Assembly: GCA_002706605.1 (NCBI GenBank)
Contig: PALT01000025.1
Span: forward strand, 186,001 to 250,000
Source: Rhodovulum sp.
GTDB taxonomy: Bacteria; Pseudomonadota; Alphaproteobacteria; Rhodobacterales; Rhodobacteraceae
Length of the DNA: 64,000 nucleotides
Reading direction: 5' to 3'
A model generated the notes under the pieces. The model had not been told where the DNA came from and searched no databases. It saw nothing but the letters and a program-made list of their open reading frames with translations. The position numbers were made by a program, and so were the translations under genes. Shown piece after piece: positions 1 to 64,000 of this stretch. How positions within the stretch are numbered: position 1 is the first letter of the stretch; every line of letters begins with the position of its first letter.

Positions 1-173
1 ACACCAGCACCTGCCCCGACCGCGGCGCGGCAACGCATTACGCGATCGAAACCAAAAGCCAGACCATCGGCGACGCTGCGTGGTCGTATGAGGCCCCCAA
101 AGCGGGCTTTGAACAGATCGCCGGTTTTCTGGCGTTCCATAACTCCGACAAAGTCGCGGTTGAACAGCTGTAA
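1..173 (+). CDS. DUF427 domain protein (3' end only)
   Basis: Only the last 56 or so codons lie in the window, reading in frame from base 3 to a TAA at 171-173. The translation contains CPDRGAATHYAI, then a DAAWSYEAP stretch, then GFLAFHNSDKV. This is the pattern of the DUF427 fold (a CP.KG..SYY segment, an AWSYPEP segment, then a GYLAFY.DKV ending). The function of DUF427 proteins is not established. The family is usually 90-130 residues, so roughly half is missing upstream. The convergent ClC gene ends 20 bases downstream. Confidence 0.75.
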   Translation, partial: TSTCPDRGAATHYAIETKSQTIGDAAWSYEAPKAGFEQIAGFLAFHNSDKVAVEQL

Positions 174-192
174 TTCTTCTGCAGCGTGACCG

Positions 193-1911
193 CTATGCGT
201 GCTCTTCGGCGGCGGTGGCCGCCAAGGCACGGTTATAGGCCCCCAAAGCATCGACATGGAACAGCGCGCCCAACAGGGTCGGGTTTTGGCCATCGGCGGC
301 GGGGGCAACGACCGGAATAAAGGCGTGTCCGGTATCCTCAAACACCGGCAGGGCCTGTTCCAGCGTCGCCTCGGGGTCCAGAAACACCCCTTGCTCCATC
401 AACGCCTGACAGGCCTCAATCGATGCGGCACCAGGGCTGTCCTTGGCGCGCATGACCACCACCGCCTTATACAGTGACAACAAATAGGCCTGCGGTCCGG
501 CGGCCACGTGTTTTCCAGCGCGCTCGAGCTGGGTCAAAAAGAACGACCGATCCACAAGGCGCGAGGCCAGCGCGGTCGACAAAGACACCGCCACCATCAC
601 CGCCAAACCCGTTTGCCAGTCGCCGGTCAATTCGAACACGATCAATGTCGTAGAAATCGGCGCGCCCAAAACGGCCGCCGCCACCGCGCCCATACCGGCA
701 AGCGCATACAGGGTTTCAGACCCCGAAATATCGGGAAAGACCGAGGTCGCGACCATCCCGAATGCCAATCCGGTCAGCGCGCCCATCATCAAGGCGGGTG
801 AAAATACTCCGCCGCCCATGCGCCCCGCCATGGTGATTGATACGGCCACGGCCTTGATGATTGCAAAAATCACCACGTCACGAAACACCATCTGACCCGT
901 CAACGCGGCCGAGGTCGTTTCATACCCGACCCCGATGATATGCGGGAAAAAGATCGCGATCCCGCCCAGCAACGCCCCCGCAAACGCGGGCCGCAAAACC
1001 CGTGGCAGGCGCAGCATCTGTTGCACCGCGTTGCCTACGTCATCGGCCAAAAAGATCGCCCGCATGAACGCCGTGGCGACCAGACCCGACACAATCCCCA
1101 ACAACAAAAACGCGGGGAGTTCGACGTAAAACACCAGATCATTGCCCGAGAGCGAGAATTCGGTCACGTCCCCGAAATTCCAGCGGCTGATGATGGTGCC
1201 CGTCACGCTGGCAATCACAATCGGCGCGAAGGCGTGCACCGCGAAATGGCGCAACACGACCTCCAGCGCGAACAGCGCCCCCGCAATCGGTGCGTTGAAT
1301 GAGGCCGACACCGCCGCCGCCACCGCACAGCCCAGCAATTCCCGCCCCGTGATTCCGTTGGCGTTGATCCGTTCGCTGACCCATGTGGCGATCAACCCGC
1401 ACAGATGCACCACCGGCCCCTCACGGCCTGTGGAGCCACCGGTGCTGAGGGTGATCAGACTGGCCAGACCCGAGGCCAGACCCGCGCGCCGTTCCACCCG
1501 CCCATCGTGCAGGGCCGCGCCCTCAATCACATCGGCGACCGAACGCACGCGCCCATCGTCGGTAAACCGGTTCAGGATGATCCCGACCACCAAACCGCCG
1601 ATGATCGGAAAGGTCAGGATGAAATACCACGGCAAGGTCTCGGCAAAGCTATGGAGCAAGCGCGGATCATCGACCCCATAGACCGTCGTTTGCAAAAAAT
1701 TGATCGCATGGCGAAACGAGACCGTCACCAGACCGGCGGCAATCCCCACGGCCAGCGCGATGAACCAGAACTGCACCTGCGACGGCCCTTTGCGCCGTAA
1801 AACAGACCAACCGCTGCGCCATCCCTCACTCAGGTCTTGGCGGGTTTTCTGCACCAATTGCTGCAGTGGTTTGTTCACGTCGGGCCGGTCCCTGTTCCTG
1901 ACACGCGTCAC
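193..1911 (-). CDS. ClC-family chloride channel/antiporter
   Basis: A 572-residue polytopic membrane protein of the ClC family, which moves chloride (often in exchange for protons) across the inner membrane. The second selectivity motif GSTGREGP (about residue 160) carries the gating glutamate, and GGGVFSPALMMG (about residue 370) is the third motif. The first motif, usually GSGIP, is not recognisable: the equivalent place reads VADVIEG. The position after the first Glu in ALEVVLRHF is Val, where E. coli ClC-ec1 has a second Glu. The last 90 residues look like a short or degenerate CBS region. The reading frame opens with GTG and the exact start is uncertain. Confidence 0.9.
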   Translation of the reverse strand: MTRVRNRDRPDVNKPLQQLVQKTRQDLSEGWRSGWSVLRRKGPSQVQFWFIALAVGIAAGLVTVSFRHAINFLQTTVYGVDDPRLLHSFAETLPWYFILTFPIIGGLVVGIILNRFTDDGRVRSVADVIEGAALHDGRVERRAGLASGLASLITLSTGGSTGREGPVVHLCGLIATWVSERINANGITGRELLGCAVAAAVSASFNAPIAGALFALEVVLRHFAVHAFAPIVIASVTGTIISRWNFGDVTEFSLSGNDLVFYVELPAFLLLGIVSGLVATAFMRAIFLADDVGNAVQQMLRLPRVLRPAFAGALLGGIAIFFPHIIGVGYETTSAALTGQMVFRDVVIFAIIKAVAVSITMAGRMGGGVFSPALMMGALTGLAFGMVATSVFPDISGSETLYALAGMGAVAAAVLGAPISTTLIVFELTGDWQTGLAVMVAVSLSTALASRLVDRSFFLTQLERAGKHVAAGPQAYLLSLYKAVVVMRAKDSPGAASIEACQALMEQGVFLDPEATLEQALPVFEDTGHAFIPVVAPAADGQNPTLLGALFHVDALGAYNRALAATAAEEHA

Positions 1912-1985
1912 ATTCGTCGGGGGCTTTCCTGTGCCGCGCGTCTGGCATAGGAAAGGTCAACCTTCGCAATCGGACGGACAAAACC

Positions 1986-3359
1986 ATGCCACATGACACT
2001 GCACTGAACGCCCTTTCCCAACTATTAGGCGAACGGTTCTCCCTGTCCAAGTCCGATCTGGCCGCGCATGGCCAGAATGAAACCTATTTCGCGGATTGCC
2101 CGCCCGAGGGCGTTGCCTATCCCGAAACCACCGCCGAGGTGTCCGAGATCGTCAAAATCTGCGCCGCCAACGATTGCCCCGTTGTGGCATGGGGCGCGGG
2201 CACCTCGCTTGAGGGGCACGCGCTTGCGATCAAGGGCGGGATCGTTCTGGATTTTTCGCGCATGAACAAGGTTCTGGCGATCAATGCCGAGGACATGGAT
2301 GCCGTGGTTCAACCGGGCATCACGCGTGAGGACCTGAACACCGAGCTGCGCACCACTGGCCTGTTCTTTCCGGTCGATCCGGGTGCGAATGCCTCGATCG
2401 GCGGGATGGCCGCGACACGGGCCAGTGGCACCACCGCCGTGCGCTATGGCACGATGCGCGAAAACGTTCTGGCGCTTGAGGCGGTTCTGGCGGACGGAAC
2501 CATCATCCGCACCGGCACCCGCGCGCGCAAATCCAGCGCCGGCTATGACCTGACCCATCTGTTGGTCGGGTCCGAGGGGACGCTCGCGATCATCACCGAA
2601 CTGACCGTCCGTCTGCAGGGTCAACCGGAATCGATTTCGGCCGCCGTCTGTGCCTTTGACGATATGGACACCGCAGTGAACACCGTTATGGCGACGATCC
2701 AGATGGGCATCCCCATTGCGCGGATCGAATTTCTGGACGCGGCCAGCGTCGCCGCCGTCAACGCCTATTCCAAGACCGACATGCCGGTGCAGCCGCATTT
2801 GATGGTGGAATTCCACGGATCGGAAATGGGGGCCAAGGAACAGGTCGAACGGTTTGGCGAGTTGGTCGCGGATTTCGGCGGGCACGGGGTCAAATGGTCC
2901 GCCAAGACCGAGGAACGCAATGCCCTGTGGGACGCGCGGCACAAGGCCTATTGGGCGATCCTCGCCTCCCGCCCCGGATACAAAGCCGTTGTGACCGACA
3001 TGTGCGTGCCGATCTCACGTCTGGCCGAGGCGGTCGCGGAAACCCAAAAGGACATCGCGGATGCGGGCCTGCAGGGGCCGATTTTGGGCCATGTGGGCGA
3101 CGGGAATTTCCACGCGATCCTGTTGCTTGATCCGGCGAACCCCGATGACCTGACCCGCGCGAAAGAGGTCTCGCACCGGATGGCGGAACGCGCGCTGGCC
3201 CTTGGGGGGACGATCACGGGCGAACATGGGGTGGGCATGGGCAAACTGTCCCTGATGCCCGCCGAACACGGGCACGCGTGGGACGTGATGGGCGCGATCA
3301 AAACGGCGATGGACCCCAAGGGCATCCTGAACCCCGGTAAGGTCGTGCGCCCCGCCTAA
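1986..3359 (+). CDS. FAD-linked oxidase, D-lactate dehydrogenase/GlcD type
   Basis: A 457-residue flavoprotein of the GlcD/D-lactate dehydrogenase (cytochrome) family, which oxidises D-2-hydroxy acids and passes electrons to the respiratory chain. The N-terminal PCMH-type FAD domain shows WGAGTSLEGH (about residue 75) and IGGMAATRASGTTAVRYG (about 140). The C-terminal FAD-oxidase domain ends in HVGDGNFHAI and GTITGEHGVGMGK, both family hallmarks. Length matches mitochondrial-type D-LDH. There are no glcE/glcF neighbours, so a stand-alone D-lactate dehydrogenase is more likely than glycolate oxidase. The stop overlaps that of the convergent recN. Confidence 0.88.
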   Translation: MPHDTALNALSQLLGERFSLSKSDLAAHGQNETYFADCPPEGVAYPETTAEVSEIVKICAANDCPVVAWGAGTSLEGHALAIKGGIVLDFSRMNKVLAINAEDMDAVVQPGITREDLNTELRTTGLFFPVDPGANASIGGMAATRASGTTAVRYGTMRENVLALEAVLADGTIIRTGTRARKSSAGYDLTHLLVGSEGTLAIITELTVRLQGQPESISAAVCAFDDMDTAVNTVMATIQMGIPIARIEFLDAASVAAVNAYSKTDMPVQPHLMVEFHGSEMGAKEQVERFGELVADFGGHGVKWSAKTEERNALWDARHKAYWAILASRPGYKAVVTDMCVPISRLAEAVAETQKDIADAGLQGPILGHVGDGNFHAILLLDPANPDDLTRAKEVSHRMAERALALGGTITGEHGVGMGKLSLMPAEHGHAWDVMGAIKTAMDPKGILNPGKVVRPA

Positions 3360-5005
3360 TCGTCCAGCAGGGCACGCGCGGCGGCACGGGCCGGGTCGGT
3401 GATCGTGTCGCCCGACACCATGCGGGCGATTTCGTCCACGCGTTCCTCATCCGACAGGGGCACAACGCGCGACAGGGTCACGCCATCGGTGACGTTCTTT
3501 TCGACGCGCCAATGATGCGCCCCACGCGCGGCAACCTGCGGCGAATGCGTTACGACCAACACCTGACCACCCTTGGCCAGCTCTTCTAACCGGCGCCCCA
3601 CCGCATCGGCGGTCGCCCCGCCCACACCGCGGTCGATCTCGTCAAAGATCATGGTCAGGCCGCTGTCGTCCTTGGTCAAACAGACCTTCAGCGCCAACAG
3701 GAACCGGCTCAGCTCCCCGCCCGAGGCGATCTTGTTCAAGGGTCCCGCCGGTGCACCGGGGTTGGTGGCGACGCGGAATTGAACGGCGTCCACGCCCTCG
3801 GGCCCCGGATCGGCGGGGGTGATGTCGGTGGCGAAGACCGCGCGCTCCATCTTGAGCGGGGCCAATTCGGCGGCCATGGCGCGGTCCAGATCGGCGGCGG
3901 CCTGTTTGCGGCGCGCGGACAGATCACCGGCGGCGGCCTCATAGGCGGTCCACGCGCGGGCCTTTTCCTGCTTCAGCGCGGCAAGGTCCCCTGCCCCCGC
4001 GTCCAAGCGGTTCAGACGGGTGCGCAGACCTTCGGCAAATTCGCCCAGATCATCGGGCAGGACCCCGTGCTTGCGCGCCAGACCACGGATCGCGAACAGA
4101 CGCTCCTCGACCCGCTCCAATTCCGCCGGATCGAAATCCAGACGGTCCAGAAACGCCTCAACCCCCTGATGGGCGGCGGCCAGTTCATGCATCGCGCGCG
4201 TCAGCGTGTCGATGGTGTCGTCCAACCCGCCCTCGGACTGATCCGCTGCCCCTTCGAGCCAGCGCAGGGCGTTGCCCACCATCCCCTCGGCCCCGTCATA
4301 GGACAGCGCGTTCAGGGCCTTGGCCACGTCTTCGCGGATCCGGTCGGCGGCCTGCATCATGCGGCGGCGGGTGTCTAGAACCTGCTCCTCGCCCGGTTCG
4401 GGGTTCAGCGCGTCCAATTCCCCAACGGCGTGGCGCAGGAATTCCTCTTCGGCCTGCATGGCCTGCAATTCAGCCTCGGCCGTTTCCAGTGCCTTGGTCG
4501 TGCGGGAAAAGGCGGTCCATGCAGCGCGCGTCGCGGCCAACCCGTCGGTAACACCAGCGAAATCGTCCAGCATCGCGCGGTGCGCCCGCGGGTTCAGCAG
4601 GCCCTTATCATCCTGTTGGCCGTGCAGTTCGACCAGCGTATCGGACAGCGCGCGCAGGACCTCGCCACTGACGCGGCGATCATTGACCCATGCAGTTTTG
4701 CGCCCGTCCACGGTGTTCACGCGCCGCAGGATCAACTCGTTGCCAGACGGCAATCCCGCGTCCGCCAGAACCTGATGCGCGGCGTGCCCGTCGCGCAGAT
4801 CAAAGACAGCTGTGACCTCGCCCTGATCGGCACCCGCACGGACCAGTTCCGCCCGCCCGCGCCAGCCAAGGACGAACCCCAGCGAATCCAGCAAAATGGA
4901 TTTCCCCGCGCCCGTTTCACCGGTCAGCACGTTCAAACCGGGCTGAAGGCCCAGATCGAGATGGTCGATAATCAACAGATCCCGGATGTCGAGACTGCGC
5001 AGCAT
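3356..5005 (-). CDS. recN: DNA repair ATPase RecN
   Basis: A 549-residue SMC-like ATPase acting in double-strand break repair. The N-terminus carries the Walker A TGETGAGKSILLDSLG. A central coiled-coil region holds the variable middle. The C-terminal half has the signature ASGGELSRFLLALK and Walker B MIFDEIDRGVGG, then the late motif VLVVTHSPQVAA. The gene starts with ATG 26 bases after bamD and is probably cotranscribed with it. No GTTC-N7-GTTC box is visible in that short gap, so SOS control, if any, would have to act further upstream. Confidence 0.97.
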   Translation of the reverse strand: MLRSLDIRDLLIIDHLDLGLQPGLNVLTGETGAGKSILLDSLGFVLGWRGRAELVRAGADQGEVTAVFDLRDGHAAHQVLADAGLPSGNELILRRVNTVDGRKTAWVNDRRVSGEVLRALSDTLVELHGQQDDKGLLNPRAHRAMLDDFAGVTDGLAATRAAWTAFSRTTKALETAEAELQAMQAEEEFLRHAVGELDALNPEPGEEQVLDTRRRMMQAADRIREDVAKALNALSYDGAEGMVGNALRWLEGAADQSEGGLDDTIDTLTRAMHELAAAHQGVEAFLDRLDFDPAELERVEERLFAIRGLARKHGVLPDDLGEFAEGLRTRLNRLDAGAGDLAALKQEKARAWTAYEAAAGDLSARRKQAAADLDRAMAAELAPLKMERAVFATDITPADPGPEGVDAVQFRVATNPGAPAGPLNKIASGGELSRFLLALKVCLTKDDSGLTMIFDEIDRGVGGATADAVGRRLEELAKGGQVLVVTHSPQVAARGAHHWRVEKNVTDGVTLSRVVPLSDEERVDEIARMVSGDTITDPARAAARALLDD

Positions 5006-5031
5006 CGCCTAAGCCCCCAAGCCCGCGAAAA

Positions 5032-5868
5032 TCAGAGCCATTGCCCCTGAATCATCTGACGGTACACCGTCGCCAACCACCCCGTGCCAATCGCATCGGG
5101 TTCAAGGCCGCGCCCCTGCAACAGGTTATAGCCGTCCTCGTACCAGTCGGTCGATTGGAAGTTATAGCCAAGGATCGCACCGGCAGTTTGGGCCTCTTGG
5201 TTCAGGCCCAGCGACAAGTAGGCCTCAATCAAACGATAAAGCGCCTCGGCGGTATGGGTCGTGGTCTGGAAATCCTCAACCACGACGCGGAACCGGTTAA
5301 TCGCCGAGGTAAAGTTATCGCGGCGCAGGTAATAGCGCCCGATTTCCATTTCCTTGGCGGCCAGATGGTTGAACGCCAGATCGAACTTCAGGATCGACGA
5401 ACGGGCGTATTCGCTATCGGGATAACGCTCGATCACTGTGCGCAGGGCCTGTAGCGCCTGAAACGTCAGGCCCTGATCGCGGCCCACAAGGTCGATCTGG
5501 TCATAATAGCTGAGCGCCAGCAGATATTGCGCATAGGCCGCGTCTTCGTCCGCAGGGTAGAAATCGATATACCGCTGGGCGGCCGAGCGGGCGGCCTCAT
5601 AATCCTTGTCACGGTGATAGGCAAAGGCCTGCATGATCAAGGCGCGCTTGGCGAATTCCGAATAGGGGTACAGACGTTCGACATCCGCGAACTTGCGGGC
5701 GGCGTCATCGGCGCGGCGTGACGTTTCCAGTTCAAACTCGGCCTGTTTGAACAATTCCTCGGCGGTATAGCTTTCCAACGGGGGTTCTGTGTTCCCTCCG
5801 CAAGATGCCAGCACCATCACCGCAACAAGCGCCGAAACCAGCTGTGCGCGCGACCCGTATCCGACCAT
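5032..5868 (-). CDS. bamD: Outer-membrane assembly lipoprotein BamD
   Basis: A 278-residue lipoprotein of the BAM complex, which inserts beta-barrel proteins into the outer membrane. The N-terminus has a hydrophobic signal ending in a lipobox (VLASCGGN, Cys at about residue 23). After it come tetratricopeptide-type helices, seen as repeated A..FADVERLYPYSEFAKRA and AQRYIDFYP segments. The gene sits between lpxC and recN, the usual alphaproteobacterial position. The ATG at 5866-5868 is taken because the signal peptide begins directly there. Confidence 0.95.
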   Translation of the reverse strand: MVGYGSRAQLVSALVAVMVLASCGGNTEPPLESYTAEELFKQAEFELETSRRADDAARKFADVERLYPYSEFAKRALIMQAFAYHRDKDYEAARSAAQRYIDFYPADEDAAYAQYLLALSYYDQIDLVGRDQGLTFQALQALRTVIERYPDSEYARSSILKFDLAFNHLAAKEMEIGRYYLRRDNFTSAINRFRVVVEDFQTTTHTAEALYRLIEAYLSLGLNQEAQTAGAILGYNFQSTDWYEDGYNLLQGRGLEPDAIGTGWLATVYRQMIQGQWL

Positions 5869-5973
5869 GAAAGCCCCACCTCGTCTTCTGCTGATGCGTC
5901 GGTTTTCCGACGACAGGCCTGTCCTAGCACAGAAAAATCCGGTGCAAAACGGCTTTGGTGCAAAATGCGCAGA

Positions 5974-6903
5974 TCAGGCGACGGCGCGCAGGTCCGCAAC
6001 CTTGACACCAACCCCCGGCAGATGCGCCGAAAGGGCCTGATCGCAGGTCACCATGCGGAACGCGTCAGGCGTGTCAAACAGTGCCCGCAACAGTTTATTG
6101 GTGATCGCATGGCCCGCGCGGTTGCCCACGTAACGGCCCAGAATCGGTGCACCAGCAAGGTAAAGATCCCCCAGCGCGTCCAACATTTTATGGCGCACGG
6201 GTTCATCGCTGTGGCGCAGACCGCCGCGCGACAGAACCTGATCGCCGTCAAACACAACGGCGTTCACCTTGTTCACGATGTCCCCACCCAGGGCGAGGCC
6301 ACGTTCCTGCATCACGTCGATATCAACCTTGCGACAGAAGGTGCGGCTGTCACACAATTCACGCACAAAGCTGCCGTTCGCCATGTTCAGGTGTTTTTCC
6401 TGATGACCGATTGCGGCATCGGGGAAATCGATCTCGAACTGGATTTCCAGAGACTGCGACGGCATCAAGGTCGCCTCGGCCTCGCCATCACGGAACGTTA
6501 CAGGTTTCAGAATTTCAATCGCACGCACCGGCGCGTCCAGTTCCTGAAAACCGCGGTTGATGAACGCGCGGACATATTGCGCCGAACTGCCGTCCAGCGC
6601 CGGAACCTCAGGCCCGTCGATTTCGACCAGAGCGTTGTGAATGCCACAGCCCGCCAGAGCAGCCATCAGGTGCTCAATGGTGGCCACGGTCACACCGTCG
6701 GCGTTTTCGATTTGCGTGCACAGGGTGGTGAAGCCAACCGCGTCCCAACGTGCGGGGATCATGTTGTCGCGGTCGTTGATATCCGTGCGCTGAAACCAGA
6801 TGCCGTATTCGGCGGACGCGGGGCGGACCGTCATCGTGACAGGTTTGCCACTGTGCAGGCCTACACCGGTAAAGGTAACATGTGATTTCAACGTCGTTTG
6901 CAA
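5974..6903 (-). CDS. lpxC: UDP-3-O-acyl-N-acetylglucosamine deacetylase LpxC (TTG start)
   Basis: A 309-residue zinc deacetylase that commits UDP-acyl-GlcNAc to lipid A synthesis in the cytoplasm. Visible motifs are FTGVGLHSG near the N-terminus, the zinc ligand TIEHLMAAL, then DEPVRHKMLDALGDL and AGHAITNKLLRAL with the remaining catalytic residues. The reading frame can only start at TTG (6901-6903): an in-frame TGA lies two codons upstream, and the next ATG would remove the conserved TLKS..FTGVGLHSG start. It follows ftsZ by about 220 bases, with the ftsZ terminator in between, so it probably has its own promoter. Confidence 0.96.
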   Translation of the reverse strand: MQTTLKSHVTFTGVGLHSGKPVTMTVRPASAEYGIWFQRTDINDRDNMIPARWDAVGFTTLCTQIENADGVTVATIEHLMAALAGCGIHNALVEIDGPEVPALDGSSAQYVRAFINRGFQELDAPVRAIEILKPVTFRDGEAEATLMPSQSLEIQFEIDFPDAAIGHQEKHLNMANGSFVRELCDSRTFCRKVDIDVMQERGLALGGDIVNKVNAVVFDGDQVLSRGGLRHSDEPVRHKMLDALGDLYLAGAPILGRYVGNRAGHAITNKLLRALFDTPDAFRMVTCDQALSAHLPGVGVKVADLRAVA

Positions 6904-7077
6904 AGTTCACCCGATTAGCAGAACCGGACATCCCCTATCCGGCACGAAACAGGTACGAACTGCTTAACGCAATCTCAACTCAATCTTTGCAACGTTATGA
7001 AACATACATGTAACGGTGATAGGCGGGATTCTGCCAATCCGATGCTGCGCCGCCGCGAGTGCCTGTTTTACAAAAGA

Positions 7078-7106
7078 AAAAGGCCGGGCGAACCCGGCCT
7101 TTTCTT
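7078..7106 (-). terminator. Rho-independent terminator of ftsZ
   Basis: The 11-bp arms AAAAGGCCGGG and CCCGGCCTTTT flank a CGAA loop (7078-7103). In the minus direction the stem is followed by TTTTTCTTTTG. It lies 18 bases after the ftsZ stop and separates ftsZ from lpxC. Confidence 0.88.
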
Positions 7107-7123
7107 GCAAGATTTACGTCGGG

Positions 7124-8707
7124 TTAATTGGCCTGACGACGCAAAAATGCGGGAATTTCGATGCGCTCTTGTTCGGCGTCCATCTCTTCGTCTTCGGCGT
7201 AACCTTGGACCTGAGGCTGTTGGCGAGTGCCCTGATGGGCGCCGCGTGCGGGCTCTGCGCCCTGCCCCGACATCCGGTTGATCAGCGAGCCGATCCCGAA
7301 ACGACCTTTATCAGCCGCAGCCGGACGGGCAGCGGGTTGGGGTGCCTCGGCCTGACGGCGGGGGGCCTTGCTGACGGCGGCCTGCAGACGGGCCATCGCC
7401 TCGGGCGAGGGCGTGCCGGGCTGACGTGGTTTGGGGGCGACGAAGGCCTCATCCTGCGCCTCTTGCTCCAACATATGGGGCGCGGGTGCCGGAGCGGGTT
7501 CGGCAGGGCGATAGGCCGGCGGCGGCAGATCGTCCACCTCGGGTTCCATCGCGGTTTCGGCGGCCAGTTCTGCCTCAAACCCCGGGAACAGCGCAGGCTC
7601 TTCCGCGGTCGGGGCTTCGGCCACGACGGGTTCGGGGGTCGGCTCGGGCGCGGCTTCGGCGACCGGTGCGGGCTGTTCCACAGCAGGGGCCAGCGGCTCG
7701 GCCAGACGGCGGCGCGCAACGGGCACCTCGATCTCGGTTTCAACGGCGTCGATACCGGTGGCGACAACCGACACACGCATGTTGCCTTCCATGTCGGGGT
7801 CAAGCGTCGAACCAACGATGATGTTGGCGTCGGGATCGACCTCTTCGCGGATACGGTTCGCGGCCTCGTCCAGTTCGAACAGGGTCAGATCGTAACCGCC
7901 GGTGATGTTGATCAGAACGCCCTTTGCGCCGCGCAGGCTGATTTCGTCCAGCAGCGGGTTCGCGATGGCCTTTTCGGCGGCTTGGATCGCGCGATCCTCG
8001 CCCTCGGCCTCGCCGGTGCCCATCATCGCCTTGCCCATTTCGTCCATCACGGCGCGAACGTCGGCAAAGTCGAGGTTGATCAGACCCGGGCGCACCATCA
8101 GGTCGGTCACGCCTTTGACGCCTTGGTAGAGAACGTCGTCGGCCATGCTGAACGCCTCGGTAAAGGTCGTGCGCTCGTTGGCCAGACGGAACAGGTTCTG
8201 GTTCGGGATGATGATCAGCGTATCAACAACCTTTTGCAGGGCTTCGACGCCTGCTTCGGCCTGACGCATACGCTTGGAGCCCTCAAACTGGAACGGTTTG
8301 GTCACGACCCCAACGGTCAGAACGCCCAGTTCGCGAGCGGCCTGTGCAATGATCGGAGCAGCGCCCGTCCCCGTGCCACCGCCCATACCAGCGGTGATAA
8401 AGCACATATGCGCACCGGCCAGATGATCGACGATTTGCTCGATGCTCTCTTCGGCGGCGGCGGCACCAACCGAGGCACGCGCGCCCGCGCCCAGACCTTC
8501 GGTGACTTTGACACCCATCTGGATTTTCGCCGGAGCATCCGACTGCTGCAGGGCCTGTGCGTCGGTGTTCGCCGTAACGAATTCGACCCCCTCCAGCTGT
8601 TTTTCAATCATGTTGTTTACAGCGTTACCGCCAGCACCACCGACACCAAATACGGTAATCCGCGGCTTCAACTCTTCATGCTCGGGCATGGTGAGGTTCA
8701 ATGTCAT
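7124..8707 (-). CDS. ftsZ: Cell division GTPase FtsZ
   Basis: The tubulin-like GTPase that forms the Z ring at midcell. The start at 8707 gives 527 residues beginning [12 protein letters not shown]. The N-terminal GTPase core has [13 protein letters not shown] and the tubulin signature [10 protein letters not shown]. It is followed by an unusually long Pro/Ala/Glu-rich linker (about residues 320-510). The conserved C-terminal peptide [13 protein letters not shown], which docks FtsA and other partners, is intact. Alphaproteobacterial FtsZ proteins often have such long linkers. A longer in-frame start upstream (8770) adds residues unlike any FtsZ and is rejected. Upstream lies a 178-base gap from ftsA with two hairpins. 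Confidence 0.97.
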
Positions 8708-8778
8708 TGATCTGTCCGCCTGCTTTTGTTTGTTGGGTGGCGTCATGCGCCATCGCGACCATATTTCCACCGATTCTA

Positions 8779-8798
8779 ACCCCAGCGCAGGCCGGGGT
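8779..8798. repeat. Palindromic REP-like hairpin between ftsA and ftsZ
   Basis: Imperfect palindrome ACCCCAGC-GCAG-GCCGGGGT: eight-base arms with one mismatch and a four-base loop. The shape is that of the short extragenic palindromes scattered through many proteobacterial genomes. No U tract follows it on either strand, so it is not a typical terminator. A GANTC site (GATTC, 8772-8776), the target of the CcrM methylase in Alphaproteobacteria, abuts it. Confidence 0.5.
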
Positions 8799-8827
8799 CA
8801 TTAAAAAAACGCAAAAAACCCACAAAA

Positions 8828-8849
8828 TCTGGATCAAATTTGATCCAGA
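8828..8849 (-). terminator. 22-bp perfect palindrome after ftsA; probable terminator or attenuator
   Basis: Bases 8828-8849 form a perfect 22-bp palindrome, TCTGGATCAAA followed by its exact complement. In the ftsA direction it folds as an 8-bp stem with an AAATTT loop. It is then followed by ATTTTGTGGGTTTTTTG and another T run, which fits an intrinsic terminator or attenuator 37 bases after the ftsA stop. A dimeric regulator operator is the alternative reading. Confidence 0.55.
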
Positions 8850-8885
8850 CCAGCGGTATTTCGCCAATTTCACAGGATATAGCGG

Positions 8886-10220
8886 TTACCAGTTATCCTT
8901 GAACCACCGGATCGCCCGTTTCAGGGACCGTGCCGGGTAACGTTCGGCGGGAATTTCAAAGTCCCACCATTCGTCTTGGGGGTGCGCCGCGAACAGGGAC
9001 AGCCCCACAGCCGAGGCAAACGCGGGCCCCGTTGCCGCCTGTGGCAGGCCCTGAACACGCAGGGGACGGCCCAGACGGACCTGTTGGCCGAGGATACGAC
9101 TGGCCAGCCCGTCTAGGCCGGGAATCTGGCTGCCACCACCGGTCAGGACGATCTTCTGGCTGGGCAGATGGTCGAAACCAGCGGCGTCCAGACGCGCGCG
9201 GATTTCTTCGAGGATTTCTTCGACGCGGGGGCGCATGATGCCGATCAGCTCAGCGCGGCTGACGGTGCGGCGGTCGTGTTCGTAATCACCGGTGTCGCCC
9301 CCGATCTCGATCATCTCGCGGTCATCCATGCCGGTCGCGACCAGACCACCGAACAGGGTCTTGATCCGCTCGGCGGTGGACAGGGACACTTGCAGGCCCT
9401 TGGAGATGTCCGAGGTCACGTGATCGCCACCCAGACGGACGCTGTCGGCATAGATCATGTGCTTTTTGATAAAGATCGACAGGCTGGTCGTGCCACCGCC
9501 CAGATCGACACAGGCCGCGCCCAGTTCCTGTTCGTCCTCAACCAAGGACGACACGCCCGACACATAAGGCGCGCTGGCCAAACCGGCCAGTTCAAGGTCA
9601 CAGCGTTTGATACAATAAAGCAGGTTCTGGATCACATGCGCATCAACGGTCAGCAGGTGCATGTCACAGGCCAGCTTGTTCCCGATCTGACCGCGCGGAT
9701 CGGACAGGCCCGAGCGGTTGTCGAGCGCAAAGTTCACCGGTTGGGCATGCAGCACCTCGCGCCCTGCCCCGAAATCGGGCACATCACAGGCGGCCAGAAC
9801 GCGTGCGACGTCGTCTTCACTGACGAAATTTTCCTCCAATTCGATCATCCCGTCCAGACCGTAGGAGCGCGGCTGGGCCCCGCTAAAGGCGGCAATGACG
9901 TGATCCACACGGACGTTCGCCATTTTCTGGGCGGCCTGCACGGCGGTGCGAATGGCGCGCTCGGTCTCTTGCATGGCGTCGATTTCACCGAACCGCACCC
10001 CGCGCGACCGGGTGGTCGCGGCGCCAATCACGCGAAAGCTGGACTGACCGGCCAAGGACGTGATGCCCTCGGACGCCGAGAACTGTTCCGGCCCGTCAAA
10101 GCGCAGAACCAGACAGGCGATTTTCGACGTGCCCACATCCAGAATGGCGACAACGCCCCGATCCATGGCCTGTTTCCGCATGCGCCGCATTGCGCGCTGA
10201 GACTGATACAGATCGGTCAT
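8886..10220 (-). CDS. ftsA: Cell division protein FtsA
   Basis: A 444-residue actin-like ATPase that tethers FtsZ filaments to the membrane. Nucleotide-binding motifs are present: phosphate-1 AILDVGTSKIACLVLR, phosphate-2 DLGGGTTSLSIFI and the adenosine motif VLTGGGSQIPGL. The SHS2 (1C) domain lies between about residues 90 and 180. The C-terminus ends RAIRWFKDNW, an amphipathic membrane-targeting helix. The ATG overlaps the ftsQ stop as ATGA, which suggests translational coupling. Confidence 0.97.
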   Translation of the reverse strand: MTDLYQSQRAMRRMRKQAMDRGVVAILDVGTSKIACLVLRFDGPEQFSASEGITSLAGQSSFRVIGAATTRSRGVRFGEIDAMQETERAIRTAVQAAQKMANVRVDHVIAAFSGAQPRSYGLDGMIELEENFVSEDDVARVLAACDVPDFGAGREVLHAQPVNFALDNRSGLSDPRGQIGNKLACDMHLLTVDAHVIQNLLYCIKRCDLELAGLASAPYVSGVSSLVEDEQELGAACVDLGGGTTSLSIFIKKHMIYADSVRLGGDHVTSDISKGLQVSLSTAERIKTLFGGLVATGMDDREMIEIGGDTGDYEHDRRTVSRAELIGIMRPRVEEILEEIRARLDAAGFDHLPSQKIVLTGGGSQIPGLDGLASRILGQQVRLGRPLRVQGLPQAATGPAFASAVGLSLFAAHPQDEWWDFEIPAERYPARSLKRAIRWFKDNW

Positions 10221-11137
10221 CGGCTAAGCACTCCTGCCTCGATAATTTTTATTTGTTTATACTGTTCAAATGCGCCGTCGCTCATGCGCAGGGTCGGCCG
10301 GTCGCTCTGGCGCAGATCGACGGTCACCAGATCGCGGGCCAGCATTTCCTCGGCCTTGTCCATGGCGATCACACGCTCCATCGCGCGCACGGCACCGGTT
10401 TCGGGCAGCATCACGCGCTGCCCACGATCCAGAACCACGTCCCAACGGCGCGCACCCACGCGGACCAAGCCGCGAATGCGATCTTCAATCGGGCTGGCGG
10501 CGGCAAGGATATCCAACGCCTCAGGCACGCCCTCATAAGCACCCTCGCCCGCGATCAACGGCAGGTCAGGCCGGTCCGAGCGCGCCCCAAGGGCCGACAC
10601 CCGTAGACCGTTCACGTCCAGCAACTCCAACCCGTCGCGCCCACGCCAGACCACGGCGGGCAGGCGTTCATCAATGGTGATCTGCAGCACGCCACCGGCG
10701 CGGATGTGCAGCTCGGCCCGCGCAACCGCGTCCAAACCGGAAATCGTGCGGCGCATGTCCTCTAGGTTCAGATCGAACGAACTGATCGGGAAATCCAACG
10801 GCAGGATTTCGCGGATATCGTCGCTGACCTCTTGCGAGGCCCCGTCGATCGCCATCATCTCGACCATGAATTCGGGACGTTCCTGCAGGGTGCGGCGCAC
10901 ATCTTGGGCGAATGTCACCAGACCATCGCGGCGCCCCTCATCGGCCAGATAAAGGCCCGTGCAAAAGATGATCAGAAACACCGGCAGACCGACATGCAGC
11001 ATCGCGCGAAACAACGGCGTCAGCCACAGCCGGTTCATCCGATAGGCCAAACGCGTCGGCGCGGGATCGCGGCGCGGCGGGGTGTCGACGTCGGTGCGGC
11101 GTTCAATCCGCGGGGCGCGGCGGGTCATCTGTTGCAT
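10217..11137 (-). CDS. ftsQ: Cell division protein FtsQ
   Basis: A bitopic inner-membrane divisome protein. The chosen start gives 306 residues beginning [15 protein letters not shown] lies 7 bases before this ATG; a GTG nine codons upstream (11164) lacks such a site. A cytoplasmic basic tail is followed by one membrane segment ([20 protein letters not shown]), a POTRA domain, and a second beta domain with [14 protein letters not shown] and [12 protein letters not shown]. The gene overlaps the end of ddl by 13 bases and couples to ftsA. Confidence 0.94.
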
Positions 11138-12048
11138 GACGCGTCCTCCACCATCCAGCGGCACAGCTGCGGGAATGTCTTGCCGACCTCGGCCGCGTGT
11201 TCGGGCGTCAGAGAGGTCGCGGTCATACCGGGTTGGGTGTTGGTTTCAAGGATGATCAACCCGTCCAGCCCCTTACGGTCGTCCCAACGGAAATCGGTCC
11301 GGCTGACCCCGCGACAGCCCAACGCATTATGCGCACGCAGGGCATAATCCAGACAGGCGTCGAAAATTTCGGCCGGGACTTGGGCGGGCACAACATGGCG
11401 CGACCCGCCAGGTTTGTATTTGGCGTCGTAGTCGTACCACCCATCGGTCAGGATCTCGGTGACCGACATCGCGCGGTCCCCCATCACCGAACAGGTCAGT
11501 TCGCGACCGGGTACGAATGCCTCGACCATCACACGCTCGGGCATATCGTCGGACAGTTGCGGCGGCGTGTTGGCCTGCGACATCACAAGGTACACGCCCA
11601 CCGACGAGCCCTCGTTATAGGGCTTCACAACATAGGGGGGCGTCATCACGTGACGCGCGCGCACCTCATCCGTGTCAAACAGACCGCTGTCGGCAACGGG
11701 CAGACCGGCGGCGCGATAGGCGGCCTTGCTGCGTTCCTTGTCCATAGCCAAGGCCGAGGCCAGCACGCCCGAATGCGTATAGGGCAGGCCCATCCATTCC
11801 AGAATGCCCTGCACACAGCCGTCTTCGCCCCACCGCCCATGCAGCGCGTTAAAGACCACATCCGGTGCGGCCGCGTTCAACTGGTTATATAGGTCGGGGC
11901 CGGCGTCAATCATGACGACCTCATAGCCCTCTTCCCCAAGTGCGGTTGCGCATTCTTGACCAGACGCCAGAGACACTTCGCGCTCGGACGAAGGGCCACC
12001 ATATATTACCGCCACTTTGGGGTTTGCCCTGCTCGACATACCCACCAT
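11125..12048 (-). CDS. ddl: D-alanine--D-alanine ligase
   Basis: A 307-residue ATP-grasp ligase that makes the D-Ala-D-Ala dipeptide for peptidoglycan. Visible motifs are [44 protein letters not shown] (ATP-binding loop), DFRWDD and [13 protein letters not shown] (metal-binding and catalytic end). Length is normal for DdlB. The ATG at 12048 has GAGG five bases upstream. The gene stands between murB and ftsQ, and its stop lies inside the ftsQ start region. Confidence 0.97.
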
Positions 12049-12090
12049 CAGTGCCTCGTTACCGGGCCTTATTTTTGACCCTTGGACTTA

Positions 12091-13023
12091 TTATTCTTCT
12101 GCGGCCGGTTCGCCGACGCGCATGATTTCCCATACTAGTTCTATTCCGCTGTTTTGGAAAACCCTTTTTCGAACTTCTTCGCCAAGTGATTCCAGATCAT
12201 GCGCCGTTGCGCCGCCTGTGTTGATCATAAAGTTCGAATGCATCTCCGACATCTGTGCGCCACCGATGGAAAAGCCGCGCAAACCCGCGTCATCAATGAC
12301 CTTCCACGCCTTTAGATCATGGACATCATCGGCGCGGCCCGTCGAACTGAACCCCGCCGGATTGCGAAAGGTCGATCCCGCACTGCGGTCTTTGGTCGGT
12401 TGGGTCGCGTCGCGTTTATCAAGCTGTTCTTGCATCCGCGCGGCCAAGGCCTCGGGATCACCCGCCACCCCGCGTAAGGTCACGTCGATGATCACCGCGC
12501 CCTCGGGGATGTTGGTCTGCCGGTAGGCAAATTCGATGTCGTCGGCGGTGAGGGTCAACAATTCGCCTGCCCGCGTCACGATCCGCGCCGACACGAATAC
12601 ATCGCGCAGATACGTCCCATAGCACCCCGCGTTCATCCGCAGGGCCCCGCCGAGGCTGCCAGGAATGGTGCGCAGGAAAGTCAGGTCCACACCTGCCTCG
12701 GCGGCCTTGCGCGCCACCATCGCGTCCAGCAATGCCGCACCGGCGGTCACGGTCGTGCCGTCAATCTCGATCCCGTTGAACCCGCGCCCCAGCCGGATCA
12801 CCACGCCGCGCACGCCCCCGTCCCGCACGATCAGGTTGCTGCCAACCCCCATCGGGAACACGGGCACATCCGCGGGCAACGCCGCCAAAAACGCCTGCAA
12901 ATCCGCAACATCCGCCGGTTGGAACAGCCAATCCGCAGGGCCCCCGACCCGCAGCCACGTCAGATCGTTCAGCGGTCGATCCGCCGTCAGGGTTCCGCGT
13001 ACGCTTGGCATCTCACCGGTCAT
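12091..13023 (-). CDS. murB: UDP-N-acetylenolpyruvoylglucosamine reductase MurB
   Basis: A 310-residue FAD enzyme that reduces UDP-GlcNAc-enolpyruvate to UDP-MurNAc. The FAD-binding N-terminal half shows [12 protein letters not shown] and [14 protein letters not shown]. The catalytic part has GIPGSLG-type [14 protein letters not shown] and the proton-donating serine in [12 protein letters not shown]. The C-terminal [13 protein letters not shown] is typical. The ATG at 13023 starts [10 protein letters not shown] just inside the end of the upstream small membrane gene (13013), so the two are coupled. Confidence 0.97.
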
Positions 13024-13276
13024 CTGTTCCCGCCTTTGTTCCCACAAAATACATCAGGGCCACGATACATCCACCCAAGGCCCAAGGGATGGCCAGGCCC
13101 GTGCGGCTGATCACGCCCTCGCCGTTCAGCGCGATACCTGTCACAAATGTGACCAGAGAATAAAGAGAAAACAGGCCGATGGGCGCCATTATCCGCCTCT
13201 CAATCCCGGCCATCAGGGCGACATAGGCCAGAACCGGCAACACGCCCCACAACCCGTATGCGATCAGGACACCCAT
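13013..13276 (-). CDS. Small three-helix membrane protein
   Basis: An 87-residue hydrophobic protein with about three predicted membrane segments (near residues 3-24, 30-48 and 60-80) and a short charged tail. I do not recognise the family. It sits between a DUF2484 protein and murB in the cell-wall operon. Its start lies 6 bases after the DUF2484 stop and its end overlaps the murB start by 11 bases. The tight packing indicates a real cotranscribed gene rather than a chance reading frame. Confidence 0.75.
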
Positions 13277-13282
13277 CCTCGC

Positions 13283-13528
13283 CTAGCCGAACTGCTGCCG
13301 CACCCAGCGCAGCGCGAAAACCAGAGGCCAGCGCAGAACCGACGCCGCCAGCGCCATGAACAACAGCGCCCACCAGATGCCTTCGGCCCAGATCACATAG
13401 GCGACCAGAGGCATGCCCACGCTCATCAACGCATAGGCGGCGGGCCAATGCTTCCGGCGGCTCGGGAACATGCCGATCACATTCGCCACGATCAACCACA
13501 CACAGCACAGAATGAATGCCAAATTCAT
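13283..13528 (-). CDS. DUF2484 family membrane protein
   Basis: An 81-residue protein beginning MNLAFILCCVWLIVANVIGM, with two or three membrane segments and a basic WPLVFALRWVRQQFG end. It matches my recollection of DUF2484, a small family found in Rhodobacterales beside murB. Its function is unknown. The ATG overlaps the stop of the upstream APC permease (ATGA), so translation is likely coupled. The position in the murein operon suggests, but does not show, an envelope role. Confidence 0.8.
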   Translation of the reverse strand: MNLAFILCCVWLIVANVIGMFPSRRKHWPAAYALMSVGMPLVAYVIWAEGIWWALLFMALAASVLRWPLVFALRWVRQQFG

Positions 13529-14715
13529 AGGGTCCCCCAGACAAACGACAAAACCAGCGCCCCCGCCGCGACCACCGCGCCAATCAGCGGCACAAAGGTT
13601 GGCACGCGGAACGGGGCCTCGGGCGTCACCCGTTTTAGACGCAGCAGCGCGAGGTTGATAATGACAAACACGGCCAAAAGGACGGTCGACGTCACACTGG
13701 CCAAGGCCGACACCGGCAGGGCCAATGCCGCCCCGATCACCGCCGCGCCCACAACGATGGTGCCCGCGACGGGCGTTCCGAACCGCGCGGATGTATGTGC
13801 GAACAGGGCCAATCCCGCCCTATCCCGTCCCATCCCGAACAAAACGCGCGACGCCATGACGATCTGCGCCAGCACCCCGTTCAACGCCGCCGCCACCGCA
13901 ATCGCGGACAAAAACGCCGCCGATCCGCCGGTCCGCGCGCGCCAGACATCAACCAGTGGCTGGGTGCTGTGCGACAAATCAAACGGTGCAACCGCCCGCA
14001 CCGCCGCCATCGAGACCAGCGCATAGATCACCGAGGTCACGATCAGGGACAATATAATCGCCCGCGGCAGAGTCTTGGTGGGATTACGGACCTCTTCGGC
14101 CATGTTGACGATATCCTCAAACCCGATGAAGGCGAAGAACGCCAAAACCGCACCAATGCCCAAACCAGTGATCGACACCGGCACGGGGGCCTGCCATGGC
14201 AGAGACGGCTCGGCGCTGAGCCCCGCCCAGATCACAAGGATCAGACCGGTCAGTTCGATCACGGTGAACAGGGCCGCGATGGCGAGGCTTTCCAACACGC
14301 CGATCAAGGCCACGCCGATTAGGAACACGCCCAACACCGCGATCAAAACCGGCTGTCCCAAGGGCACCAATCCGCCCAGATACCCCGCCCCGCCGCGCAA
14401 CACGGCGGCGGCGGAAATCGTGCCTGCAACCACAATCCCGAACCCGATCACCAGCGCCAGCCACCGCAGGCCAAACGCCTGTTCGACATAGGCGGCCTCA
14501 CCCGCGGCCTTGGGGATGCGCGTGGACAGTTCGGCATAGCTGAGCGCCGAGGGCGCGGCGATCAGCCCCGCGATCAGGAACGACACAGGCGCCCAGACGC
14601 CCGCCGATCCCGCGACCGCGCCGACGAGGACGTAAATCCCCGCCCCCACCATGACGCCGACACCGTAGGCGGTCAGCAATCCCAGACCGATGCGGCGTTT
14701 CAGCGTCTCTGCCAT
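13525..14715 (-). CDS. APC-superfamily amino acid permease
   Basis: A 396-residue transporter with about 11-12 membrane segments. It resembles the cationic amino-acid/APC group: N-terminal RRIGLGLLTAYGVGVMVGAG (the helix-1 GxGxMVGAGI pattern), ALSYAELSTRIPKAAGEAAY, and FFAFIGFEDIVNMAEEVRNP. The substrate cannot be read from sequence. The gene begins 12 bases after the murC stop and overlaps the DUF2484 start, so it is built into the cell-wall operon. Confidence 0.88.
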   Translation of the reverse strand: MAETLKRRIGLGLLTAYGVGVMVGAGIYVLVGAVAGSAGVWAPVSFLIAGLIAAPSALSYAELSTRIPKAAGEAAYVEQAFGLRWLALVIGFGIVVAGTISAAAVLRGGAGYLGGLVPLGQPVLIAVLGVFLIGVALIGVLESLAIAALFTVIELTGLILVIWAGLSAEPSLPWQAPVPVSITGLGIGAVLAFFAFIGFEDIVNMAEEVRNPTKTLPRAIILSLIVTSVIYALVSMAAVRAVAPFDLSHSTQPLVDVWRARTGGSAAFLSAIAVAAALNGVLAQIVMASRVLFGMGRDRAGLALFAHTSARFGTPVAGTIVVGAAVIGAALALPVSALASVTSTVLLAVFVIINLALLRLKRVTPEAPFRVPTFVPLIGAVVAAGALVLSFVWGTL

Positions 14716-14727
14716 GGTGGCACCTTT

Positions 14728-16134
14728 TTAGCTGTTGGATAACCGTGCGGGCAGACCGTTGGCCCATGCGCTGATCGTGCCGGCCCCGAGGCAGACAACG
14801 ATATCGCCCGGACGGGCCTGTTCGCGCACCAGACGTTCCAGATCGTCCTCGGACGTAACGGCGCGGGCGTGGCGATGGCCGTGACGGATCAGACCCGCCA
14901 CCAGATCGTCGCGCGTTGCGCCCTCGATCACCTGTTCGCCTGCTGCGTAAACCTCGCCGATGCCGACCACATCGGCGTCGTTGAAACAGGTGCAAAAATC
15001 GTCAAACAGCGAATGCAGGCGGGTATAGCGGTGCGGCTGATGCACGGCGATCACGCGCCCCTCACTTGCCTGACGGGCGGCGCGCAGAACGGCGGCGATT
15101 TCGACGGGATGGTGGCCGTAATCGTCGATGATGGTGACGCCGTCCACCTCACCCACCTTGGTAAAACGACGGTTCACGCCCCCGAACGCGGCAAGCGCGT
15201 CGCGGATCTGATCGCCCGTCATCCCAAGATGCAGCGACACCGCCACTGCGGCCAACGCGTTAGACACGTTATGATCGCCCGGCATCGGCAGGACACAGCC
15301 CTCAATCACCCGATCATCGGCCTGTAGCGCGATGTCAAAATGGGCCTTTCCGGCCTGATAATGCAGGTTGATCGCGCGCACGTCGGCCTGTGCATTGAAC
15401 CCGAATGTCGTGATCCGGCGGTCGGTCACACGACCGACCAGCGCCTGAACCTCGGGGTGGTCGGTACAACAGACGGCCAGACCGTAGAACGGGATGTTGG
15501 ACACGAAATCAAGAAAGCCCTGACGCAGGTTTTCGATCGTGCCCCAGTGCTCCATATGCTCGGGGTCGATGTTGGTGACGATGGCGATGGTGGCAGGCAG
15601 ACGGTTAAAGGTGCCGTCGCTCTCATCGGCCTCGACGACCATCCATTCGCCCTCACCCATGCGGGCGTTTGAGCCATAGGCGTGAATGATGCCGCCGTTG
15701 ATCACGGTCGGGTCGATCCCGCCCGCATCCAGCAAGGTCGCAACCATCGTGGTCGTGGTGGTTTTGCCATGCGTGCCCGCAACCGCGATGTTCGATTTCA
15801 GGCGCATCAGCTCGGCCAGCATTTCGGCGCGGCGCACAACCGGCATGCCCGTGGCGCGCGCGGCGTCCAGTTCGGGGTTACCCGGTTTGATGGCGCTGGA
15901 AATCACGACGACCTCGGCCCCGTCCAGGTTCTCGGCGCGCTGGCCCTCAAACACGGTGGCGCCCAGATCTTCCAACCGTTTGGTGATCTTGCTGGCCTTC
16001 AGGTCGCTGCCCTGCACGCGGTAGCCAAGGTTCAAAAGCACCTCGGCAATGCCCGACATCCCGATCCCGCCAATCCCGACAAAATGGATCGGCCCGACAT
16101 CGGTGGGCAGTTTCGTGACAGCAGCAGCATTCAT
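14728..16134 (-). CDS. murC: UDP-N-acetylmuramate--L-alanine ligase MurC
   Basis: A 468-residue Mur ligase that adds L-Ala to UDP-MurNAc in the cytoplasm. The N-terminal Rossmann-like motif is [15 protein letters not shown], the ATP loop [18 protein letters not shown], the central domain EADESDGTF and [10 protein letters not shown], and the C-terminal region [11 protein letters not shown] and VHQPHRYTR. The ATG at 16134 shares a base with the murG stop. The 47 extra residues of the longer reading frame are murG antisense and do not belong. Confidence 0.97.
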
Positions 16135-17228
16135 CAGGCGGTCCCCTCTTGGGCCAGATTTTCGACCATATCGGCCAGTTCGCGCGCGGCGTCCGGTTTG
16201 CCACAGGACAAGGCGGACATCGCCATTTGGATCGCCGCGGCGGGCTGATCCAGAACCGTGCCTATTTGCGCGCAAAGGGATTGGGGATCAAGACGGGATT
16301 CAGGCACCATGATCGCCGCGCCCGCCTCGACCAGCCCGCGCGCATTGGCGGTCTGGTGATCGCCGGCGGCGGCGGCAAACGGGATCAGGATCGCGGGACG
16401 CCCGATCACCGAAATATCGGCAACCGACGACGCGCCCGAGCGGCTGATAACCAATTGCGCCTCGCTGAGGCGACCGGGGATGTCGGCAAAGAACGGTTTG
16501 ACCTCGGCGGCGATACCGGCGTTGGCATAGGCCGCGACGACGCGGTCGTGATCCTCGGGGCGGGCCTGATGGGCCACGCGCAACAGGGGGCGGATGTGGT
16601 CAGGCATCATGCCCAGCGCGGCAGGCACCATATCCGACAGGATGCGCGCCCCTTGGGAGCCGCCGATGACCAAAATGCTCATCGGGTAGTCACCTGGCGC
16701 GATATAGGGCGATGCGGCGCGGTCCAGAACGGCCCCGCGCACGGGATTGCCGATATGCGTGCCGGTCGCACCCTCGGGCAGGTCTGTGGGCCAGATGCCA
16801 CAGGCAACCGCACTGACGCGTTTGGCAAAGACCTTGTTCACCTTGCCCAAAACGCCGTTTTGTTCGTGGATCATACGCGGGCGGCGCAGGAGCGTCGCCG
16901 CCGCAATCGCCGGAAAGGACGGATAGCCGCCGAACCCCGCCACAACGGCGGGCTTGTCGCGCATCAGCTTGACGCTTGCGCCCACCACACCGGCCAACAG
17001 GCGAAACGGCACAACCAGTTTCGCCAAGACCCCGCCACGGGCAAAGGTTGCGCTGGAAATCTGTTCAATCTCAACCGCATCGGGGAAATTCCCCGCATAG
17101 CGCGCGCCCCGCGCATCGGTCGACAGCTTCACCCGCCAACCGCGTGCGATCATCTCTTCGGCCAAGGCCTGTGCCGGAAACATGTGGCCGCCGGTCCCAC
17201 CGGCCGCAATCACCAAAAGGGGGGCCAT
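16134..17228 (-). CDS. murG: Lipid II synthase MurG
   Basis: A 364-residue GT28 glycosyltransferase that transfers GlcNAc to lipid I on the inner face of the membrane. The glycine-rich loop [17 protein letters not shown] is at the N-terminus, followed by GFGGYPSFP and [12 protein letters not shown]. The C-terminal UDP-sugar site is [12 protein letters not shown] with [15 protein letters not shown]. The start is the ATG at 17228, which overlaps the ftsW stop as ATGA; a TTG one codon earlier is also in frame. Confidence 0.97.
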
Positions 17229-18394
17229 CAACGACCTCTTCGCATCAAAATATCACCGATTTCACCCTGCGGACGGGTGCGCGTCAGGGCCAACAACATG
17301 CCCATCAAAATGCCGCCCGCGATGATCGACGAGCCGCCATAGCTGACGAACGGCAGGGTCATGCCCTTGGCGGGCAACAGACGTACCGCCACGCCCATAT
17401 TGATGAAGGCCTGAACGCCGAAAATGCACGCCAGACCCGTGCCCGCCAGACGGATGAACGGGTCACGCTCGCGCATCAACCGATAGAGGGACCGCACAAC
17501 CACCACCGCATAGAGCGCGATAATCACAAGGACGAGGGCAAGGCCATATTCCTCGGCCGCGACGGCGATAATGAAATCCGTATGCGCATCCGGCAGGGAT
17601 TGTTTCACGGTCCCCTCGCCCACGCCGACGCCGAAAAACCCGCCTTCGCGGATGGCGTTCGTGGCATAGCCAAGCTGGGTGCGCGGGTCGATTTCGGGCG
17701 ACAGGAACCCGTCGATCCGACGCGCAAAATGTTCGGAATTATAATAGGCCACCGTGCCCGCCATCATGGTCAGTCCCGCCATCCCGATCAGCAGGATGAA
17801 TGGCGCACCGGCGACGAAATACATCACGCCCCATGCAAACAGGATCAGGGCCGATTGGCCGAAATCGGGCTGCATCGCCAGAAAGGCCACGATGACCACG
17901 GCGATGGCAAAACTAAAGGATTTACCCGGCGGGCCACCGATTTCCTGACTGGCGGCCATCAACCACGCGGCCAGGATGATGAAGCCGGGCTTGAGGAACT
18001 CGGACGGCTGCACCGAGGCGAACCCAAGGCTGTACCAGCGCACCGCGCCCTTGCCGAAATCCGTGCCCAGAACCGGCAACAGGGCCAGCGCGACAAAGGC
18101 CGCAAAGAAACCCAGCACGCCCAGACGCCGGATCAGATCGGGCGAAAACATCGACGTGACCATCATCACGCCCAGCGCGACAAAGCCGAAAAACGCTTGG
18201 CGTTCAACATAATGGAAGGGATCAAGCCCGTTGCGCGCGGCCAAGGGCGGCGAGGACGCAAGACCCAGCAACAGACCAATGCTGAACAGCAACAGAACGC
18301 TGGACAGGGTCCATTTGTCGATCGTGCGCCACCACCGAGGTAGAACAGGATCCCCCACGCGCATAGGCGCGGCGCCGTACACCATTTCCGTCAT
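17228..18394 (-). CDS. ftsW: SEDS peptidoglycan polymerase FtsW
   Basis: A 388-residue protein with about ten membrane helices, the septal glycan polymerase of the divisome. SEDS landmarks include [19 protein letters not shown], the extracellular catalytic loop with [17 protein letters not shown], and the final [19 protein letters not shown]. It is the first dcw gene on this strand. Upstream, where murD normally stands, there is instead a decarboxylase gene with its own terminator, so a promoter for ftsW is expected between about 18400 and 18500. Confidence 0.96.
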
Positions 18395-18508
18395 ATTACC
18401 GCCTCGACTGCCTTTATCGTCCGGTTTGTCCGGATCTGATTTGCCCAGTCTAGCAAGGCCGAACGAATCACGCCAGCGTTAAGGCGAATCGCGCCTGCCC
18501 ATCGGCGG

Positions 18509-18548
18509 AAAAAAGCACGCCCGCCCCGAGTGAACGGGACGGGCGTGC
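18509..18548 (-). terminator. Rho-independent terminator of the decarboxylase gene
   Basis: The arms 18515-18528 and 18535-18548 (GCACGCCCGCCCCG against CGGGACGGGCGTGC) pair at 13 of 14 positions around a six-base loop. In the minus direction the stem is followed by TTTTTT. It begins about 22 bases after the decarboxylase stop and isolates that gene from ftsW. Confidence 0.9.
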
Positions 18549-18570
18549 GGCATTACAGAGGGCGGCGCGA

Positions 18571-19743
18571 TCAGATCGCGATCACATCCAGCGGCGGGAA
18601 ACCGTTGAACCCGACCGACGCATAGGTCGAGGTATAGGCCCCGCAGGCGCGGATGATGATACGATCACCGGCGCGCAGACCGACGGGCAGTTGCACAGGG
18701 CGCTTTTCGTACAGGACATCGGCGCTGTCACAGGACGGACCGGCCAGAATGCAGGCACCGGTGTCTTCGTGGTCGCGGTCGGTGATGAACTGATAGCGGA
18801 TCGCTTCATCCATGGTTTCGGCCAGACCCGAGAATTTCCCGATGTCCAGATAGACCCAGCGATAGGTGTCCAGATCGGATTTCTTGGACACCAGCAGAAC
18901 CTCGGCGGCGATCATACCGGCCTCGGCCACCAGACCACGACCCGGCTCGGCCATGATGTGGGGGACGTCGCCAAAACGCTCGGCCACCAGTTCCATCACA
19001 CGGGCCGCATAGGTCGTGGGGTGGTCGATGTCTTCGCCATAGAACGCAGGGAAGCCACCGCCGATGTTCAGCAGGGTCAGTTCAATACCCGCCTCACGCA
19101 CGGCCGCCCAAACGGCAGCAACCTGATCCAGAACGGGGGTCCACATCTCGGCGCGGCGGGTCTGGCTGCCGACGTGAAAGGACAGACCAATCGGATTCAG
19201 GCCCAGTTCCACCGCCATTTTCGCCAGCGCAACCGCCTTGTCACGACCACAGCCGAACTTGCGCGACAGCGGCCAGTCGGCCTCGGTCGCATCGACGATG
19301 ATGCGGATATAGACGTTGGCACCGGGCGCGTGCTCGGCCAGCTTTTCCAGCTCTTCCTCGGCATCGGCGGCAAACAGACGCACACCGGCGCGATAGGCGA
19401 ATGCGATGTCGCTGGGACGTTTAATGGTGTTGCCGAACGACACGGTTTCCGGTGCCGCACCCAGACCAAGGCACAGTTCGATTTCGGCGCGCGATGCGGC
19501 GTCAAAGTGCCCGCCCAGCGCGATCAGGGTCTCGATGACCTCGGGCGCGGGGTTTGCTTTGACGGCATAGTGGATGTCGGCGCGACCCAGACCGGCGCGC
19601 AGGGCGCGGAATTGACCGGCAACCGCTTGGGTATCGATGACCAGCGTCGGGCGATCGAAAGAATGCGTGCGGATGTAGTCTTCGACACGGGAAACGGCAG
19701 TTACAGGGGTTTCCCCGACAAAGTCGGTGATCGTAGCGTTCAT
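18571..19743 (-). CDS. PLP-dependent ornithine/diamino-acid decarboxylase
   Basis: A 390-residue fold-III (alanine-racemase type) decarboxylase that would convert ornithine (possibly lysine too) to a diamine such as putrescine. The PLP lysine is in YAVKANPAPEVI (about residue 55). GGGFPAFY and MAEPGRGLVAEAG bind phosphate, and the catalytic Cys lies in GPSCDSADVLYEK. The start at 19743 has GGAG six bases upstream. Alphaproteobacterial genes of this type often carry a long regulatory leader (speF motif). About 130 bases of G+C-rich leader with a possible promoter near 19880-19895 precede this one. Confidence 0.92.
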   Translation of the reverse strand: MNATITDFVGETPVTAVSRVEDYIRTHSFDRPTLVIDTQAVAGQFRALRAGLGRADIHYAVKANPAPEVIETLIALGGHFDAASRAEIELCLGLGAAPETVSFGNTIKRPSDIAFAYRAGVRLFAADAEEELEKLAEHAPGANVYIRIIVDATEADWPLSRKFGCGRDKAVALAKMAVELGLNPIGLSFHVGSQTRRAEMWTPVLDQVAAVWAAVREAGIELTLLNIGGGFPAFYGEDIDHPTTYAARVMELVAERFGDVPHIMAEPGRGLVAEAGMIAAEVLLVSKKSDLDTYRWVYLDIGKFSGLAETMDEAIRYQFITDRDHEDTGACILAGPSCDSADVLYEKRPVQLPVGLRAGDRIIIRACGAYTSTYASVGFNGFPPLDVIAI

Positions 19744-20008
19744 GGTCATCTCCAATAGACCCGGCCATATATGACCGCTCACTTCCAAGGGAGACGTTAC
19801 CGTCGCTACGTAAACACGGAGTCAGGGACTCGGCCAGAGGCGCGTGCGTTGGCGTCTTGCGGGGGCACATAAAACCACGCTTGAGTCGTTTCAAGAAAAA
19901 TTCATTCCAGACCCATATTTTTTTATCCGCGGATTTTTTCCACCCAGACGGGTGGCGGTGCTAGGGTGGGGATATGGGGGGATTGCAGTTGTAAATAAGG
20001 GGTTCGGG

Positions 20009-20950
20009 ATGAAGGTTGCTATTATCGGCGCGGGCATGGTCGGCAGCGCGGCAGGGTTTTCCATCGCCAGTGCGGGCATCGCCCAAGAGATTGTATTCGT
20101 GGACAAATCTCCCGCCCTCGCCCGCGCACAAGCCGAGGACATCGCCCATGCCGTACCCTTTGGCCCCGCCTGTGTGCTGCGCCACGGTGGTTATGATCAG
20201 GTTGCGGGGGCCGATCTAATCGTCATTGCGGCGGGTGTGGCCCAACAGCCAGGCGAAACGCGGCTGAACCTGCTGGCGCGCAACCGCGCGGTGTTTGCCG
20301 ATGTCTGTGGCCAGATCACACGCTATGCGCCCGATGCGGTGTTGTTTGTGGCGACGAACCCCGTCGATATCATGACGCAGATCACGCAGGACCTGACCGG
20401 ATTTCCGGCGCGCCGCGTGATCGGGTCCGGCACCATTCTGGACACGGCGCGGTTTCGCGCCCTGCTGGGGACACATTTCGGCATCTCCCCGCAATCGGTG
20501 CATGCCTATGTCCTTGGCGAACATGGCGACAGCGAGGTTCTGGCGTGGTCCTCGGCGCGGGCGGGGTCCCTGCCCCTGACGACCTTTGCCGCCCAGATCG
20601 CCGCGCCCATCACCGCCGCCGTGCGTGGTGAGGTCGACAGCGCGGTGCGCAACGCCGCCTATTCAATCATCAACGGCAAGGGTGCGACGTGGTTCGGGAT
20701 CGGCGCCGGTCTGGCCGCGATTGCGCGCGCCGTGCTGCGCGATGAGCAAACGGTCCTGTCCGTGTCCATGGTGACGCCTAACGTGGTGGGGGTGCGCGAC
20801 GTGGCCCTGTCCCTGCCCCGCATTGTGGGCGCGGGCGGCATCCACGCCGATCTGATGCCCGATCTGTCACCGGATGAGGACCGCGCGTTGCATCACAGTG
20901 CGACGATCCTGCGCCGCACATGGGAAGACTTGGGTCAGGCAACCGTTTAG
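20009..20950 (+). CDS. ldh: L-lactate dehydrogenase
   Basis: A 313-residue NAD-dependent 2-hydroxyacid dehydrogenase. The NAD loop is AIIGAGMVGSAAG, the catalytic His lies in LGEHGDSEV, and GSGTILDTARFR is the lactate-dehydrogenase version of the substrate loop. In the mobile loop AQQPGETR the discriminating position is Gln, as in lactate dehydrogenases, where malate dehydrogenases have Arg. The start is the ATG at 20009 after AAGGGG; the longer frame upstream lies in the intergenic region. It is divergent from the decarboxylase and overlaps the yciB stop (convergent). Confidence 0.92.
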   Translation: MKVAIIGAGMVGSAAGFSIASAGIAQEIVFVDKSPALARAQAEDIAHAVPFGPACVLRHGGYDQVAGADLIVIAAGVAQQPGETRLNLLARNRAVFADVCGQITRYAPDAVLFVATNPVDIMTQITQDLTGFPARRVIGSGTILDTARFRALLGTHFGISPQSVHAYVLGEHGDSEVLAWSSARAGSLPLTTFAAQIAAPITAAVRGEVDSAVRNAAYSIINGKGATWFGIGAGLAAIARAVLRDEQTVLSVSMVTPNVVGVRDVALSLPRIVGAGGIHADLMPDLSPDEDRALHHSATILRRTWEDLGQATV

Positions 20951-21558
20951 GTGCGGTCGCCGTCCTCGGGGATCGAATAGGTCTGGATCACTTTGCCCTG
21001 CGCCATGAAGAACGCGAAGATGGCAATGGTCAGGCCAAAGGTTTTGAAGTTGACCCACGCATCCGTCGACATGGTGCGCCAGATGATTTCGTTCAGCACC
21101 GCAAGCCCCGCGAAAAACAGCGCCAAACGGCGGGTCAGGATCATCCAGCCCTCATGCTGAAGAGGCATCATTTCTTCCATCACAAAGCGCAGATAGGATT
21201 GCCCCCGCAACAGGCCAAAGCCCAGCACAGCGGCAAACAGGGTGTAGATCATCGTCGGCTTCATCTTGAAAAACCGATCATCGTTCAGCCAGACCGACAA
21301 CCCGCCGAACACCACAACCAGAACCACCGTCGCGATCTGCATCTTGGACAGGTGGCCGGTCAGTTTCCACAGGATCAGGGTCGTCACCACGATCAACGGG
21401 ATGAACAGTGCGGTCGCGACGATGAACCCGTCATAGGCCTGACCGCCGATGTCAAAGGTCCGGTCGCGCAGGCGGGTGTAGGCGATAAAGAACAGGACGA
21501 TCGGCCCCAGTTCCAGCGCCATTTTCAGCATCGGGTTGATCTTTTTCTGTTCGGCCAT
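20947..21558 (-). CDS. yciB: Septation protein A / YciB family membrane protein
   Basis: A 203-residue inner-membrane protein of the YciB/IspZ family. Family landmarks are LELGPIVLFFIAY at the start, GLSVWLNDDRFFKMKPT in the middle and LNEIIWRTMSTDAWVNFK near the end, with about five membrane segments. In other bacteria it is tied to envelope integrity and septation, but its biochemistry is unclear. The ATG at 21558 starts MAEQKKINPML. It lies 16 bases downstream of ftsY and is likely cotranscribed with it. Confidence 0.93.
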   Translation of the reverse strand: MAEQKKINPMLKMALELGPIVLFFIAYTRLRDRTFDIGGQAYDGFIVATALFIPLIVVTTLILWKLTGHLSKMQIATVVLVVVFGGLSVWLNDDRFFKMKPTMIYTLFAAVLGFGLLRGQSYLRFVMEEMMPLQHEGWMILTRRLALFFAGLAVLNEIIWRTMSTDAWVNFKTFGLTIAIFAFFMAQGKVIQTYSIPEDGDRT

Positions 21559-21574
21559 GGGGGTTCCGTTTCGG

Positions 21575-22696
21575 TTAGGCGTCGAGACCGGCAAGGGCCT
21601 TGGCGAAATCTTCGGGATCGAAGGGGGACAGATCGTCGATCTGTTCGCCCACGCCAATCGCGTGGATCGGCAGACCGAATTTATCGGCCAGCGCGACGAG
21701 AACGCCGCCCTTGGCCGTGCCGTCGAGTTTCGTCATCACAAGGCCCGAAACATCGGCCAGTTTCTGGAACGTCTCGACCTGATTGATCGCGTTCTGACCC
21801 GTGGTCGCGTCCAGAACCAACAGGGTGTTGTGCGGGGCCTCGGGGTCTTTTTTGCGGATGACGCGCACGATTTTGGCCAGCTCTTCCATCAGGTCCTGAC
21901 GGTTTTGCAACCGGCCCGCCGTGTCGATCATCAACAGATCCGCGCCGTCCTCTTGGGCCTTGGTCATCGCGTCATAGGCCAGAGAGGCGGGATCGCTGCC
22001 CTCGGGCGCGGTCAGGACGGGGACGCCCGCGCGGGTGCCCCAGACCTGCAGCTGTTCAACTGCCGCCGCGCGGAAAGTATCGCCGGCGGCAATCACCACG
22101 GACTTGCCCGCAGCGCGAAACTGGCTGGCCAGTTTGCCGATGGTGGTGGTCTTGCCCGAGCCATTGACGCCCACAACCAGAACCACCTGCGGGCGGGACG
22201 GGTAAAGCGGCATAGGCTTGGCCACCGGTTCCATGATGCGGGCGATTTCCGAGGCCAGCAGGGATTTAATTTCCTCGACGCTGAGCCGTTTGCCAAAGCG
22301 GCCTTCGGCCATATTGGCGGTCACGCGCAGGGCCGTGTCGACGCCCATATCGGCGGTGATGAGCAGCTCTTCGAGTTGCTCAAGCATATCGTCGTCGAGG
22401 GTGCGGCGTTTGACCGGCGCGGCCTCGCCCCGGCCCATGATCCGGCCAAGGATGCCGGTTTTCGCGGGTTCGGGCGTTTCATCGGGGGAGCTGTCGCCGC
22501 CCCCCGCATCGAGCGGGGCGGCGTCGACCGCGCCCAGATCGACCGGCGTCACAGGCGGTAGCGGTTCGGCAACGGGCGCGGGTTCGGGGGTCTTTTCGGG
22601 AGCCTCTGCGCCGTCATCCACGATGGCCTCAAGCCCCTCTTCGATCTTGGTCGAAGATTTGAACAGCCGATCCTTGAGCTTTTTGAAAATTGCCAT
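21575..22696 (-). CDS. ftsY: Signal recognition particle receptor FtsY
   Basis: A 373-residue SRP GTPase that docks ribosome-nascent chains at the membrane. It has a short acidic/proline N-terminal A region (about residues 20-75), then the helical N domain and the G domain with GVNGSGKTTTIGKLA (G1), DTFRAAAVEQL, DTAGR (G3) and TKLDGTAKGG (G4). The closing element is GVGEQIDDLSPFDPEDFAKAL. The A region is shorter than in E. coli. Confidence 0.97.
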   Translation of the reverse strand: MAIFKKLKDRLFKSSTKIEEGLEAIVDDGAEAPEKTPEPAPVAEPLPPVTPVDLGAVDAAPLDAGGGDSSPDETPEPAKTGILGRIMGRGEAAPVKRRTLDDDMLEQLEELLITADMGVDTALRVTANMAEGRFGKRLSVEEIKSLLASEIARIMEPVAKPMPLYPSRPQVVLVVGVNGSGKTTTIGKLASQFRAAGKSVVIAAGDTFRAAAVEQLQVWGTRAGVPVLTAPEGSDPASLAYDAMTKAQEDGADLLMIDTAGRLQNRQDLMEELAKIVRVIRKKDPEAPHNTLLVLDATTGQNAINQVETFQKLADVSGLVMTKLDGTAKGGVLVALADKFGLPIHAIGVGEQIDDLSPFDPEDFAKALAGLDA

Positions 22697-22815
22697 GTAC
22701 GCCTCCGGTTAGAGATCACTTAATGGCAATTGGCCAGTGATGGAAGGCCCCGTTGCCGCAGGCGGTGCAATCGGCACTGGAACCCGTGCGGGGGATGGGT
22801 CATCTTGGGCGCACA

Positions 22816-23874
22816 ATGGATAGGACAGCCGCACCCAAAGGCCCCTCGATAGCCCTGTTTTCCGCGATCACCCTGATGCCTGTGGGGTTGATCGTTCTGG
22901 GGGCGTGGGCCGGTGGGATTTGGGTCTGGGCCGCGTTGATCTATCTGACCTTGCTGACCTTTCTGATGGATCAACTGATCGCCACTGTCACGCCGAATGC
23001 GCCAGAGGGGGCCGAGTTCCCCGGCGCGGACCCGTTGTCGGTGGCGCTTGCCCTTGGGCATTTTGCGGTTCTGATCAGCGGGATCGCGGGCGTATCGGGG
23101 CACAGCGCCCTAAACACGCCCGAGCGCATCGCCCTGTTCTTTGCCGCCGGTCTGTTCATGGGGCAGGTCAGCAATGCCAATGCGCATGAGTTGATCCACC
23201 GCTCGCGGCGCGGTTTGTTCCGGTTGGGGATGTGGGTCTATATTTCCCTATTCTACGGGCATCACACCTCGGCGCATCGCCTGATCCACCACCGGTTTGT
23301 CGCCACCCCCGATGACCCCAACAGCGCGCCCTTGGGACAGAGCTATTACCGCTTCGCCCCGCGCGCATGGATCGGATCGTTTCGCGCAGGCCTGAGCGCC
23401 GAGCGCGCACGGGCGGCGGCGTGGTGGCGCACTCCCTATGTCCTCTACGTGGGCGGCGCGGCGGGGTGCCTATTGGCCAGCGGCCTGATCTTTGGCGTGG
23501 CGGGCGCGGTTGCGCATATCGCCCTTGCGACCTATGCTACCGCGCAACTGATCCTCTCGGATTACGTGCAACATTATGGCCTGCGCCGCGCGACGGTGGA
23601 CGGACGACCCGAGCCGGTGGATCAGCGCCATTCATGGGACGCGCCGCAATGGTTCACCAGCTATCTGATGTTGAACGCGCCGCGCCATTCCGACCATCAC
23701 GCCCATCCCGCGCGCCCCTACCCCGCGCTGCGTCTTGGCGAGCGGGGCAGCGGCCCGCGCCTGCCTCTCAGCCTGCCCGCTATGGCGACCGTGGCCCTGT
23801 TCCCGACCCTGTGGCGGCGGGTGATGGACAAACGCGTGGCGCGCTGGATGCCGGACGAAACCGGCGCAGAGTAA
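22816..23874 (+). CDS. AlkB-like membrane monooxygenase (alkane 1-monooxygenase family)
   Basis: A 352-residue integral membrane di-iron enzyme of the AlkB/XylM type, which hydroxylates alkanes or related hydrocarbons using electrons from a rubredoxin or ferredoxin. The histidine boxes are in family order: NAHELIHRS, then GHHTSAHRLIHHRFV, then DYVQHYG and APRHSDHHAHP. There are four to six membrane helices. The start is uncertain: ATG 22816 is used, with 22795 and 22753 also in frame. No rubredoxin gene is in the window, so substrate and partner are unknown. Confidence 0.87.
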   Translation: MDRTAAPKGPSIALFSAITLMPVGLIVLGAWAGGIWVWAALIYLTLLTFLMDQLIATVTPNAPEGAEFPGADPLSVALALGHFAVLISGIAGVSGHSALNTPERIALFFAAGLFMGQVSNANAHELIHRSRRGLFRLGMWVYISLFYGHHTSAHRLIHHRFVATPDDPNSAPLGQSYYRFAPRAWIGSFRAGLSAERARAAAWWRTPYVLYVGGAAGCLLASGLIFGVAGAVAHIALATYATAQLILSDYVQHYGLRRATVDGRPEPVDQRHSWDAPQWFTSYLMLNAPRHSDHHAHPARPYPALRLGERGSGPRLPLSLPAMATVALFPTLWRRVMDKRVARWMPDETGAE

Positions 23875-23921
23875 CGCGACTGTCACCTCGACCTGTGATA
23901 AATCCGTGCTAGGGTTGCCTC

Positions 23922-24326
23922 ATGCGCCTGACACATCTGATCCTTGCCCTGAGTCTTTCTGCGCCGATGGCCATGGCCGTCCCGATTGACGACGGTGAGA
24001 TTTTCGACGCCCTGACCCAAGGCAAAACGATCTATTTCCGATCCGAGGGTGAACTCTATGGGGCCGAACAATACCTGCCGGACAATCGTGTCATCTGGAG
24101 CTTTATGGACGGGGAATGCAGCGAGGGGCGGTGGTTCGCCCGCGCCGGTCGCATCTGTTTTGTCTATGAGCATGATCCGTTGAACCAACAATGCTGGATC
24201 TTTGATCAGGGGGCCAGCGGTCTGCGCGCGCAATTTGACGCCCCCGACGGTCAGGGGCGGGTTCTGGAACAGATGGGCGTTAGTGACACGCCATTGACCT
24301 GTGGCACGCCTTGGACGGGCGTTTAA
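23922..24326 (+). CDS. Small exported protein of unknown function
   Basis: A 134-residue protein with a clear signal peptide (hydrophobic to about residue 19, cleavage after AMA). The mature part has four cysteines (GECSEG, RICFVY, QQCWIF, LTCGT) and a pattern of a short beta-rich periplasmic domain: GKTIYFRSEGELYGAEQYL then GRWFARAGRICFVYEHD. That resembles small periplasmic families such as DUF995, but I cannot assign it with certainty. It follows the AlkB-like gene by about 50 bases and converges on xseA. Confidence 0.75.
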   Translation: MRLTHLILALSLSAPMAMAVPIDDGEIFDALTQGKTIYFRSEGELYGAEQYLPDNRVIWSFMDGECSEGRWFARAGRICFVYEHDPLNQQCWIFDQGASGLRAQFDAPDGQGRVLEQMGVSDTPLTCGTPWTGV

Positions 24327-24335
24327 CGGCGCGGC

Positions 24336-25871
24336 TTAGAACAGGCTGCCTTGTTCGGGCGTGTCCGGTTTGGGCTTGGGTTTTGCCTTAGGCTTGGGTT
24401 TGGGGGCCGGTTTCGGGGCCGCAGGCGCGGGGGGCACAGGCGCGCCGCCGTCGCCCACGGACATCTTGCCATCCGCGAACTGGATCTGCAGATCGGACGC
24501 CTCGGCCGCACGCGCGGCGGTGGTGACAACCGCGTCGCCATCCCACACCACGGCATAGCCGCGTTTCAACGTTTCCTCATACCCCAGACTGTTGCGCATC
24601 CGGTTCAGCGTCTCCAGGCGCGCGCGCAGGCGGTCGTTGTTCACCGTGCCCGCACGCATCAACCGATCGCTAAGACGGTTCAGGTCCGTGCGCTTGCGAC
24701 TGACGTCGCGGGTGATGACCTCGGGCGTCAGGCGGGTCTTGAGACGGTCCTGACGCTGGCGCGCCTCGGCCACATTCCGGCGCAGCGCGGCGGGGCGCAA
24801 ACTGCCCGACAGGGTCGACAGATGCACACGGCGTTTCTGGGTCACACCGATCAACGCGGGGGCCAAGCGGTGGCTGACGAAATCCAGCCGTTGCCGCGCG
24901 GGGTCCAGCAACTGTTCCGGTCGGGGCAGCGCGCGGGACAGATCGCGCAACCGTTGGGCGCGGCGCGTCACCCCTTGGGTCAGGGCATGGGTCAACCGCC
25001 CGCCCTGTTGATCCACCCATGACAATAGTTCCAATCGCACCGGCACGGCCAGTTCCGCCGCCGCCGTCGGCGTGGGCGCGCGCTTGTCCGAGACAAAGTC
25101 GATCAGCGTCGTGTCGGTTTCATGCCCAACGGCGGAAATCAGCGGAATCTCGGACGCCGCCACCGCGCGGGCGACGATTTCCTCGTTAAAGCCCCACAGA
25201 TCCTCAATCGAGCCCCCGCCGCGCGCAACGATGATCAGATCGGGACGGGGCAGCGCGCCACCGGGCGTCAAGGCGTTGAACCCACGGATCGCATTGGCGA
25301 CCTCGGGCGCACAGTTCTGCCCCTGAACCGCGACGGGCCAGATCAGAACCTTACGCGGGAACCGGTCGCGCAACCGGTGCAAAATATCGCGGATCACCGC
25401 ACCAGAGGGCGAGGTCACAACGCCGATGATTTCGGGCAGATAGGGGATCGGACGTTTGCGCGCCTCATCAAACAGACCCTCGGCCGCCAGCGCCTTTTTG
25501 CGCTTTTCCAGCATGGCCATCAACGCGCCCTCGCCCGCGACGACCACCTCTTCGACGTTCATGTTGTATTTCGATTGTGCCCCGAACGCGGTCAGCTTGC
25601 CGGTGACGATCACCTCCATCCCCTCTTCGGGGAGAACGGACAGGCGCGCGGCCTGTCCCTTCCACGTGGTGCAGGACAACACGTTATTGTCGTCCTTAAT
25701 GTCGTAATAAAGATGGCCTGAGCGCGCACGGAACACGCGCCCCACCTCACCGCGCACGCGGATGCGGTCAAAGGCGCTCTCGATCGTGCGTTTGACCGCG
25801 CCCGAAATCTCGGACACGGTGAATTCTGGCGCGTTTGCCCCCGGGATCGGGTCGTCAATCAGGTCGGACAT
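24336..25871 (-). CDS. xseA: Exodeoxyribonuclease VII large subunit
   Basis: A 511-residue nuclease subunit that degrades single-stranded DNA with XseB. The N-terminal OB domain (FTVSEISGAVKRTIESAF..IRVRGEVG) is followed by the catalytic region with GVVTSPSGAVIRDILHRL, ARGGGSIEDLWGFNEE and SAVGHETDTTLIDFVSD. A long coiled coil follows. The C-terminal 50 residues are a Lys/Pro/Ala repeat tail ending EQGSLF, which fits the QxxLF pattern of beta-clamp binding peptides. The protein is longer than the roughly 450 residues of E. coli because of this tail. Confidence 0.96.
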   Translation of the reverse strand: MSDLIDDPIPGANAPEFTVSEISGAVKRTIESAFDRIRVRGEVGRVFRARSGHLYYDIKDDNNVLSCTTWKGQAARLSVLPEEGMEVIVTGKLTAFGAQSKYNMNVEEVVVAGEGALMAMLEKRKKALAAEGLFDEARKRPIPYLPEIIGVVTSPSGAVIRDILHRLRDRFPRKVLIWPVAVQGQNCAPEVANAIRGFNALTPGGALPRPDLIIVARGGGSIEDLWGFNEEIVARAVAASEIPLISAVGHETDTTLIDFVSDKRAPTPTAAAELAVPVRLELLSWVDQQGGRLTHALTQGVTRRAQRLRDLSRALPRPEQLLDPARQRLDFVSHRLAPALIGVTQKRRVHLSTLSGSLRPAALRRNVAEARQRQDRLKTRLTPEVITRDVSRKRTDLNRLSDRLMRAGTVNNDRLRARLETLNRMRNSLGYEETLKRGYAVVWDGDAVVTTAARAAEASDLQIQFADGKMSVGDGGAPVPPAPAAPKPAPKPKPKAKPKPKPDTPEQGSLF

Positions 25872-25940
25872 CTCTGCTCGCTTGTCATGGCACGGCTCTC
25901 AGCTTAGAACGCCGCAAACCGAAGGCCAAGCGGGGGCACC

Positions 25941-27203
25941 ATGAATATTCTGATTTTGGGAAGTGGAGGGCGTGAACATGCGCTGGCATGGGCGATTCAA
26001 CAAAACCCGAAATGCGACCGCCTGATCGCGGCCCCGGGCAATGCGGGCATGGCCGAGATCGCCGAATGCGCGGCGTTGAACATCGAGGACGGCGCGGCCG
26101 TTGTCACCTTTGCCGAGGAAAACGCGATTTCCTTTGTGGTGATCGGCCCCGAAGCCCCCTTGGCCGCCGGTGTGGCCGATGACCTGCGCGCCGCCGGTAT
26201 CCCCGTGTTCGGCCCGTCCAAGGCCGCCGCGCGTCTGGAGGCCAGCAAGGGCTTTACCAAGGAAATCTGCGACGCCTGTGGCGCACCGACCGCCGGTTAC
26301 GCGCGGTTTGACAATGCCGCCGACGCCCGTGCCTATGTGACCGAACAAGGCGCGCCGATTGTGGTCAAGGCCGACGGTCTGGCCGCCGGTAAAGGCGTGA
26401 TCGTTGCGATGGACGTGGACACCGCCCTGTCGGCCATCGACGACATGTTCGGCGGCGAATTCGGGGCTGCGGGCGCCGAGGTCGTGATCGAGGAATTCAT
26501 GGAGGGCGAAGAGGCCAGCTTCTTCATCCTGTGCGATGGCGAAAACGTCCTGCCCGTCGGCACCGCCCAAGACCACAAGCGCGTGGGCGATGGCGATACC
26601 GGCCCCAACACCGGCGGCATGGGCGCCTATAGCCCCGCGCCGATCATGACCGATGCGGTCACCGAAAAGGCCTTGAACGAAATCGTCAAACCGACCGTCG
26701 CCGAGATGGCCAAGCGCGGCACCCCCTATCAGGGTGTTCTCTATGCCGGTTTCATGATCAAGGACGGCCAACCCCGTCTGGTCGAATACAACGTCCGCTT
26801 TGGCGATCCCGAATGTCAGGCCCTGATGATGCGTCTGGGGGCTCAGGTTCTGGACATCCTGCTGGCCTGTGCCGAGGGGCGTCTGGACAAGGTTCAGGTG
26901 AACTGGGCCGACGATCACGCGATGACCGTTGTGATGGCCGCGAACGGCTATCCGGGCAGCTATGCCAAAGGCACCGAGATTAAGGGCCTTGCCGATCTGC
27001 CGTCGGACAGCAAGAACATGGTGTTTCACGCAGGCACCAAGGCCGACGGGGACAAGGTTCTGGCCAATGGCGGGCGCGTTCTGAACGTCACCGCGCGGGG
27101 CGCAACCCTGCAAGAGGCCCGCGACCGCGCCTATGAGATGGCCGCGAAAATCGACTGGCCCGACGGGTTTTATCGCAAGGACATCGGCTGGCGCGCGCTC
27201 TGA
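25941..27203 (+). CDS. purD: Phosphoribosylamine--glycine ligase PurD
   Basis: A 420-residue ATP-grasp enzyme for the second step of de novo purine synthesis. It begins MNILILGSGGREHALAWAI, continues with GPEAPLAAGVADDL and PIVVKADGLAAGKGV (ATP-grasp), and has the family signature RFGDPECQ. Length is standard. It is divergent from xseA across about 70 bases and ends in its own terminator. Confidence 0.98.
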   Translation: MNILILGSGGREHALAWAIQQNPKCDRLIAAPGNAGMAEIAECAALNIEDGAAVVTFAEENAISFVVIGPEAPLAAGVADDLRAAGIPVFGPSKAAARLEASKGFTKEICDACGAPTAGYARFDNAADARAYVTEQGAPIVVKADGLAAGKGVIVAMDVDTALSAIDDMFGGEFGAAGAEVVIEEFMEGEEASFFILCDGENVLPVGTAQDHKRVGDGDTGPNTGGMGAYSPAPIMTDAVTEKALNEIVKPTVAEMAKRGTPYQGVLYAGFMIKDGQPRLVEYNVRFGDPECQALMMRLGAQVLDILLACAEGRLDKVQVNWADDHAMTVVMAANGYPGSYAKGTEIKGLADLPSDSKNMVFHAGTKADGDKVLANGGRVLNVTARGATLQEARDRAYEMAAKIDWPDGFYRKDIGWRAL

Positions 27204-27227
27204 TCGCCGCCGGTTTGACCGGATCGA

Positions 27228-27257
27228 GGGACGGCCACGCGCCGTCCCTTTTCTTTT
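27228..27257 (+). terminator. Rho-independent terminator of purD
   Basis: The arms GGGACGGC (27228-27235) and GCCGTCCC (27241-27248) flank a CACGC loop and are followed by TTTTCTTTT. It lies 25 bases after the purD stop. Confidence 0.9.
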
Positions 27258-27275
27258 GGCGCCGTTTCTTTTTGC

Positions 27276-28042
27276 CTATTCGCAGATCAGGGCGTCGGCC
27301 AAACTCTCTGCACCGCGATAGGGATCGCCGTGCTTGGTACGCAACGCGCCATCCTCCAGCGTCGTGAATTGAACGAACGACCAATTCGCATCCGCCGTGA
27401 CGATCTGGGGCACCTCTCCCGGACAGGACCGGATGCCGCCCTCAATCACCTCATCCCCAATGCGGTGGTTCGTCAGACCGGCCAGCTCGGCCACGGGTGA
27501 CAACACCCCCGCCCCGTCATAGCGCCACACGCGCAGGGTCTTGGCCAGATGTGGCCGGTCGATATAGGCCAGCTCCACCACGCCATCCCCGTCCAGATCC
27601 GCCGCGCCAATCCGCGACAACCACCGGAACCGCGTGCCGATAAACGGGGTCGCCACGTCCAGACGAACAGCCTCCCCATCGACGCGGTAAACGGCCATAC
27701 GCGCCCCCTGATGCGCGTGGCTTTCGGTGACGATGATTTCCGGCGCGCCGTCCCCGTCCACATCGGCCAACAGGGGAACGGTATCCTCAAACACCACGTC
27801 CCGCGCCCAGTGGACCGACACCTCGGCGCCGCTGTCCATCGTCACGGTCAGGGTGGTGAATTCAACGTCATCGCCCAAGGCGCCATGGGGATAACGGGTG
27901 GTCGGCCCATCGAAACGGGCGGCAACCGCAACGGGCTCGGCTACGGCAGGCATCCCCGCCCCCACAAGCACCGCCATAACCGCCGCGCCGCGTGCGGCAC
28001 GCCCCCACGGGCGCAACCGGTGACGCGGCGCTTGGCGCGACA

Positions 28043-28043
<1 letters not shown>
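27276..28043 (-). CDS. Exported FG-GAP/VCBS-like repeat protein
   Basis: A 255-residue secreted or periplasmic protein of unknown role. The N-terminus is a twin-basic then hydrophobic signal (RGAAVMAVLVGAGMPAVA). Two calcium-loop-like repeats are visible, LADVDGDGAPEIIV and ADLDGDGVVELAYID, the D-x-D-x-D-G...E pattern of FG-GAP/VCBS beta-propeller blades. With about 220 mature residues there is room for only part of a propeller. The ATG at 28043 overlaps the ferredoxin stop (ATGA), so the two are coupled, an odd pairing. A longer frame upstream is ferredoxin antisense and is not used. Confidence 0.82.
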
Positions 28044-28375
<332 letters not shown>

Positions 28376-28445
28376 TCATTCTGAAACCCTGTGCCCAAGT
28401 GACATAAGGCAGGCGCGGGATTTTTGCCAGCCCCTCGCGCAGGGC

Positions 28446-28478
28446 TTGTCGCTGCGTCATATTGTTCTATATTTGTTC
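28446..28478 (+). promoter_or_regulatory. SOS promoter: sigma-70-like elements overlapped by a LexA box
   Basis: GTTC-N7-GTTC at 28464-28478 is an exact match to the alphaproteobacterial LexA operator. It overlaps a -10 like TATATT (28468-28473), which has a -35 like TTGTCG (28446-28451) at a 16-base spacing. Bound LexA would block this promoter. Transcription would start close to the ATG at 28484, leaving little or no leader. Confidence 0.75.
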
Positions 28479-28483
28479 TCGCC

Positions 28484-28864
28484 ATGACGCTTGATCTGTC
28501 CGCCTTTCAGGGGCCGCGCTGCACCCCCAATGACCGCCTGCCCTATACGCCGGTTGGCGGGCGGGTGACGATTGCCGGTCTGGTTCTGGTGCGCCAACGC
28601 CCCGGCACGGCCAAGGGCGTGGTGTTCCTGACGCTTGAGGATGAAACCGGCACCGCGAATGTGGTCGTCTGGGCCAAGATGTTCGAACAATACCGCCGCG
28701 CGGTGATCTCGGGGCGGCTGTTGCGGGTGACGGGGCGGTTACAGCGCGACTCGGGCGTGAACCATGTGGTGGCCGAGCGGATTGAGGACATCTCGCCCAT
28801 GCTGGATCTGCTCTTGCACCCCGAGTTCGACAGGCTGGTGGCGCAACAGGCGCAAACGCGCTAA
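28484..28864 (+). CDS. Orphan OB-fold protein resembling the C-terminus of DnaE2/ImuC polymerase
   Basis: A 126-residue protein beginning [10 protein letters not shown]. Its core is closely similar to the C-terminal OB domain of error-prone polymerase DnaE2 (ImuC): [40 protein letters not shown] and [13 protein letters not shown]. No polymerase sequence lies upstream; the ferredoxin gene starts within 120 bases on the other strand. The gene is therefore either a stand-alone OB protein or a remnant of a lost dnaE2. The intact frame, normal codon use and a consensus LexA box six bases before the ATG favour a functional SOS gene, perhaps a single-strand DNA binding partner in mutagenic repair. 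Confidence 0.8.
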
Positions 28865-28913
28865 ACTGCGCCCAACAAGGGCCCAAGCCCGTCCTAGTCG
28901 AGCAGACCAACCG

Positions 28914-29453
28914 ATGAAACCATTCCTTGGGATATTGCCCGTTGTGGCGATCTGTGCCGCGTGCAGCACGACCGCGCCCGGTGCCGATGTGACCCGCGTC
29001 TCCGCCGATGGCCAGACGCCCGCGCCGCCGGGTGCCGCGCCAGGCACGTGCTGGTCCAAACGCACCGAACCGGCCGTGATCGAAACCGTGACACAACAGA
29101 ACCTCGTGCAACCGGCCGAAATTCTGGACGACGGCACGGTGATCTCACCCGCCCTCTACCGGACCGAGACGTTACAGCGGATCGTGCGTGAGCGGCGCGA
29201 GACGTGGTTCGAAACCCCCTGCCCCGAGGTTCAGGATAGCGAGTTCCTTGCCTCGCTCCAACGCGCGCTAAAGGCGCGGGGATACCATGTGGGGCCTGTG
29301 ACGGGGACCTATGACTGGCTGACGCGGCGCGCGGTGCAGACCTATCAAAAGGAACAGGGGCTGGACAGCGCGACCCTGTCCCTGGCGGCGGCGCGGCAAC
29401 TGGGTCTGGTCGCCTATGATCCCAGTCTGATCCCGCCCACGCCTGACATCTGA
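28914..29453 (+). CDS. Lipoprotein with peptidoglycan-binding domain
   Basis: A 179-residue lipoprotein. The signal ends in a lipobox (ICAACSTT, Cys at about residue 17). A Pro/Ala-rich spacer and a central region with two further cysteines (GTCWSK, ETPCPEV) follow. The C-terminal 60 residues are a PG_binding_1 domain: FLASLQRALKARGYHVGP then GTYDWLTRRAVQTYQKEQG. It is probably anchored in the outer membrane with its domain toward the murein. The start at 28914 is 50 bases after the OB-fold gene, so the two could share a transcript. Confidence 0.87.
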   Translation: MKPFLGILPVVAICAACSTTAPGADVTRVSADGQTPAPPGAAPGTCWSKRTEPAVIETVTQQNLVQPAEILDDGTVISPALYRTETLQRIVRERRETWFETPCPEVQDSEFLASLQRALKARGYHVGPVTGTYDWLTRRAVQTYQKEQGLDSATLSLAAARQLGLVAYDPSLIPPTPDI

Positions 29454-29485
29454 TCCGCCCTTTGGCGGGCGACTGACCTAAATGA

Positions 29486-29517
29486 AAAACGCCCCGGCCT
29501 GCGGCACGGGGCGTTTT
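29486..29517. terminator. Bidirectional terminator between the lipoprotein gene and htrA
   Basis: The 11-bp arms AAAACGCCCCG and CGGGGCGTTTT flank a ten-base loop. On the plus strand they are followed by ACGTTTTTT, and on the minus strand the arm itself ends in TTTT followed by TCATTT. The hairpin serves both converging genes. Confidence 0.9.
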
Positions 29518-29538
29518 ACGTTTTTTGGTAGGTTCGCC

Positions 29539-31011
29539 TTATTCCAGCGTCAGCGCCACAAAGCGCGGGTCGCCCCCACGGCGCAAAAGCAACAGAATGG
29601 ATTTGCGACCGGCATCCGTGGCCTCATCCAGACGGGCCTGCAGGTCGGCGGCTTCCAAAACCTTTTTCTGGCCAGCCTCGGTGATCACGTCACCGGCGCG
29701 CAGACCTTTTTCATAGGCCTCGGACGCCTCATCCACATCCGTGACGACCAGACCTTCGACCGTGCCACCAAGGCCCAGTTCATCGCGCATCTCATCGCCA
29801 AGCGGCATCACCGTCAGGCCCAGCACGGTCATTTCGGCGGGTTCTTCGGGGGCGGCTTGTTGTGCAACCGCAGGTACGGCGTTTTCAGCGGTCTCACGAC
29901 GGCCCAGAACAACCTTGAGCGTCTGGGTCGCGCCATCGCGGAACACCACGACGCGGACGGTTGCACCAACCGGTGCGTTGCCGACCATACGGACCAGTTC
30001 GCGGGTATCCACGACGTCCTTGCCGTCAAACGAGATGATCACGTCACCGGCCTCAATACCGGCCTCGGACGACGGACCCTCGGGCACATCGGTGACCAGC
30101 GCACCAGCAGCGGCCTCAAGACCGATCGCTTCGGCGACATCGGGGCCAACGTCCTGAATGCGGACACCCAGCCATCCACGGCGGGTTTCGCCGAATTCCT
30201 GCAACTGACCCACAACATTGGTCACAACGTTCGAGGCCATCGAGAAGCCGATCCCGATCGAGCCACCATTGGGCGACAGGATTGCGGTGTTCACGCCGAT
30301 CACCTGACCGTCCATGTTGAACAGCGGACCGCCCGAGTTACCACGGTTAATCGCGGCGTCGGTTTGAATGTAGTCATCATAGGTGCCGGTCAGGGCGCGG
30401 TTGCGGGCCGAGACGATACCGGCGGAAACCGAGAAGCCTTGGCCAAGCGGGTTACCCACGGCCATGACCCAGTCCCCAACGCGCATCGCGTCACTGTCGC
30501 CAAAGGGAACGAACGGCAGGGCCTCGTCGCTCTCGACCTTCAGAAGGGCGATGTCGGTGTTCGGATCGGTCCCAATAACGATGGCATCCAGCGTCTTGCC
30601 AGAGAAGAATTCGATCTCGATCTCATCGGCCTGTTCGATGACGTGGTTATTGGTGACGATGAACCCGTCCTCGGAAATCACAAAACCGGACCCCAGCGCC
30701 TGACCACGGCGTTGACGCGGGGCACCGTCACCATTGGGGTTGCCGAATTCACGAAAGAAATCTTCAAACGGGGATCCTTCGGGGACCACGGGACCGGGGC
30801 CGGTGTTGGCCTCAATCGTGGTCGAGGTGGTGATGTTCACCACGGCCGGACTGACCTGATCGGCCAGATCGGCGAAACTTTCAGGGGCGCCGCGCGCCTC
30901 GGCGGCGATGGTTTGCGCCATCACCAAAGCCAACCCCATGATCAGGGCCATCACGGCCTGTGCGGCGCGATTGGGGGCTGTTCTGGTTGCTACGATTGCC
31001 TGTCGCTTCAC
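29539..31011 (-). CDS. Do-family periplasmic serine protease (DegP/HtrA-like)
   Basis: A 490-residue envelope quality-control protease. The signal peptide covers about residues 1-37. The trypsin-like domain has the catalytic His in VTNNHVIEQ, Asp in NTDIALLKV and Ser in RGNSGGPLFN, followed by two PDZ domains (GWLGVRIQDVGPDV.. and TVLGLTVMPLGDE..). The GTG start has GGAGG seven bases upstream. It follows hflK-hflC-DUF2065, a common alphaproteobacterial arrangement, but the 139-base gap allows its own promoter. Confidence 0.95.
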   Translation of the reverse strand: MKRQAIVATRTAPNRAAQAVMALIMGLALVMAQTIAAEARGAPESFADLADQVSPAVVNITTSTTIEANTGPGPVVPEGSPFEDFFREFGNPNGDGAPRQRRGQALGSGFVISEDGFIVTNNHVIEQADEIEIEFFSGKTLDAIVIGTDPNTDIALLKVESDEALPFVPFGDSDAMRVGDWVMAVGNPLGQGFSVSAGIVSARNRALTGTYDDYIQTDAAINRGNSGGPLFNMDGQVIGVNTAILSPNGGSIGIGFSMASNVVTNVVGQLQEFGETRRGWLGVRIQDVGPDVAEAIGLEAAAGALVTDVPEGPSSEAGIEAGDVIISFDGKDVVDTRELVRMVGNAPVGATVRVVVFRDGATQTLKVVLGRRETAENAVPAVAQQAAPEEPAEMTVLGLTVMPLGDEMRDELGLGGTVEGLVVTDVDEASEAYEKGLRAGDVITEAGQKKVLEAADLQARLDEATDAGRKSILLLLRRGGDPRFVALTLE

Positions 31012-31150
31012 GTGACATCCTCCACAGATGATCGGTTCGATTTGGGAAACGGTGTCGTCTGCCCGGTTCCATTACTATTTAGATAGGTAGGCAATTGGGC
31101 AACACCAACAATAAAAACCTGCGTCACGGCCACGTGACCCCTTGAACGGA

Positions 31151-31345
31151 TCAACCGGCAAAAACCCGCGCAAGCCAGATCAAACCGACGCCAAGCGCCA
31201 GCGTGCTCAGGCCAAGGGAGCGCCGTGTGCCCACGGGCAATTCGGCCAGTTGACGCAACAGGTCCTGAAAACGCGAAGGGGCCAGTGCGAACACCAGCCC
31301 CTCAATCACGCAGACAAGTCCGATTGCCAGAAGCAGGTCGGACAT
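31151..31345 (-). CDS. DUF2065 small membrane protein
   Basis: A 64-residue protein with two membrane segments: SDLLLAIGLVCVIEGLVF at the start and SLGLSTLALGVGLIWLARV at the end, joined by a PSRFQDLLRQLAELP loop. This is the DUF2065 pattern, usually found beside hflK/hflC. Its function is unknown. The ATG overlaps the hflC stop (TAATG), so it is translationally coupled. Confidence 0.88.
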   Translation of the reverse strand: MSDLLLAIGLVCVIEGLVFALAPSRFQDLLRQLAELPVGTRRSLGLSTLALGVGLIWLARVFAG

Positions 31346-32220
31346 TATTGGGCGTCCGCCCCGCGCAGATAGTCGAAGAATTCCCCCTCGGGCGTCAGAA
31401 CCATCGTCGAGCTCTGACCGGTCAGAGCGCGTTCATAGGCCTGTAGCGACCGGTAGAAGGCAAAGAATTCCGCATCCGCGCCGTATGCTTCGGCGTAGAC
31501 TTCGTTGGCACGCGCATCGGCCTCACCACGAATGATCTGTGCCTCACGCTCGGCCTCGGACAGGGTTTCGACAACGGTACGGTCGGCCAGTGCGCGCACA
31601 CGCTGGGCGGCCTCGTTACCGCGGGCGATTTCGTCGGCGGCTTCGCGTTCACGCTCGGCCTTCATACGCTCAAACGTCGCGTTCAAGTTCTGCGACGGCA
31701 GGTTGGTCTGTTTCAGACGCACGTCGACCACGTCGATGCCCAGCGCGGCCGCACTGATACGGGCCTGATTACGAATCCGCAGCATCAACTCGCCGCGCTC
31801 TTCGGACAGGATCGTGTCCGAGGTCACCTGATCGGCACCCAGAACTTCGCGGATACGCGAGTTCAGGATCGCGCCCAGACGGTCCTCGGCGGCTCGCACA
31901 CCGCCCACACCCACGGCCTGACGGAAGCGCACCACATCGGCGATCCGGTAACGCGCGAAGGCATCGACCACCAGACGGCGGTCATCGGACGGGGTCACCT
32001 CAATCTCATCGGTGTCCAGCGACAGGATACGGTCGTCATAGCGCACGACCTCTTGGATCAGCGGGATTTTGAACGCCAGACCGGGTTCTTCCTTCACGGC
32101 CTTGATCTGGCCGAATTGCAGCACCAGCGCCTTTTCGCGTTCATCCACAACGAACAGCGAGGACAGCGCCAGCACAACGGCGACCACCAGAACCGGCAGA
32201 ATATAAGTCGTCTTTTTCAT
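31345..32220 (-). CDS. hflC: FtsH protease modulator HflC
   Basis: A 291-residue SPFH/prohibitin protein that forms a membrane complex with HflK around the FtsH protease. One N-terminal membrane segment (YILPVLVVAVVLALSSLFVV) is followed by the SPFH domain (VLQFGQIKAVKEEPGLAFK) and a long Ala/Glu/Arg helix (FERMKAEREREAADEIA). It lies 3 bases downstream of hflK. Confidence 0.96.
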   Translation of the reverse strand: MKKTTYILPVLVVAVVLALSSLFVVDEREKALVLQFGQIKAVKEEPGLAFKIPLIQEVVRYDDRILSLDTDEIEVTPSDDRRLVVDAFARYRIADVVRFRQAVGVGGVRAAEDRLGAILNSRIREVLGADQVTSDTILSEERGELMLRIRNQARISAAALGIDVVDVRLKQTNLPSQNLNATFERMKAEREREAADEIARGNEAAQRVRALADRTVVETLSEAEREAQIIRGEADARANEVYAEAYGADAEFFAFYRSLQAYERALTGQSSTMVLTPEGEFFDYLRGADAQ

Positions 32221-32223
32221 GGC

Positions 32224-33372
32224 TTAGTTCCCCCCGTTCGAGCGCGTCAGTTCGTTCAGCGGCAGATAGGGCACGACACCCCCTGCCCCCTCCGAACCGG
32301 TCAGCGACGGATCAAGGATCATCTTGTCCACATCGCCCAGCACGCGTTCCATCGTTTCAAGGTAGAGACGTTTGCGGATCACGTCCGGCGCTTGGGCATA
32401 TTCCTCAAGCACGGCGCTAAAGCGGCTGGCCTCACCCAAGGCTTGGTTCACAACCTGCGCGCGGTAACCCTCGGCCTCTTCCAGCGTCTGTGCGGATTCA
32501 CCACGGGCACGGGCCAGTTCGCGGTTCGCATAGGCGTCTGCCGTGCGTTCCAGACGGTCGCGTTCCTGTTCGGCGGCTTGCACCTGACGGAAGCTGTCGA
32601 TGACCTCGGCGGGCGGGTCAGCCTTTAGCAAGTTGACACGAACGATGCTGATACCAGCCTCGTATTCGTCCAGCGTGGCCTGAATGCGTTCCTGTGCGTC
32701 GATCGCGATGGCCTCACGGTCACGGTTCAGGATCGGTGCAAGGTTGCTGGCCGCGATGATCTCACGCATGACCGATTCCGACACGGCCTGAACCGTCAGA
32801 GGCGGGTTGGCGATGTTGAACAACAGCTTTGCGGGATCGTTGATATTCCAAACCACTTGGAAATCGATATCAACGATGTTCGCATCCGTGGTCAGCATCA
32901 GACCGGTTTGCGAGCGCGAGTTGGAGGCGACACCGATGTCTTCGGTGCGTTCCGTCGTCACGGGGATCACGTCGACGGTCACAAAGGGCCACCACGCAAA
33001 GTGCGGACCGTTGTCCGTCGTACGGAAATATTCCCCAAGCAGCAGTTCAACGCCCTGCTCTTCGGGTTTGACGGTGTAAAAGGACGAGAACAGGTAGAGA
33101 CCAACCGCCGCAATCGCGCCCAGACCAACCATGCCTTTGGTGATACCAGGGCCGCCATCGCCACCGCCGCCACCGGGACGCCCGCCGCCATTGCGACCGC
33201 CGCGTCCGCCCATAAGGACCTTGAGTTGTTCCTGACCTTTGCGCATCAGGTCGTCAATCTCGGGAATTTGGGGACCGTCGTTAGGACCAGCGGGGCGCCG
33301 ATCGTCATCACGATTGCCGCCCCCTTTGTTCGAACCACCGCTCCCCCACGGGCCGCCATTATTTCCAGACAT
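32224..33372 (-). CDS. hflK: FtsH protease modulator HflK
   Basis: A 382-residue SPFH protein and partner of HflC. The N-terminal 90 residues are low-complexity Gly/Asn/Arg/Pro (GNNGGPWGSGGSNKGGGN and a later GGRGGRNGGGRPGGGGG), then comes one membrane segment (GLGAIAAVGLYLFSSFYTV) and the prohibitin domain. The coiled C-terminal helix contains AEQERDRLERTADAYANREL. It is the first gene of the hflK-hflC-DUF2065 unit. Confidence 0.96.
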   Translation of the reverse strand: MSGNNGGPWGSGGSNKGGGNRDDDRRPAGPNDGPQIPEIDDLMRKGQEQLKVLMGGRGGRNGGGRPGGGGGDGGPGITKGMVGLGAIAAVGLYLFSSFYTVKPEEQGVELLLGEYFRTTDNGPHFAWWPFVTVDVIPVTTERTEDIGVASNSRSQTGLMLTTDANIVDIDFQVVWNINDPAKLLFNIANPPLTVQAVSESVMREIIAASNLAPILNRDREAIAIDAQERIQATLDEYEAGISIVRVNLLKADPPAEVIDSFRQVQAAEQERDRLERTADAYANRELARARGESAQTLEEAEGYRAQVVNQALGEASRFSAVLEEYAQAPDVIRKRLYLETMERVLGDVDKMILDPSLTGSEGAGGVVPYLPLNELTRSNGGN

Positions 33373-33433
33373 CTAGGTTGTCATCCCTTTCATAATCACT
33401 GGTGCACATAAGGTGGTGGTACGCTTGGAGAAA

Positions 33434-34792
33434 TCAAGCGCTGCGCACGGGTGCTTTCATTGTCACCAATTCTTCGGACATTGTGGGGTGAACCGCAACC
33501 GTCCGGTCGAAATCTTCTTTGGTGGCGCCCATTTTGACCGCGATGGCGGCCATCTGGATCAACTCGCCCGCACCTTCGGACACGATGTGCACGCCCAGAA
33601 CCTTGCGGGTTTCCTGACTGACGATCAGTTTCATCATCACGCGGTCCGGACGACCGGCGAACAGCGACTGCATCGGACGGAAAGAGGTCGCGTAGACCTC
33701 AATCGGCTCTTGTTCGCGCGCTTGTTCTTCGGTCAGGCCGACACAGCCCAGTTCGGGCTGGGTGAAGACGGCGCTTGCGACCAGTTCGTGATCGGGCTTG
33801 GTCGGGCGACCGTGGAACACGGTTTCGACGAATGCCGCACCTTCGCGGATCGCGACGGGGGTCAGGTTGATGCGGTCGGTCACATCGCCCACGGCATAGA
33901 TCGACGGGACCGAGGTCTGCGAATACTCATCCACGATGATTTCGCCGTTGCGACCGGTTTTCACGCCCGCCTTGTCCAGACCAAGGTTCGCGGTGTTGGG
34001 ACGGCGACCGGTGGCATACATCACCTTTTCATAGACGCCTTCCTTGCCGTCTGCGGATTTGACCCACAGACCGCCGTCGACCTTTTTCATCTCAAGGACA
34101 TCGGTGCCGACATGCAGGTTCACCCCGCCTTCGCGCATCAGTTCGGCAACATGGCCGCGCGCCTCACCGTCGAAACCGCGCAGGATCTGTTCACCGCGGT
34201 AATACTGCGTCACCTCGACCCCCATCCCGTTCAGGATGCAGGCGAATTCACAGGCGATAAACCCGCCGCCCACAATCAGGATGTTCTTGGGCAGTTTTTC
34301 CAGATGGAAGATCTCGTTCGAGGTCAGAATCTCATCCGCGACGTCGAATTCCGGCACATAGGGCCAGCCGCCCACGGCCACCAGGATGTGCTTGGCGGTA
34401 AAGGTGCGCCCGTCGCCCAGACGCACGGTATGGGCATCCTCAAGCGTGGCGCGGGTGTCAAACACCTCAACGCCCGCGTTGTTCAGGGTGTTGCCATACA
34501 GGCCCTCAAGGCGGTCCAGTTCGGCGTGCAGCTTCGGCTTGAACGTGTCCCAGTCGAACGACCCGATCTGCGCGTCCCAGCCATAGGCCTGTGCATCCTC
34601 AACCAGTCGCGGATAGCCCGATGCGAACACCATCAACTTCTTGGGCACGCACCCGCGGATCACACAGGTGCCGCCCAGACGGTATTCCTCGGCAAGGCCG
34701 ACTTTGGCCCCTGCCTCACCTGCGGCCAGACGCGCGGCGCGCACCCCACCAGAACCGCCACCGATGACGAAAAGATCAAAGTCAAAAGCCAT
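33434..34792 (-). CDS. gor: Glutathione-disulfide reductase
   Basis: A 452-residue FAD/NADPH disulfide reductase that regenerates reduced glutathione. FAD motif is VIGGGSGGVRAARLA, the redox-active pair CVIRGC lies in GGTCVIRGCVPKKLMV, and NADPH-binding region begins ILIVGGGFIACEFA. The C-terminal dimer domain has VAVHPTMSEELVT with the catalytic His. CVIRGC and the GSGG of the FAD loop are closer to glutathione reductase than to dihydrolipoamide dehydrogenase. The start is the ATG at 34792, 16 bases after rpiA. Confidence 0.94.
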   Translation of the reverse strand: MAFDFDLFVIGGGSGGVRAARLAAGEAGAKVGLAEEYRLGGTCVIRGCVPKKLMVFASGYPRLVEDAQAYGWDAQIGSFDWDTFKPKLHAELDRLEGLYGNTLNNAGVEVFDTRATLEDAHTVRLGDGRTFTAKHILVAVGGWPYVPEFDVADEILTSNEIFHLEKLPKNILIVGGGFIACEFACILNGMGVEVTQYYRGEQILRGFDGEARGHVAELMREGGVNLHVGTDVLEMKKVDGGLWVKSADGKEGVYEKVMYATGRRPNTANLGLDKAGVKTGRNGEIIVDEYSQTSVPSIYAVGDVTDRINLTPVAIREGAAFVETVFHGRPTKPDHELVASAVFTQPELGCVGLTEEQAREQEPIEVYATSFRPMQSLFAGRPDRVMMKLIVSQETRKVLGVHIVSEGAGELIQMAAIAVKMGATKEDFDRTVAVHPTMSEELVTMKAPVRSA

Positions 34793-34808
34793 GTTTCTTC
34801 CAATATCC

Positions 34809-35591
34809 TCAGAGGTCGACGAAGAGATTATCGTTTTCCAAGAAATCGATTTTGTCTTCCTCGACAGTGCCCGCGTTGATGTCGCGTACCTCGACCTTGC
34901 CATCGCCATGGCCGATCACGACGACATCGCAGATATCGATGAATAGACCGTTTTCAACCACCCCGGGGATCTGGTTGACCACAAGGGCCAGTTGGCGTGC
35001 ATTGCCGATCCGGCCAAGATGCATGTCTACGATGTAGTTACCTTCGTCCGTGACAAAGGGCGCATCTCCGTTCATGCGCAGGGTGGTATCCTGCCCCAAA
35101 ACATCAAGATTAATAAGGGTTTCCTCAATCAGGCCCTTGGTCGTTTGCCAACCAAACGGGATCACCTCAACCGGCAGCGGGAAGGCGCCCAACTGGCCCA
35201 CGCCCTTGGCCGCGTCTGCGATCACAATCATCTGATCAGAGGCGGTCGCGACGATCTTTTCCTGCAACAGGGCGCCGCCGCCCCCTTTGATCAGGTTCAG
35301 ATCGGCGTCGAATTCATCGGCCCCGTCGATGGTCAGGTCCAGCCACTTGGCCTCATCCAGAGAGATCACTTCGATGCCGCATTCACGGGCCAGTTCGGCC
35401 GTGCGGGTCGAGGTCGGCACGCCGCGCACCTTGATCCCGTCGTTGCGCACCATTTCGCCCAGACAGCGCACCATCCATGCCGCCGTAGACCCGGTCCCCA
35501 GACCCACGCGCATACCGTCTTCGATATAGTCCACCGCGCGTTTGGCGGCTGCGAATTTTGCCTTGTCGATTGGCGAAAGCTGTCCACTCAT
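34809..35591 (-). CDS. rpiA: Ribose-5-phosphate isomerase A
   Basis: A 260-residue enzyme interconverting ribose-5-phosphate and ribulose-5-phosphate. Motifs are GLGTGSTAAWMVRCLGE, TIDGADEFDADLNLIKG, GGGGALLQEKIVA and MNGDAPFVTDEGNYIVD. The C-terminus is about 30 residues longer than E. coli RpiA and acidic. The ATG at 35591 starts MSGQLSPIDKAK; the 45 residues upstream in the open frame do not resemble the family. It is probably cotranscribed with gor, linking NADPH-generating sugar flow to glutathione reduction. Confidence 0.96.
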   Translation of the reverse strand: MSGQLSPIDKAKFAAAKRAVDYIEDGMRVGLGTGSTAAWMVRCLGEMVRNDGIKVRGVPTSTRTAELARECGIEVISLDEAKWLDLTIDGADEFDADLNLIKGGGGALLQEKIVATASDQMIVIADAAKGVGQLGAFPLPVEVIPFGWQTTKGLIEETLINLDVLGQDTTLRMNGDAPFVTDEGNYIVDMHLGRIGNARQLALVVNQIPGVVENGLFIDICDVVVIGHGDGKVEVRDINAGTVEEDKIDFLENDNLFVDL

Positions 35592-35692
35592 CCGGGTCTC
35601 TCCTGTGTCGCTTGGGGACCTTATAGGGAATGCGGACCATCTCTGCGAGACGAAAACGGCCATAACCTTGCGCCAAAGCAGCGCAATTTTAC

Positions 35693-36709
35693 CTAAGCGC
35701 CCAGTTGCGCAACAAAGCGGCGCCATTCACCGGGCCGGATCAGGGTGCGGGCGGGGTCGGGCGTTGCGTCCGCGCCAAAGGCATCGGGCATCAACCGGCG
35801 CACCTGCTCGCGCTGATGGGGGCGCAGTGCCTTGAGGGCCATGGGGCCGGGATACATGGTTTCGCTGCGGATGCCGTTGGCGAAGACCACGTCATGCTGT
35901 TCCAGCAGGATATGATAATACACCACGTGCAACCGCGGCGCAGAGCGGATACCTCGTTGGCCGATCAGGGCCTTGGCGGGCAACAAAATCTCATCGCGTG
36001 CGGGCGTCTGAAACCCCATGGACGGCGTCACCAACATCCGGTGCTGGGACGACACCCAGAGGTCTGTCTCATTCCCCAGACTGCCTGCAGGGATATTCAC
36101 CGGAGCATGGCCGCGGATGCCCGTGCGGTGTTGGCACCCGACCCACAGGATTTGCCGCACGCCGTTGTCCGATGTCAGGACCAGATCACCAACGCGCAGG
36201 GTTTCAATCGGGCGCGCGCCGTGGGGCGTCGCAATCATCGTCCTTGCCGCGAAACAGATGGTCAGGTCGGCATAGGCCACTGTCGGATCGTCCGAGCCAC
36301 CGGGGATGATTTCGTATTCCTGCCCCTGAACAATCTTGCCGTCAGATGCAATCGCCACCGCGTTGCCCGCGACCTCGACCACATAGATCGTAAAGTTATC
36401 GGCAGGGTCCAAAGACCCCTTTGGCCGCACCACATAGCTGTATTCCGTTTCGACAGGGGTCCACTCCCCATAGGACGAGCCGTTGATCGTGGTCAGAGCA
36501 TCGCCCAGAACCTGACCGCTGTCGCCGTCCTCATAGGTGGGGTCATCGTCGCGAATGGTGATGGCAATAGGGGTCGATCCCTCGGCCACGGTGATCGTGG
36601 AGGTGCCGATGGCATTGTCGTTTTGCAGGTTGTTCGACTGAAACGGGTCCTCGGTCCCCGTAAACGACACATCGTCGAACTGGTATATATAAACAACGTT
36701 ATCAGCCAA
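35693..36709 (-). CDS. Hint-domain protein (TTG start)
   Basis: A 338-residue protein with a C-terminal Hint (hedgehog/intein) module from about residue 155: CFAARTMIATPHGARPIETL, then VGDLVLTSDNGVRQILWVG and later VSSQHRMLVTP. The N-terminal half is Asp/Thr/Gly-rich and resembles a secreted beta-structured region with no signal peptide. Hint proteins of this kind are common in roseobacters and their substrate is unknown; the usual intein C-terminal HN-Cys is not seen. The start is a TTG with GAGG six bases upstream, and no in-frame ATG lies near it. It is a single-gene unit. Confidence 0.82.
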   Translation of the reverse strand: MADNVVYIYQFDDVSFTGTEDPFQSNNLQNDNAIGTSTITVAEGSTPIAITIRDDDPTYEDGDSGQVLGDALTTINGSSYGEWTPVETEYSYVVRPKGSLDPADNFTIYVVEVAGNAVAIASDGKIVQGQEYEIIPGGSDDPTVAYADLTICFAARTMIATPHGARPIETLRVGDLVLTSDNGVRQILWVGCQHRTGIRGHAPVNIPAGSLGNETDLWVSSQHRMLVTPSMGFQTPARDEILLPAKALIGQRGIRSAPRLHVVYYHILLEQHDVVFANGIRSETMYPGPMALKALRPHQREQVRRLMPDAFGADATPDPARTLIRPGEWRRFVAQLGA

Positions 36710-36887
36710 GGACGCCCTCGCAGATCACTCGCACCACCACCACAGATCAGGTAACGGCGCGCCCTTTCTGCAATTTAGGGACCACCCCATAGACCCATGT
36801 CCCAAATGGTGATTAGAGTGTCGCTCTGTGCATTCGATTTCCCTTTGTCTGGGGCACGATACCCCAGACCAGCGAAGGACCCCTGAC

Positions 36888-37808
36888 ATGTCGAACACGA
36901 CCGACCGCGTGCTTTTGGGCATTGCCTTGATGATCGGATTCAGCCTGTTGGCACCGGTGATGGATGCCTTTGCCAAGGCGTCATCGGCCTATGTACCGGT
37001 TGGCGAAACCATCGCGTTCCGGTTCGGCATACAGACGGTTCTGTTGTTCCCGCTGGTTCTGCGTGTCACCGATCTGCGCCGCCCCACAATCGGGGAATGG
37101 GCGTTACACCTGCTGCGCGCGTCGATGATCCTGTTTGCCACAGCCGCGTTTTTCACCGCGCTTAGCGTCATGCCCATGGCCGACAGTATCGCGATCTTCT
37201 TTGTCGAGCCGTTCATCCTGACCCTGCTGGGCGCGCTGTTTCTGGGCGAGAGCATCGGCTGGCGGCGCCTTGTGGCCTGTGCGGTGGGGTTTGGCGGGGC
37301 GTTGTTGATCATCCGCCCCAGCTTTAGCGACTTTGGGCCTGTGGCGTTTCTGCCGCTGCTGACCGCGCTGTTCTTTGCGCTTTATATGGTGCTGACGCGC
37401 AAGATGGCCCCGCGCCAGCACCCCGTTGCCCTGCAATTCTGGACGGCGGTTGCGGCCTGTGTCTGGATTTTCCCCGCCTTGGCGATCTTTAACGGCACCG
37501 GCTTTGCGCCGCTTGATCCGGTGATGCCGCCGGGGCCGAGTTGGTGGTTGCTTGTCGGTGTGGGTGTCGCCGCGACCGTGTCGCACCTGTTCATTACCTA
37601 TGCGCTGCGCTTTGCGCCCGCGGCGGTGATCGCGCCCTTACAATATATCGAGATCATCTCGGCGGTCGGGATTGGCTATTTGGTGTTCAACGACATCCCC
37701 GATTTCCAGTCGTTCATCGGCATCGCGATTATCGTCGGCTCGGGTCTCTATGTATTTATCCGCGAGCGGTCCCTGACGCGGCACAAACTGCCCCAGCCGC
37801 CCGCCTGA
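36888..37808 (+). CDS. DMT-superfamily (EamA) transporter
   Basis: A 306-residue membrane protein with ten predicted helices arranged as two EamA repeats. The first ends near the VEPFILTLLGALFLGESIGW segment and the second shows the matching APLQYIEIISAVGIGYLVF with FNDIPDFQSFIG. Family members export small metabolites or amino acids, but the substrate cannot be told. The start ATG 36888 gives MSNTTDRVLLG; an upstream in-frame start at 36828 is less likely. It is convergent with the thiamine pyrophosphokinase gene. Confidence 0.9.
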   Translation: MSNTTDRVLLGIALMIGFSLLAPVMDAFAKASSAYVPVGETIAFRFGIQTVLLFPLVLRVTDLRRPTIGEWALHLLRASMILFATAAFFTALSVMPMADSIAIFFVEPFILTLLGALFLGESIGWRRLVACAVGFGGALLIIRPSFSDFGPVAFLPLLTALFFALYMVLTRKMAPRQHPVALQFWTAVAACVWIFPALAIFNGTGFAPLDPVMPPGPSWWLLVGVGVAATVSHLFITYALRFAPAAVIAPLQYIEIISAVGIGYLVFNDIPDFQSFIGIAIIVGSGLYVFIRERSLTRHKLPQPPA

Positions 37809-38456
37809 TCACAGCGCGGCCAGAACCGCGTTCAGATGTTCGCGCGGCAGGATCAACAGGGCCTGCCCGCGATCGACCTCCACCCGCACGGTTGGCGCGG
37901 TGGTGATATTCGACGTCCCGACAATCCCACCGGGCGATAGGGTCAGCCCGTCCAGCGGCCAGTTCAGACCAACGGACCGCGCCGCGACCTCGGACATGGG
38001 AAAGACCGAAAACCGCGTCCCCACCGGCAGGGTCAGGGTGATCGCCTCCGGTGCCCGCAGGATCACATCCTCCGCCCCCAGCAGGATCACCGGCATCGCG
38101 GCGCGCTGTACCAGAACCGAAAACACCGCCAATTCGTGGTCAATCCGCCCGCCCGTGAACCCCACGCCGATCACAAAGGGGGCGGAGATATTGCGCAGGG
38201 CCTTGTCGAAATCCGTGCTGTCCTGATCGGCGACGGGGTGAATGCGGTCTGCGGGGATCTGCGCCCGCGCATCGCCTGACAAGGAGTCCAGATCGCCAAT
38301 CACCCGATCCGGCACCACCCCCGCCGCCAGCGCAGGGTCCGCGCCCCCATCGGCGGCTACCAAAACCGGCGCGATGGTTAATGCGTGAATCACATCGGCG
38401 GAACTTACGGAACCACCGCCAATCAGGGTCACTGCGCGCTCAGATTGTAGAAACAA
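37809..38456 (-). CDS. Thiamine pyrophosphokinase
   Basis: A 215-residue enzyme that makes thiamine diphosphate from thiamine. Motifs in family order are VAADGGADPAL, VIGDLDSLSG, DQDSTDFDKAL and GFTGGRIDHELAVFS, then the C-terminal substrate-binding barrel with LSPGGIVGTSNITTA. The reading frame opens at TTG (38456). A GTG nine codons in (38432) just before TLIGGGS is an alternative start. It stands alone, divergent from the acidic protein gene. Confidence 0.92.
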   Translation of the reverse strand: MFLQSERAVTLIGGGSVSSADVIHALTIAPVLVAADGGADPALAAGVVPDRVIGDLDSLSGDARAQIPADRIHPVADQDSTDFDKALRNISAPFVIGVGFTGGRIDHELAVFSVLVQRAAMPVILLGAEDVILRAPEAITLTLPVGTRFSVFPMSEVAARSVGLNWPLDGLTLSPGGIVGTSNITTAPTVRVEVDRGQALLILPREHLNAVLAAL

Positions 38457-38531
38457 GGCCGATTTCCCCGAAAAAACTGCTCAAAAGGGCAAAAAACCAC
38501 ATTCTGGCCATGATTAATCCCCCCAAATTTC

Positions 38532-38552
38532 CCAGTTCTGTTCGAGAACGGG
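38532..38552. promoter_or_regulatory. Inverted repeat upstream of the acidic-protein gene
   Basis: CCAGTTCT-GTTCG-AGAACGGG forms a dyad with five paired bases (GTTCT/AGAAC) and near-paired CCC/GGG flanks, 53 bases before the ATG at 38605. It contains GTTC elements but not in the GTTC-N7-GTTC spacing of LexA, so SOS control is not claimed. It could be an operator for either divergent gene. Confidence 0.3.
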
Positions 38553-38604
38553 AAACAGCCTATGGTAAAAATGGCATCGTGAGATCGAGAGAAGTGAGCA
38601 GAAC

Positions 38605-40983
38605 ATGGTTGGTGCGAGTAAGATCCTAACAGTCTCTTATGGCACATTTTCGTGCACATTGGAGGGTTTTGACGATTCTTTCGGAACGATGAAAGCCATC
38701 GCCGAGTATTTCCGCGACCTTGCGGCAGACGACCGGTATTTCGGGGCGGAACCCCCGACGCCGGACGCCGATATGCTGCAACGGATTGCGGAACGCGAAA
38801 TCCGCCGTCGTGTGGATGCGCATGTGGATGGGGAAAAGGTTGTGCTGCGCGCCGATGCTGGTGCCGACACTGCGCCCGAACCCACTGCCCTGCGCGCGCC
38901 GGACCCGACACCTGAACCCGCCCCCGAAGCGCAGGCCCCTGCCGCCCCTGCGCCGGTCGCGGCGGAACCAGAGGTCGAACCGGCCCCGCAACCCGCGCCC
39001 CGTGCGGAACCTGAACCCGAACTGCACGCCCAACCCGAGGCCCCTGCCCCCGTATCCGACCCTGCGCCCGCTGCTCCGGCCGCATCGGATGAGGACAGCG
39101 TCGCCGCGAAACTGGCCCGTATTCGTGCCGTGGTTCAGACCGCCCGTTCGGCCCCTGCCGAAGAGGACGAGGGCGACAGTTCCTTTATCGAGGATGAGCA
39201 CGCCGCCGCACCTGCCAGTGCACCGGAAGCCCAGCCCGCCGACCTGCCAGTCGACGAGATCGAGGATGCTGTCGAGGTTGCGGAAGATCTGACCGAGACC
39301 GTGGTGACCTCAGTTGAGCAAGAGGTCGCCGCCGAGATCGAAGAACCGGTCGAAGATGTTCTCGAGGACGCCGCAGTGGAAATCGACGAGATCGAGGCCT
39401 CCACCGATGCGGACATAGATGAGGATATCCAAGACGATTATGCCGAGGACACGGCGGAGGATGATCAGCCACTGGACATCTCTGCCCTCGCCGCCCGTCT
39501 GAGCGCAGAGAAAGAGGCCCTGCGCGCCGAAGCCGAGGCCGACGTTGAGCCCGAGGCGGAAGAGATCGAAGAGCCCGTCGAGGTCGCTTTTGACGAGACC
39601 GCAAAGGACGACATCACCGAAGAGACCGCCGATTTCACCGAGCAAGAGATGCTGGAAGAAATCCAAGAGGTTCCCGAAGAACACCCCGTTGCCGTTCTGG
39701 ATGAGGACGCGCCGGAAGAGGTCGATCCCGCGCAGGCCCGCCGCGCCGAACGCCGCGCCCGTCGCGCCGCACGCCGCGCACAACAGGAACGCCAGCCGCG
39801 CAATGAGGGAGACGCGCGCGACGCCGCCGCCCGCGCCCGTGCCCGCGTGATGAAGGTCAAGCGCGATGAGCTTGAGGATATGCGCGCCAGCCTGATCGAA
39901 AGCGACCTGATCCCCGGCGCCAAAGCGGACGCTGAAGACGCGCCCAAGGCCGAGGCCGTCGCCGAAGACGCCCCGACCGAGGAACCCGCCCGCATCCGCC
40001 CGCTGCGCGTTCTGAAACGGGCCCGCAAGGACGTCGAGCCGGAGGTTGAACCTGAAGCTGAGCCAGAGGCCGACATCGAGGCCGACCTGCAGGACGAGAT
40101 CACCGATGACCTCGACGACGCGCCGATCATGGCCGACGCCGACGACGATCTGGACGGTGACGATCTGGACGGTGACGACGCTCTGGGCCTCAGCCCCGAA
40201 GACGAAGCCGACCTGATGGCCGAACTGGCCGAGGTTGAACGCGACACCGCGCCCGCAACGCCGGTCGCCCCTGCCGAAGACACCAAGGCCAAAGCGCCCG
40301 CCGGTGGTGTGACCGACGTGTCGCGTCTGGTCGACGAAGTGAACACCAAGATGGAAGGCAGTGAGCACAAGCGCCGCCGCTCGGCCATTGCGCATCTCAA
40401 GGCCGCCGTTGCCGCCACCGTGGCCGAGCGTGGTTTGGGCCGCAACCGCGACCGCGAAACCGAGGACGAGGTACAGCGCACCCCCTATCGCGCCGACCTA
40501 AGCGCCGTTGTCCGCCCCGCCGCCAAGCCCGAAGCCAAGGCGAAAATGCCGCCGCTGATGTTGGTGTCCGAGCAACGCATCGACCGCCCCACGGCCCAAA
40601 CCGCGCAACGCAGCGCCGGTAATCTGGCCCTGCGCGCGGTGGAAAACGATACGCTGGACGATGACGATCAGGACCAGACGGACGATCAGGGCAACATCTT
40701 TGCCGATGACGACACGTTTGCCGATTTCGCCGAACGTCACGGCGCGCATGCCCTGCCCGATATCCTTGAATGCGCCGCTGCCTATCTGGCGCGGGTCGAG
40801 GGGCAGGACAGCTTTACCCGCCCCGAGGTGATGAACACCGTCGCCGAGTTTATGGGCGCCGACAAGTTCCAGCGCGAAGACGGGCTGCGCGCCTTTGGCC
40901 AGTTGCTGCGCGAGGGGCCGCTGGAACGTCAGGGCCGCGGTGCCTTTACCATCGCCGCCACATCCCGATTTATGAGTGCCTGA
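38605..40983 (+). CDS. Large acidic protein with conserved ends and disordered middle
   Basis: A 792-residue protein of unknown function. Residues 1-70 form a compact conserved segment ([20 protein letters not shown], then [20 protein letters not shown]). Residues 75-600 are Glu/Asp/Ala/Pro-rich, highly acidic and probably disordered, broken by a basic Arg/Ala helix near 375-430. The last 100 residues ([20 protein letters not shown] to the end) look folded, with an [12 protein letters not shown] segment. I recall homologues mainly from Rhodobacterales, sometimes labelled CheA-like, for which I see no kinase motif here. It is a single-gene unit with a strong terminator. Confidence 0.82.
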
Positions 40984-41005
40984 TCCCGCCGCGAAAACCG
41001 GTCGG

Positions 41006-41072
41006 GATGAACGGTTTGGGTGATCAGTGAACGAAAAAGGGCCCCCTCGCGGGGCCCTTTTGCATATTGTGG
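41006..41072 (+). repeat. Duplicated terminator segment, copy 1
   Basis: About 67 bases beginning GATGAACGGTTTGGGTG and running through the GGGCCCC hairpin to a GCATATTG tail. They match 42021-42084 at roughly 85 percent by eye, including sequence well outside the hairpin. The two copies bracket the 247-residue gene. Confidence 0.7.
41035..41061 (+). terminator. Rho-independent terminator of the acidic-protein gene
   Basis: Eleven-base arms AAAAGGGCCCC and GGGGCCCTTTT surround a CTCGC loop, about 50 bases after the stop at 40983. Confidence 0.9.
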
Positions 41073-41212
41073 TTTAGGGGGATACCGTTCGAACACATTG
41101 CTCGGCGACCGCTTTGAGCCCAGATTGACCAATGCGGCAGGGTGATTGAATGGCTGATGTTGTGCTGTAGACTGAGTAGCAATTGATTGCCTCTATCCAT
41201 ACACAGGGCGTT

Positions 41213-41956
41213 ATGAAGATTGCTTTTACAGACAAAATTTGGAGCCGTCTGTACGGCCCCTACGGGAACCGCTCGGTCAATGCGCGGCTGATGTCACTTT
41301 CCGAAAGATGGGACCAAGCTGCTGCAACGGAGCTCTTTTGGGAAGAGCTGCACCATCAGGATGATATATACCCTTCGACGTATGCAGCTTTGCCCTGGTT
41401 GGTAGAAGTCTCGCCTTCTCACAATGAAGCGTTCAAAGAAACGCATCTCTTTCTGTCTCATGTAATCCACTGCGCTTGCACCGAAGGTGGTACAGGATGT
41501 GATGGGGCAGAACCAAGAGGAAGATACCGAGGGCTATCTACAGTAATCGCGGATCACCAGCATTCGTGGATACCGCAGAGTGAATGGTTGACCCTCGAGG
41601 ACCAACCCATACTCATCGGACTCGAACAATGGTTTTCCGAAAACTGGAAAATGATCGCAAACCGGTGTCTCAACTTGATTGGCTCTGATTTGGTGGTCTC
41701 AGCCTATGCAATTGAGGGGTTCGCCTCTGCAAACGGCAGTTCAAGGGTAGCTCGGTCCATCCAAATGTTCGCAGATGGCGAAGACGTCGATTTCATCGGC
41801 CGAGAACTGGGAGGCTACGACGATCGTGATGCACTGGTGGTCGCGAAATTGTTTCCACATGTCCATGAAAGAAGCCCTGATTTGGCTTCATTCCTGCTGG
41901 ATTACCCTGGCTGCAACTTTGTTCCGGATGATCCCCGACAAAGAAATTTATTTTGA
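41213..41956 (+). CDS. Accessory protein of unknown function (possible HEAT-like immunity-type)
   Basis: A 247-residue soluble protein starting MKIAFTDKIW at ATG 41213 (a TTG frame start at 41183 is less likely). Codon use is AT-richer than the neighbours, which points to transfer. The segment ELFWEELHHQDDIYPSTYAALPWLVE resembles the opening of helical-repeat proteins that act as immunity proteins in polymorphic toxin loci. That is only a pattern memory, and no toxin gene is adjacent. The rest is helical with a Cys pair (HCACTEGG..C). It is bracketed by repeated terminator sequence. Confidence 0.7.
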   Translation: MKIAFTDKIWSRLYGPYGNRSVNARLMSLSERWDQAAATELFWEELHHQDDIYPSTYAALPWLVEVSPSHNEAFKETHLFLSHVIHCACTEGGTGCDGAEPRGRYRGLSTVIADHQHSWIPQSEWLTLEDQPILIGLEQWFSENWKMIANRCLNLIGSDLVVSAYAIEGFASANGSSRVARSIQMFADGEDVDFIGRELGGYDDRDALVVAKLFPHVHERSPDLASFLLDYPGCNFVPDDPRQRNLF

Positions 41957-41982
41957 TAACAAAGCCGACTTTGGCGCAGCGG

Positions 41983-42032
41983 CAGCGAAAATCCGCCTCG
42001 TGCGCCAAGCAGACCTTGAGGATGGACGGTTT
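41983..42032 (+). repeat. Degenerate islet repeat, copy A
   Basis: Fifty bases beginning CAGCGAAAATCC match 42763-42812 at about two thirds of positions without gaps, with an identical CGCCAAGC core and flanking GACC and TGGA blocks. Both copies precede a GGGCCC hairpin. Confidence 0.45.
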
Positions 42033-42084
42033 GGGTGCTCAGAGAAGCAAAGGGCCCCTCGCGGGGCCCTTTTGCTTATCGCGG
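42021..42084 (+). repeat. Duplicated terminator segment, copy 2
   Basis: Begins GATGGACGGTTTGGGTG and matches copy 1 (41006-41072) through the hairpin and into the GCTTATCGCGG tail. Together the copies define a unit of about 1 kb carrying the 247-residue gene. Confidence 0.7.
42049..42073 (+). terminator. Rho-independent terminator after the 247-residue gene
   Basis: The ten-base arms AAAGGGCCCC and GGGGCCCTTT enclose a TCGC loop, followed by T and GCTT. It is nearly the same hairpin as at 41035-41061. Confidence 0.85.
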
Positions 42085-42296
42085 TGTAGATAATCAGACG
42101 CAGGGCAAATAGATCGACGACCGCTGTGCCCCCGATCTCCCGAACCGGCGCCTTGCCTCAATGCTATCTTTTTTACCCTGCAAAACAGGACCTTACTTGT
42201 CGGAAAAGTCGCAAGGGGTGCCAAGACCAAGTCGGCAATGTACGTTTAAGCACGGTTGATGTAGAATTTGACGAACAAGCAGGTCATGAAAAGACA

Positions 42297-42689
42297 ATGC
42301 TAAAAACCGCTCTTGGAATTACCGGCGCAATAACGGTTGGCTTCATCATTCTGCCTCTACTCTTACACGAATATCCGAAACAGCTTGCGTGTGAGGTCAT
42401 TCAGAGTGGCGTCTGGGCACCCAACGGTGCGGTGTGCATTACCGAAAGCTGTTATGAAACCGGGACATGCAGAGTACACACTCTCCCCGCCGCAAGTTGC
42501 GGGGATGTTCGAATAGGGGATCGAATATCTCGGGTCGTTTTGCATCTGGGTGAGCCAATGCATTCGGAAGAGAACCGGCTTTACTGGCATTGGGACAAGA
42601 CCTCACCCAGCGTCGGTGTTGAAGCACTTTTTAAGGATGATTATCTGATCTCACTAGATTGCAAGGCTTTCCCATTTATTAACCAGTGA
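42297..42689 (+). CDS. Small membrane-anchored protein, possible SmpA/BamE-like fold
   Basis: A 130-residue protein starting MLKTALGITGAITVGF with one N-terminal membrane segment or uncleaved signal. The exported part has several cysteines (LACEV, AVCITESCYE, GTCRV, SCGDV, LDCKA). The segment GDVRIGDRISRVVLHLGEP followed by LYWHWDKT recalls the SmpA/BamE fold (I.xGMt..V...LGxP...W.Y), a weak resemblance only. Base composition is below the neighbours, as for the rest of the islet. It has no operon partner. Confidence 0.62.
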   Translation: MLKTALGITGAITVGFIILPLLLHEYPKQLACEVIQSGVWAPNGAVCITESCYETGTCRVHTLPAASCGDVRIGDRISRVVLHLGEPMHSEENRLYWHWDKTSPSVGVEALFKDDYLISLDCKAFPFINQ

Positions 42690-42762
42690 CATTTATGTAC
42701 TTGTTTCAGTGTCTCAAATGGCAGGCTTCGCCAACGCTTTGAAAGTGGTCATTCGCGCGCTG

Positions 42763-42812
42763 CAGCGAAAGCTCAAATTGTCCGCCAAGCCGACCATCGG
42801 GCTGGATGGCTT
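42763..42812 (+). repeat. Degenerate islet repeat, copy B
   Basis: Begins CAGCGAAAGCTC and aligns with copy A. Between this copy and the hairpin at 42884 the sequence is non-coding by eye. Confidence 0.45.
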
Positions 42813-42883
42813 CAGAACATCGGACAATCAGAGTTCAGGCCATGATGCAGTTGGGCCAAGGCCTTCAGATGCCCCCCCAATGA

Positions 42884-42908
42884 AAAGGGCCCTGCGATTG
42901 GGCCCTTT
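42884..42908. terminator. Terminator of the purA-DUF2842 unit (bidirectional hairpin)
   Basis: The nine-base arms AAAGGGCCC and GGGCCCTTT enclose TGCGATT. In the minus direction it closes the DUF2842 gene 3 bases after its stop and is followed by TCATTGG. The GGGCCC stem resembles the two hairpins in the islet, although the loop differs. Confidence 0.75.
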
Positions 42909-42910
42909 GG

Positions 42911-43156
42911 TTAATTCTGGTTCTGATCGTCGGCGGGCGGGGCCGCGTTGGGGTCGTCTTTGCCGACCCCTTTGAACACCGCCTTGAACGGCAAGGCCCA
43001 CAGGAACCCTAGCGCCACATAGACCACCAGTTCCACCCAGAACGGCGGGCGTCCCAGCGCGTTGATGATCGTGACCGCGATGACCACATAAGCGGGCATC
43101 CCGACCACAAGGATCAACAGCGACAGGCGCTTGCGGGCTTTGTGGCTGAGGGCCAT
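42911..43156 (-). CDS. DUF2842 membrane protein
   Basis: An 81-residue protein beginning MALSHKARKRLSLLILVVGM. It has two membrane helices (to about residue 32, and 39-58), the second ending WALPFKAVFKGVGKDDP. This is the DUF2842 family of alphaproteobacteria, of unknown function. The ATG at 43156 is preferred over a longer frame. It sits 10 bases downstream of purA and shares its transcript. Confidence 0.88.
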   Translation of the reverse strand: MALSHKARKRLSLLILVVGMPAYVVIAVTIINALGRPPFWVELVVYVALGFLWALPFKAVFKGVGKDDPNAAPPADDQNQN

Positions 43157-43166
43157 GGGCGTCCCC

Positions 43167-44462
43167 TTAGTCCGCGAACGGGTCGGTGACGAGGATGGTG
43201 TCGTCACGCTCGGGCGAGGTCGACAGCATCGACACCGGACAATCGATCAGCTCTTCGACGCGACGCACGTATTTGATCGCGTTGGCGGGCAGATCGGCCC
43301 AGCTGCGCGCGCCTTCGGTCGATTCCGACCAGCCGGGCACGGTTTCATAGATCGGGGTACAGCGCGCCTGTTGATCCGCCGCGGTCGGCAGGTAATCCAG
43401 AACCTCACCATCCAGATCATAGCCGGTGCAGATCTTGAGCTCATCAAACCCGTCCAGCACGTCCAGCTTGGTCAGGGCAATGCCGTTGACGCCCGAGGTC
43501 GCACAGGTCTGACGGACCAAGGCCGCGTCGAACCAGCCACAGCGGCGCTTGCGGCCCGTGGTGGTGCCGAATTCATGACCGCGCTCGCCCAGACGCTGAC
43601 CGTCTGCATCGTCCAGCTCGGTCGGGAACGGGCCCTCACCCACGCGGGTGGTGTAGGCCTTGACGATGCCCAGAACATAATCGATCGCGCCCGGACCAAT
43701 GCCAACACCGGTGGCGGCCTGACCTGCGATCACGTTGGACGAGGTCACGAACGGGTAAGTCCCGAAATCGATGTCCAGCAGTGCGCCTTGGGCGCCTTCA
43801 AACAGGATACGTTTGCCCGACTTGCGCTTTTCGTTCAGCACCTTCCAGACCGGTGCCGCAAAGGGCAGGATCTTGGGTGCGATTTCATTCAGTTGCGCCA
43901 GCAGCGCGTCGCGATCAACGGGCGCAAAGCCCAGCCCCTTGCGCAGGGGATCGTGGTGTTGCAACGCGCGGTCGACGCGGGCCTCAAGCGTGGCGGGATC
44001 GGCCAGATCGGCAACGCGGATCGAACGGCGGCCCACCTTGTCCTCATAGGCCGGCCCAATGCCGCGACCGGTGGTGCCGATTTTGGTGCCTTTGCTGGCG
44101 GCCTCTTCGCGGGCGCGGTCCAGTTCACCGTGGATCGGCAGAATCAGCGGCGTGTTCTCCGCGATCATCAGGGTCTCGGGCGAGATATCGACGCCTTGGG
44201 CGCGGACCGTCTCGATTTCGTTGATCAGGTGCCACGGATCCAGAACGACGCCGTTGCCGATCACCGACAGCTTGCCACCGCGCACAACACCCGAAGGCAG
44301 GGCGTGCAATTTATAGACGTTTCCATCAATGACCAGCGTGTGGCCCGCGTTGTGACCGCCCTGAAAGCGCGCGATGACATCGGCGCGTTCCGACAACCAG
44401 TCTACGATCTTGCCTTTTCCTTCGTCACCCCATTGGGCGCCGACGACGACGACATTGGCCAT
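43167..44462 (-). CDS. purA: Adenylosuccinate synthetase
   Basis: A 431-residue GTP-dependent enzyme that converts IMP to adenylosuccinate on the way to AMP. It begins [20 protein letters not shown] (GTP loop and signature), followed by [24 protein letters not shown] (IMP-binding signature), [19 protein letters not shown] and [12 protein letters not shown]. Length is normal. It is divergent from secG over a 158-base region. Confidence 0.98.
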
Positions 44463-44560
44463 GAGAGATCCTTGCTTTGTATGTGATCAAACCCGCGCCC
44501 GTATAACGACACTGAACGCCGCCCGCAAATGGCAAATGCGACGCATGCCAAATCGGGGGG

Positions 44561-44589
44561 TTGCGACCAACGACACATGCGCCTAGATA
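44561..44589 (+). promoter_or_regulatory. Candidate sigma-70 promoter of secG
   Basis: TTGCGA (44561-44566), 17-base spacer, TAGATA (44584-44589). It lies 32 bases before the secG ATG. Confidence 0.5.
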
Positions 44590-44620
44590 GACGCGTCAAA
44601 CAAACCGGATCCCTGCCGCT

Positions 44621-44983
44621 ATGGAAAACGTCGTACTTGTCATTCACCTGATCCTTGCTCTGTGCCTGATTGGCATTGTTCTGCTGCAACGGTCCGAAGG
44701 TGGCGGTCTGGGTATGGGCGGTGGCGGCGGTGCCGTATCCAGCCGCGCAGCGGCGACCGCTCTGGGCAAACTGACGTGGTTGTTCGCGATTGCGTTCATC
44801 ATCACGTCGATCACTCTGACGGTCATTGCGGCGCAAAACTCCGGTAGCTCTTCGGTTCTGGACCGTCTCGGCGTTGAGGCCCCTGCGGCCGATGCCGGAT
44901 CGGACGCTCCGGCGGATGGTCTGGGCGACCTGCTGCCCCCGACCTCGTCGGATTCGCCGCTGGTTCCGCCGCGGGCCGAGTGA
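44621..44983 (+). CDS. secG: Protein translocase subunit SecG
   Basis: A 120-residue Sec channel subunit with two membrane helices: ENVVLVIHLILALCLIGIVL and TWLFAIAFIITSITLTVIA. Between them is the cytoplasmic loop LQRSEGGGLGMGGGGGAVSS, the family hallmark. The C-terminal tail is Asp/Ala/Pro-rich and probably disordered. A promoter candidate lies just upstream. Confidence 0.95.
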   Translation: MENVVLVIHLILALCLIGIVLLQRSEGGGLGMGGGGGAVSSRAAATALGKLTWLFAIAFIITSITLTVIAAQNSGSSSVLDRLGVEAPAADAGSDAPADGLGDLLPPTSSDSPLVPPRAE

Positions 44984-45041
44984 TCGTAACCACTAAAACT
45001 TGATTCTGGCTCTTTATTAGCCCCAGTATGTTGCGGTCTGG

Positions 45042-45070
45042 TTGCGGCGCGCTTGCGAATCCGTTATACC
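45042..45070 (+). promoter_or_regulatory. Candidate sigma-70 promoter of pyrG
   Basis: TTGCGG (45042-45047), 17-base spacer, TATACC (45065-45070), leaving a leader of about 70 bases before the pyrG ATG. Confidence 0.45.
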
Positions 45071-45147
45071 TTAAATCCCGTGATGCTGTGGTTTTCACGA
45101 GCAGTTGAGCACAGCCAAAATTCTGAATTCACGGGGGATGCCAGCCA

Positions 45148-46791
45148 ATGGCGCGTTATATCTTTATTACCGGCGGCGTTGTTTCATCACTGGGCAAGGG
45201 TCTTGCCTCGGCCGCATTGGGTGCGCTGCTACAGGCGCGCGGGTATACGGTGCGTCTGCGCAAGCTGGACCCCTACCTGAACGTCGATCCCGGCACGATG
45301 AGCCCGTTTGAACACGGTGAGGTTTTCGTGACCGATGACGGCGCGGAAACGGACCTCGACCTTGGTCACTATGAGCGTTTCACCGGTGTATCCGCGCGGG
45401 CGACGGATTCGGTGTCCTCGGGTCGGATCTATTCCACCGTTCTGGAAAAAGAGCGTCGCGGCGATTACCTTGGCAAAACCATTCAGGTGATCCCCCACGT
45501 CACGAACGAGATCAAAGATTTCCTTAAGGTTGGCGCCGATGAGGTCGATTTCATGCTGTGTGAAATTGGCGGCACCGTGGGCGACATCGAAGGCCTGCCC
45601 TTCTTTGAGGCCATCCGCCAATTCAGTCAGGAACAGCCGCGTGGCGAATGTATCTTTATGCACCTGACCCTGCTGCCGTGGATCAAGGCCTCGGGCGAAC
45701 TCAAGACCAAACCGACCCAGCACAGCGTCAAGGAACTGCGCTCGATCGGGATTGCGCCTGATGTTCTGGTCTGCCGGTCCGAAGGTCCGATCCCCCAGAA
45801 AGAGCGCGACAAGCTGGCCCTGTTCTGTAACGTGCGCCCCGATTCCGTGATTGCCGCGCAGGATCTGAAATCCATCTACGAGGCCCCGCTGGCCTATCAC
45901 CGCGAAGGTCTGGATCAGGCGGTTCTGGATGCCTTCAACATCAGCCCCGCCCCCAAGCCCGACCTGACCCGTTGGGAAGATGTCTATGACCGCATCTTCC
46001 ACGCCGAGGGCGAAGTGCGCGTGGCCATCGTCGGCAAGTATATCCAGCTGGAAGATGCCTATAAATCTATTGCTGAGGCCCTGACCCACGGTGGCATGGC
46101 CAACCGCGTCAAGGTCAAGGCCGAGTGGATCGACGCCGAGATTTTCGAGAACGAAGATCCCGCGCCCCATCTCGAAGGTTTTCACGCCATTCTGGTGCCC
46201 GGCGGCTTTGGCGAGCGCGGCACCGAAGGCAAGATCAAGGCGGCCCAATTCGCCCGTGAACGCAAAATCCCCTACATGGGCATTTGTCTGGGCATGCAAA
46301 TGGCCGTCATCGAGGCCGCGCGCAACATGGCCGACCTGACCGACGCAGGGTCCGAGGAATTCGATCACGAGGCGGGCGGCAAACGCTTTACCCCCGTGGT
46401 CTATCACCTCAAGGAATGGGTGCAGGGCAACCACACCGTCAAACGCAAAGTGGGTGACGACAAGGGCGGCACCATGCGTCTGGGGGCCTATACCGCGCAT
46501 CTGGTCGAGGGGTCCAAAGTGGCCGAGGTCTATGGCAGCACCGAGATCGAGGAACGCCACCGCCACCGCTATGAGGTCGACATCAAGTACCGTGAGGCGC
46601 TTGAGGAAAAGGGCATGGTCTTCTCGGGTCTGTCGCCCGATGGTCGCCTGCCCGAGATCGTCGAATGGAAAGACCACCCGTGGTTCATCGGCGTTCAGTT
46701 CCACCCCGAACTGAAATCCAAACCGTTTGAGCCGCACCCGCTGTTCGCGGACTTTGTCCGTGCCGCGCGGGACATCTCGCGTCTGGTCTAA
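45148..46791 (+). CDS. pyrG: CTP synthase
   Basis: A 547-residue enzyme that aminates UTP to CTP with glutamine. The N-terminal synthetase domain begins [18 protein letters not shown] and has [20 protein letters not shown] and [15 protein letters not shown]. The C-terminal class I amidotransferase domain has the nucleophile Cys in GICLGMQ and His-Glu in [10 protein letters not shown]. Full length and intact. Confidence 0.98.
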
Positions 46792-46794
46792 GAC

Positions 46795-47523
46795 ATGAAT
46801 TTTGGGCGGCGACAGATACACCTCTGCGCCGCCCTTTTTCTATGGGCCACCCTGCCCGCCCAAGCGCGCGCCGAGGGGCCGATCATCGACATGGACTATG
46901 ATGAGGTCGCGGGCATCGTTCCGGGCCATGTGGGGTTCAGCACCCTGTCTGATCGCGCCTATCCGGGCTATACGTTAAACGCCGGATATGCCTTTGCGGG
47001 CGGACGGATCGGGGAACATTTCGCGGGACAGATGGTGGGTGAGGTCACGCAGGACGGCGACCGGTTTGACCAGATCACCGGCACGCCCAGCGCGCCCCTG
47101 ACGGTACAAAACGGCCCACCGGATCGCAATATCTCCATCAGCCTGCACCGCGCGTTCGGCTCAAACGCGCTCTATCCGCTGGGTCCTGTCGGCCAACCCG
47201 CGCCCGAGGGCCGTGGCGAGGGCGCGGTATCGGTGCAGTTCACTCCGCCGGTCTGTGCGGTGGGACTGCGCATTCACACCGAATACCTGAACGATCTGGG
47301 CACCACGGATGCGCATCAGGGCGCGGTGACGATCCGGTTCTTTGGCGCGGACGGGGCGATACTGGCGGATTTGCCTCTGACCCTTGGCGCGGGGATCAAT
47401 GATCTGGGCTTCGGGCATCACCGGTTTCGCGGGGAAATTGCAGGGATACAGATCGAAAACCGTGATCCCGGCGGGATTTCCGTTGACGACCTGCGCTTCG
47501 GTTGCCAGCCTGCGACCAGTTGA
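46795..47523 (+). CDS. Exported protein of unknown function
   Basis: A 242-residue protein with a signal peptide (basic MNFGRRQIH, hydrophobic CAALFLWATLP, cleavage near ARA). The mature part is beta-rich with few charged runs and two Cys (PPVCAVGLRI, RFGCQPA). It shows VTIRFFGADGAILADLPLTL and QIENRDPGGISVDDLRFG, a jelly-roll-like closing strand as in carbohydrate-binding or PEP-CTERM type exported proteins. No family can be assigned with confidence. It starts 3 bases after the pyrG stop and must share that transcript. Confidence 0.72.
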   Translation: MNFGRRQIHLCAALFLWATLPAQARAEGPIIDMDYDEVAGIVPGHVGFSTLSDRAYPGYTLNAGYAFAGGRIGEHFAGQMVGEVTQDGDRFDQITGTPSAPLTVQNGPPDRNISISLHRAFGSNALYPLGPVGQPAPEGRGEGAVSVQFTPPVCAVGLRIHTEYLNDLGTTDAHQGAVTIRFFGADGAILADLPLTLGAGINDLGFGHHRFRGEIAGIQIENRDPGGISVDDLRFGCQPATS

Positions 47524-47657
47524 CCCAAGGTCAGGCCACATGCCCGACCCCATGAACAACGTTCGCGTCGCGGAATTTCGCCGCGACCGATGCCAATCGT
47601 GTGTATGTAAAGGATAAGACGGACAGGTGCCTTTCCCAATCGCCCGCGCCGTCCTAT

Positions 47658-48110
47658 ATGGACCTTATGTTTGCTGATTTTCTGACGCGGCTGTTTCAGC
47701 CCAACCTTGATCCCCTGCCCGACCCTGATGCCCGCCTTGCGCTGGCCGCGCTGTTGATCCGCGTGGGTCGCTCGGACGGTCAATATGACGTGGCCGAGGC
47801 CAGCCGGATCGAACGCATCCTGACCAAACGCTATGATCTGCCGCCGGATCAGGCCGCCGCCCTGCGCAGCGACGCCGAGCAACTGGAATCCGAGGCGCCC
47901 GACACCGTGCGTTTCACCCGCGCGATCAAAGACGCCGTGCCCTATGAGCACCGTGCCTCGGTGATTGAGGCGCTCTGGGACGTGGCATTGGCCGATGGGG
48001 TGCGGGACCACGAAGAGGATTCGCTGTTGCGTTTGGTGGCCAACCTGTTGGGCATCAACGACCGCGACAGCGCCCTCGCCCGTCAGCGCGTGGAAAACCG
48101 CCAAAACTAA
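47658..48110 (+). CDS. TerB-like tellurite-resistance family protein
   Basis: A 150-residue all-helical protein with the TerB/DUF533-like pattern. Its first motif, LAALLIRVGRSDGQYDVAEA, and the second, EALWDVALADGVRDHEEDSL, are the paired acidic repeats that bind metal in TerB domains. The ATG at 47658 is used; ATG 47667 and an upstream GTG (47601) are in frame. It is followed by a terminator. No other ter genes are near, so a role in tellurite resistance is not implied. Confidence 0.85.
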   Translation: MDLMFADFLTRLFQPNLDPLPDPDARLALAALLIRVGRSDGQYDVAEASRIERILTKRYDLPPDQAAALRSDAEQLESEAPDTVRFTRAIKDAVPYEHRASVIEALWDVALADGVRDHEEDSLLRLVANLLGINDRDSALARQRVENRQN

Positions 48111-48177
48111 AACGTCGCAAACCCCACATTAAACGGCGCTTTTGCGCCGCGCGGATCAGGGCACTGATCACGCTTTG

Positions 48178-48206
48178 GGCGCATCCGTCGGGTGCGCCTT
48201 ATTTTT
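48178..48206 (+). terminator. Rho-independent terminator after the TerB-like gene
   Basis: GGCGCATCC (48178-48186) pairs with GGGTGCGCC (48190-48198, one G-T pair) across a GTC loop, followed by TTATTTTT. A second small hairpin, GGCGC-TTTT-GCGCC, lies just upstream at about 48135-48148. Confidence 0.8.
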
Positions 48207-48298
48207 CGCCACGTCACCTGCGAATTTTTTGACTGTTTGTTGCAATTTTGGATTTCCGGCGCGTAATCTAATCCAAACCTAACGATCAAGCGGTCCTT

Positions 48299-49081
48299 GT
48301 GTCAGACACCACGCCCAACACACCCGTCCTCGAAATCCGCAACCTTCATAAGGCCTATGGCGATCTGGAGGTCCTGAAGGGCGTCAGTATCACTGCCCAC
48401 AAAGGCGACGTTGTGTCCCTGATCGGGTCGTCGGGGTCGGGGAAATCCACCATTTTGCGCTGTGCCAACCTGCTGGAGGACAGTCAGGGCGGCGAGATCC
48501 TGTTCGAGGGCGAGCCGGTCAAATGGAAGGGCACGGGCCACAACCGCCAACCCGCCGACCGCAAACAAGTTTTGCGGATGCGCACCAACCTGTCGATGGT
48601 GTTTCAACAGTTCAATCTGTGGGCCCATATGACCATCCTGCAAAACGTGATGGAGGCCCCCGTGACCGTCATGGGCCGCCCGCGTGATGAGGTTGAGGAC
48701 GCCGCGCGCCGCTATCTGGACAAGGTGGGGATCGGTGACAAATGCGACGTCTACCCCGCGCAACTGTCCGGCGGCCAGCAACAGCGCGCCGCGATCGCCC
48801 GCGCCCTGTGTATGGAGCCGCGCGCGCTCTTGTTTGACGAACCGACATCCGCGCTGGACCCCGAATTGGAACAAGAGGTCGTGCGCGTGATACGCGCCTT
48901 GGCCGATGAGGGACGCACGATGCTTATCGTGACCCACGACATGCGCATGGCCAACGACGTGTCCGATCAGATCGTGTTCCTGCACCAAGGTTTGATTGAG
49001 GAACAGGGTGCACCAAGTGACATCCTGACCAATCCCAAAAGCGCGCGTTTGCGCCAATTCCTAAGCGCCACAATGGCGTGA
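48299..49081 (+). CDS. Polar amino acid-type ABC transporter ATPase
   Basis: A 260-residue ATPase of the HisP/GlnQ group. Walker A is GSSGSGKSTILR, the Q loop follows in FQQFNLWAHMTILQNV, the signature is LSGGQQQRAAIARAL and Walker B LLFDEPTSALDPE. The insertion KGTGHNRQPADRKQ between Walker A and the Q loop is typical of HisP-like histidine/opine transporters. The start is GTG. It heads a nine-gene locus for uptake and gamma-glutamyl amine metabolism. Confidence 0.93.
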   Translation: MSDTTPNTPVLEIRNLHKAYGDLEVLKGVSITAHKGDVVSLIGSSGSGKSTILRCANLLEDSQGGEILFEGEPVKWKGTGHNRQPADRKQVLRMRTNLSMVFQQFNLWAHMTILQNVMEAPVTVMGRPRDEVEDAARRYLDKVGIGDKCDVYPAQLSGGQQQRAAIARALCMEPRALLFDEPTSALDPELEQEVVRVIRALADEGRTMLIVTHDMRMANDVSDQIVFLHQGLIEEQGAPSDILTNPKSARLRQFLSATMA

Positions 49082-49108
49082 ACCAACCAGAAATGGGGAG
49101 AGACTGAT

Positions 49109-49840
49109 ATGAAAAAACTGATCATGACGACGGCTGCGCTTGCACTTAGCGCGGGTGCGGCAATGGCAGCGGGCCACGAACTGGTCCGTCTGGGCACCGA
49201 GGGCGCCTACCCTCCGTACAACTTCCTTGACGACAACGGTGAGGTCGCGGGTTTCGAGCGCATCCTTGGCGATGAGCTGTGCAAACGCGCCGAACTGACC
49301 TGTGAATGGGTCACCAACGACTGGGATTCGATCATTCCGAACCTCGTCTCGGGCAACTATGACGCCATCATCGCCGGCATGAGCATCACCGCCGAGCGCG
49401 CCGAGGTGGTTGATTTCACCCAGAACTACACGCCCCCCTCGCCCTCGGCCTATGTCGCCCTCAGCGCGGATGTGGATCTGGCCGGTGGTGTGATCGCGGC
49501 CCAGACCGGCACGATCCAAGCGGCCCACGTCATTGAAACCGGCGCGACCCTGCTGGAATTCCCGACGCCGGACGAAACCATTCAGGCCGTAAAGGCCGGT
49601 GAGGCCGACGCGGTCATGGCCGACAAGGACTTCCTGATCCCCGCGGTTGAGGAATCGGGCGGCGAGATGGTGTTCGTTGGCGACGATGTGCCGCTGGGCG
49701 GCGGGATCGGCATGGCCTTCCGCAAGTCGGACCCCGAACTGCGCGCCAAATTCGACGCGGCCATCCAGTCGATGAAAGACGACGGCACGCTGAACACGCT
49801 GATCGTGGAATGGTTGGGCGAAGACAGCCCGAAATTCTAA
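49109..49840 (+). CDS. Polar amino acid-type ABC transporter binding protein
   Basis: A 243-residue periplasmic solute-binding protein (SBP_bac_3 type). The signal peptide ends near AAMAAG. The mature protein starts HELVRLGTEGAYPPYNFLD, has GFERILGDELCKR and the NLVSGNYDAIIAGMSITAERAEVVDF ligand region, and a pair of Cys (ELCKRAELTCEW). The type binds amino acids and opines rather than spermidine or putrescine (PotF/PotD), so the ligand may be a charged amine or an amino-acid derivative. Confidence 0.93.
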   Translation: MKKLIMTTAALALSAGAAMAAGHELVRLGTEGAYPPYNFLDDNGEVAGFERILGDELCKRAELTCEWVTNDWDSIIPNLVSGNYDAIIAGMSITAERAEVVDFTQNYTPPSPSAYVALSADVDLAGGVIAAQTGTIQAAHVIETGATLLEFPTPDETIQAVKAGEADAVMADKDFLIPAVEESGGEMVFVGDDVPLGGGIGMAFRKSDPELRAKFDAAIQSMKDDGTLNTLIVEWLGEDSPKF

Positions 49841-49876
49841 GACCCCATTGGACAGGCGGCCCCGCGTCGCCTGTCC

Positions 49877-50782
49877 ATGACCCGCACGACGCCGAGGCCC
49901 ACCATTTTCAGCTATTGTACAGAACCGGACACGCTGGCCCGCCTTGAATGGCTGTCCTGCTTTTTGACGACGGGTAAACACCTGTCGTTTTACGCGTCTT
50001 TTGGCACGGTGTTGATGTTGCTGGCCATCACAGCGCCCGTGGCGCTGGTGTTCGGGTTTGGCGGGGCGACGGCGGCGCGCGCGTCTCTGTGGCCTGTGCG
50101 GATGCTGGGCAAGATTTACATCTCGGTGGTGCGCGGCGTGCCCGACATCGCCTTTTTCATGTTCTTTGTGATCGCTCTGGATCAGGGGTTTGAATGGCTA
50201 CGCCATCAAGTGAAATGCCCTGAATGGACCGATCCGATCCGGCAGGGGAACGACTTCATCGTCTGCGCGGCGGCGAAACTGCCCCTGAACACGGATCCGC
50301 AATGGATGCATGAGGTCTATGGCTTTCTGATTGCCGTTCTGACTTTTGCCATCGTGTTCGGCGCCTTTGCCGCCAATATCATTTACGGCGCAATGAACGC
50401 CGTTCCCCGTGGACAGCTTGAGACCGCCGAGGCCTATGGCTTTTCCCCGCGTCAGACGTTCTGGCGCATTCTGGTGCCGCAGATGTGGCGCTATGCCCTG
50501 CCCGGCCTGTCAAATCTGTGGATGATCCTGATCAAATCGACGCCCCTGTTGTTCCTGCTCGGAGTTGAGGACATCGTGTTTTGGGCGCGCGAACTGGGTG
50601 CCTCGAAAACCGCGCGGTTCACCGATTACCCGCATGGCGATTGGCGGATGTGGTATTTCCTTGCCCTACTGGTGTTTTACCTCGCCTTTACCAAACTGTC
50701 CGAGGTCGTTCTGGAGCGCGTCATGCGCCGGTTAAATAGCGGTCAGGCCGTCGCCGCGACCAGTGGAAAGGCCGCCGCATGA
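49877..50782 (+). CDS. ABC transporter permease, HisQ type
   Basis: A 301-residue inner-membrane permease. Membrane segments flank the EAA loop MNAVPRGQLETAEAYGFSP, which docks the ATPase. An unusually long hydrophilic loop (about residues 105-150, CPEWTDPIRQGNDFIVCAAA) follows the third helix. The ending LSEVVLERVMRRLNSG is usual for HisQ. Its stop overlaps the start of the second permease. Confidence 0.9.
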   Translation: MTRTTPRPTIFSYCTEPDTLARLEWLSCFLTTGKHLSFYASFGTVLMLLAITAPVALVFGFGGATAARASLWPVRMLGKIYISVVRGVPDIAFFMFFVIALDQGFEWLRHQVKCPEWTDPIRQGNDFIVCAAAKLPLNTDPQWMHEVYGFLIAVLTFAIVFGAFAANIIYGAMNAVPRGQLETAEAYGFSPRQTFWRILVPQMWRYALPGLSNLWMILIKSTPLLFLLGVEDIVFWARELGASKTARFTDYPHGDWRMWYFLALLVFYLAFTKLSEVVLERVMRRLNSGQAVAATSGKAAA

Positions 50783-51585
50783 GTTGCCTTCAGACCATTC
50801 AGGATTACGGCCTGCGCGCGCTTGGGATGGGCGAACGCCTGTTGCCGCGCACCGATTTTACCCTGTGCGATCAGTTTACCCTGATCGGGTCGGGGATGCT
50901 GTGGAACATCTATTTCGCCATCATCGCGGTCAGCTGCGGGTTCGTCTTTTCGACCCTTCTGGCCCTTGCCAAGGCCAGCCACCACGCCGCCTATCGCAAG
51001 CCCGCCGAATGGTTCATCTTTGTCTTTCGCGGCTCGCCCTTGTTCATCCAGTTCTTCTTTGCCTATTTCCTGTTCCTCAGCCTGAAATCGAACGTTCCCG
51101 CCTTGGGCATGTTCACCTCGGCATGGGCGGGGGCGGCGGTGGTTCTGTTCCTGAACACATCGGCCTATAGCGCCGAGATTTTCTATGGCGCGCTGCGCAC
51201 GATCCCCAAGGGCGATATCGAGGCCGCAGATGCCTATGGTCTAACGGGCTGGGCGCGCTTTCGGCGGATCATCTGGCCGACCATGCTGCGCCTTGGCTGG
51301 CCTGGCTACACGAACGAGGCGATCTTTCTCTTCCACGCCACGACGCTTGTCTTCTTTAGCGGTTTTCCCTCCTACCAACAGCGCGGCGATGCCCTCTATT
51401 ACGCGAACTATTTTGCGATCAAGACCTACAACCCATTCATCCCCTATCCTATTTTGGCGGGGTACTTTATCCTGTTCACATTGTTGATCATCGCCGTGTT
51501 CGGCCTTGTAAACCGCCGTCTGAACAGGCACCTCCCAGCCAGTGCTCGGCGTAAGATACGCATAAAACCGCAGGTTATCAGATGA
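50779..51585 (+). CDS. ABC transporter permease, HisM type
   Basis: A 268-residue permease and partner of the HisQ-type subunit. The EAA loop reads LRTIPKGDIEAADAYGLTG, after the membrane segment SAWAGAAVVLFLNTSAYSAE. It starts with ATG overlapping the first permease and ends ATGA into the first PuuA-type gene, so transport and metabolism genes are translationally coupled. Confidence 0.9.
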   Translation: MSCLQTIQDYGLRALGMGERLLPRTDFTLCDQFTLIGSGMLWNIYFAIIAVSCGFVFSTLLALAKASHHAAYRKPAEWFIFVFRGSPLFIQFFFAYFLFLSLKSNVPALGMFTSAWAGAAVVLFLNTSAYSAEIFYGALRTIPKGDIEAADAYGLTGWARFRRIIWPTMLRLGWPGYTNEAIFLFHATTLVFFSGFPSYQQRGDALYYANYFAIKTYNPFIPYPILAGYFILFTLLIIAVFGLVNRRLNRHLPASARRKIRIKPQVIR

Positions 51586-52916
51586 GTGAATGGTTAATGG
51601 CCCACCCCGAGGTCCGCACAATCCGCGTCGCGGCGTGCGATCTGAACGGTCAGGCCCGAGGCAAGCGCATGCCCACCCGCTTTGCCAGCAAGATCGAAAG
51701 CGAGGGCACCCGTTTCCCCTTTTCCGTTCTGAACCTCGACATCTGGGGCGAAGACATCGACGACAGCCCCCTTGTCTTTGACACGGGCGATCCCGATGGC
51801 GTCCTGCACCCGACCGAGCGCGGGTTTGTCCCCATGCCGTGGCTGTCCGCGCCGACGGCCCTGTTGCCGCTGTGGATGTATCACGAGGACGGTCGCCCGT
51901 TCGACGGCGACCCGCGCCATGCGCTGGCCCGTGTGATCAAACGCTATGCCGACAAGGGCCTGACGCCCGTCGTCGCGACCGAGCTTGAATTCTACCTGAT
52001 CGACGACAGCACACGCCAATTGCGCGTGCCGCCCTCACCGCGCACCGGCAAACGCCGTCCGGGGGCGGATACGCTGGCTCTGCGGGCGCTGGACGCGTTC
52101 GATATCTTTTTCTCGGACCTCTATGACGCGTGCGAGGCGATGGACATCCCCGCCGACACCGCGATTTCCGAGGCCGGTCTGGGCCAGTTCGAGATCAACC
52201 TTGTGCATCAATCCGACGCGCTCAAGGCCGCCGATGACACGTGGCTGTTCAAGATGCTGGTGCGCGGACTGGCCCGCAAACACGGCTTCGCGGCCAGTTT
52301 CATGGCCAAGCCCTATGACGATTACGCGGGCAACGGGATGCACACGCATTTTTCTGTGCTGGACCGCGATGGAAACAACATCTTTTCCGACGGCGGCCCG
52401 CGCGGCTCGGACGCGCTGCACCACGCGATTGGCGGCTGTCTGAACGCCATTCCGGGCAGCAGCCTGCTCTTTGCGCCGCACGGCAATTCCTATGACCGCT
52501 TGGTGCCCGAAAACCACGCGCCGACCGGCATCTGCTGGGCCTATGAAAACCGCACGGCGGCCGTGCGCGTGCCTGGCGGTGGGGCGGCGGCGCGCCGGAT
52601 CGAACACCGCGTGTCGGGCGGGGATGTGAACCCCTATCTGATGCTGGCCGGTGTTCTGGGCGCGGCCCTGATCGGGATTGAAGACGCCATTACCCCCCAC
52701 CCGCCGATCACCGGCAACGCCTATGATCAGGACCTGCCGCAAATGCCCAACACATGGGGCGCGGCGATCGACACGTTCGAGGCCTGTCCGATGATGGCGC
52801 GGATTTTCCCCGAGGGCCTGATCCGCAACCTCGTCCTGACCAAACGGCAAGAGGTCAAATACTACGCCGAACTGACCCCCGAAGAGCAGGTGGAATTGTA
52901 TCTGGACACGGTTTGA
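51582..52916 (+). CDS. Glutamine-synthetase-like gamma-glutamyl-amine ligase (PuuA type), paralog 1
   Basis: A 444-residue type I glutamine-synthetase family enzyme. The N-terminal beta-grasp part is followed by the catalytic domain with ATELEFYLI, EAGLGQFEINL (metal-binding Glu), GMHTHFSVLD and NRTAAVRVPGGGAAARRIEH. PuuA-type enzymes join glutamate to an amine such as putrescine with ATP. The tight link to an ABC transporter and a PuuB-like oxidase supports that role. The amine itself is unknown. It starts inside the preceding permease stop (ATGA). Confidence 0.87.
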   Translation: MSEWLMAHPEVRTIRVAACDLNGQARGKRMPTRFASKIESEGTRFPFSVLNLDIWGEDIDDSPLVFDTGDPDGVLHPTERGFVPMPWLSAPTALLPLWMYHEDGRPFDGDPRHALARVIKRYADKGLTPVVATELEFYLIDDSTRQLRVPPSPRTGKRRPGADTLALRALDAFDIFFSDLYDACEAMDIPADTAISEAGLGQFEINLVHQSDALKAADDTWLFKMLVRGLARKHGFAASFMAKPYDDYAGNGMHTHFSVLDRDGNNIFSDGGPRGSDALHHAIGGCLNAIPGSSLLFAPHGNSYDRLVPENHAPTGICWAYENRTAAVRVPGGGAAARRIEHRVSGGDVNPYLMLAGVLGAALIGIEDAITPHPPITGNAYDQDLPQMPNTWGAAIDTFEACPMMARIFPEGLIRNLVLTKRQEVKYYAELTPEEQVELYLDTV

Positions 52917-52976
52917 TCCCTTGCCCCGCCCCGCGCGCGGGACTACCGTGATCAAAACCAATCTCACAGGCTCATT

Positions 52977-53669
52977 ATGCGGATCGGCATCCTTCAAACC
53001 GGCCATGTTCCCGACACGCTCAGGGACGACTTTCCATCCTATGCGCTGATGTTCGAACGGCTTCTGGCGGGGCACGGGTTTACCTTTGCCCACTGGATGG
53101 CGGTCGATATGGACTTTCCTGCGGGTCCTGCGGACGCCGATGGATGGCTGATCACCGGATCGCGGCACGGTGCCTATGAGGACCTGCCGTTCATCCCCCC
53201 GCTGGAACAGCTGATCCGCGATATCCACGCCGCGCAGCGCCCACTGGTCGGGATCTGTTTCGGCCATCAGATCATCGCACAGGCCCTTGGCGGCACGGTC
53301 GAAAAGGCCCCCGCCGGATGGGCCGTCGGCCCGACCACCTATTCGTTTGATGACCGGTCTGTGCGCCTGATGGCGTGGCATCAGGATCAGGTGACACAGT
53401 TGCCCGAAGGCGCCCGTGTCCTTGGCGGCAACGCTTTCTGCCCCTATGGGATGCTCGGCTATGGCGACAGTATCCTGACCGTACAGGCGCATCCCGAATT
53501 CGACCCCGATTTCGTCACCGGCCTGATCGATACACGCGGGCGCGGCGTTGTGCCTGACGCGCAACTGGACCGCGCCAAGGCCGATCTGACCGATCACATC
53601 GACAAACCCTATCTGGCGACGCGTATCGCCGCGTTCTTTCTCGCACACCAAGAGGCCCCAAATGTCTGA
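52977..53669 (+). CDS. Class I glutamine amidotransferase-like hydrolase
   Basis: A 230-residue GATase-1 domain protein. The nucleophile is Cys in GICFGHQIIAQALGG, with His and Glu in QAHPEFDPDF. No synthetase domain is attached. In a gamma-glutamylation pathway such a protein could remove the glutamyl group from the product, the job done by PuuD in E. coli. PuuD, however, belongs to the C26 family, so this is an inference from context. It lies between the two PuuA paralogs and overlaps the second by 8 bases. Confidence 0.8.
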   Translation: MRIGILQTGHVPDTLRDDFPSYALMFERLLAGHGFTFAHWMAVDMDFPAGPADADGWLITGSRHGAYEDLPFIPPLEQLIRDIHAAQRPLVGICFGHQIIAQALGGTVEKAPAGWAVGPTTYSFDDRSVRLMAWHQDQVTQLPEGARVLGGNAFCPYGMLGYGDSILTVQAHPEFDPDFVTGLIDTRGRGVVPDAQLDRAKADLTDHIDKPYLATRIAAFFLAHQEAPNV

Positions 53670-55017
53670 CTGGATCGAAACCCTGCCCGAGGCGGCTCAG
53701 CTCTATCTTGAGGGCCGCCGCCTGGATGAGGTCGAATGCATCGTCTCGGACCTTGCCGGTGTGGCGCGCGGCAAGGCCATGCCTGCCAGCAAATTCGCCA
53801 AGCAAACCCATTTCTACCTGCCGAACTCGATCTTTCTGCAGACGATCACCGGCGACTGGGCCGATCTTGAGGGCGAGGTTTTTACCGAACCCGACATGGT
53901 TCTGGTCCCAGACATGTCCACCGCCACCGCCGCGCCGTGGACCGCCGACTGGACCTTGCAGGTGATCCACGACATCAACGATCAGGACGGCAACCCCGTC
54001 CCCTTTGCCCCGCGCAACGTGCTGCGCCACGTGGTCGAACAATATAACGCCCGCGGCCTGCAACCGGTGGTCGCGCCCGAGATGGAATTCTTTCTGGTCG
54101 CCCGCAACATCGACCCGTCCCAACCGGTGGAACCGCCGATGGGCCGCTCGGGCCGTCGCGCCGCCGCGCGTCAGGCCTATTCGATGTCGGCGGTCGATGA
54201 ATACGGCCCCGTCATCGACGACATCTATGATTTCGCCGAAGCCCAAGGGTTCGAGATCGACGGCATCCTGCAAGAGGGCGGCGCGGGTCAGATCGAAATG
54301 AACCTGCGTCACGGCGATCCCGTGCGTCTGGCCGATGAGATCTTTTTCTTCAAACGCCTGATCCGTGAGGCGGCGTTGCGCCACGATTGTTACGCGACCT
54401 TTATGGCCAAACCCATTCAGGACGAACCGGGCAGTGCGATGCATATCCACCATTCGGTCGTGAACGCCGAAACCGGTCAGAACATCTTTTCCGATGCAAA
54501 CGGCAATGAAACGCCCGAGTTCATGCATTTCATCGCGGGAATGCAGACGCATATGCCCTCGGTCATTGCCCTGCTGGCCCCCTATGTGAACAGCTATCGC
54601 CGTTATGTGCCCGATTTCGCCGCGCCGATTAACCTTGAGTGGGGGCGCGACAACCGCACCACCGGTCTGCGCGTGCCGATTTCGGACGCTGCGGGCCGAC
54701 GGATCGAAAACCGGATCGCGGGCATGGATTGCAACCCCTATCTGGGCATCGCGGCCTCGCTGGCCTGTGGTCTGCAAGGTCTGGCTGAGGGCAAAAACCC
54801 CAAACCTGAATTCAAGGGCGATGCGTACTCTAGCATCGAGGGCATCCCCGGCCATTTGAATGAGGCCTTGGACCTATTTTCCGAGAACACCGCCATCCGC
54901 ACGATGCTGGGTGAGGATTTTTGCAAGATTTACGAGACCGTCAAAACCCTTGAATACAAGGCGTTCTTGCAAGTCATCAGCCCCTGGGAACGTGAACATC
55001 TGTTGTTGAACGTATGA
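53662..55017 (+). CDS. Glutamine-synthetase-like gamma-glutamyl-amine ligase (PuuA type), paralog 2
   Basis: A 451-residue second PuuA-type ligase. Motifs are APEMEFFLVARN, EGGAGQIEMNL, AMHIHHSVVNAETGQNIFSD and NRTTGLRVPISDAAGRRIEN. It is only moderately similar to the first paralog, so the two probably differ in amine or act as alternative subunits. The start lies inside the amidotransferase gene and its stop (55017) overlaps the oxidase start (ATGA). Confidence 0.87.
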   Translation: MSDWIETLPEAAQLYLEGRRLDEVECIVSDLAGVARGKAMPASKFAKQTHFYLPNSIFLQTITGDWADLEGEVFTEPDMVLVPDMSTATAAPWTADWTLQVIHDINDQDGNPVPFAPRNVLRHVVEQYNARGLQPVVAPEMEFFLVARNIDPSQPVEPPMGRSGRRAAARQAYSMSAVDEYGPVIDDIYDFAEAQGFEIDGILQEGGAGQIEMNLRHGDPVRLADEIFFFKRLIREAALRHDCYATFMAKPIQDEPGSAMHIHHSVVNAETGQNIFSDANGNETPEFMHFIAGMQTHMPSVIALLAPYVNSYRRYVPDFAAPINLEWGRDNRTTGLRVPISDAAGRRIENRIAGMDCNPYLGIAASLACGLQGLAEGKNPKPEFKGDAYSSIEGIPGHLNEALDLFSENTAIRTMLGEDFCKIYETVKTLEYKAFLQVISPWEREHLLLNV

Positions 55018-56318
55018 ACCTGCTGTTTTCCAACGACCGGCGCGGGGAATTCCCAAACAGCTGGTACGCGGCCACGGCCACGCCGCCCCTGCCGTTTTCG
55101 CCCCTGCGCGGGCGGGACACGGCCACGGTCTGTGTGATCGGGGGCGGGTTTACGGGGCTGTCGACCGCGCTGCATCTGGCGAAGGCCGGTGTGGATGTCG
55201 TGGTGCTTGAGGCGCACCGCGTCGGATTTGGCGCATCGGGGCGCAACGGCGGTCAGGTCGGCAGCGGTCAGCGGTTGGAACAAACCGATCTGGAAAAGAT
55301 GATGGGCGACGCGGATGCAACCGCCCTGTGGCAATTGGGCGAGGACGCCAAGGCCAAGATCGCAGACCTCTGCGCCGCCCACGGGATCGACTGTGACTAT
55401 CGCCCCGGCGTGGTGCACGCCGATTGCCACGCGCGCGACGTGCCCCATGCGCACGCCTATGCCAAACATCTGCATGACCGCTATGGCTATGACCGGATTG
55501 AGCTGCTGGACCGCGAGGGTCTGCGCGCCATGGTCGACAGCCCCGCCTATCACGGCGGCTATGTCGATTGGGGCGCGGGGCATTTGCATCCGCTCAAGCT
55601 GGCCTTTGGGTTGGCGCGCGCCGCCGTCACCGCGGGCGCGCGCATCCATGAAGGCACGTGGGTCCACGACATCCAGACCGGCACCCGCCCGTTGGTGCGC
55701 ACGGATATGGGGTCGATCGAATGCGACCACGTGGTTCTGGCGACCAACGGCTATATGGGCCGTCTGAACGATCAGGTCGCCGCGCGGGTCATGCCGATCA
55801 ACAATTTCATTGTCGCGACCAAACCCTTGACCGAACCACAGGAACAGGTCCTGAAACAGGACGTGGCGGTCGCCGATAGCAAATTCGTCGTGAACTACTT
55901 TCGCCTCAGCGACGACAAACGCCTGTTGTTCGGCGGGGGCGAGACCTATGGCTATCGCTTTCCGCGCGACATTGCCGCGCTTGTGCGCAAGCCGATGTCG
56001 CAGATTTTCCCGCAACTGGCCGATGTCGCGATTGAATACGCGTGGGGCGGGACCTTGGCGATCACGCGCAATCGCCTGCCCTGTTTCATGCGCCCCGCGC
56101 CCGGTGTCTGGTCCGCCTCGGGCTATAGCGGGCACGGCGTCGCCTTGGCCGTTCTGGCCGGTGACATCATCGCCGAGGCCATCGCAGGGAACAGCGCGCG
56201 GTTCGACCTGATGGCCCGCGTGCCACAACCACGCTTCCCTGGCGGAACCGGATTGCGCAGCCCCCTGTTGGCGGGGGCGATGACGTGGTTTTCCCTGCGC
56301 GATCGGCTGGGGCTCTAG
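55014..56318 (+). CDS. FAD-dependent amine oxidase, PuuB-like
   Basis: A 434-residue DAO-type flavoprotein. The FAD loop is VCVIGGGFTGLSTALHLAKAG with RVGFGASGRNGGQVG just after it, and the C-terminal segment ends GYSGHGVALAVLAGDIIAEA. This matches gamma-glutamylputrescine oxidase PuuB, which oxidises the terminal amine of the glutamyl adduct to an aldehyde. No PuuC aldehyde dehydrogenase follows in the window. It is translationally coupled to PuuA paralog 2. Confidence 0.88.
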   Translation: MNLLFSNDRRGEFPNSWYAATATPPLPFSPLRGRDTATVCVIGGGFTGLSTALHLAKAGVDVVVLEAHRVGFGASGRNGGQVGSGQRLEQTDLEKMMGDADATALWQLGEDAKAKIADLCAAHGIDCDYRPGVVHADCHARDVPHAHAYAKHLHDRYGYDRIELLDREGLRAMVDSPAYHGGYVDWGAGHLHPLKLAFGLARAAVTAGARIHEGTWVHDIQTGTRPLVRTDMGSIECDHVVLATNGYMGRLNDQVAARVMPINNFIVATKPLTEPQEQVLKQDVAVADSKFVVNYFRLSDDKRLLFGGGETYGYRFPRDIAALVRKPMSQIFPQLADVAIEYAWGGTLAITRNRLPCFMRPAPGVWSASGYSGHGVALAVLAGDIIAEAIAGNSARFDLMARVPQPRFPGGTGLRSPLLAGAMTWFSLRDRLGL

Positions 56319-56362
56319 CGTCATATTTATTTGACTTGGCCCGCGGGGCACATGCGGTTACG

Positions 56363-56376
56363 GTTTTCCCGAAAAC
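56363..56376 (+). promoter_or_regulatory. Small inverted repeat before the DegT-type gene
   Basis: GTTTTC-CC-GAAAAC, a 14-base dyad 21 bases before the ATG at 56398. It could be an operator, but the position suits a leader element as well. Confidence 0.25.
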
Positions 56377-56397
56377 AGATTTCAGGAAAGCGAAAAC

Positions 56398-57597
56398 ATG
56401 TCCAACGCGCCGAATGTGTATGATGCTGAACCCATCCCCGCCGCCGCGCGTGCGGAAATCGAACGGCTGCTGAGTTCGGGGGATTTGTTCCGCTATACCG
56501 CGCCGGAAAACGCGCCCGTGGCCCTGTTGGAGCGCGAATTCGCCGAGATGATGGGCGCGAAATACGCCCTGTGTGTGGCGTCCTGTTCGGCGGCCTTGTT
56601 CCTGTCGCTCAAGGCGCTGGACCTGCCGCGTGGCGCGCGCGTGTTGATCCCTGCGTTCACCTTTGGCGCGGTCCCGTCGGCAATTGTCCATGCCGATTGT
56701 CAGCCGGTTCTGGTCGAGGTCGGCGACAATTACCGCATCGATATCAACGATTTCCGCGCCAAGTTGAACCAAGGGGCGGATGCGATCCTGATCAGCCACA
56801 TGCGCGGGCATACGTCGGACATGGACGTGATCATGGCGCTGGCGGCGGAATACGACCTGCCCGTGGTTGAGGACGCGGCGCATTCCCTTGGGACCACCTG
56901 GCACGGGCGCAATATCGGCACGATCGGCAAGATCGGATGCTTTTCGTTTCAGTCCTATAAGCTGATCAATGCGGGCGAAGGCGGGGTGATGATCACCGAC
57001 GATCCCGACCTGATTGCGCGCGCCATCATCATGTCGGGCGCCTACGAACATAACTGGAAAAAGCACCCCGTCCTGCAAGAGCATTTCGCGCGCTGGCAAA
57101 ACAAGCTGCCCCTCTATAACACGCGGATGCAGAACCTGTCGGCGGCGGTCATTCGCCCGCAACTGGCCGAAGTGCCCCGCCGTGTCCGCGACGGGCGCGC
57201 GAACCACGACTATGTGGCCGAACGATTGAACCGGTCCGCGTGGCTGTCGGTGCCGGACAAGTTGGACGCAGAAGAGCGCGCGCCGGATTCGATCCAGTTC
57301 AATCTGGTGGGCCTGAATAGCGACGACAGCGCCCGCGCCTTTCAGGACGCCGCCAATGCGCGCGGCGTTTCGGTTCAGATTTTCGGCCTATCAACGGACA
57401 ACGCGCGCGCCTATTGGAACTGGGAGTTCATCGACGGGCCGGTGCCCGATCTGCCGCAGACAAAGGCGATGCTGATGCGGGCCTGTGACGTGCGCCTGCC
57501 CGCGCGCCTGACGCGCGAGGATCTGGATTATATCGTGGATGCGCTGGTCGGGGCGGCGGAACAGGTGTTTGACGCCCCCCGCGCCTTTGGCACCTGA
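56398..57597 (+). CDS. DegT/DnrJ/EryC1-family aminotransferase
   Basis: A 399-residue PLP enzyme of the sugar-aminotransferase fold. The PLP lysine is in SFQSYKLINAGEGG, following EDAAHSLGTTWHG, both family signatures. Such enzymes normally aminate keto sugars, which is out of place in a polyamine-type locus. No sugar-modifying genes are adjacent. It may act on a different carbonyl here, or it may belong to another pathway and only be neighbour by chance. A 79-base gap separates it from the oxidase. Confidence 0.85.
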   Translation: MSNAPNVYDAEPIPAAARAEIERLLSSGDLFRYTAPENAPVALLEREFAEMMGAKYALCVASCSAALFLSLKALDLPRGARVLIPAFTFGAVPSAIVHADCQPVLVEVGDNYRIDINDFRAKLNQGADAILISHMRGHTSDMDVIMALAAEYDLPVVEDAAHSLGTTWHGRNIGTIGKIGCFSFQSYKLINAGEGGVMITDDPDLIARAIIMSGAYEHNWKKHPVLQEHFARWQNKLPLYNTRMQNLSAAVIRPQLAEVPRRVRDGRANHDYVAERLNRSAWLSVPDKLDAEERAPDSIQFNLVGLNSDDSARAFQDAANARGVSVQIFGLSTDNARAYWNWEFIDGPVPDLPQTKAMLMRACDVRLPARLTREDLDYIVDALVGAAEQVFDAPRAFGT

Positions 57598-58572
57598 TCA
57601 GGGCAGAACGCGCAGATCATCCGCCAACCACGGCGCATCCCGCACCATCGGATCAACCACCCGTGCCTGCAATAGCGGGCGCAGACGTCCGGCCACCTGT
57701 TCGGGCAGGACGCCCAACACACCCTTGCGCGCGGTCAGGGTGATCCGGCGCGACAGGGTCCCGAACGGCAGCGGCAGCAGGTCGACGGTTTCGGCACAAC
57801 TTGGCACGCTGTGACAGGCCAGCGCGCTGAGGATGGTCCAACCAATCCCGCCTGCCACCATGCCCATGATGGCGTTATAGCTGTCCAATTCGAACCGGTG
57901 GGCCAAAGGCACCTGCGCGTGCTCCAGATGCTGGGCAATCTGGCGGCCCATATAGTGGCGTGATGTGTACTGGATCAGGGGCAGATCCCCGAGCGCGGTC
58001 AAGGTATCCGCCCCCGCCGCGACCGCGCCCTTGGGCACGGCGGCGATATAGGGGTCGTTGATCAACGGATGGACCTCAACCATGTCCCCATGGCGCACGG
58101 CGTCGAATTCGGCTGCGACCACAACGTCCAACGCACGGGTGTCCAAAAGGTCCAGCAACCGGTGGCTGGGCCCCGTTTCCAGAACGAATTTGCACGCGCT
58201 ATAGGCCTGTCCCAGATCGGACAGCAGATCGGGCGTGATGTGGCGATCAAAATCCTCAATCATCCCCAGACGGAAATCGGTCAGGGCCGTCAGGTCCTGT
58301 TGCGCGACCTCGGCTTGGGCCAATTGCGCCTGTGACAGGATGGTTTGCGCGCGCAGGCGGAACACCTGACCGGCGGGGGTGGCCTGAACAGGCCGTGTGC
58401 TGCGGTCAATCAGGGCCACGCCCAGGGCACCCTCTAGCGAGGTGATCTGTTGACTGACCGAAGAGATCGAGGCGCGCAACCGCCGCGCCGCGCCTGACAC
58501 GGACCCTTCATCCAGCGTGGCCAGAAACACCTCAATCCCCCACAGGGTGATGCGACCCGTATTCGGTGCCAT
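57598..58572 (-). CDS. LysR-type transcriptional regulator
   Basis: A 324-residue regulator. The N-terminal winged HTH shows LDEGSVSGAARRLRASISSV and SQQITSLEGALGVALIDR. The effector-binding domain continues to about residue 305. It is transcribed away from the class III aminotransferase gene across about 200 bases, the usual layout for a LysR protein controlling its neighbour. Its stop lies directly against the DegT-type gene stop. Confidence 0.92.
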   Translation of the reverse strand: MAPNTGRITLWGIEVFLATLDEGSVSGAARRLRASISSVSQQITSLEGALGVALIDRSTRPVQATPAGQVFRLRAQTILSQAQLAQAEVAQQDLTALTDFRLGMIEDFDRHITPDLLSDLGQAYSACKFVLETGPSHRLLDLLDTRALDVVVAAEFDAVRHGDMVEVHPLINDPYIAAVPKGAVAAGADTLTALGDLPLIQYTSRHYMGRQIAQHLEHAQVPLAHRFELDSYNAIMGMVAGGIGWTILSALACHSVPSCAETVDLLPLPFGTLSRRITLTARKGVLGVLPEQVAGRLRPLLQARVVDPMVRDAPWLADDLRVLP

Positions 58573-58773
58573 GTCCGTTCCCTATCCTACCCCCTTTCAC
58601 GCTAGGGCCATGACCGCGCGGGCGCAATATCGCGCCGTGCCGTCGATGTGCCAAAACCCGCCGGTCGCGGTAAACTTTGTGCCCAACGGCGCGTCAGAAT
58701 GGCGGGCACCGATTGCACCCGCCCGCGCGCAAGAGTAGCGTGAGGAAAACCGCGTTGACCAAGGATGACTGTG

Positions 58774-60159
58774 ATGCGTGACGAGACCCCCAACAGCTGG
58801 GAAGCCCGCGCCGAAACCAATACCTTTTACGGCTTTACCGACCTGCCCTCGGTCCATGAACGTGGCACGGTCGTTCTGACCCATGGCGAGGGCCCTTATG
58901 TGTTCGACGTCCATGGCGGGCGCTATCTGGATGCGAACTCGGGCCTTTGGAACATGGTTGCGGGGTTTGATCACCCCGGCATGGCCGCCGCCGCCAAGGC
59001 GCAATACGACAAATTCCCCGGCTATCACGCCTTTTTCGGGCGGATGTCGGACCAGACCGTGATGCTGAGCGAAAAGCTGGTCGAGGTGTCGCCGTTTGAG
59101 CGCGGCAAGGTGTTCTACACCAACTCGGGGTCCGAGGCGAACGACACCATGGTGAAAATGCTGTGGTTCCTTGGCGCGGCCGAGGGGCACACAGGGAAAC
59201 GCAAGATCCTGACGCGCAAGAACGGCTATCACGGGGTGACGGTTGTGTCGGCCTCAATGACAGGCAAACCCTATAACAGTGTGTTTGGCCTGCCCTTGGA
59301 CGGGTTTATCCACCTGACCTGCCCGCATTATTGGCGCGAAGGTCAGGCCGGCGAGACCGAGGCCGCGTTCACCGCGCGTCTGGCCAAAGAGCTTGAGGAT
59401 ACCATCGCCGCCGAGGGTGCGGAAACCATCGCCGGTTTCTTTGCCGAGCCGGTCATGGGCGCGGGCGGTGTGATCCCGCCGTCTGACGGGTATTTCCAAG
59501 CCATCGCGCCGATCCTGAAAAAGCACGGCATCCCCCTGATCGCGGATGAGGTGATCTGTGGCTTTGGCCGGACCGGTGGCGTCTGGGGCTGTGAGACCTA
59601 TGATTTCATGCCCGACGCGATCATCAGTTCGAAAAACCTGACCGCGGGCTATTTCCCGATGGGCGCAGTGATCCTTGGGCCGGAACTGTCCGACCGCCTA
59701 CAGGCGGCCAGCGAGGCGATCGAGGAATTCCCGCACGGGTTCACCGCCTCGGGCCATCCGGTCGGCAGTGCGATTGCCCTCAAGGCGATTGATCTGATCC
59801 TGAACGGCGATGACGACAGCGGCCCGTTGATCGAGAATGTGCGCCGCATGACCCCCATCTTTGAGCAGCACATGGCCCGTCTGGGCGAGCATCCCCATAT
59901 CGGTGAAATCCGGGGCAAGGGGTTGATGGGCGCGCTTGAGGCGGTTCAGGACAAGGCGACCAAAACCCCGTGGGCCGGCGATCTGTCGGTCAGCGAACGC
60001 ATCGCCAACACCTGTACCGATCACGGGTTGATCTGTCGCCCCTTGGGCCAGTCCATTGTGCTGTGCCCGCCGTTCATCATCACCGAATCCCAAATGGCCG
60101 AGATGTTCGAGAAACTGGAACGGGCCCTGACACAGGTGTTTGACGGTCTGACCGCCTGA
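58774..60159 (+). CDS. Class III (omega) aminotransferase
   Basis: A 461-residue PLP enzyme that transfers amino groups from amines or omega-amino acids to a keto acid, commonly pyruvate. Motifs are NSGSEANDTMVKM, ARKNGYHG-type TRKNGYHGVTVVSASMTG, IADEVICGFGRTG and the PLP lysine in ISSKNLTAGYFPMGA. Family members of this length include putrescine-pyruvate and taurine-pyruvate aminotransferases. The ATG at 58774 has AAGGA eight bases upstream, better than the ATG at 58765. It ends the locus and is followed by a terminator. Confidence 0.9.
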   Translation: MRDETPNSWEARAETNTFYGFTDLPSVHERGTVVLTHGEGPYVFDVHGGRYLDANSGLWNMVAGFDHPGMAAAAKAQYDKFPGYHAFFGRMSDQTVMLSEKLVEVSPFERGKVFYTNSGSEANDTMVKMLWFLGAAEGHTGKRKILTRKNGYHGVTVVSASMTGKPYNSVFGLPLDGFIHLTCPHYWREGQAGETEAAFTARLAKELEDTIAAEGAETIAGFFAEPVMGAGGVIPPSDGYFQAIAPILKKHGIPLIADEVICGFGRTGGVWGCETYDFMPDAIISSKNLTAGYFPMGAVILGPELSDRLQAASEAIEEFPHGFTASGHPVGSAIALKAIDLILNGDDDSGPLIENVRRMTPIFEQHMARLGEHPHIGEIRGKGLMGALEAVQDKATKTPWAGDLSVSERIANTCTDHGLICRPLGQSIVLCPPFIITESQMAEMFEKLERALTQVFDGLTA

Positions 60160-60182
60160 CACGGGCACCATCCACGCAATAA

Positions 60183-60217
60183 AAAACGGGCGCGTCTCCT
60201 CCAGCCGCGCCCGTTTT
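60183..60217. terminator. Bidirectional terminator between the aminotransferase gene and phaR
   Basis: Twelve-base arms AAAACGGGCGCG (60183-60194) and CGCGCCCGTTTT (60206-60217) around an 11-base loop, with T runs on both strands. It serves the two converging genes. Confidence 0.92.
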
Positions 60218-60235
60218 CAATTCTAGTGTGCCTGA

Positions 60236-60802
60236 TCAGGGCTTCATTTTCATCAGCTGCGCCTGAAGTTCGGCCAGCTGTTTCTTGATCGCGTTCAGGT
60301 CGTCGCCGCCCGTTTCTTCGCCTTCGGCAGCGGGACCCGAGTTTGCACCCGGCCAACCGCCCGACATGCCAGCGGTCATCGCCTGCATAAAGGCCTGCTG
60401 TTGTTTCTGCATCGCATCAAACCCCGGCATGGCCGACATCGGGTTCGGCATAGAGGCCATGTTTTCCATCATCTTGGACTGGCCGTCCTGCAGCATCTCA
60501 AAGCTCATCGCTAGAAACTGCGGCACGACGCTTTGGGCTTGGGTCGTATAGCTGCGCACCAGATCGGTCAGAACGTTGATCGGCAGGACGTTTTCGCCCC
60601 GGCTTTCGTGTTCGGCGACAATCTGTAGCAGATACTGGCGGGTCAGATCGTCCCCGCTCTTGAGGTCGACAATCTGGACCTCACGGCCATCGCGGATGAA
60701 ACCGGCGATGTCCTCTAGTGTGACATAGTCACTTGTTTCCGTGTTATACAGCCTGCGGCTTGCATAGCGCTTGATCAGAAGCGGTTTCGCGTCGTCCGTC
60801 AC
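60236..60802 (-). CDS. phaR: Polyhydroxyalkanoate synthesis repressor PhaR
   Basis: A 188-residue DNA-binding regulator of PHA storage. The N-terminal PHB/PHA accumulation regulator DNA-binding domain reads IKRYASRRLYNTETSDYVTL and then IVDLKSGDDLTRQYLL. The C-terminus is Met/Gln-rich and helical, ending ELQAQLMKMKP. GTG at 60802 is preferred because GGGGAG stands four bases before it; an ATG at 60832 is also in frame. PhaR binds both PHA granules and the phaP promoter, where suitable sites are present. Confidence 0.94.
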   Translation of the reverse strand: MTDDAKPLLIKRYASRRLYNTETSDYVTLEDIAGFIRDGREVQIVDLKSGDDLTRQYLLQIVAEHESRGENVLPINVLTDLVRSYTTQAQSVVPQFLAMSFEMLQDGQSKMMENMASMPNPMSAMPGFDAMQKQQQAFMQAMTAGMSGGWPGANSGPAAEGEETGGDDLNAIKKQLAELQAQLMKMKP

Positions 60803-60867
60803 AAGCTCCCCCCTTTTGCGGTTATCGTGCATGTGCAGAGAAGCTTAGGCAGCTTTTTCGCATATTG

Positions 60868-60897
60868 CAAAAAGAAAGGGCGGGCTTGCGCCCGCCC
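60868..60897 (-). terminator. Rho-independent terminator of phaP
   Basis: Arms GGGCGGGC (60878-60885) and GCCCGCCC (60890-60897) with a TTGC loop; in the minus direction TTTCTTTTTGC follows. It ends phaP before phaR. Confidence 0.85.
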
Positions 60898-60954
60898 TCA
60901 GCGACCACATCGACCGGGAGGAGGAGAGTCGACGTGAAGTTCTAAGCCTGAAGC

Positions 60955-61404
60955 TTATTTCGAAGCAGCGGTTGCCTTTTTGGCAGCGGCGGTTGCTTCT
61001 TCAGTAGCTTTTTTGACCGCGGCGGTGGCGTCTTCCGAGAAGTCTTTGCCAGCAGCCAGCATCAGTTCAACGGTTTCCATCTGCACTTTTTTCGCGATCT
61101 CAGCGAAGGCAGCCATGTTTTCGGTGGCAGCTTCAGCCGAAATCGAAGCGAAATCGGTTACAGCTTTGGAGTAATCAGCAGGGTCCGATTTGACCTTGGT
61201 GACAGCGCCCAGCTGAGCGATGGTGTCTTTGGTCCACTTGCTGGCCAGTTCGGTCGATTTGTCAGCAGCTTCCAGAGCGACTTTCGACATTTTCTCGCCC
61301 ATAGCGGCCGAGGTTTTGAAAGCGTCTTCGAAGGCTTTGGTGTCAACCGAGAACGAAGCCATCATGTCTTGTACGGTTTTGTTAAAGTCAGTTGCGGTAG
61401 CCAT
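60955..61404 (-). CDS. phaP: Phasin (PHA granule coat protein)
   Basis: A 149-residue helical protein that coats PHA granules and controls their number. It starts MATATDFNKTVQDMMASF and continues as amphipathic helices (KVALEAADKSTELASKWTKD). The last 25 residues are an Ala/Lys repeat (AAVKKATEEATAAAKKAT), like histone H1-type phasin tails. ATG 61404 has AAGGAG nine bases upstream. A PhaR-type operator pair lies in its promoter. Confidence 0.92.
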   Translation of the reverse strand: MATATDFNKTVQDMMASFSVDTKAFEDAFKTSAAMGEKMSKVALEAADKSTELASKWTKDTIAQLGAVTKVKSDPADYSKAVTDFASISAEAATENMAAFAEIAKKVQMETVELMLAAGKDFSEDATAAVKKATEEATAAAKKATAASK

Positions 61405-61455
61405 TGTTCTATCTCCTTGGGGTTGGGGTCGCCCCGTTTCGTCGTCTGATAGAAC

Positions 61456-61484
61456 ATATACTTGCTGCACCGCAGCATTTCAAG
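61456..61484 (-). promoter_or_regulatory. phaP promoter
   Basis: In the minus direction TTGAAA (61484-61479), 17-base spacer, TATATG (61461-61456). Transcription would start about 45 bases before the phaP ATG. The spacer is filled by a PhaR-type site. Confidence 0.65.
61464..61478. promoter_or_regulatory. PhaR operator candidate 1 (between -35 and -10 of phaP)
   Basis: TGCTGCACCGCAGCA contains CTGC-N3-GCAG and a longer symmetrical TGC flank. This arrangement matches the PhaR recognition pattern described for Rhodobacter and Paracoccus. Bound repressor would block RNA polymerase. Confidence 0.7.
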
Positions 61485-61494
61485 TCTTTTTTGC

Positions 61495-61505
61495 TGCGGT
61501 GCAGA
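61495..61505. promoter_or_regulatory. PhaR operator candidate 2 (upstream of phaP promoter)
   Basis: CTGC-GGT-GCAG, the same CTGC-N3-GCAG pattern, about 30 bases from candidate 1 (three helical turns), which would allow cooperative binding. Confidence 0.65.
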
Positions 61506-61521
61506 AAAATTCGGCTTTCCC

Positions 61522-63342
61522 TTATTTTTCTGGCTCGTCTTCGCCTTTTTCCGCCGGAAGCACGTATGTTCCGGGGGCTGGGCACAGGCTGGGGTGTGAA
61601 GAATCACCGGGCTGACGCGCCGGAACCTGCTTGCCGGACTGCTTGGACAACCACTCACCCCAACGCGGCCACCACGAGCCCTGATGGAAATCGGCGCCCT
61701 CGCGCCACTCATCGGGGCCGGACACCGAAGATACATCGACGTCATTGGTATAATGCCCGTACTTGCCCTTGGACGGCGGGTTGATGATCCCCGCGATGTG
61801 GCCCGATTCCGACAGGATGAACGTCTTGTTCTTGCTGCCCATCTGCGCCACGCCACGGAAGCTGGACCGCCACGCGGCTATATGGTCCGTCTCGCAGGCA
61901 ATCGCGCACACGGGGATCGAGATGTCCGACAGGCTGGGCGTTTCGCCACAGATTTCGAACTCGCCCTTGGCCAGCTTGTCCTCTTGGCAGAGACCGCGCA
62001 GATACTCGACCACCATCTTGGCCGGCAGGTTCGTCCCGTCCCCGTTCCAATAGAGCAGATCAAACGCGGGCGGCGATTCCCCCATCATGTAGCTGCGGAT
62101 CGCGGGGCGATAGATCAGGTCGTTCGAGCGCAGGAAACTGAACGTCCGCGACATAAAGAAGCTATCGAGATAGCCCTCACGCTCCACCTCGCGTTCAATC
62201 CCGCCGACGAAATCCTCATCCAGGAAGACGCCGACCTCCCCCTGATCCGAGAAATCGGTCAGCGTCGTAAAGAAGGTCGCGGATTTGATCGAGGTGTCCT
62301 TGCGCTTTTTCATCAGGCCAAGCGTCAGGCTCAGCGTGGTGCCCGCAATACAGTAGCCGACCACGTTGACCTTTTTCTCGCCGGTGATCTTTTTCACCTC
62401 ATCAACGGCGGTCAAATAGCCCTCGGTCACATATTCATCCATCCCCACATCAACATAGGACGCATCGGGATTGACCCAGCTGACCACGAACAAGGTAAAG
62501 CCCTGATCGACGATCCATTTGATCAAGGAGTTCTTTTCCTTGAGGTCCATCACGTAGAACTTGTTGATCCACGGCGGGAAGATGATCAGGGGCGTCGCGT
62601 GCACCGTTTCCGTCGTCGGCGTATACTGGATCAGCTCAAACATACGGTTGCGGAACACGACCTCACCGGGGGTGGTGGCGATGTTTTCGCCCACGGTGAA
62701 CGCGTCCTTGTCGGCCAGCGTCACCAGAACCTCACCGCGGTTGGCCTCAATATCGCGCACGAGGTTTTCCAGACCTTTGACAAGGCTCTCGCCCTCGGTC
62801 TCAACCGCGCGCTCCAAGGCCTCGGGGTTCGTGCCCAAGAAATTGGTCGGGGCCATCATGTCGACGATTTGCTTGGTGAAATATTCCAGCCGCTTGCGAT
62901 CGCGCGGCTCTAGCCCCTCAACCTTGTCCACCGCGTCCTCGATGGCTTGGGAGGTCATCAGGTAATGCTGTTTAACGTAATTAAAGTAAGGATGGGTTTC
63001 CCAAAGCTCATTCTGAAAACGCGGATCTTTGGGGGTGCTGTCCGGGGGAACTTCGAGTTTGCCAGAGGCTAATGCCTCTTGCGCCTCAAGGAAATGCTTG
63101 ACCGTTTTTCCCCAATAGCTGACCTGCTGTTCGAACACTTTTGAGGGGTTGTGCAGCCACTCATTCCAATAGGCGGTGCTTGCTTTGACGAATAAATCTT
63201 GGCCAGGGCCCTGCAGATTCGGGTCAATCTGCCGTTTGTTAGAGAGAACTTTCACCAATCTCTCAGAAAGCTGTTCAACTTTCTGCAAATTTTCATTGAG
63301 ACGTTCGACCTTAGCCGTATCCGGCACTTCTCCAGTTGTCAC
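61522..63342 (-). CDS. phaC: Class I poly(3-hydroxyalkanoate) polymerase PhaC
   Basis: A 606-residue enzyme that polymerises hydroxyacyl-CoA on the granule surface. The catalytic Cys lies in the lipase-like box GYCIAG within VNVVGYCIAGTTLSL. A later Asp (CETDHIAAW) and His (ILSESGHIAGIINPP) complete the triad. The preceding PWINKFYVMDLKEKNSLIKW stretch and the SWVNPD motif are typical of the class. The start is a GTG at 63342 with GGAGG upstream. It is divergent from phaZ. Confidence 0.96.
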   Translation of the reverse strand: MTTGEVPDTAKVERLNENLQKVEQLSERLVKVLSNKRQIDPNLQGPGQDLFVKASTAYWNEWLHNPSKVFEQQVSYWGKTVKHFLEAQEALASGKLEVPPDSTPKDPRFQNELWETHPYFNYVKQHYLMTSQAIEDAVDKVEGLEPRDRKRLEYFTKQIVDMMAPTNFLGTNPEALERAVETEGESLVKGLENLVRDIEANRGEVLVTLADKDAFTVGENIATTPGEVVFRNRMFELIQYTPTTETVHATPLIIFPPWINKFYVMDLKEKNSLIKWIVDQGFTLFVVSWVNPDASYVDVGMDEYVTEGYLTAVDEVKKITGEKKVNVVGYCIAGTTLSLTLGLMKKRKDTSIKSATFFTTLTDFSDQGEVGVFLDEDFVGGIEREVEREGYLDSFFMSRTFSFLRSNDLIYRPAIRSYMMGESPPAFDLLYWNGDGTNLPAKMVVEYLRGLCQEDKLAKGEFEICGETPSLSDISIPVCAIACETDHIAAWRSSFRGVAQMGSKNKTFILSESGHIAGIINPPSKGKYGHYTNDVDVSSVSGPDEWREGADFHQGSWWPRWGEWLSKQSGKQVPARQPGDSSHPSLCPAPGTYVLPAEKGEDEPEK

Positions 63343-63364
63343 CTCTCCAAATCCTCCCTATCCT

Positions 63365-63376
63365 TTGCATTCGCAG
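63365..63376. promoter_or_regulatory. Weak PhaR-like site between phaC and phaZ
   Basis: TTGC-ATTC-GCAG resembles the CTGC-N4-GCAG variant with one mismatch. It lies in the 104-base gap between the divergent phaC and phaZ genes. Confidence 0.3.
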
Positions 63377-63446
63377 CATTGAATAAACGGTAATACGGGA
63401 TGGTCCGCCTGTAAACGGGCCGACGGGGGGGGGATCGGAGAATAGA

Positions 63447-64000
63447 ATGAAAAATCTTGCCACATACGATCTGATGGAATCCATTCGGAACACCAATCAG
63501 TGGCTCGGCGCATCTGCACTAGCAATGGCGTCCTATCCCATCACGGGTGTAGTCCCAAATCCGATGTTTAAAATGATGGCCGCCTGGGGCGAAGTGACCG
63601 AGCGTTCGTTCGCTCGCATGGTCGCCAAGCCCGACTGGAACATCTACACCGTCGTGGCCGAGGATGGCCGCGACCATATTGTCGACATCGAAACCGTGGT
63701 CGAACGCCCCTTTGGCGACCTGATCCATTTCAACGTCCGCGGGCGTGAGCCGAAAAAGCGCCGCGTGATGCTGGTCGCACCGATGTCGGGGCACTATGCC
63801 ACGCTGCTGCGCTCAACCGTGGCCAGCCTGTTGCCCGATTGTGAGGTCTACATCACCGATTGGCACAACGCGCGCGACATTCCCGTGTCCGAGGGCAAGT
63901 TCGACATTGAGGATTATACCCTCTACCTCGTCGACTTCATGAAAGAGCTGGGCAGCGACATCAACGTCATCGCCGTCTGTCAGCCCGCGCCGCTGGCCCT
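63447..64000 (+). CDS. phaZ: Intracellular PHA depolymerase PhaZ (5' part, cut by window end)
   Basis: The first 184 codons of an intracellular PHA depolymerase, starting MKNLATYDLMESIRNTN with GGAG seven bases before the ATG. Recognisable family segments are VTERSFARMVAKPDW, KRRVMLVAPMSGHYATLL and YITDWHNARDIPV. The reading ends at the nucleophile region AVCQPAPLAL, which carries the catalytic Cys of this group. The rest lies beyond the window. Divergence from phaC gives the usual phaZ-phaC-phaP-phaR order. Confidence 0.93.
   Translation, partial: MKNLATYDLMESIRNTNQWLGASALAMASYPITGVVPNPMFKMMAAWGEVTERSFARMVAKPDWNIYTVVAEDGRDHIVDIETVVERPFGDLIHFNVRGREPKKRRVMLVAPMSGHYATLLRSTVASLLPDCEVYITDWHNARDIPVSEGKFDIEDYTLYLVDFMKELGSDINVIAVCQPAPLA

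Follow-up and report, generated by a model that had tools for sequence, protein, structure and literature searches.

The SOS mutasome ImuA-ImuB-DnaE2, with examples in Caulobacter and Mycobacterium, contains a fused DnaE2, and GTTC-N7-GTTC is the alphaproteobacterial LexA consensus. Cyanobacterial DnaE is a split-intein C-family polymerase encoded in two genes. Intein-split cyanobacterial polymerases are covered in the available passages of PMC3919608, as are several DnaE2 sequences without an OB domain and split imuA-imuB-dnaE2 cassettes. A plasmid-borne imuA-imuB-dnaE2 cassette of Dinoroseobacter shibae is described in the accessible part of PMC9426580, and stand-alone ImuB-C domain proteins and split ImuB modules in those of PMC6511836 and PMC12926913. 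A split DnaE2 OB is not mentioned in these parts of PMC12926913 or PMC6511836, and the accessible part of PMC6473078 does not mention dnaE, imu, polymerase or OB-fold. Among the literature matches listed, which comprised excerpts of open-licence papers only, no report of a stand-alone DnaE2 OB gene was found.

The window analysed here is a stretch of 64,000 nt from Rhodovulum sp. (contig PALT01000025.1, positions 186,001–250,000); coordinates are those of the window unless a contig is named, and the genome itself was labelled G000. On the forward strand an ORF of 126 residues extends from an ATG at 28484 to a stop codon ending at 28864. It was assigned as a stand-alone DnaE2-type OB subunit gene (28484–28864, +) from the reading frame, Pfam and NCBIfam matches, purifying selection and AlphaFold2 modelling. 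The N-terminal extension (28484–28564, +) corresponds to the region that carries a W-x(1,2)-P-P motif in 74 of the 78 distinct stand-alone OBs and in 0/58 fused OBs; the motif is absent from the window protein. The OB fold follows (residues 28–103; 28565–28792, +), as delimited by the match to Pfam PF01336 over residues 28–103 and by structure matches.

DnaE2 (PRK05672, positions 940–1039 of 1047) was the best NCBIfam match of the ORF, with an E-value of 3.7e-32, and Pol III alpha came second with only 3.6e-07. Pfam returned the OB fold tRNA_anti-codon (PF01336, E 4.8e-14), and the SSB family PF00436 scored 17.3 bits, below the cut-off of 26. The resemblance to the C-terminal OB of DnaE2 that had been proposed in a first-pass annotation of the window was thereby confirmed. 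The AlphaFold2 model of the ORF, obtained with 41 stand-alone sequences, has a mean pLDDT of 87.7 and a five-stranded OB arrangement, and it matched OB-fold chains among solved structures both with Foldseek and in a second structure comparison. The latter was topped by an M. tuberculosis DNA polymerase (7pu7; Z 12.3, rmsd 4.7, 95 aligned), with others tied within 1 Z, and no C-family polymerase was present among the 50 Foldseek matches listed. A sequence search of solved structures with the ORF gave weak or spurious matches, the best related one being E. coli Pol III alpha (E 0.065).

The PHP, Pol3 and (HhH)2 core is absent from the polypeptide, which encodes the OB alone. As the first-pass annotation had also stated, no polymerase sequence occurs among the neighbours in the window, which are xseA, purD, VCBS-like, 2Fe-2S ferredoxin, PG-binding lipoprotein-like, DegP, HflC and HflK (a family search supplied the names ferredoxin and PG-binding; the remaining ones were read off the sequences). 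The 2Fe-2S ferredoxin gene, fdx (28043–28366, −), and the PG-binding-domain lipoprotein-like gene (28914–29453, +), each defined by ORF, family search and site comparison, form the left and right sides of the insertion site considered below and lie outside the system.

The first-pass annotation had suggested looking for a full dnaE2 elsewhere in the genome. A dnaE2 is indeed present, but it is not full: it stops where the OB should begin. Searching G000 with a DnaE2 profile returned a DnaE2 at C34:207331–210249, Pol III alpha on C35 and the window ORF. This DnaE2 matches profile positions 3–947 only (the last few of them beyond its TAG stop) and the window ORF matches positions 938–1039, so that the two are complementary pieces on different contigs. 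The core stops just past the helix that precedes the OB linker, six residues beyond its last LLR helix, and in a model of the fused protein (pLDDT 82) the break was placed in the linker, 957–972. A split intein was considered for G000 and rejected: given this core end, and an OB ORF that starts about 27 residues before the OB fold, there is no room for an intein at either place, and no protein splicing is expected. The catalytic Asp triad is kept in 47/47 split cores, that of G000 among them, and the xLPLF clamp-like motif in 46 of the 47, the remaining one reading MPLF; because both are kept, the split core should, as judged from these motifs, be an active polymerase.

Upstream of the OB gene, a pattern scan located an exact LexA-type operator, GTTC-N7-GTTC (GTTCTATATTTGTTC; 28464–28478, +), which is separated from the ATG at 28484 by five bases (28479–28483). 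A putative −10 element, TATATT (28468–28473, +), lies within the operator, with T-A-T at box positions 5–7 conserved at 0.93/0.93/0.74 in 82 loci. Reading of the sequence also gave a candidate −35 element, TTGTCG (28446–28451, +), 16 bp upstream of TATATT, with T and G at the matching place at 0.66–0.89 in the 82 aligned loci. The box before the ATG and the TATATT were thus as first annotated. By itself the box in the window is not significant, since the 64 kb contain two exact boxes versus 2.57 expected by chance. The other one, at 18284–18298 (−), lies inside an ftsW-like ORF and is probably due to chance. The box before the OB gene gains its significance from conservation: an exact box, always gene-oriented, was found at 82 of 86 distinct stand-alone OB loci versus two of 1339 control windows. 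Of the four other loci, two have no box, a contig end truncates the third, and the fourth has a box with one mismatch. In 60 of the 82 loci the first in-frame ATG lies 2 nt past the box, which makes a leaderless or near-leaderless OB mRNA plausible. LexA would be expected to bind these boxes, by analogy with the alphaproteobacterial consensus.

For the distribution of the two pieces, 198 Rhodobacteraceae genomes were searched with the DnaE2 profile and the window protein, and the resulting table was compiled by hand. A truncated DnaE2 was found in at least 83 genomes (the calls for G092, G142 and G182 rest on gene fragments), a stand-alone OB in at least 82 and both in at least 80, and a full-length DnaE2 in at least 86 (five of these calls, G021, G102, G109, G115 and G179, rest on cut or broken genes); the counts are lower bounds, as 28/198 genomes fell outside the classes (no DnaE2 match, fragments, or beyond the matches listed). 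G035 has both a full-length and a truncated DnaE2. Fisher's exact test on the co-occurrence table gave 4.9e-49, a value that counts inherited states and not independent events, because the association stems mostly from one ancestral event.

Several candidates for the split form were rejected and counted as full-length: G009, where a fused gene crosses the end of a plasmid contig; G202, G115, G179, G021 and G102, fused genes cut by contig ends; and G109, the pieces of which join in one frame (1376.5 bits). G119, with a broken gene, was excluded from all lists. Open-frame lengths for a few OB places vary (169 versus 943 for G193), and separately drawn frames agree with the short values. A survey across the class covered 133 genomes (131 from other families) and yielded no clear case of a stand-alone OB. 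Of three short frames, that in G257 was rejected as a full-length gene broken by a frame change, that in G268 starts near the contig start, and that in G242, a possible candidate of 129 residues bounded by a stop, lies near a contig end of a draft genome.

A truncated core without an OB was observed in G068, G186 and G204. A more sensitive OB profile detected no OB in these three, with a single 19.9-bit match in a 976-residue frame of G186, and a search for fdx at E 1e-10 gave nothing in them except a paralogue (40%) in G068. As the neighbouring fdx is also missing, an assembly gap is likely. An OB without a truncated core occurs in G085, which is fragmentary, and in G075, which is near-complete (seven contigs) and has no DnaE2.

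Whether the ORF is a gene at all was assessed from selection and from its site. The dN/dS of the OB genes has a median of 0.26 and a maximum of 0.72 (Nei–Gojobori; dS 0.05–1.5; 2892 pairs of 86 sequences, many pairs being near saturation), so that the purifying selection on codons anticipated for a genuine gene was observed. Closely related pairs, among those listed, often lie at 0.02–0.15, and 55 columns of the OB alignment exceed 90% conservation. Over 14 OB loci, xseA-like and hflK-like genes recur in nine each and VCBS-like genes in seven, with local rearrangements visible in the ORF clusters. Five fused-type genomes (G117, G036, G010, G012 and G189) display the empty site, with VCBS-like, fdx and PG-binding and/or degP genes in succession and no OB between them. 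Across 11 split-free fdx loci (that of G218 included, the G068 paralogue excluded) no OB was found, nor any box within about 420 nt of the fdx start; in the other six of them the far side of fdx differs or was unrecognised. The vacancy of this site in fused-type relatives means that the OB gene was inserted beside fdx; no dnaE2 was observed at the site.

These results bear on the alternative raised in the first-pass annotation, in which the ORF is what is left of a deleted dnaE2 and retained its promoter by chance; an inactivated dnaE2 as the source was considered along with it. Remnants of this kind exist, as in G013, where an unrelated 192-residue frame contains a C-terminal stretch of a fused DnaE2. 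For the window gene, the occurrence of the stand-alone OB in 82/198 genomes, and not in this one only, a dN/dS well below 1, the conserved operator, the recurring neighbours and the empty site leave such an origin a vanishingly small probability; an intact dnaE2 at the same site, which would mark a deletion, is not found beside fdx in the fused-type relatives examined. The remnant explanation is already refuted for this gene. A chance ORF is ruled out by the same selection, operator, distribution and empty site.

The remaining mutasome genes of G000 are dispersed as well. No contiguous ImuA-ImuB-DnaE2 cassette is present; ImuA and ImuB are both encoded, and the four separate loci comprise imuA (C26:273916–274416), imuB (C34:375766–377409), the core on C34 and the OB gene (C26:214484). 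One exact box is located near the start of imuA in 14/14 loci fetched from stand-alone-OB genomes, and at least one exact box was found in each of 20 imuB loci of split genomes (for G000 alone, its position was calculated and lies immediately ahead of the start). For truncated dnaE2, scanned in both orientations, 17 of 47 loci have an exact box, 28 have one with a single mismatch (the same GAAT change throughout) and two have none; most of the boxes are reverse-oriented, and a box with 0–1 mismatch occurred in 8.4% of 1634 control windows. With their own boxes at separate loci, imuA, imuB, the core and the OB gene would constitute four separate LexA-type units.

Together, the split pieces fall short of the complete fused protein, since the tail HPRxQAKxLFPSRDFH, found in 53 of 58 distinct fused DnaE2, is missing from 47/47 split cores and from all but one (G218) of the 78 distinct stand-alone OBs. 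The G013 piece (L312, C1:3908000–3914500) comprises the OB portion and the SRDFH tail of a fused DnaE2, and the split system is present in G013 as well. Many stand-alone OBs (L005, L006, L161 and others) end in RA(G/A)DQP or a similar ...QP, an ending that the window protein lacks; because the 11 examples compared differ in their codons, it looks like a motif at the protein level.

An insert some 45 residues long, with the consensus GDAIDQEARATRSRA-KRR-WERGG, distinguishes ImuB of the split lineage. It was present in 22/22 main-lineage genomes looked at (19/19 plus the chromosomal ImuB of G035, the broken one of G208 and the diverged one of G033) and was absent from the 11 fused-type ImuBs examined (10 and that of G023) and from G218. 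In G033 and G075 it is altered yet recognisable, the G075 copy being decayed and without the W-RGG part. The insert represents one correlated change and not many, because it arose once. The Y-family domain order puts it just before the thumb. In the available part of PMC12926913, published AlphaFold models have the ImuB thumb touching the (HhH)2 region of DnaE2. As the insert precedes the thumb, the thumb touches (HhH)2 and the OB follows (HhH)2 in fused DnaE2, the insert may dock the detached OB.

Three genomes show particular arrangements of these genes. In G208 (L265, L333) an imuB with several stops adjoins a truncated dnaE2 for which no LexA-type box was found, possibly reflecting a decaying mutasome. 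G035, apparently Dinoroseobacter shibae (L331 on C1, L041/L124 on C4), encodes two SOS mutasomes: the split system with an insert-bearing ImuB on the chromosome, and a cassette with fused DnaE2 and an insert-free ImuB on a plasmid. G075 (L075, L279) keeps an intact boxed OB and ImuB, with no DnaE2.

By comparison of the genomes, the core ends at the point matching the start of the OB piece, the two pieces co-occur, intact, constrained and boxed, and the insertion site is empty in fused relatives. The explanation that we consider likely is that the ORF is the OB domain of DnaE2 (ImuC), cut off at the linker after (HhH)2 and relocated under its own LexA-type operator, and that this OB acts in trans in the SOS mutasome. 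DNA damage would then lead to cleavage of LexA and to release of ImuA, ImuB, the DnaE2 core and the OB subunit from four loci. The OB protein, probably translated from a near-leaderless mRNA, would join the core/ImuB complex in trans and hold the single-stranded template as the fused OB would, with the lineage insert of ImuB as a candidate docking site replacing the lost covalent link. Counting against this explanation are the absence of the N-terminal motif from the OB of this genome, the intact OB of G075 in a genome with no DnaE2, and the loss of the fused tail from both pieces. An SOS mutasome accessory had been proposed in the first-pass annotation. A conserved, LexA-boxed gene for a DnaE2-type OB, probably part of the mutasome, remains of that proposal. 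A detached OB subunit of a two-piece DnaE2 is a more apt description of the ORF than an extra SSB-like accessory, because precisely this domain is missing from the genome's own DnaE2 and both pieces occur together in 80 genomes.

The same near-perfect co-occurrence with truncated, not full-length, DnaE2 (G035 has both) weighs against a different role, that of an independent SOS-induced single-stranded DNA-binding protein of DnaE2 origin beside a truncated DnaE2 that works without an OB. We regard this role as unlikely, while noting that G075 retains the OB without DnaE2, where the intact OB may act alone or the loss of DnaE2 may be recent. The role would also suit the new N-terminal motif and the lost DnaE2 tail, read as drift from the parent domain, and DnaE2 and DnaE3 sequences without an OB are in print (available part of PMC3919608). 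It would equally suit the three draft genomes with a truncated core and no detectable OB; these, however, also lack a linked ferredoxin gene and resemble assembly gaps, and the lineage-specific ImuB insert points to re-tethering in the mutasome.

If the OB does act in trans in the mutasome, it might further be a regulatory subunit that gates mutagenesis, an extension which we put forward only tentatively and hold to be rather doubtful. Because the core box is usually degenerate (one mismatch in 28/47) and the OB box nearly always perfect (82/86), leaky expression of the core might go with an OB made only under full SOS. Docked on the ImuB insert, the OB would make a working translesion polymerase out of a core that has little processivity by itself. 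It could also serve other polymerases, because G075 keeps the OB and ImuB without DnaE2.

The history of the split was examined with trees of the core and of the OB. The core tree unites 46 split cores in a single branch (support 100) whose sister is the fused DnaE2 of G004 (L127, C400), the gene of which already lies outside the cassette and has its own box. The OB of G004 groups with fused OBs (support 95; 88/86 in a second tree), a discord between core and OB that may reflect re-fusion or recombination. The core of G218 pairs with the fused G017 (support 99). In G218 a dimethylargininase-like gene of opposite orientation (name read from the sequence) separates the truncated dnaE2 from the OB gene about 1 kb downstream. 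The OB gene encodes a product that keeps the SRDFH tail; it also has its own LexA-type box and the W-PP motif. The core data reject one clade of all split cores (p-AU 0.00016) and the OB data, the trees of which are poorly resolved, are compatible with a single clade of split OBs (p-AU 0.31), so that either two fissions took place or the split was reversed in G004 and G017.

A single ancestral fission with later re-fusion in the G004 and G017 lineages, as opposed to two separate fissions, is credible but falls somewhat short of being probable. It would account for the W-PP motif and LexA-type box that G218 shares with the main clade, for the OB of G004 grouping with fused OBs though its core is sister to the split clade, and for OB data that allow a single split clade. 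On the other side, it runs counter to the core tree in which the split rows are rejected as one clade, and it needs three changes where the minimum on the core tree is two. The placement of the G004 OB is also weakly supported, because a constraint joining it to the split OBs stays above the 0.05 rejection level (p-AU 0.065).

Evolution itself has carried out an experiment here, by splitting a C-family polymerase into a catalytic core and an OB that has its own gene and its own control. The role of the OB becomes addressable through one small gene, as does the gating of mutagenesis by a domain supplied in trans. Roughly 40% of the sampled Rhodobacteraceae genomes (82/198) have the stand-alone OB, and Dinoroseobacter shibae (apparently G035) offers an internal control because it also has the fused form on a plasmid.

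Compared with known systems, the arrangement resembles cyanobacterial split-intein DnaE in that two genes encode a C-family polymerase, and differs from it in that the pieces stay separate, with no splicing expected. Like the stand-alone ImuB-C proteins and split ImuB modules in the available parts of PMC6511836 and PMC12926913, it has a part of the mutasome as a separate small protein; here, unlike there, the separated part comes from the polymerase (the DnaE2 OB) and not from ImuB. The truncated core lacks the OB and CTD, as do the OB-less DnaE2 sequences of PMC3919608, whereas here the OB co-occurs as a separate LexA-boxed gene and the accessible passages of that paper mention no separate OB gene. 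With the fused DnaE2/ImuC mutasome it shares the same core, OB, ImuA, ImuB, LexA-type boxes, Asp triad and LPLF motif. It is set apart from that mutasome by split polymerase genes at separate loci, a cassette spread over four loci, pieces without the SRDFH tail (except in G218), the ImuB insert and the W-PP motif in 74/78 of the OBs.
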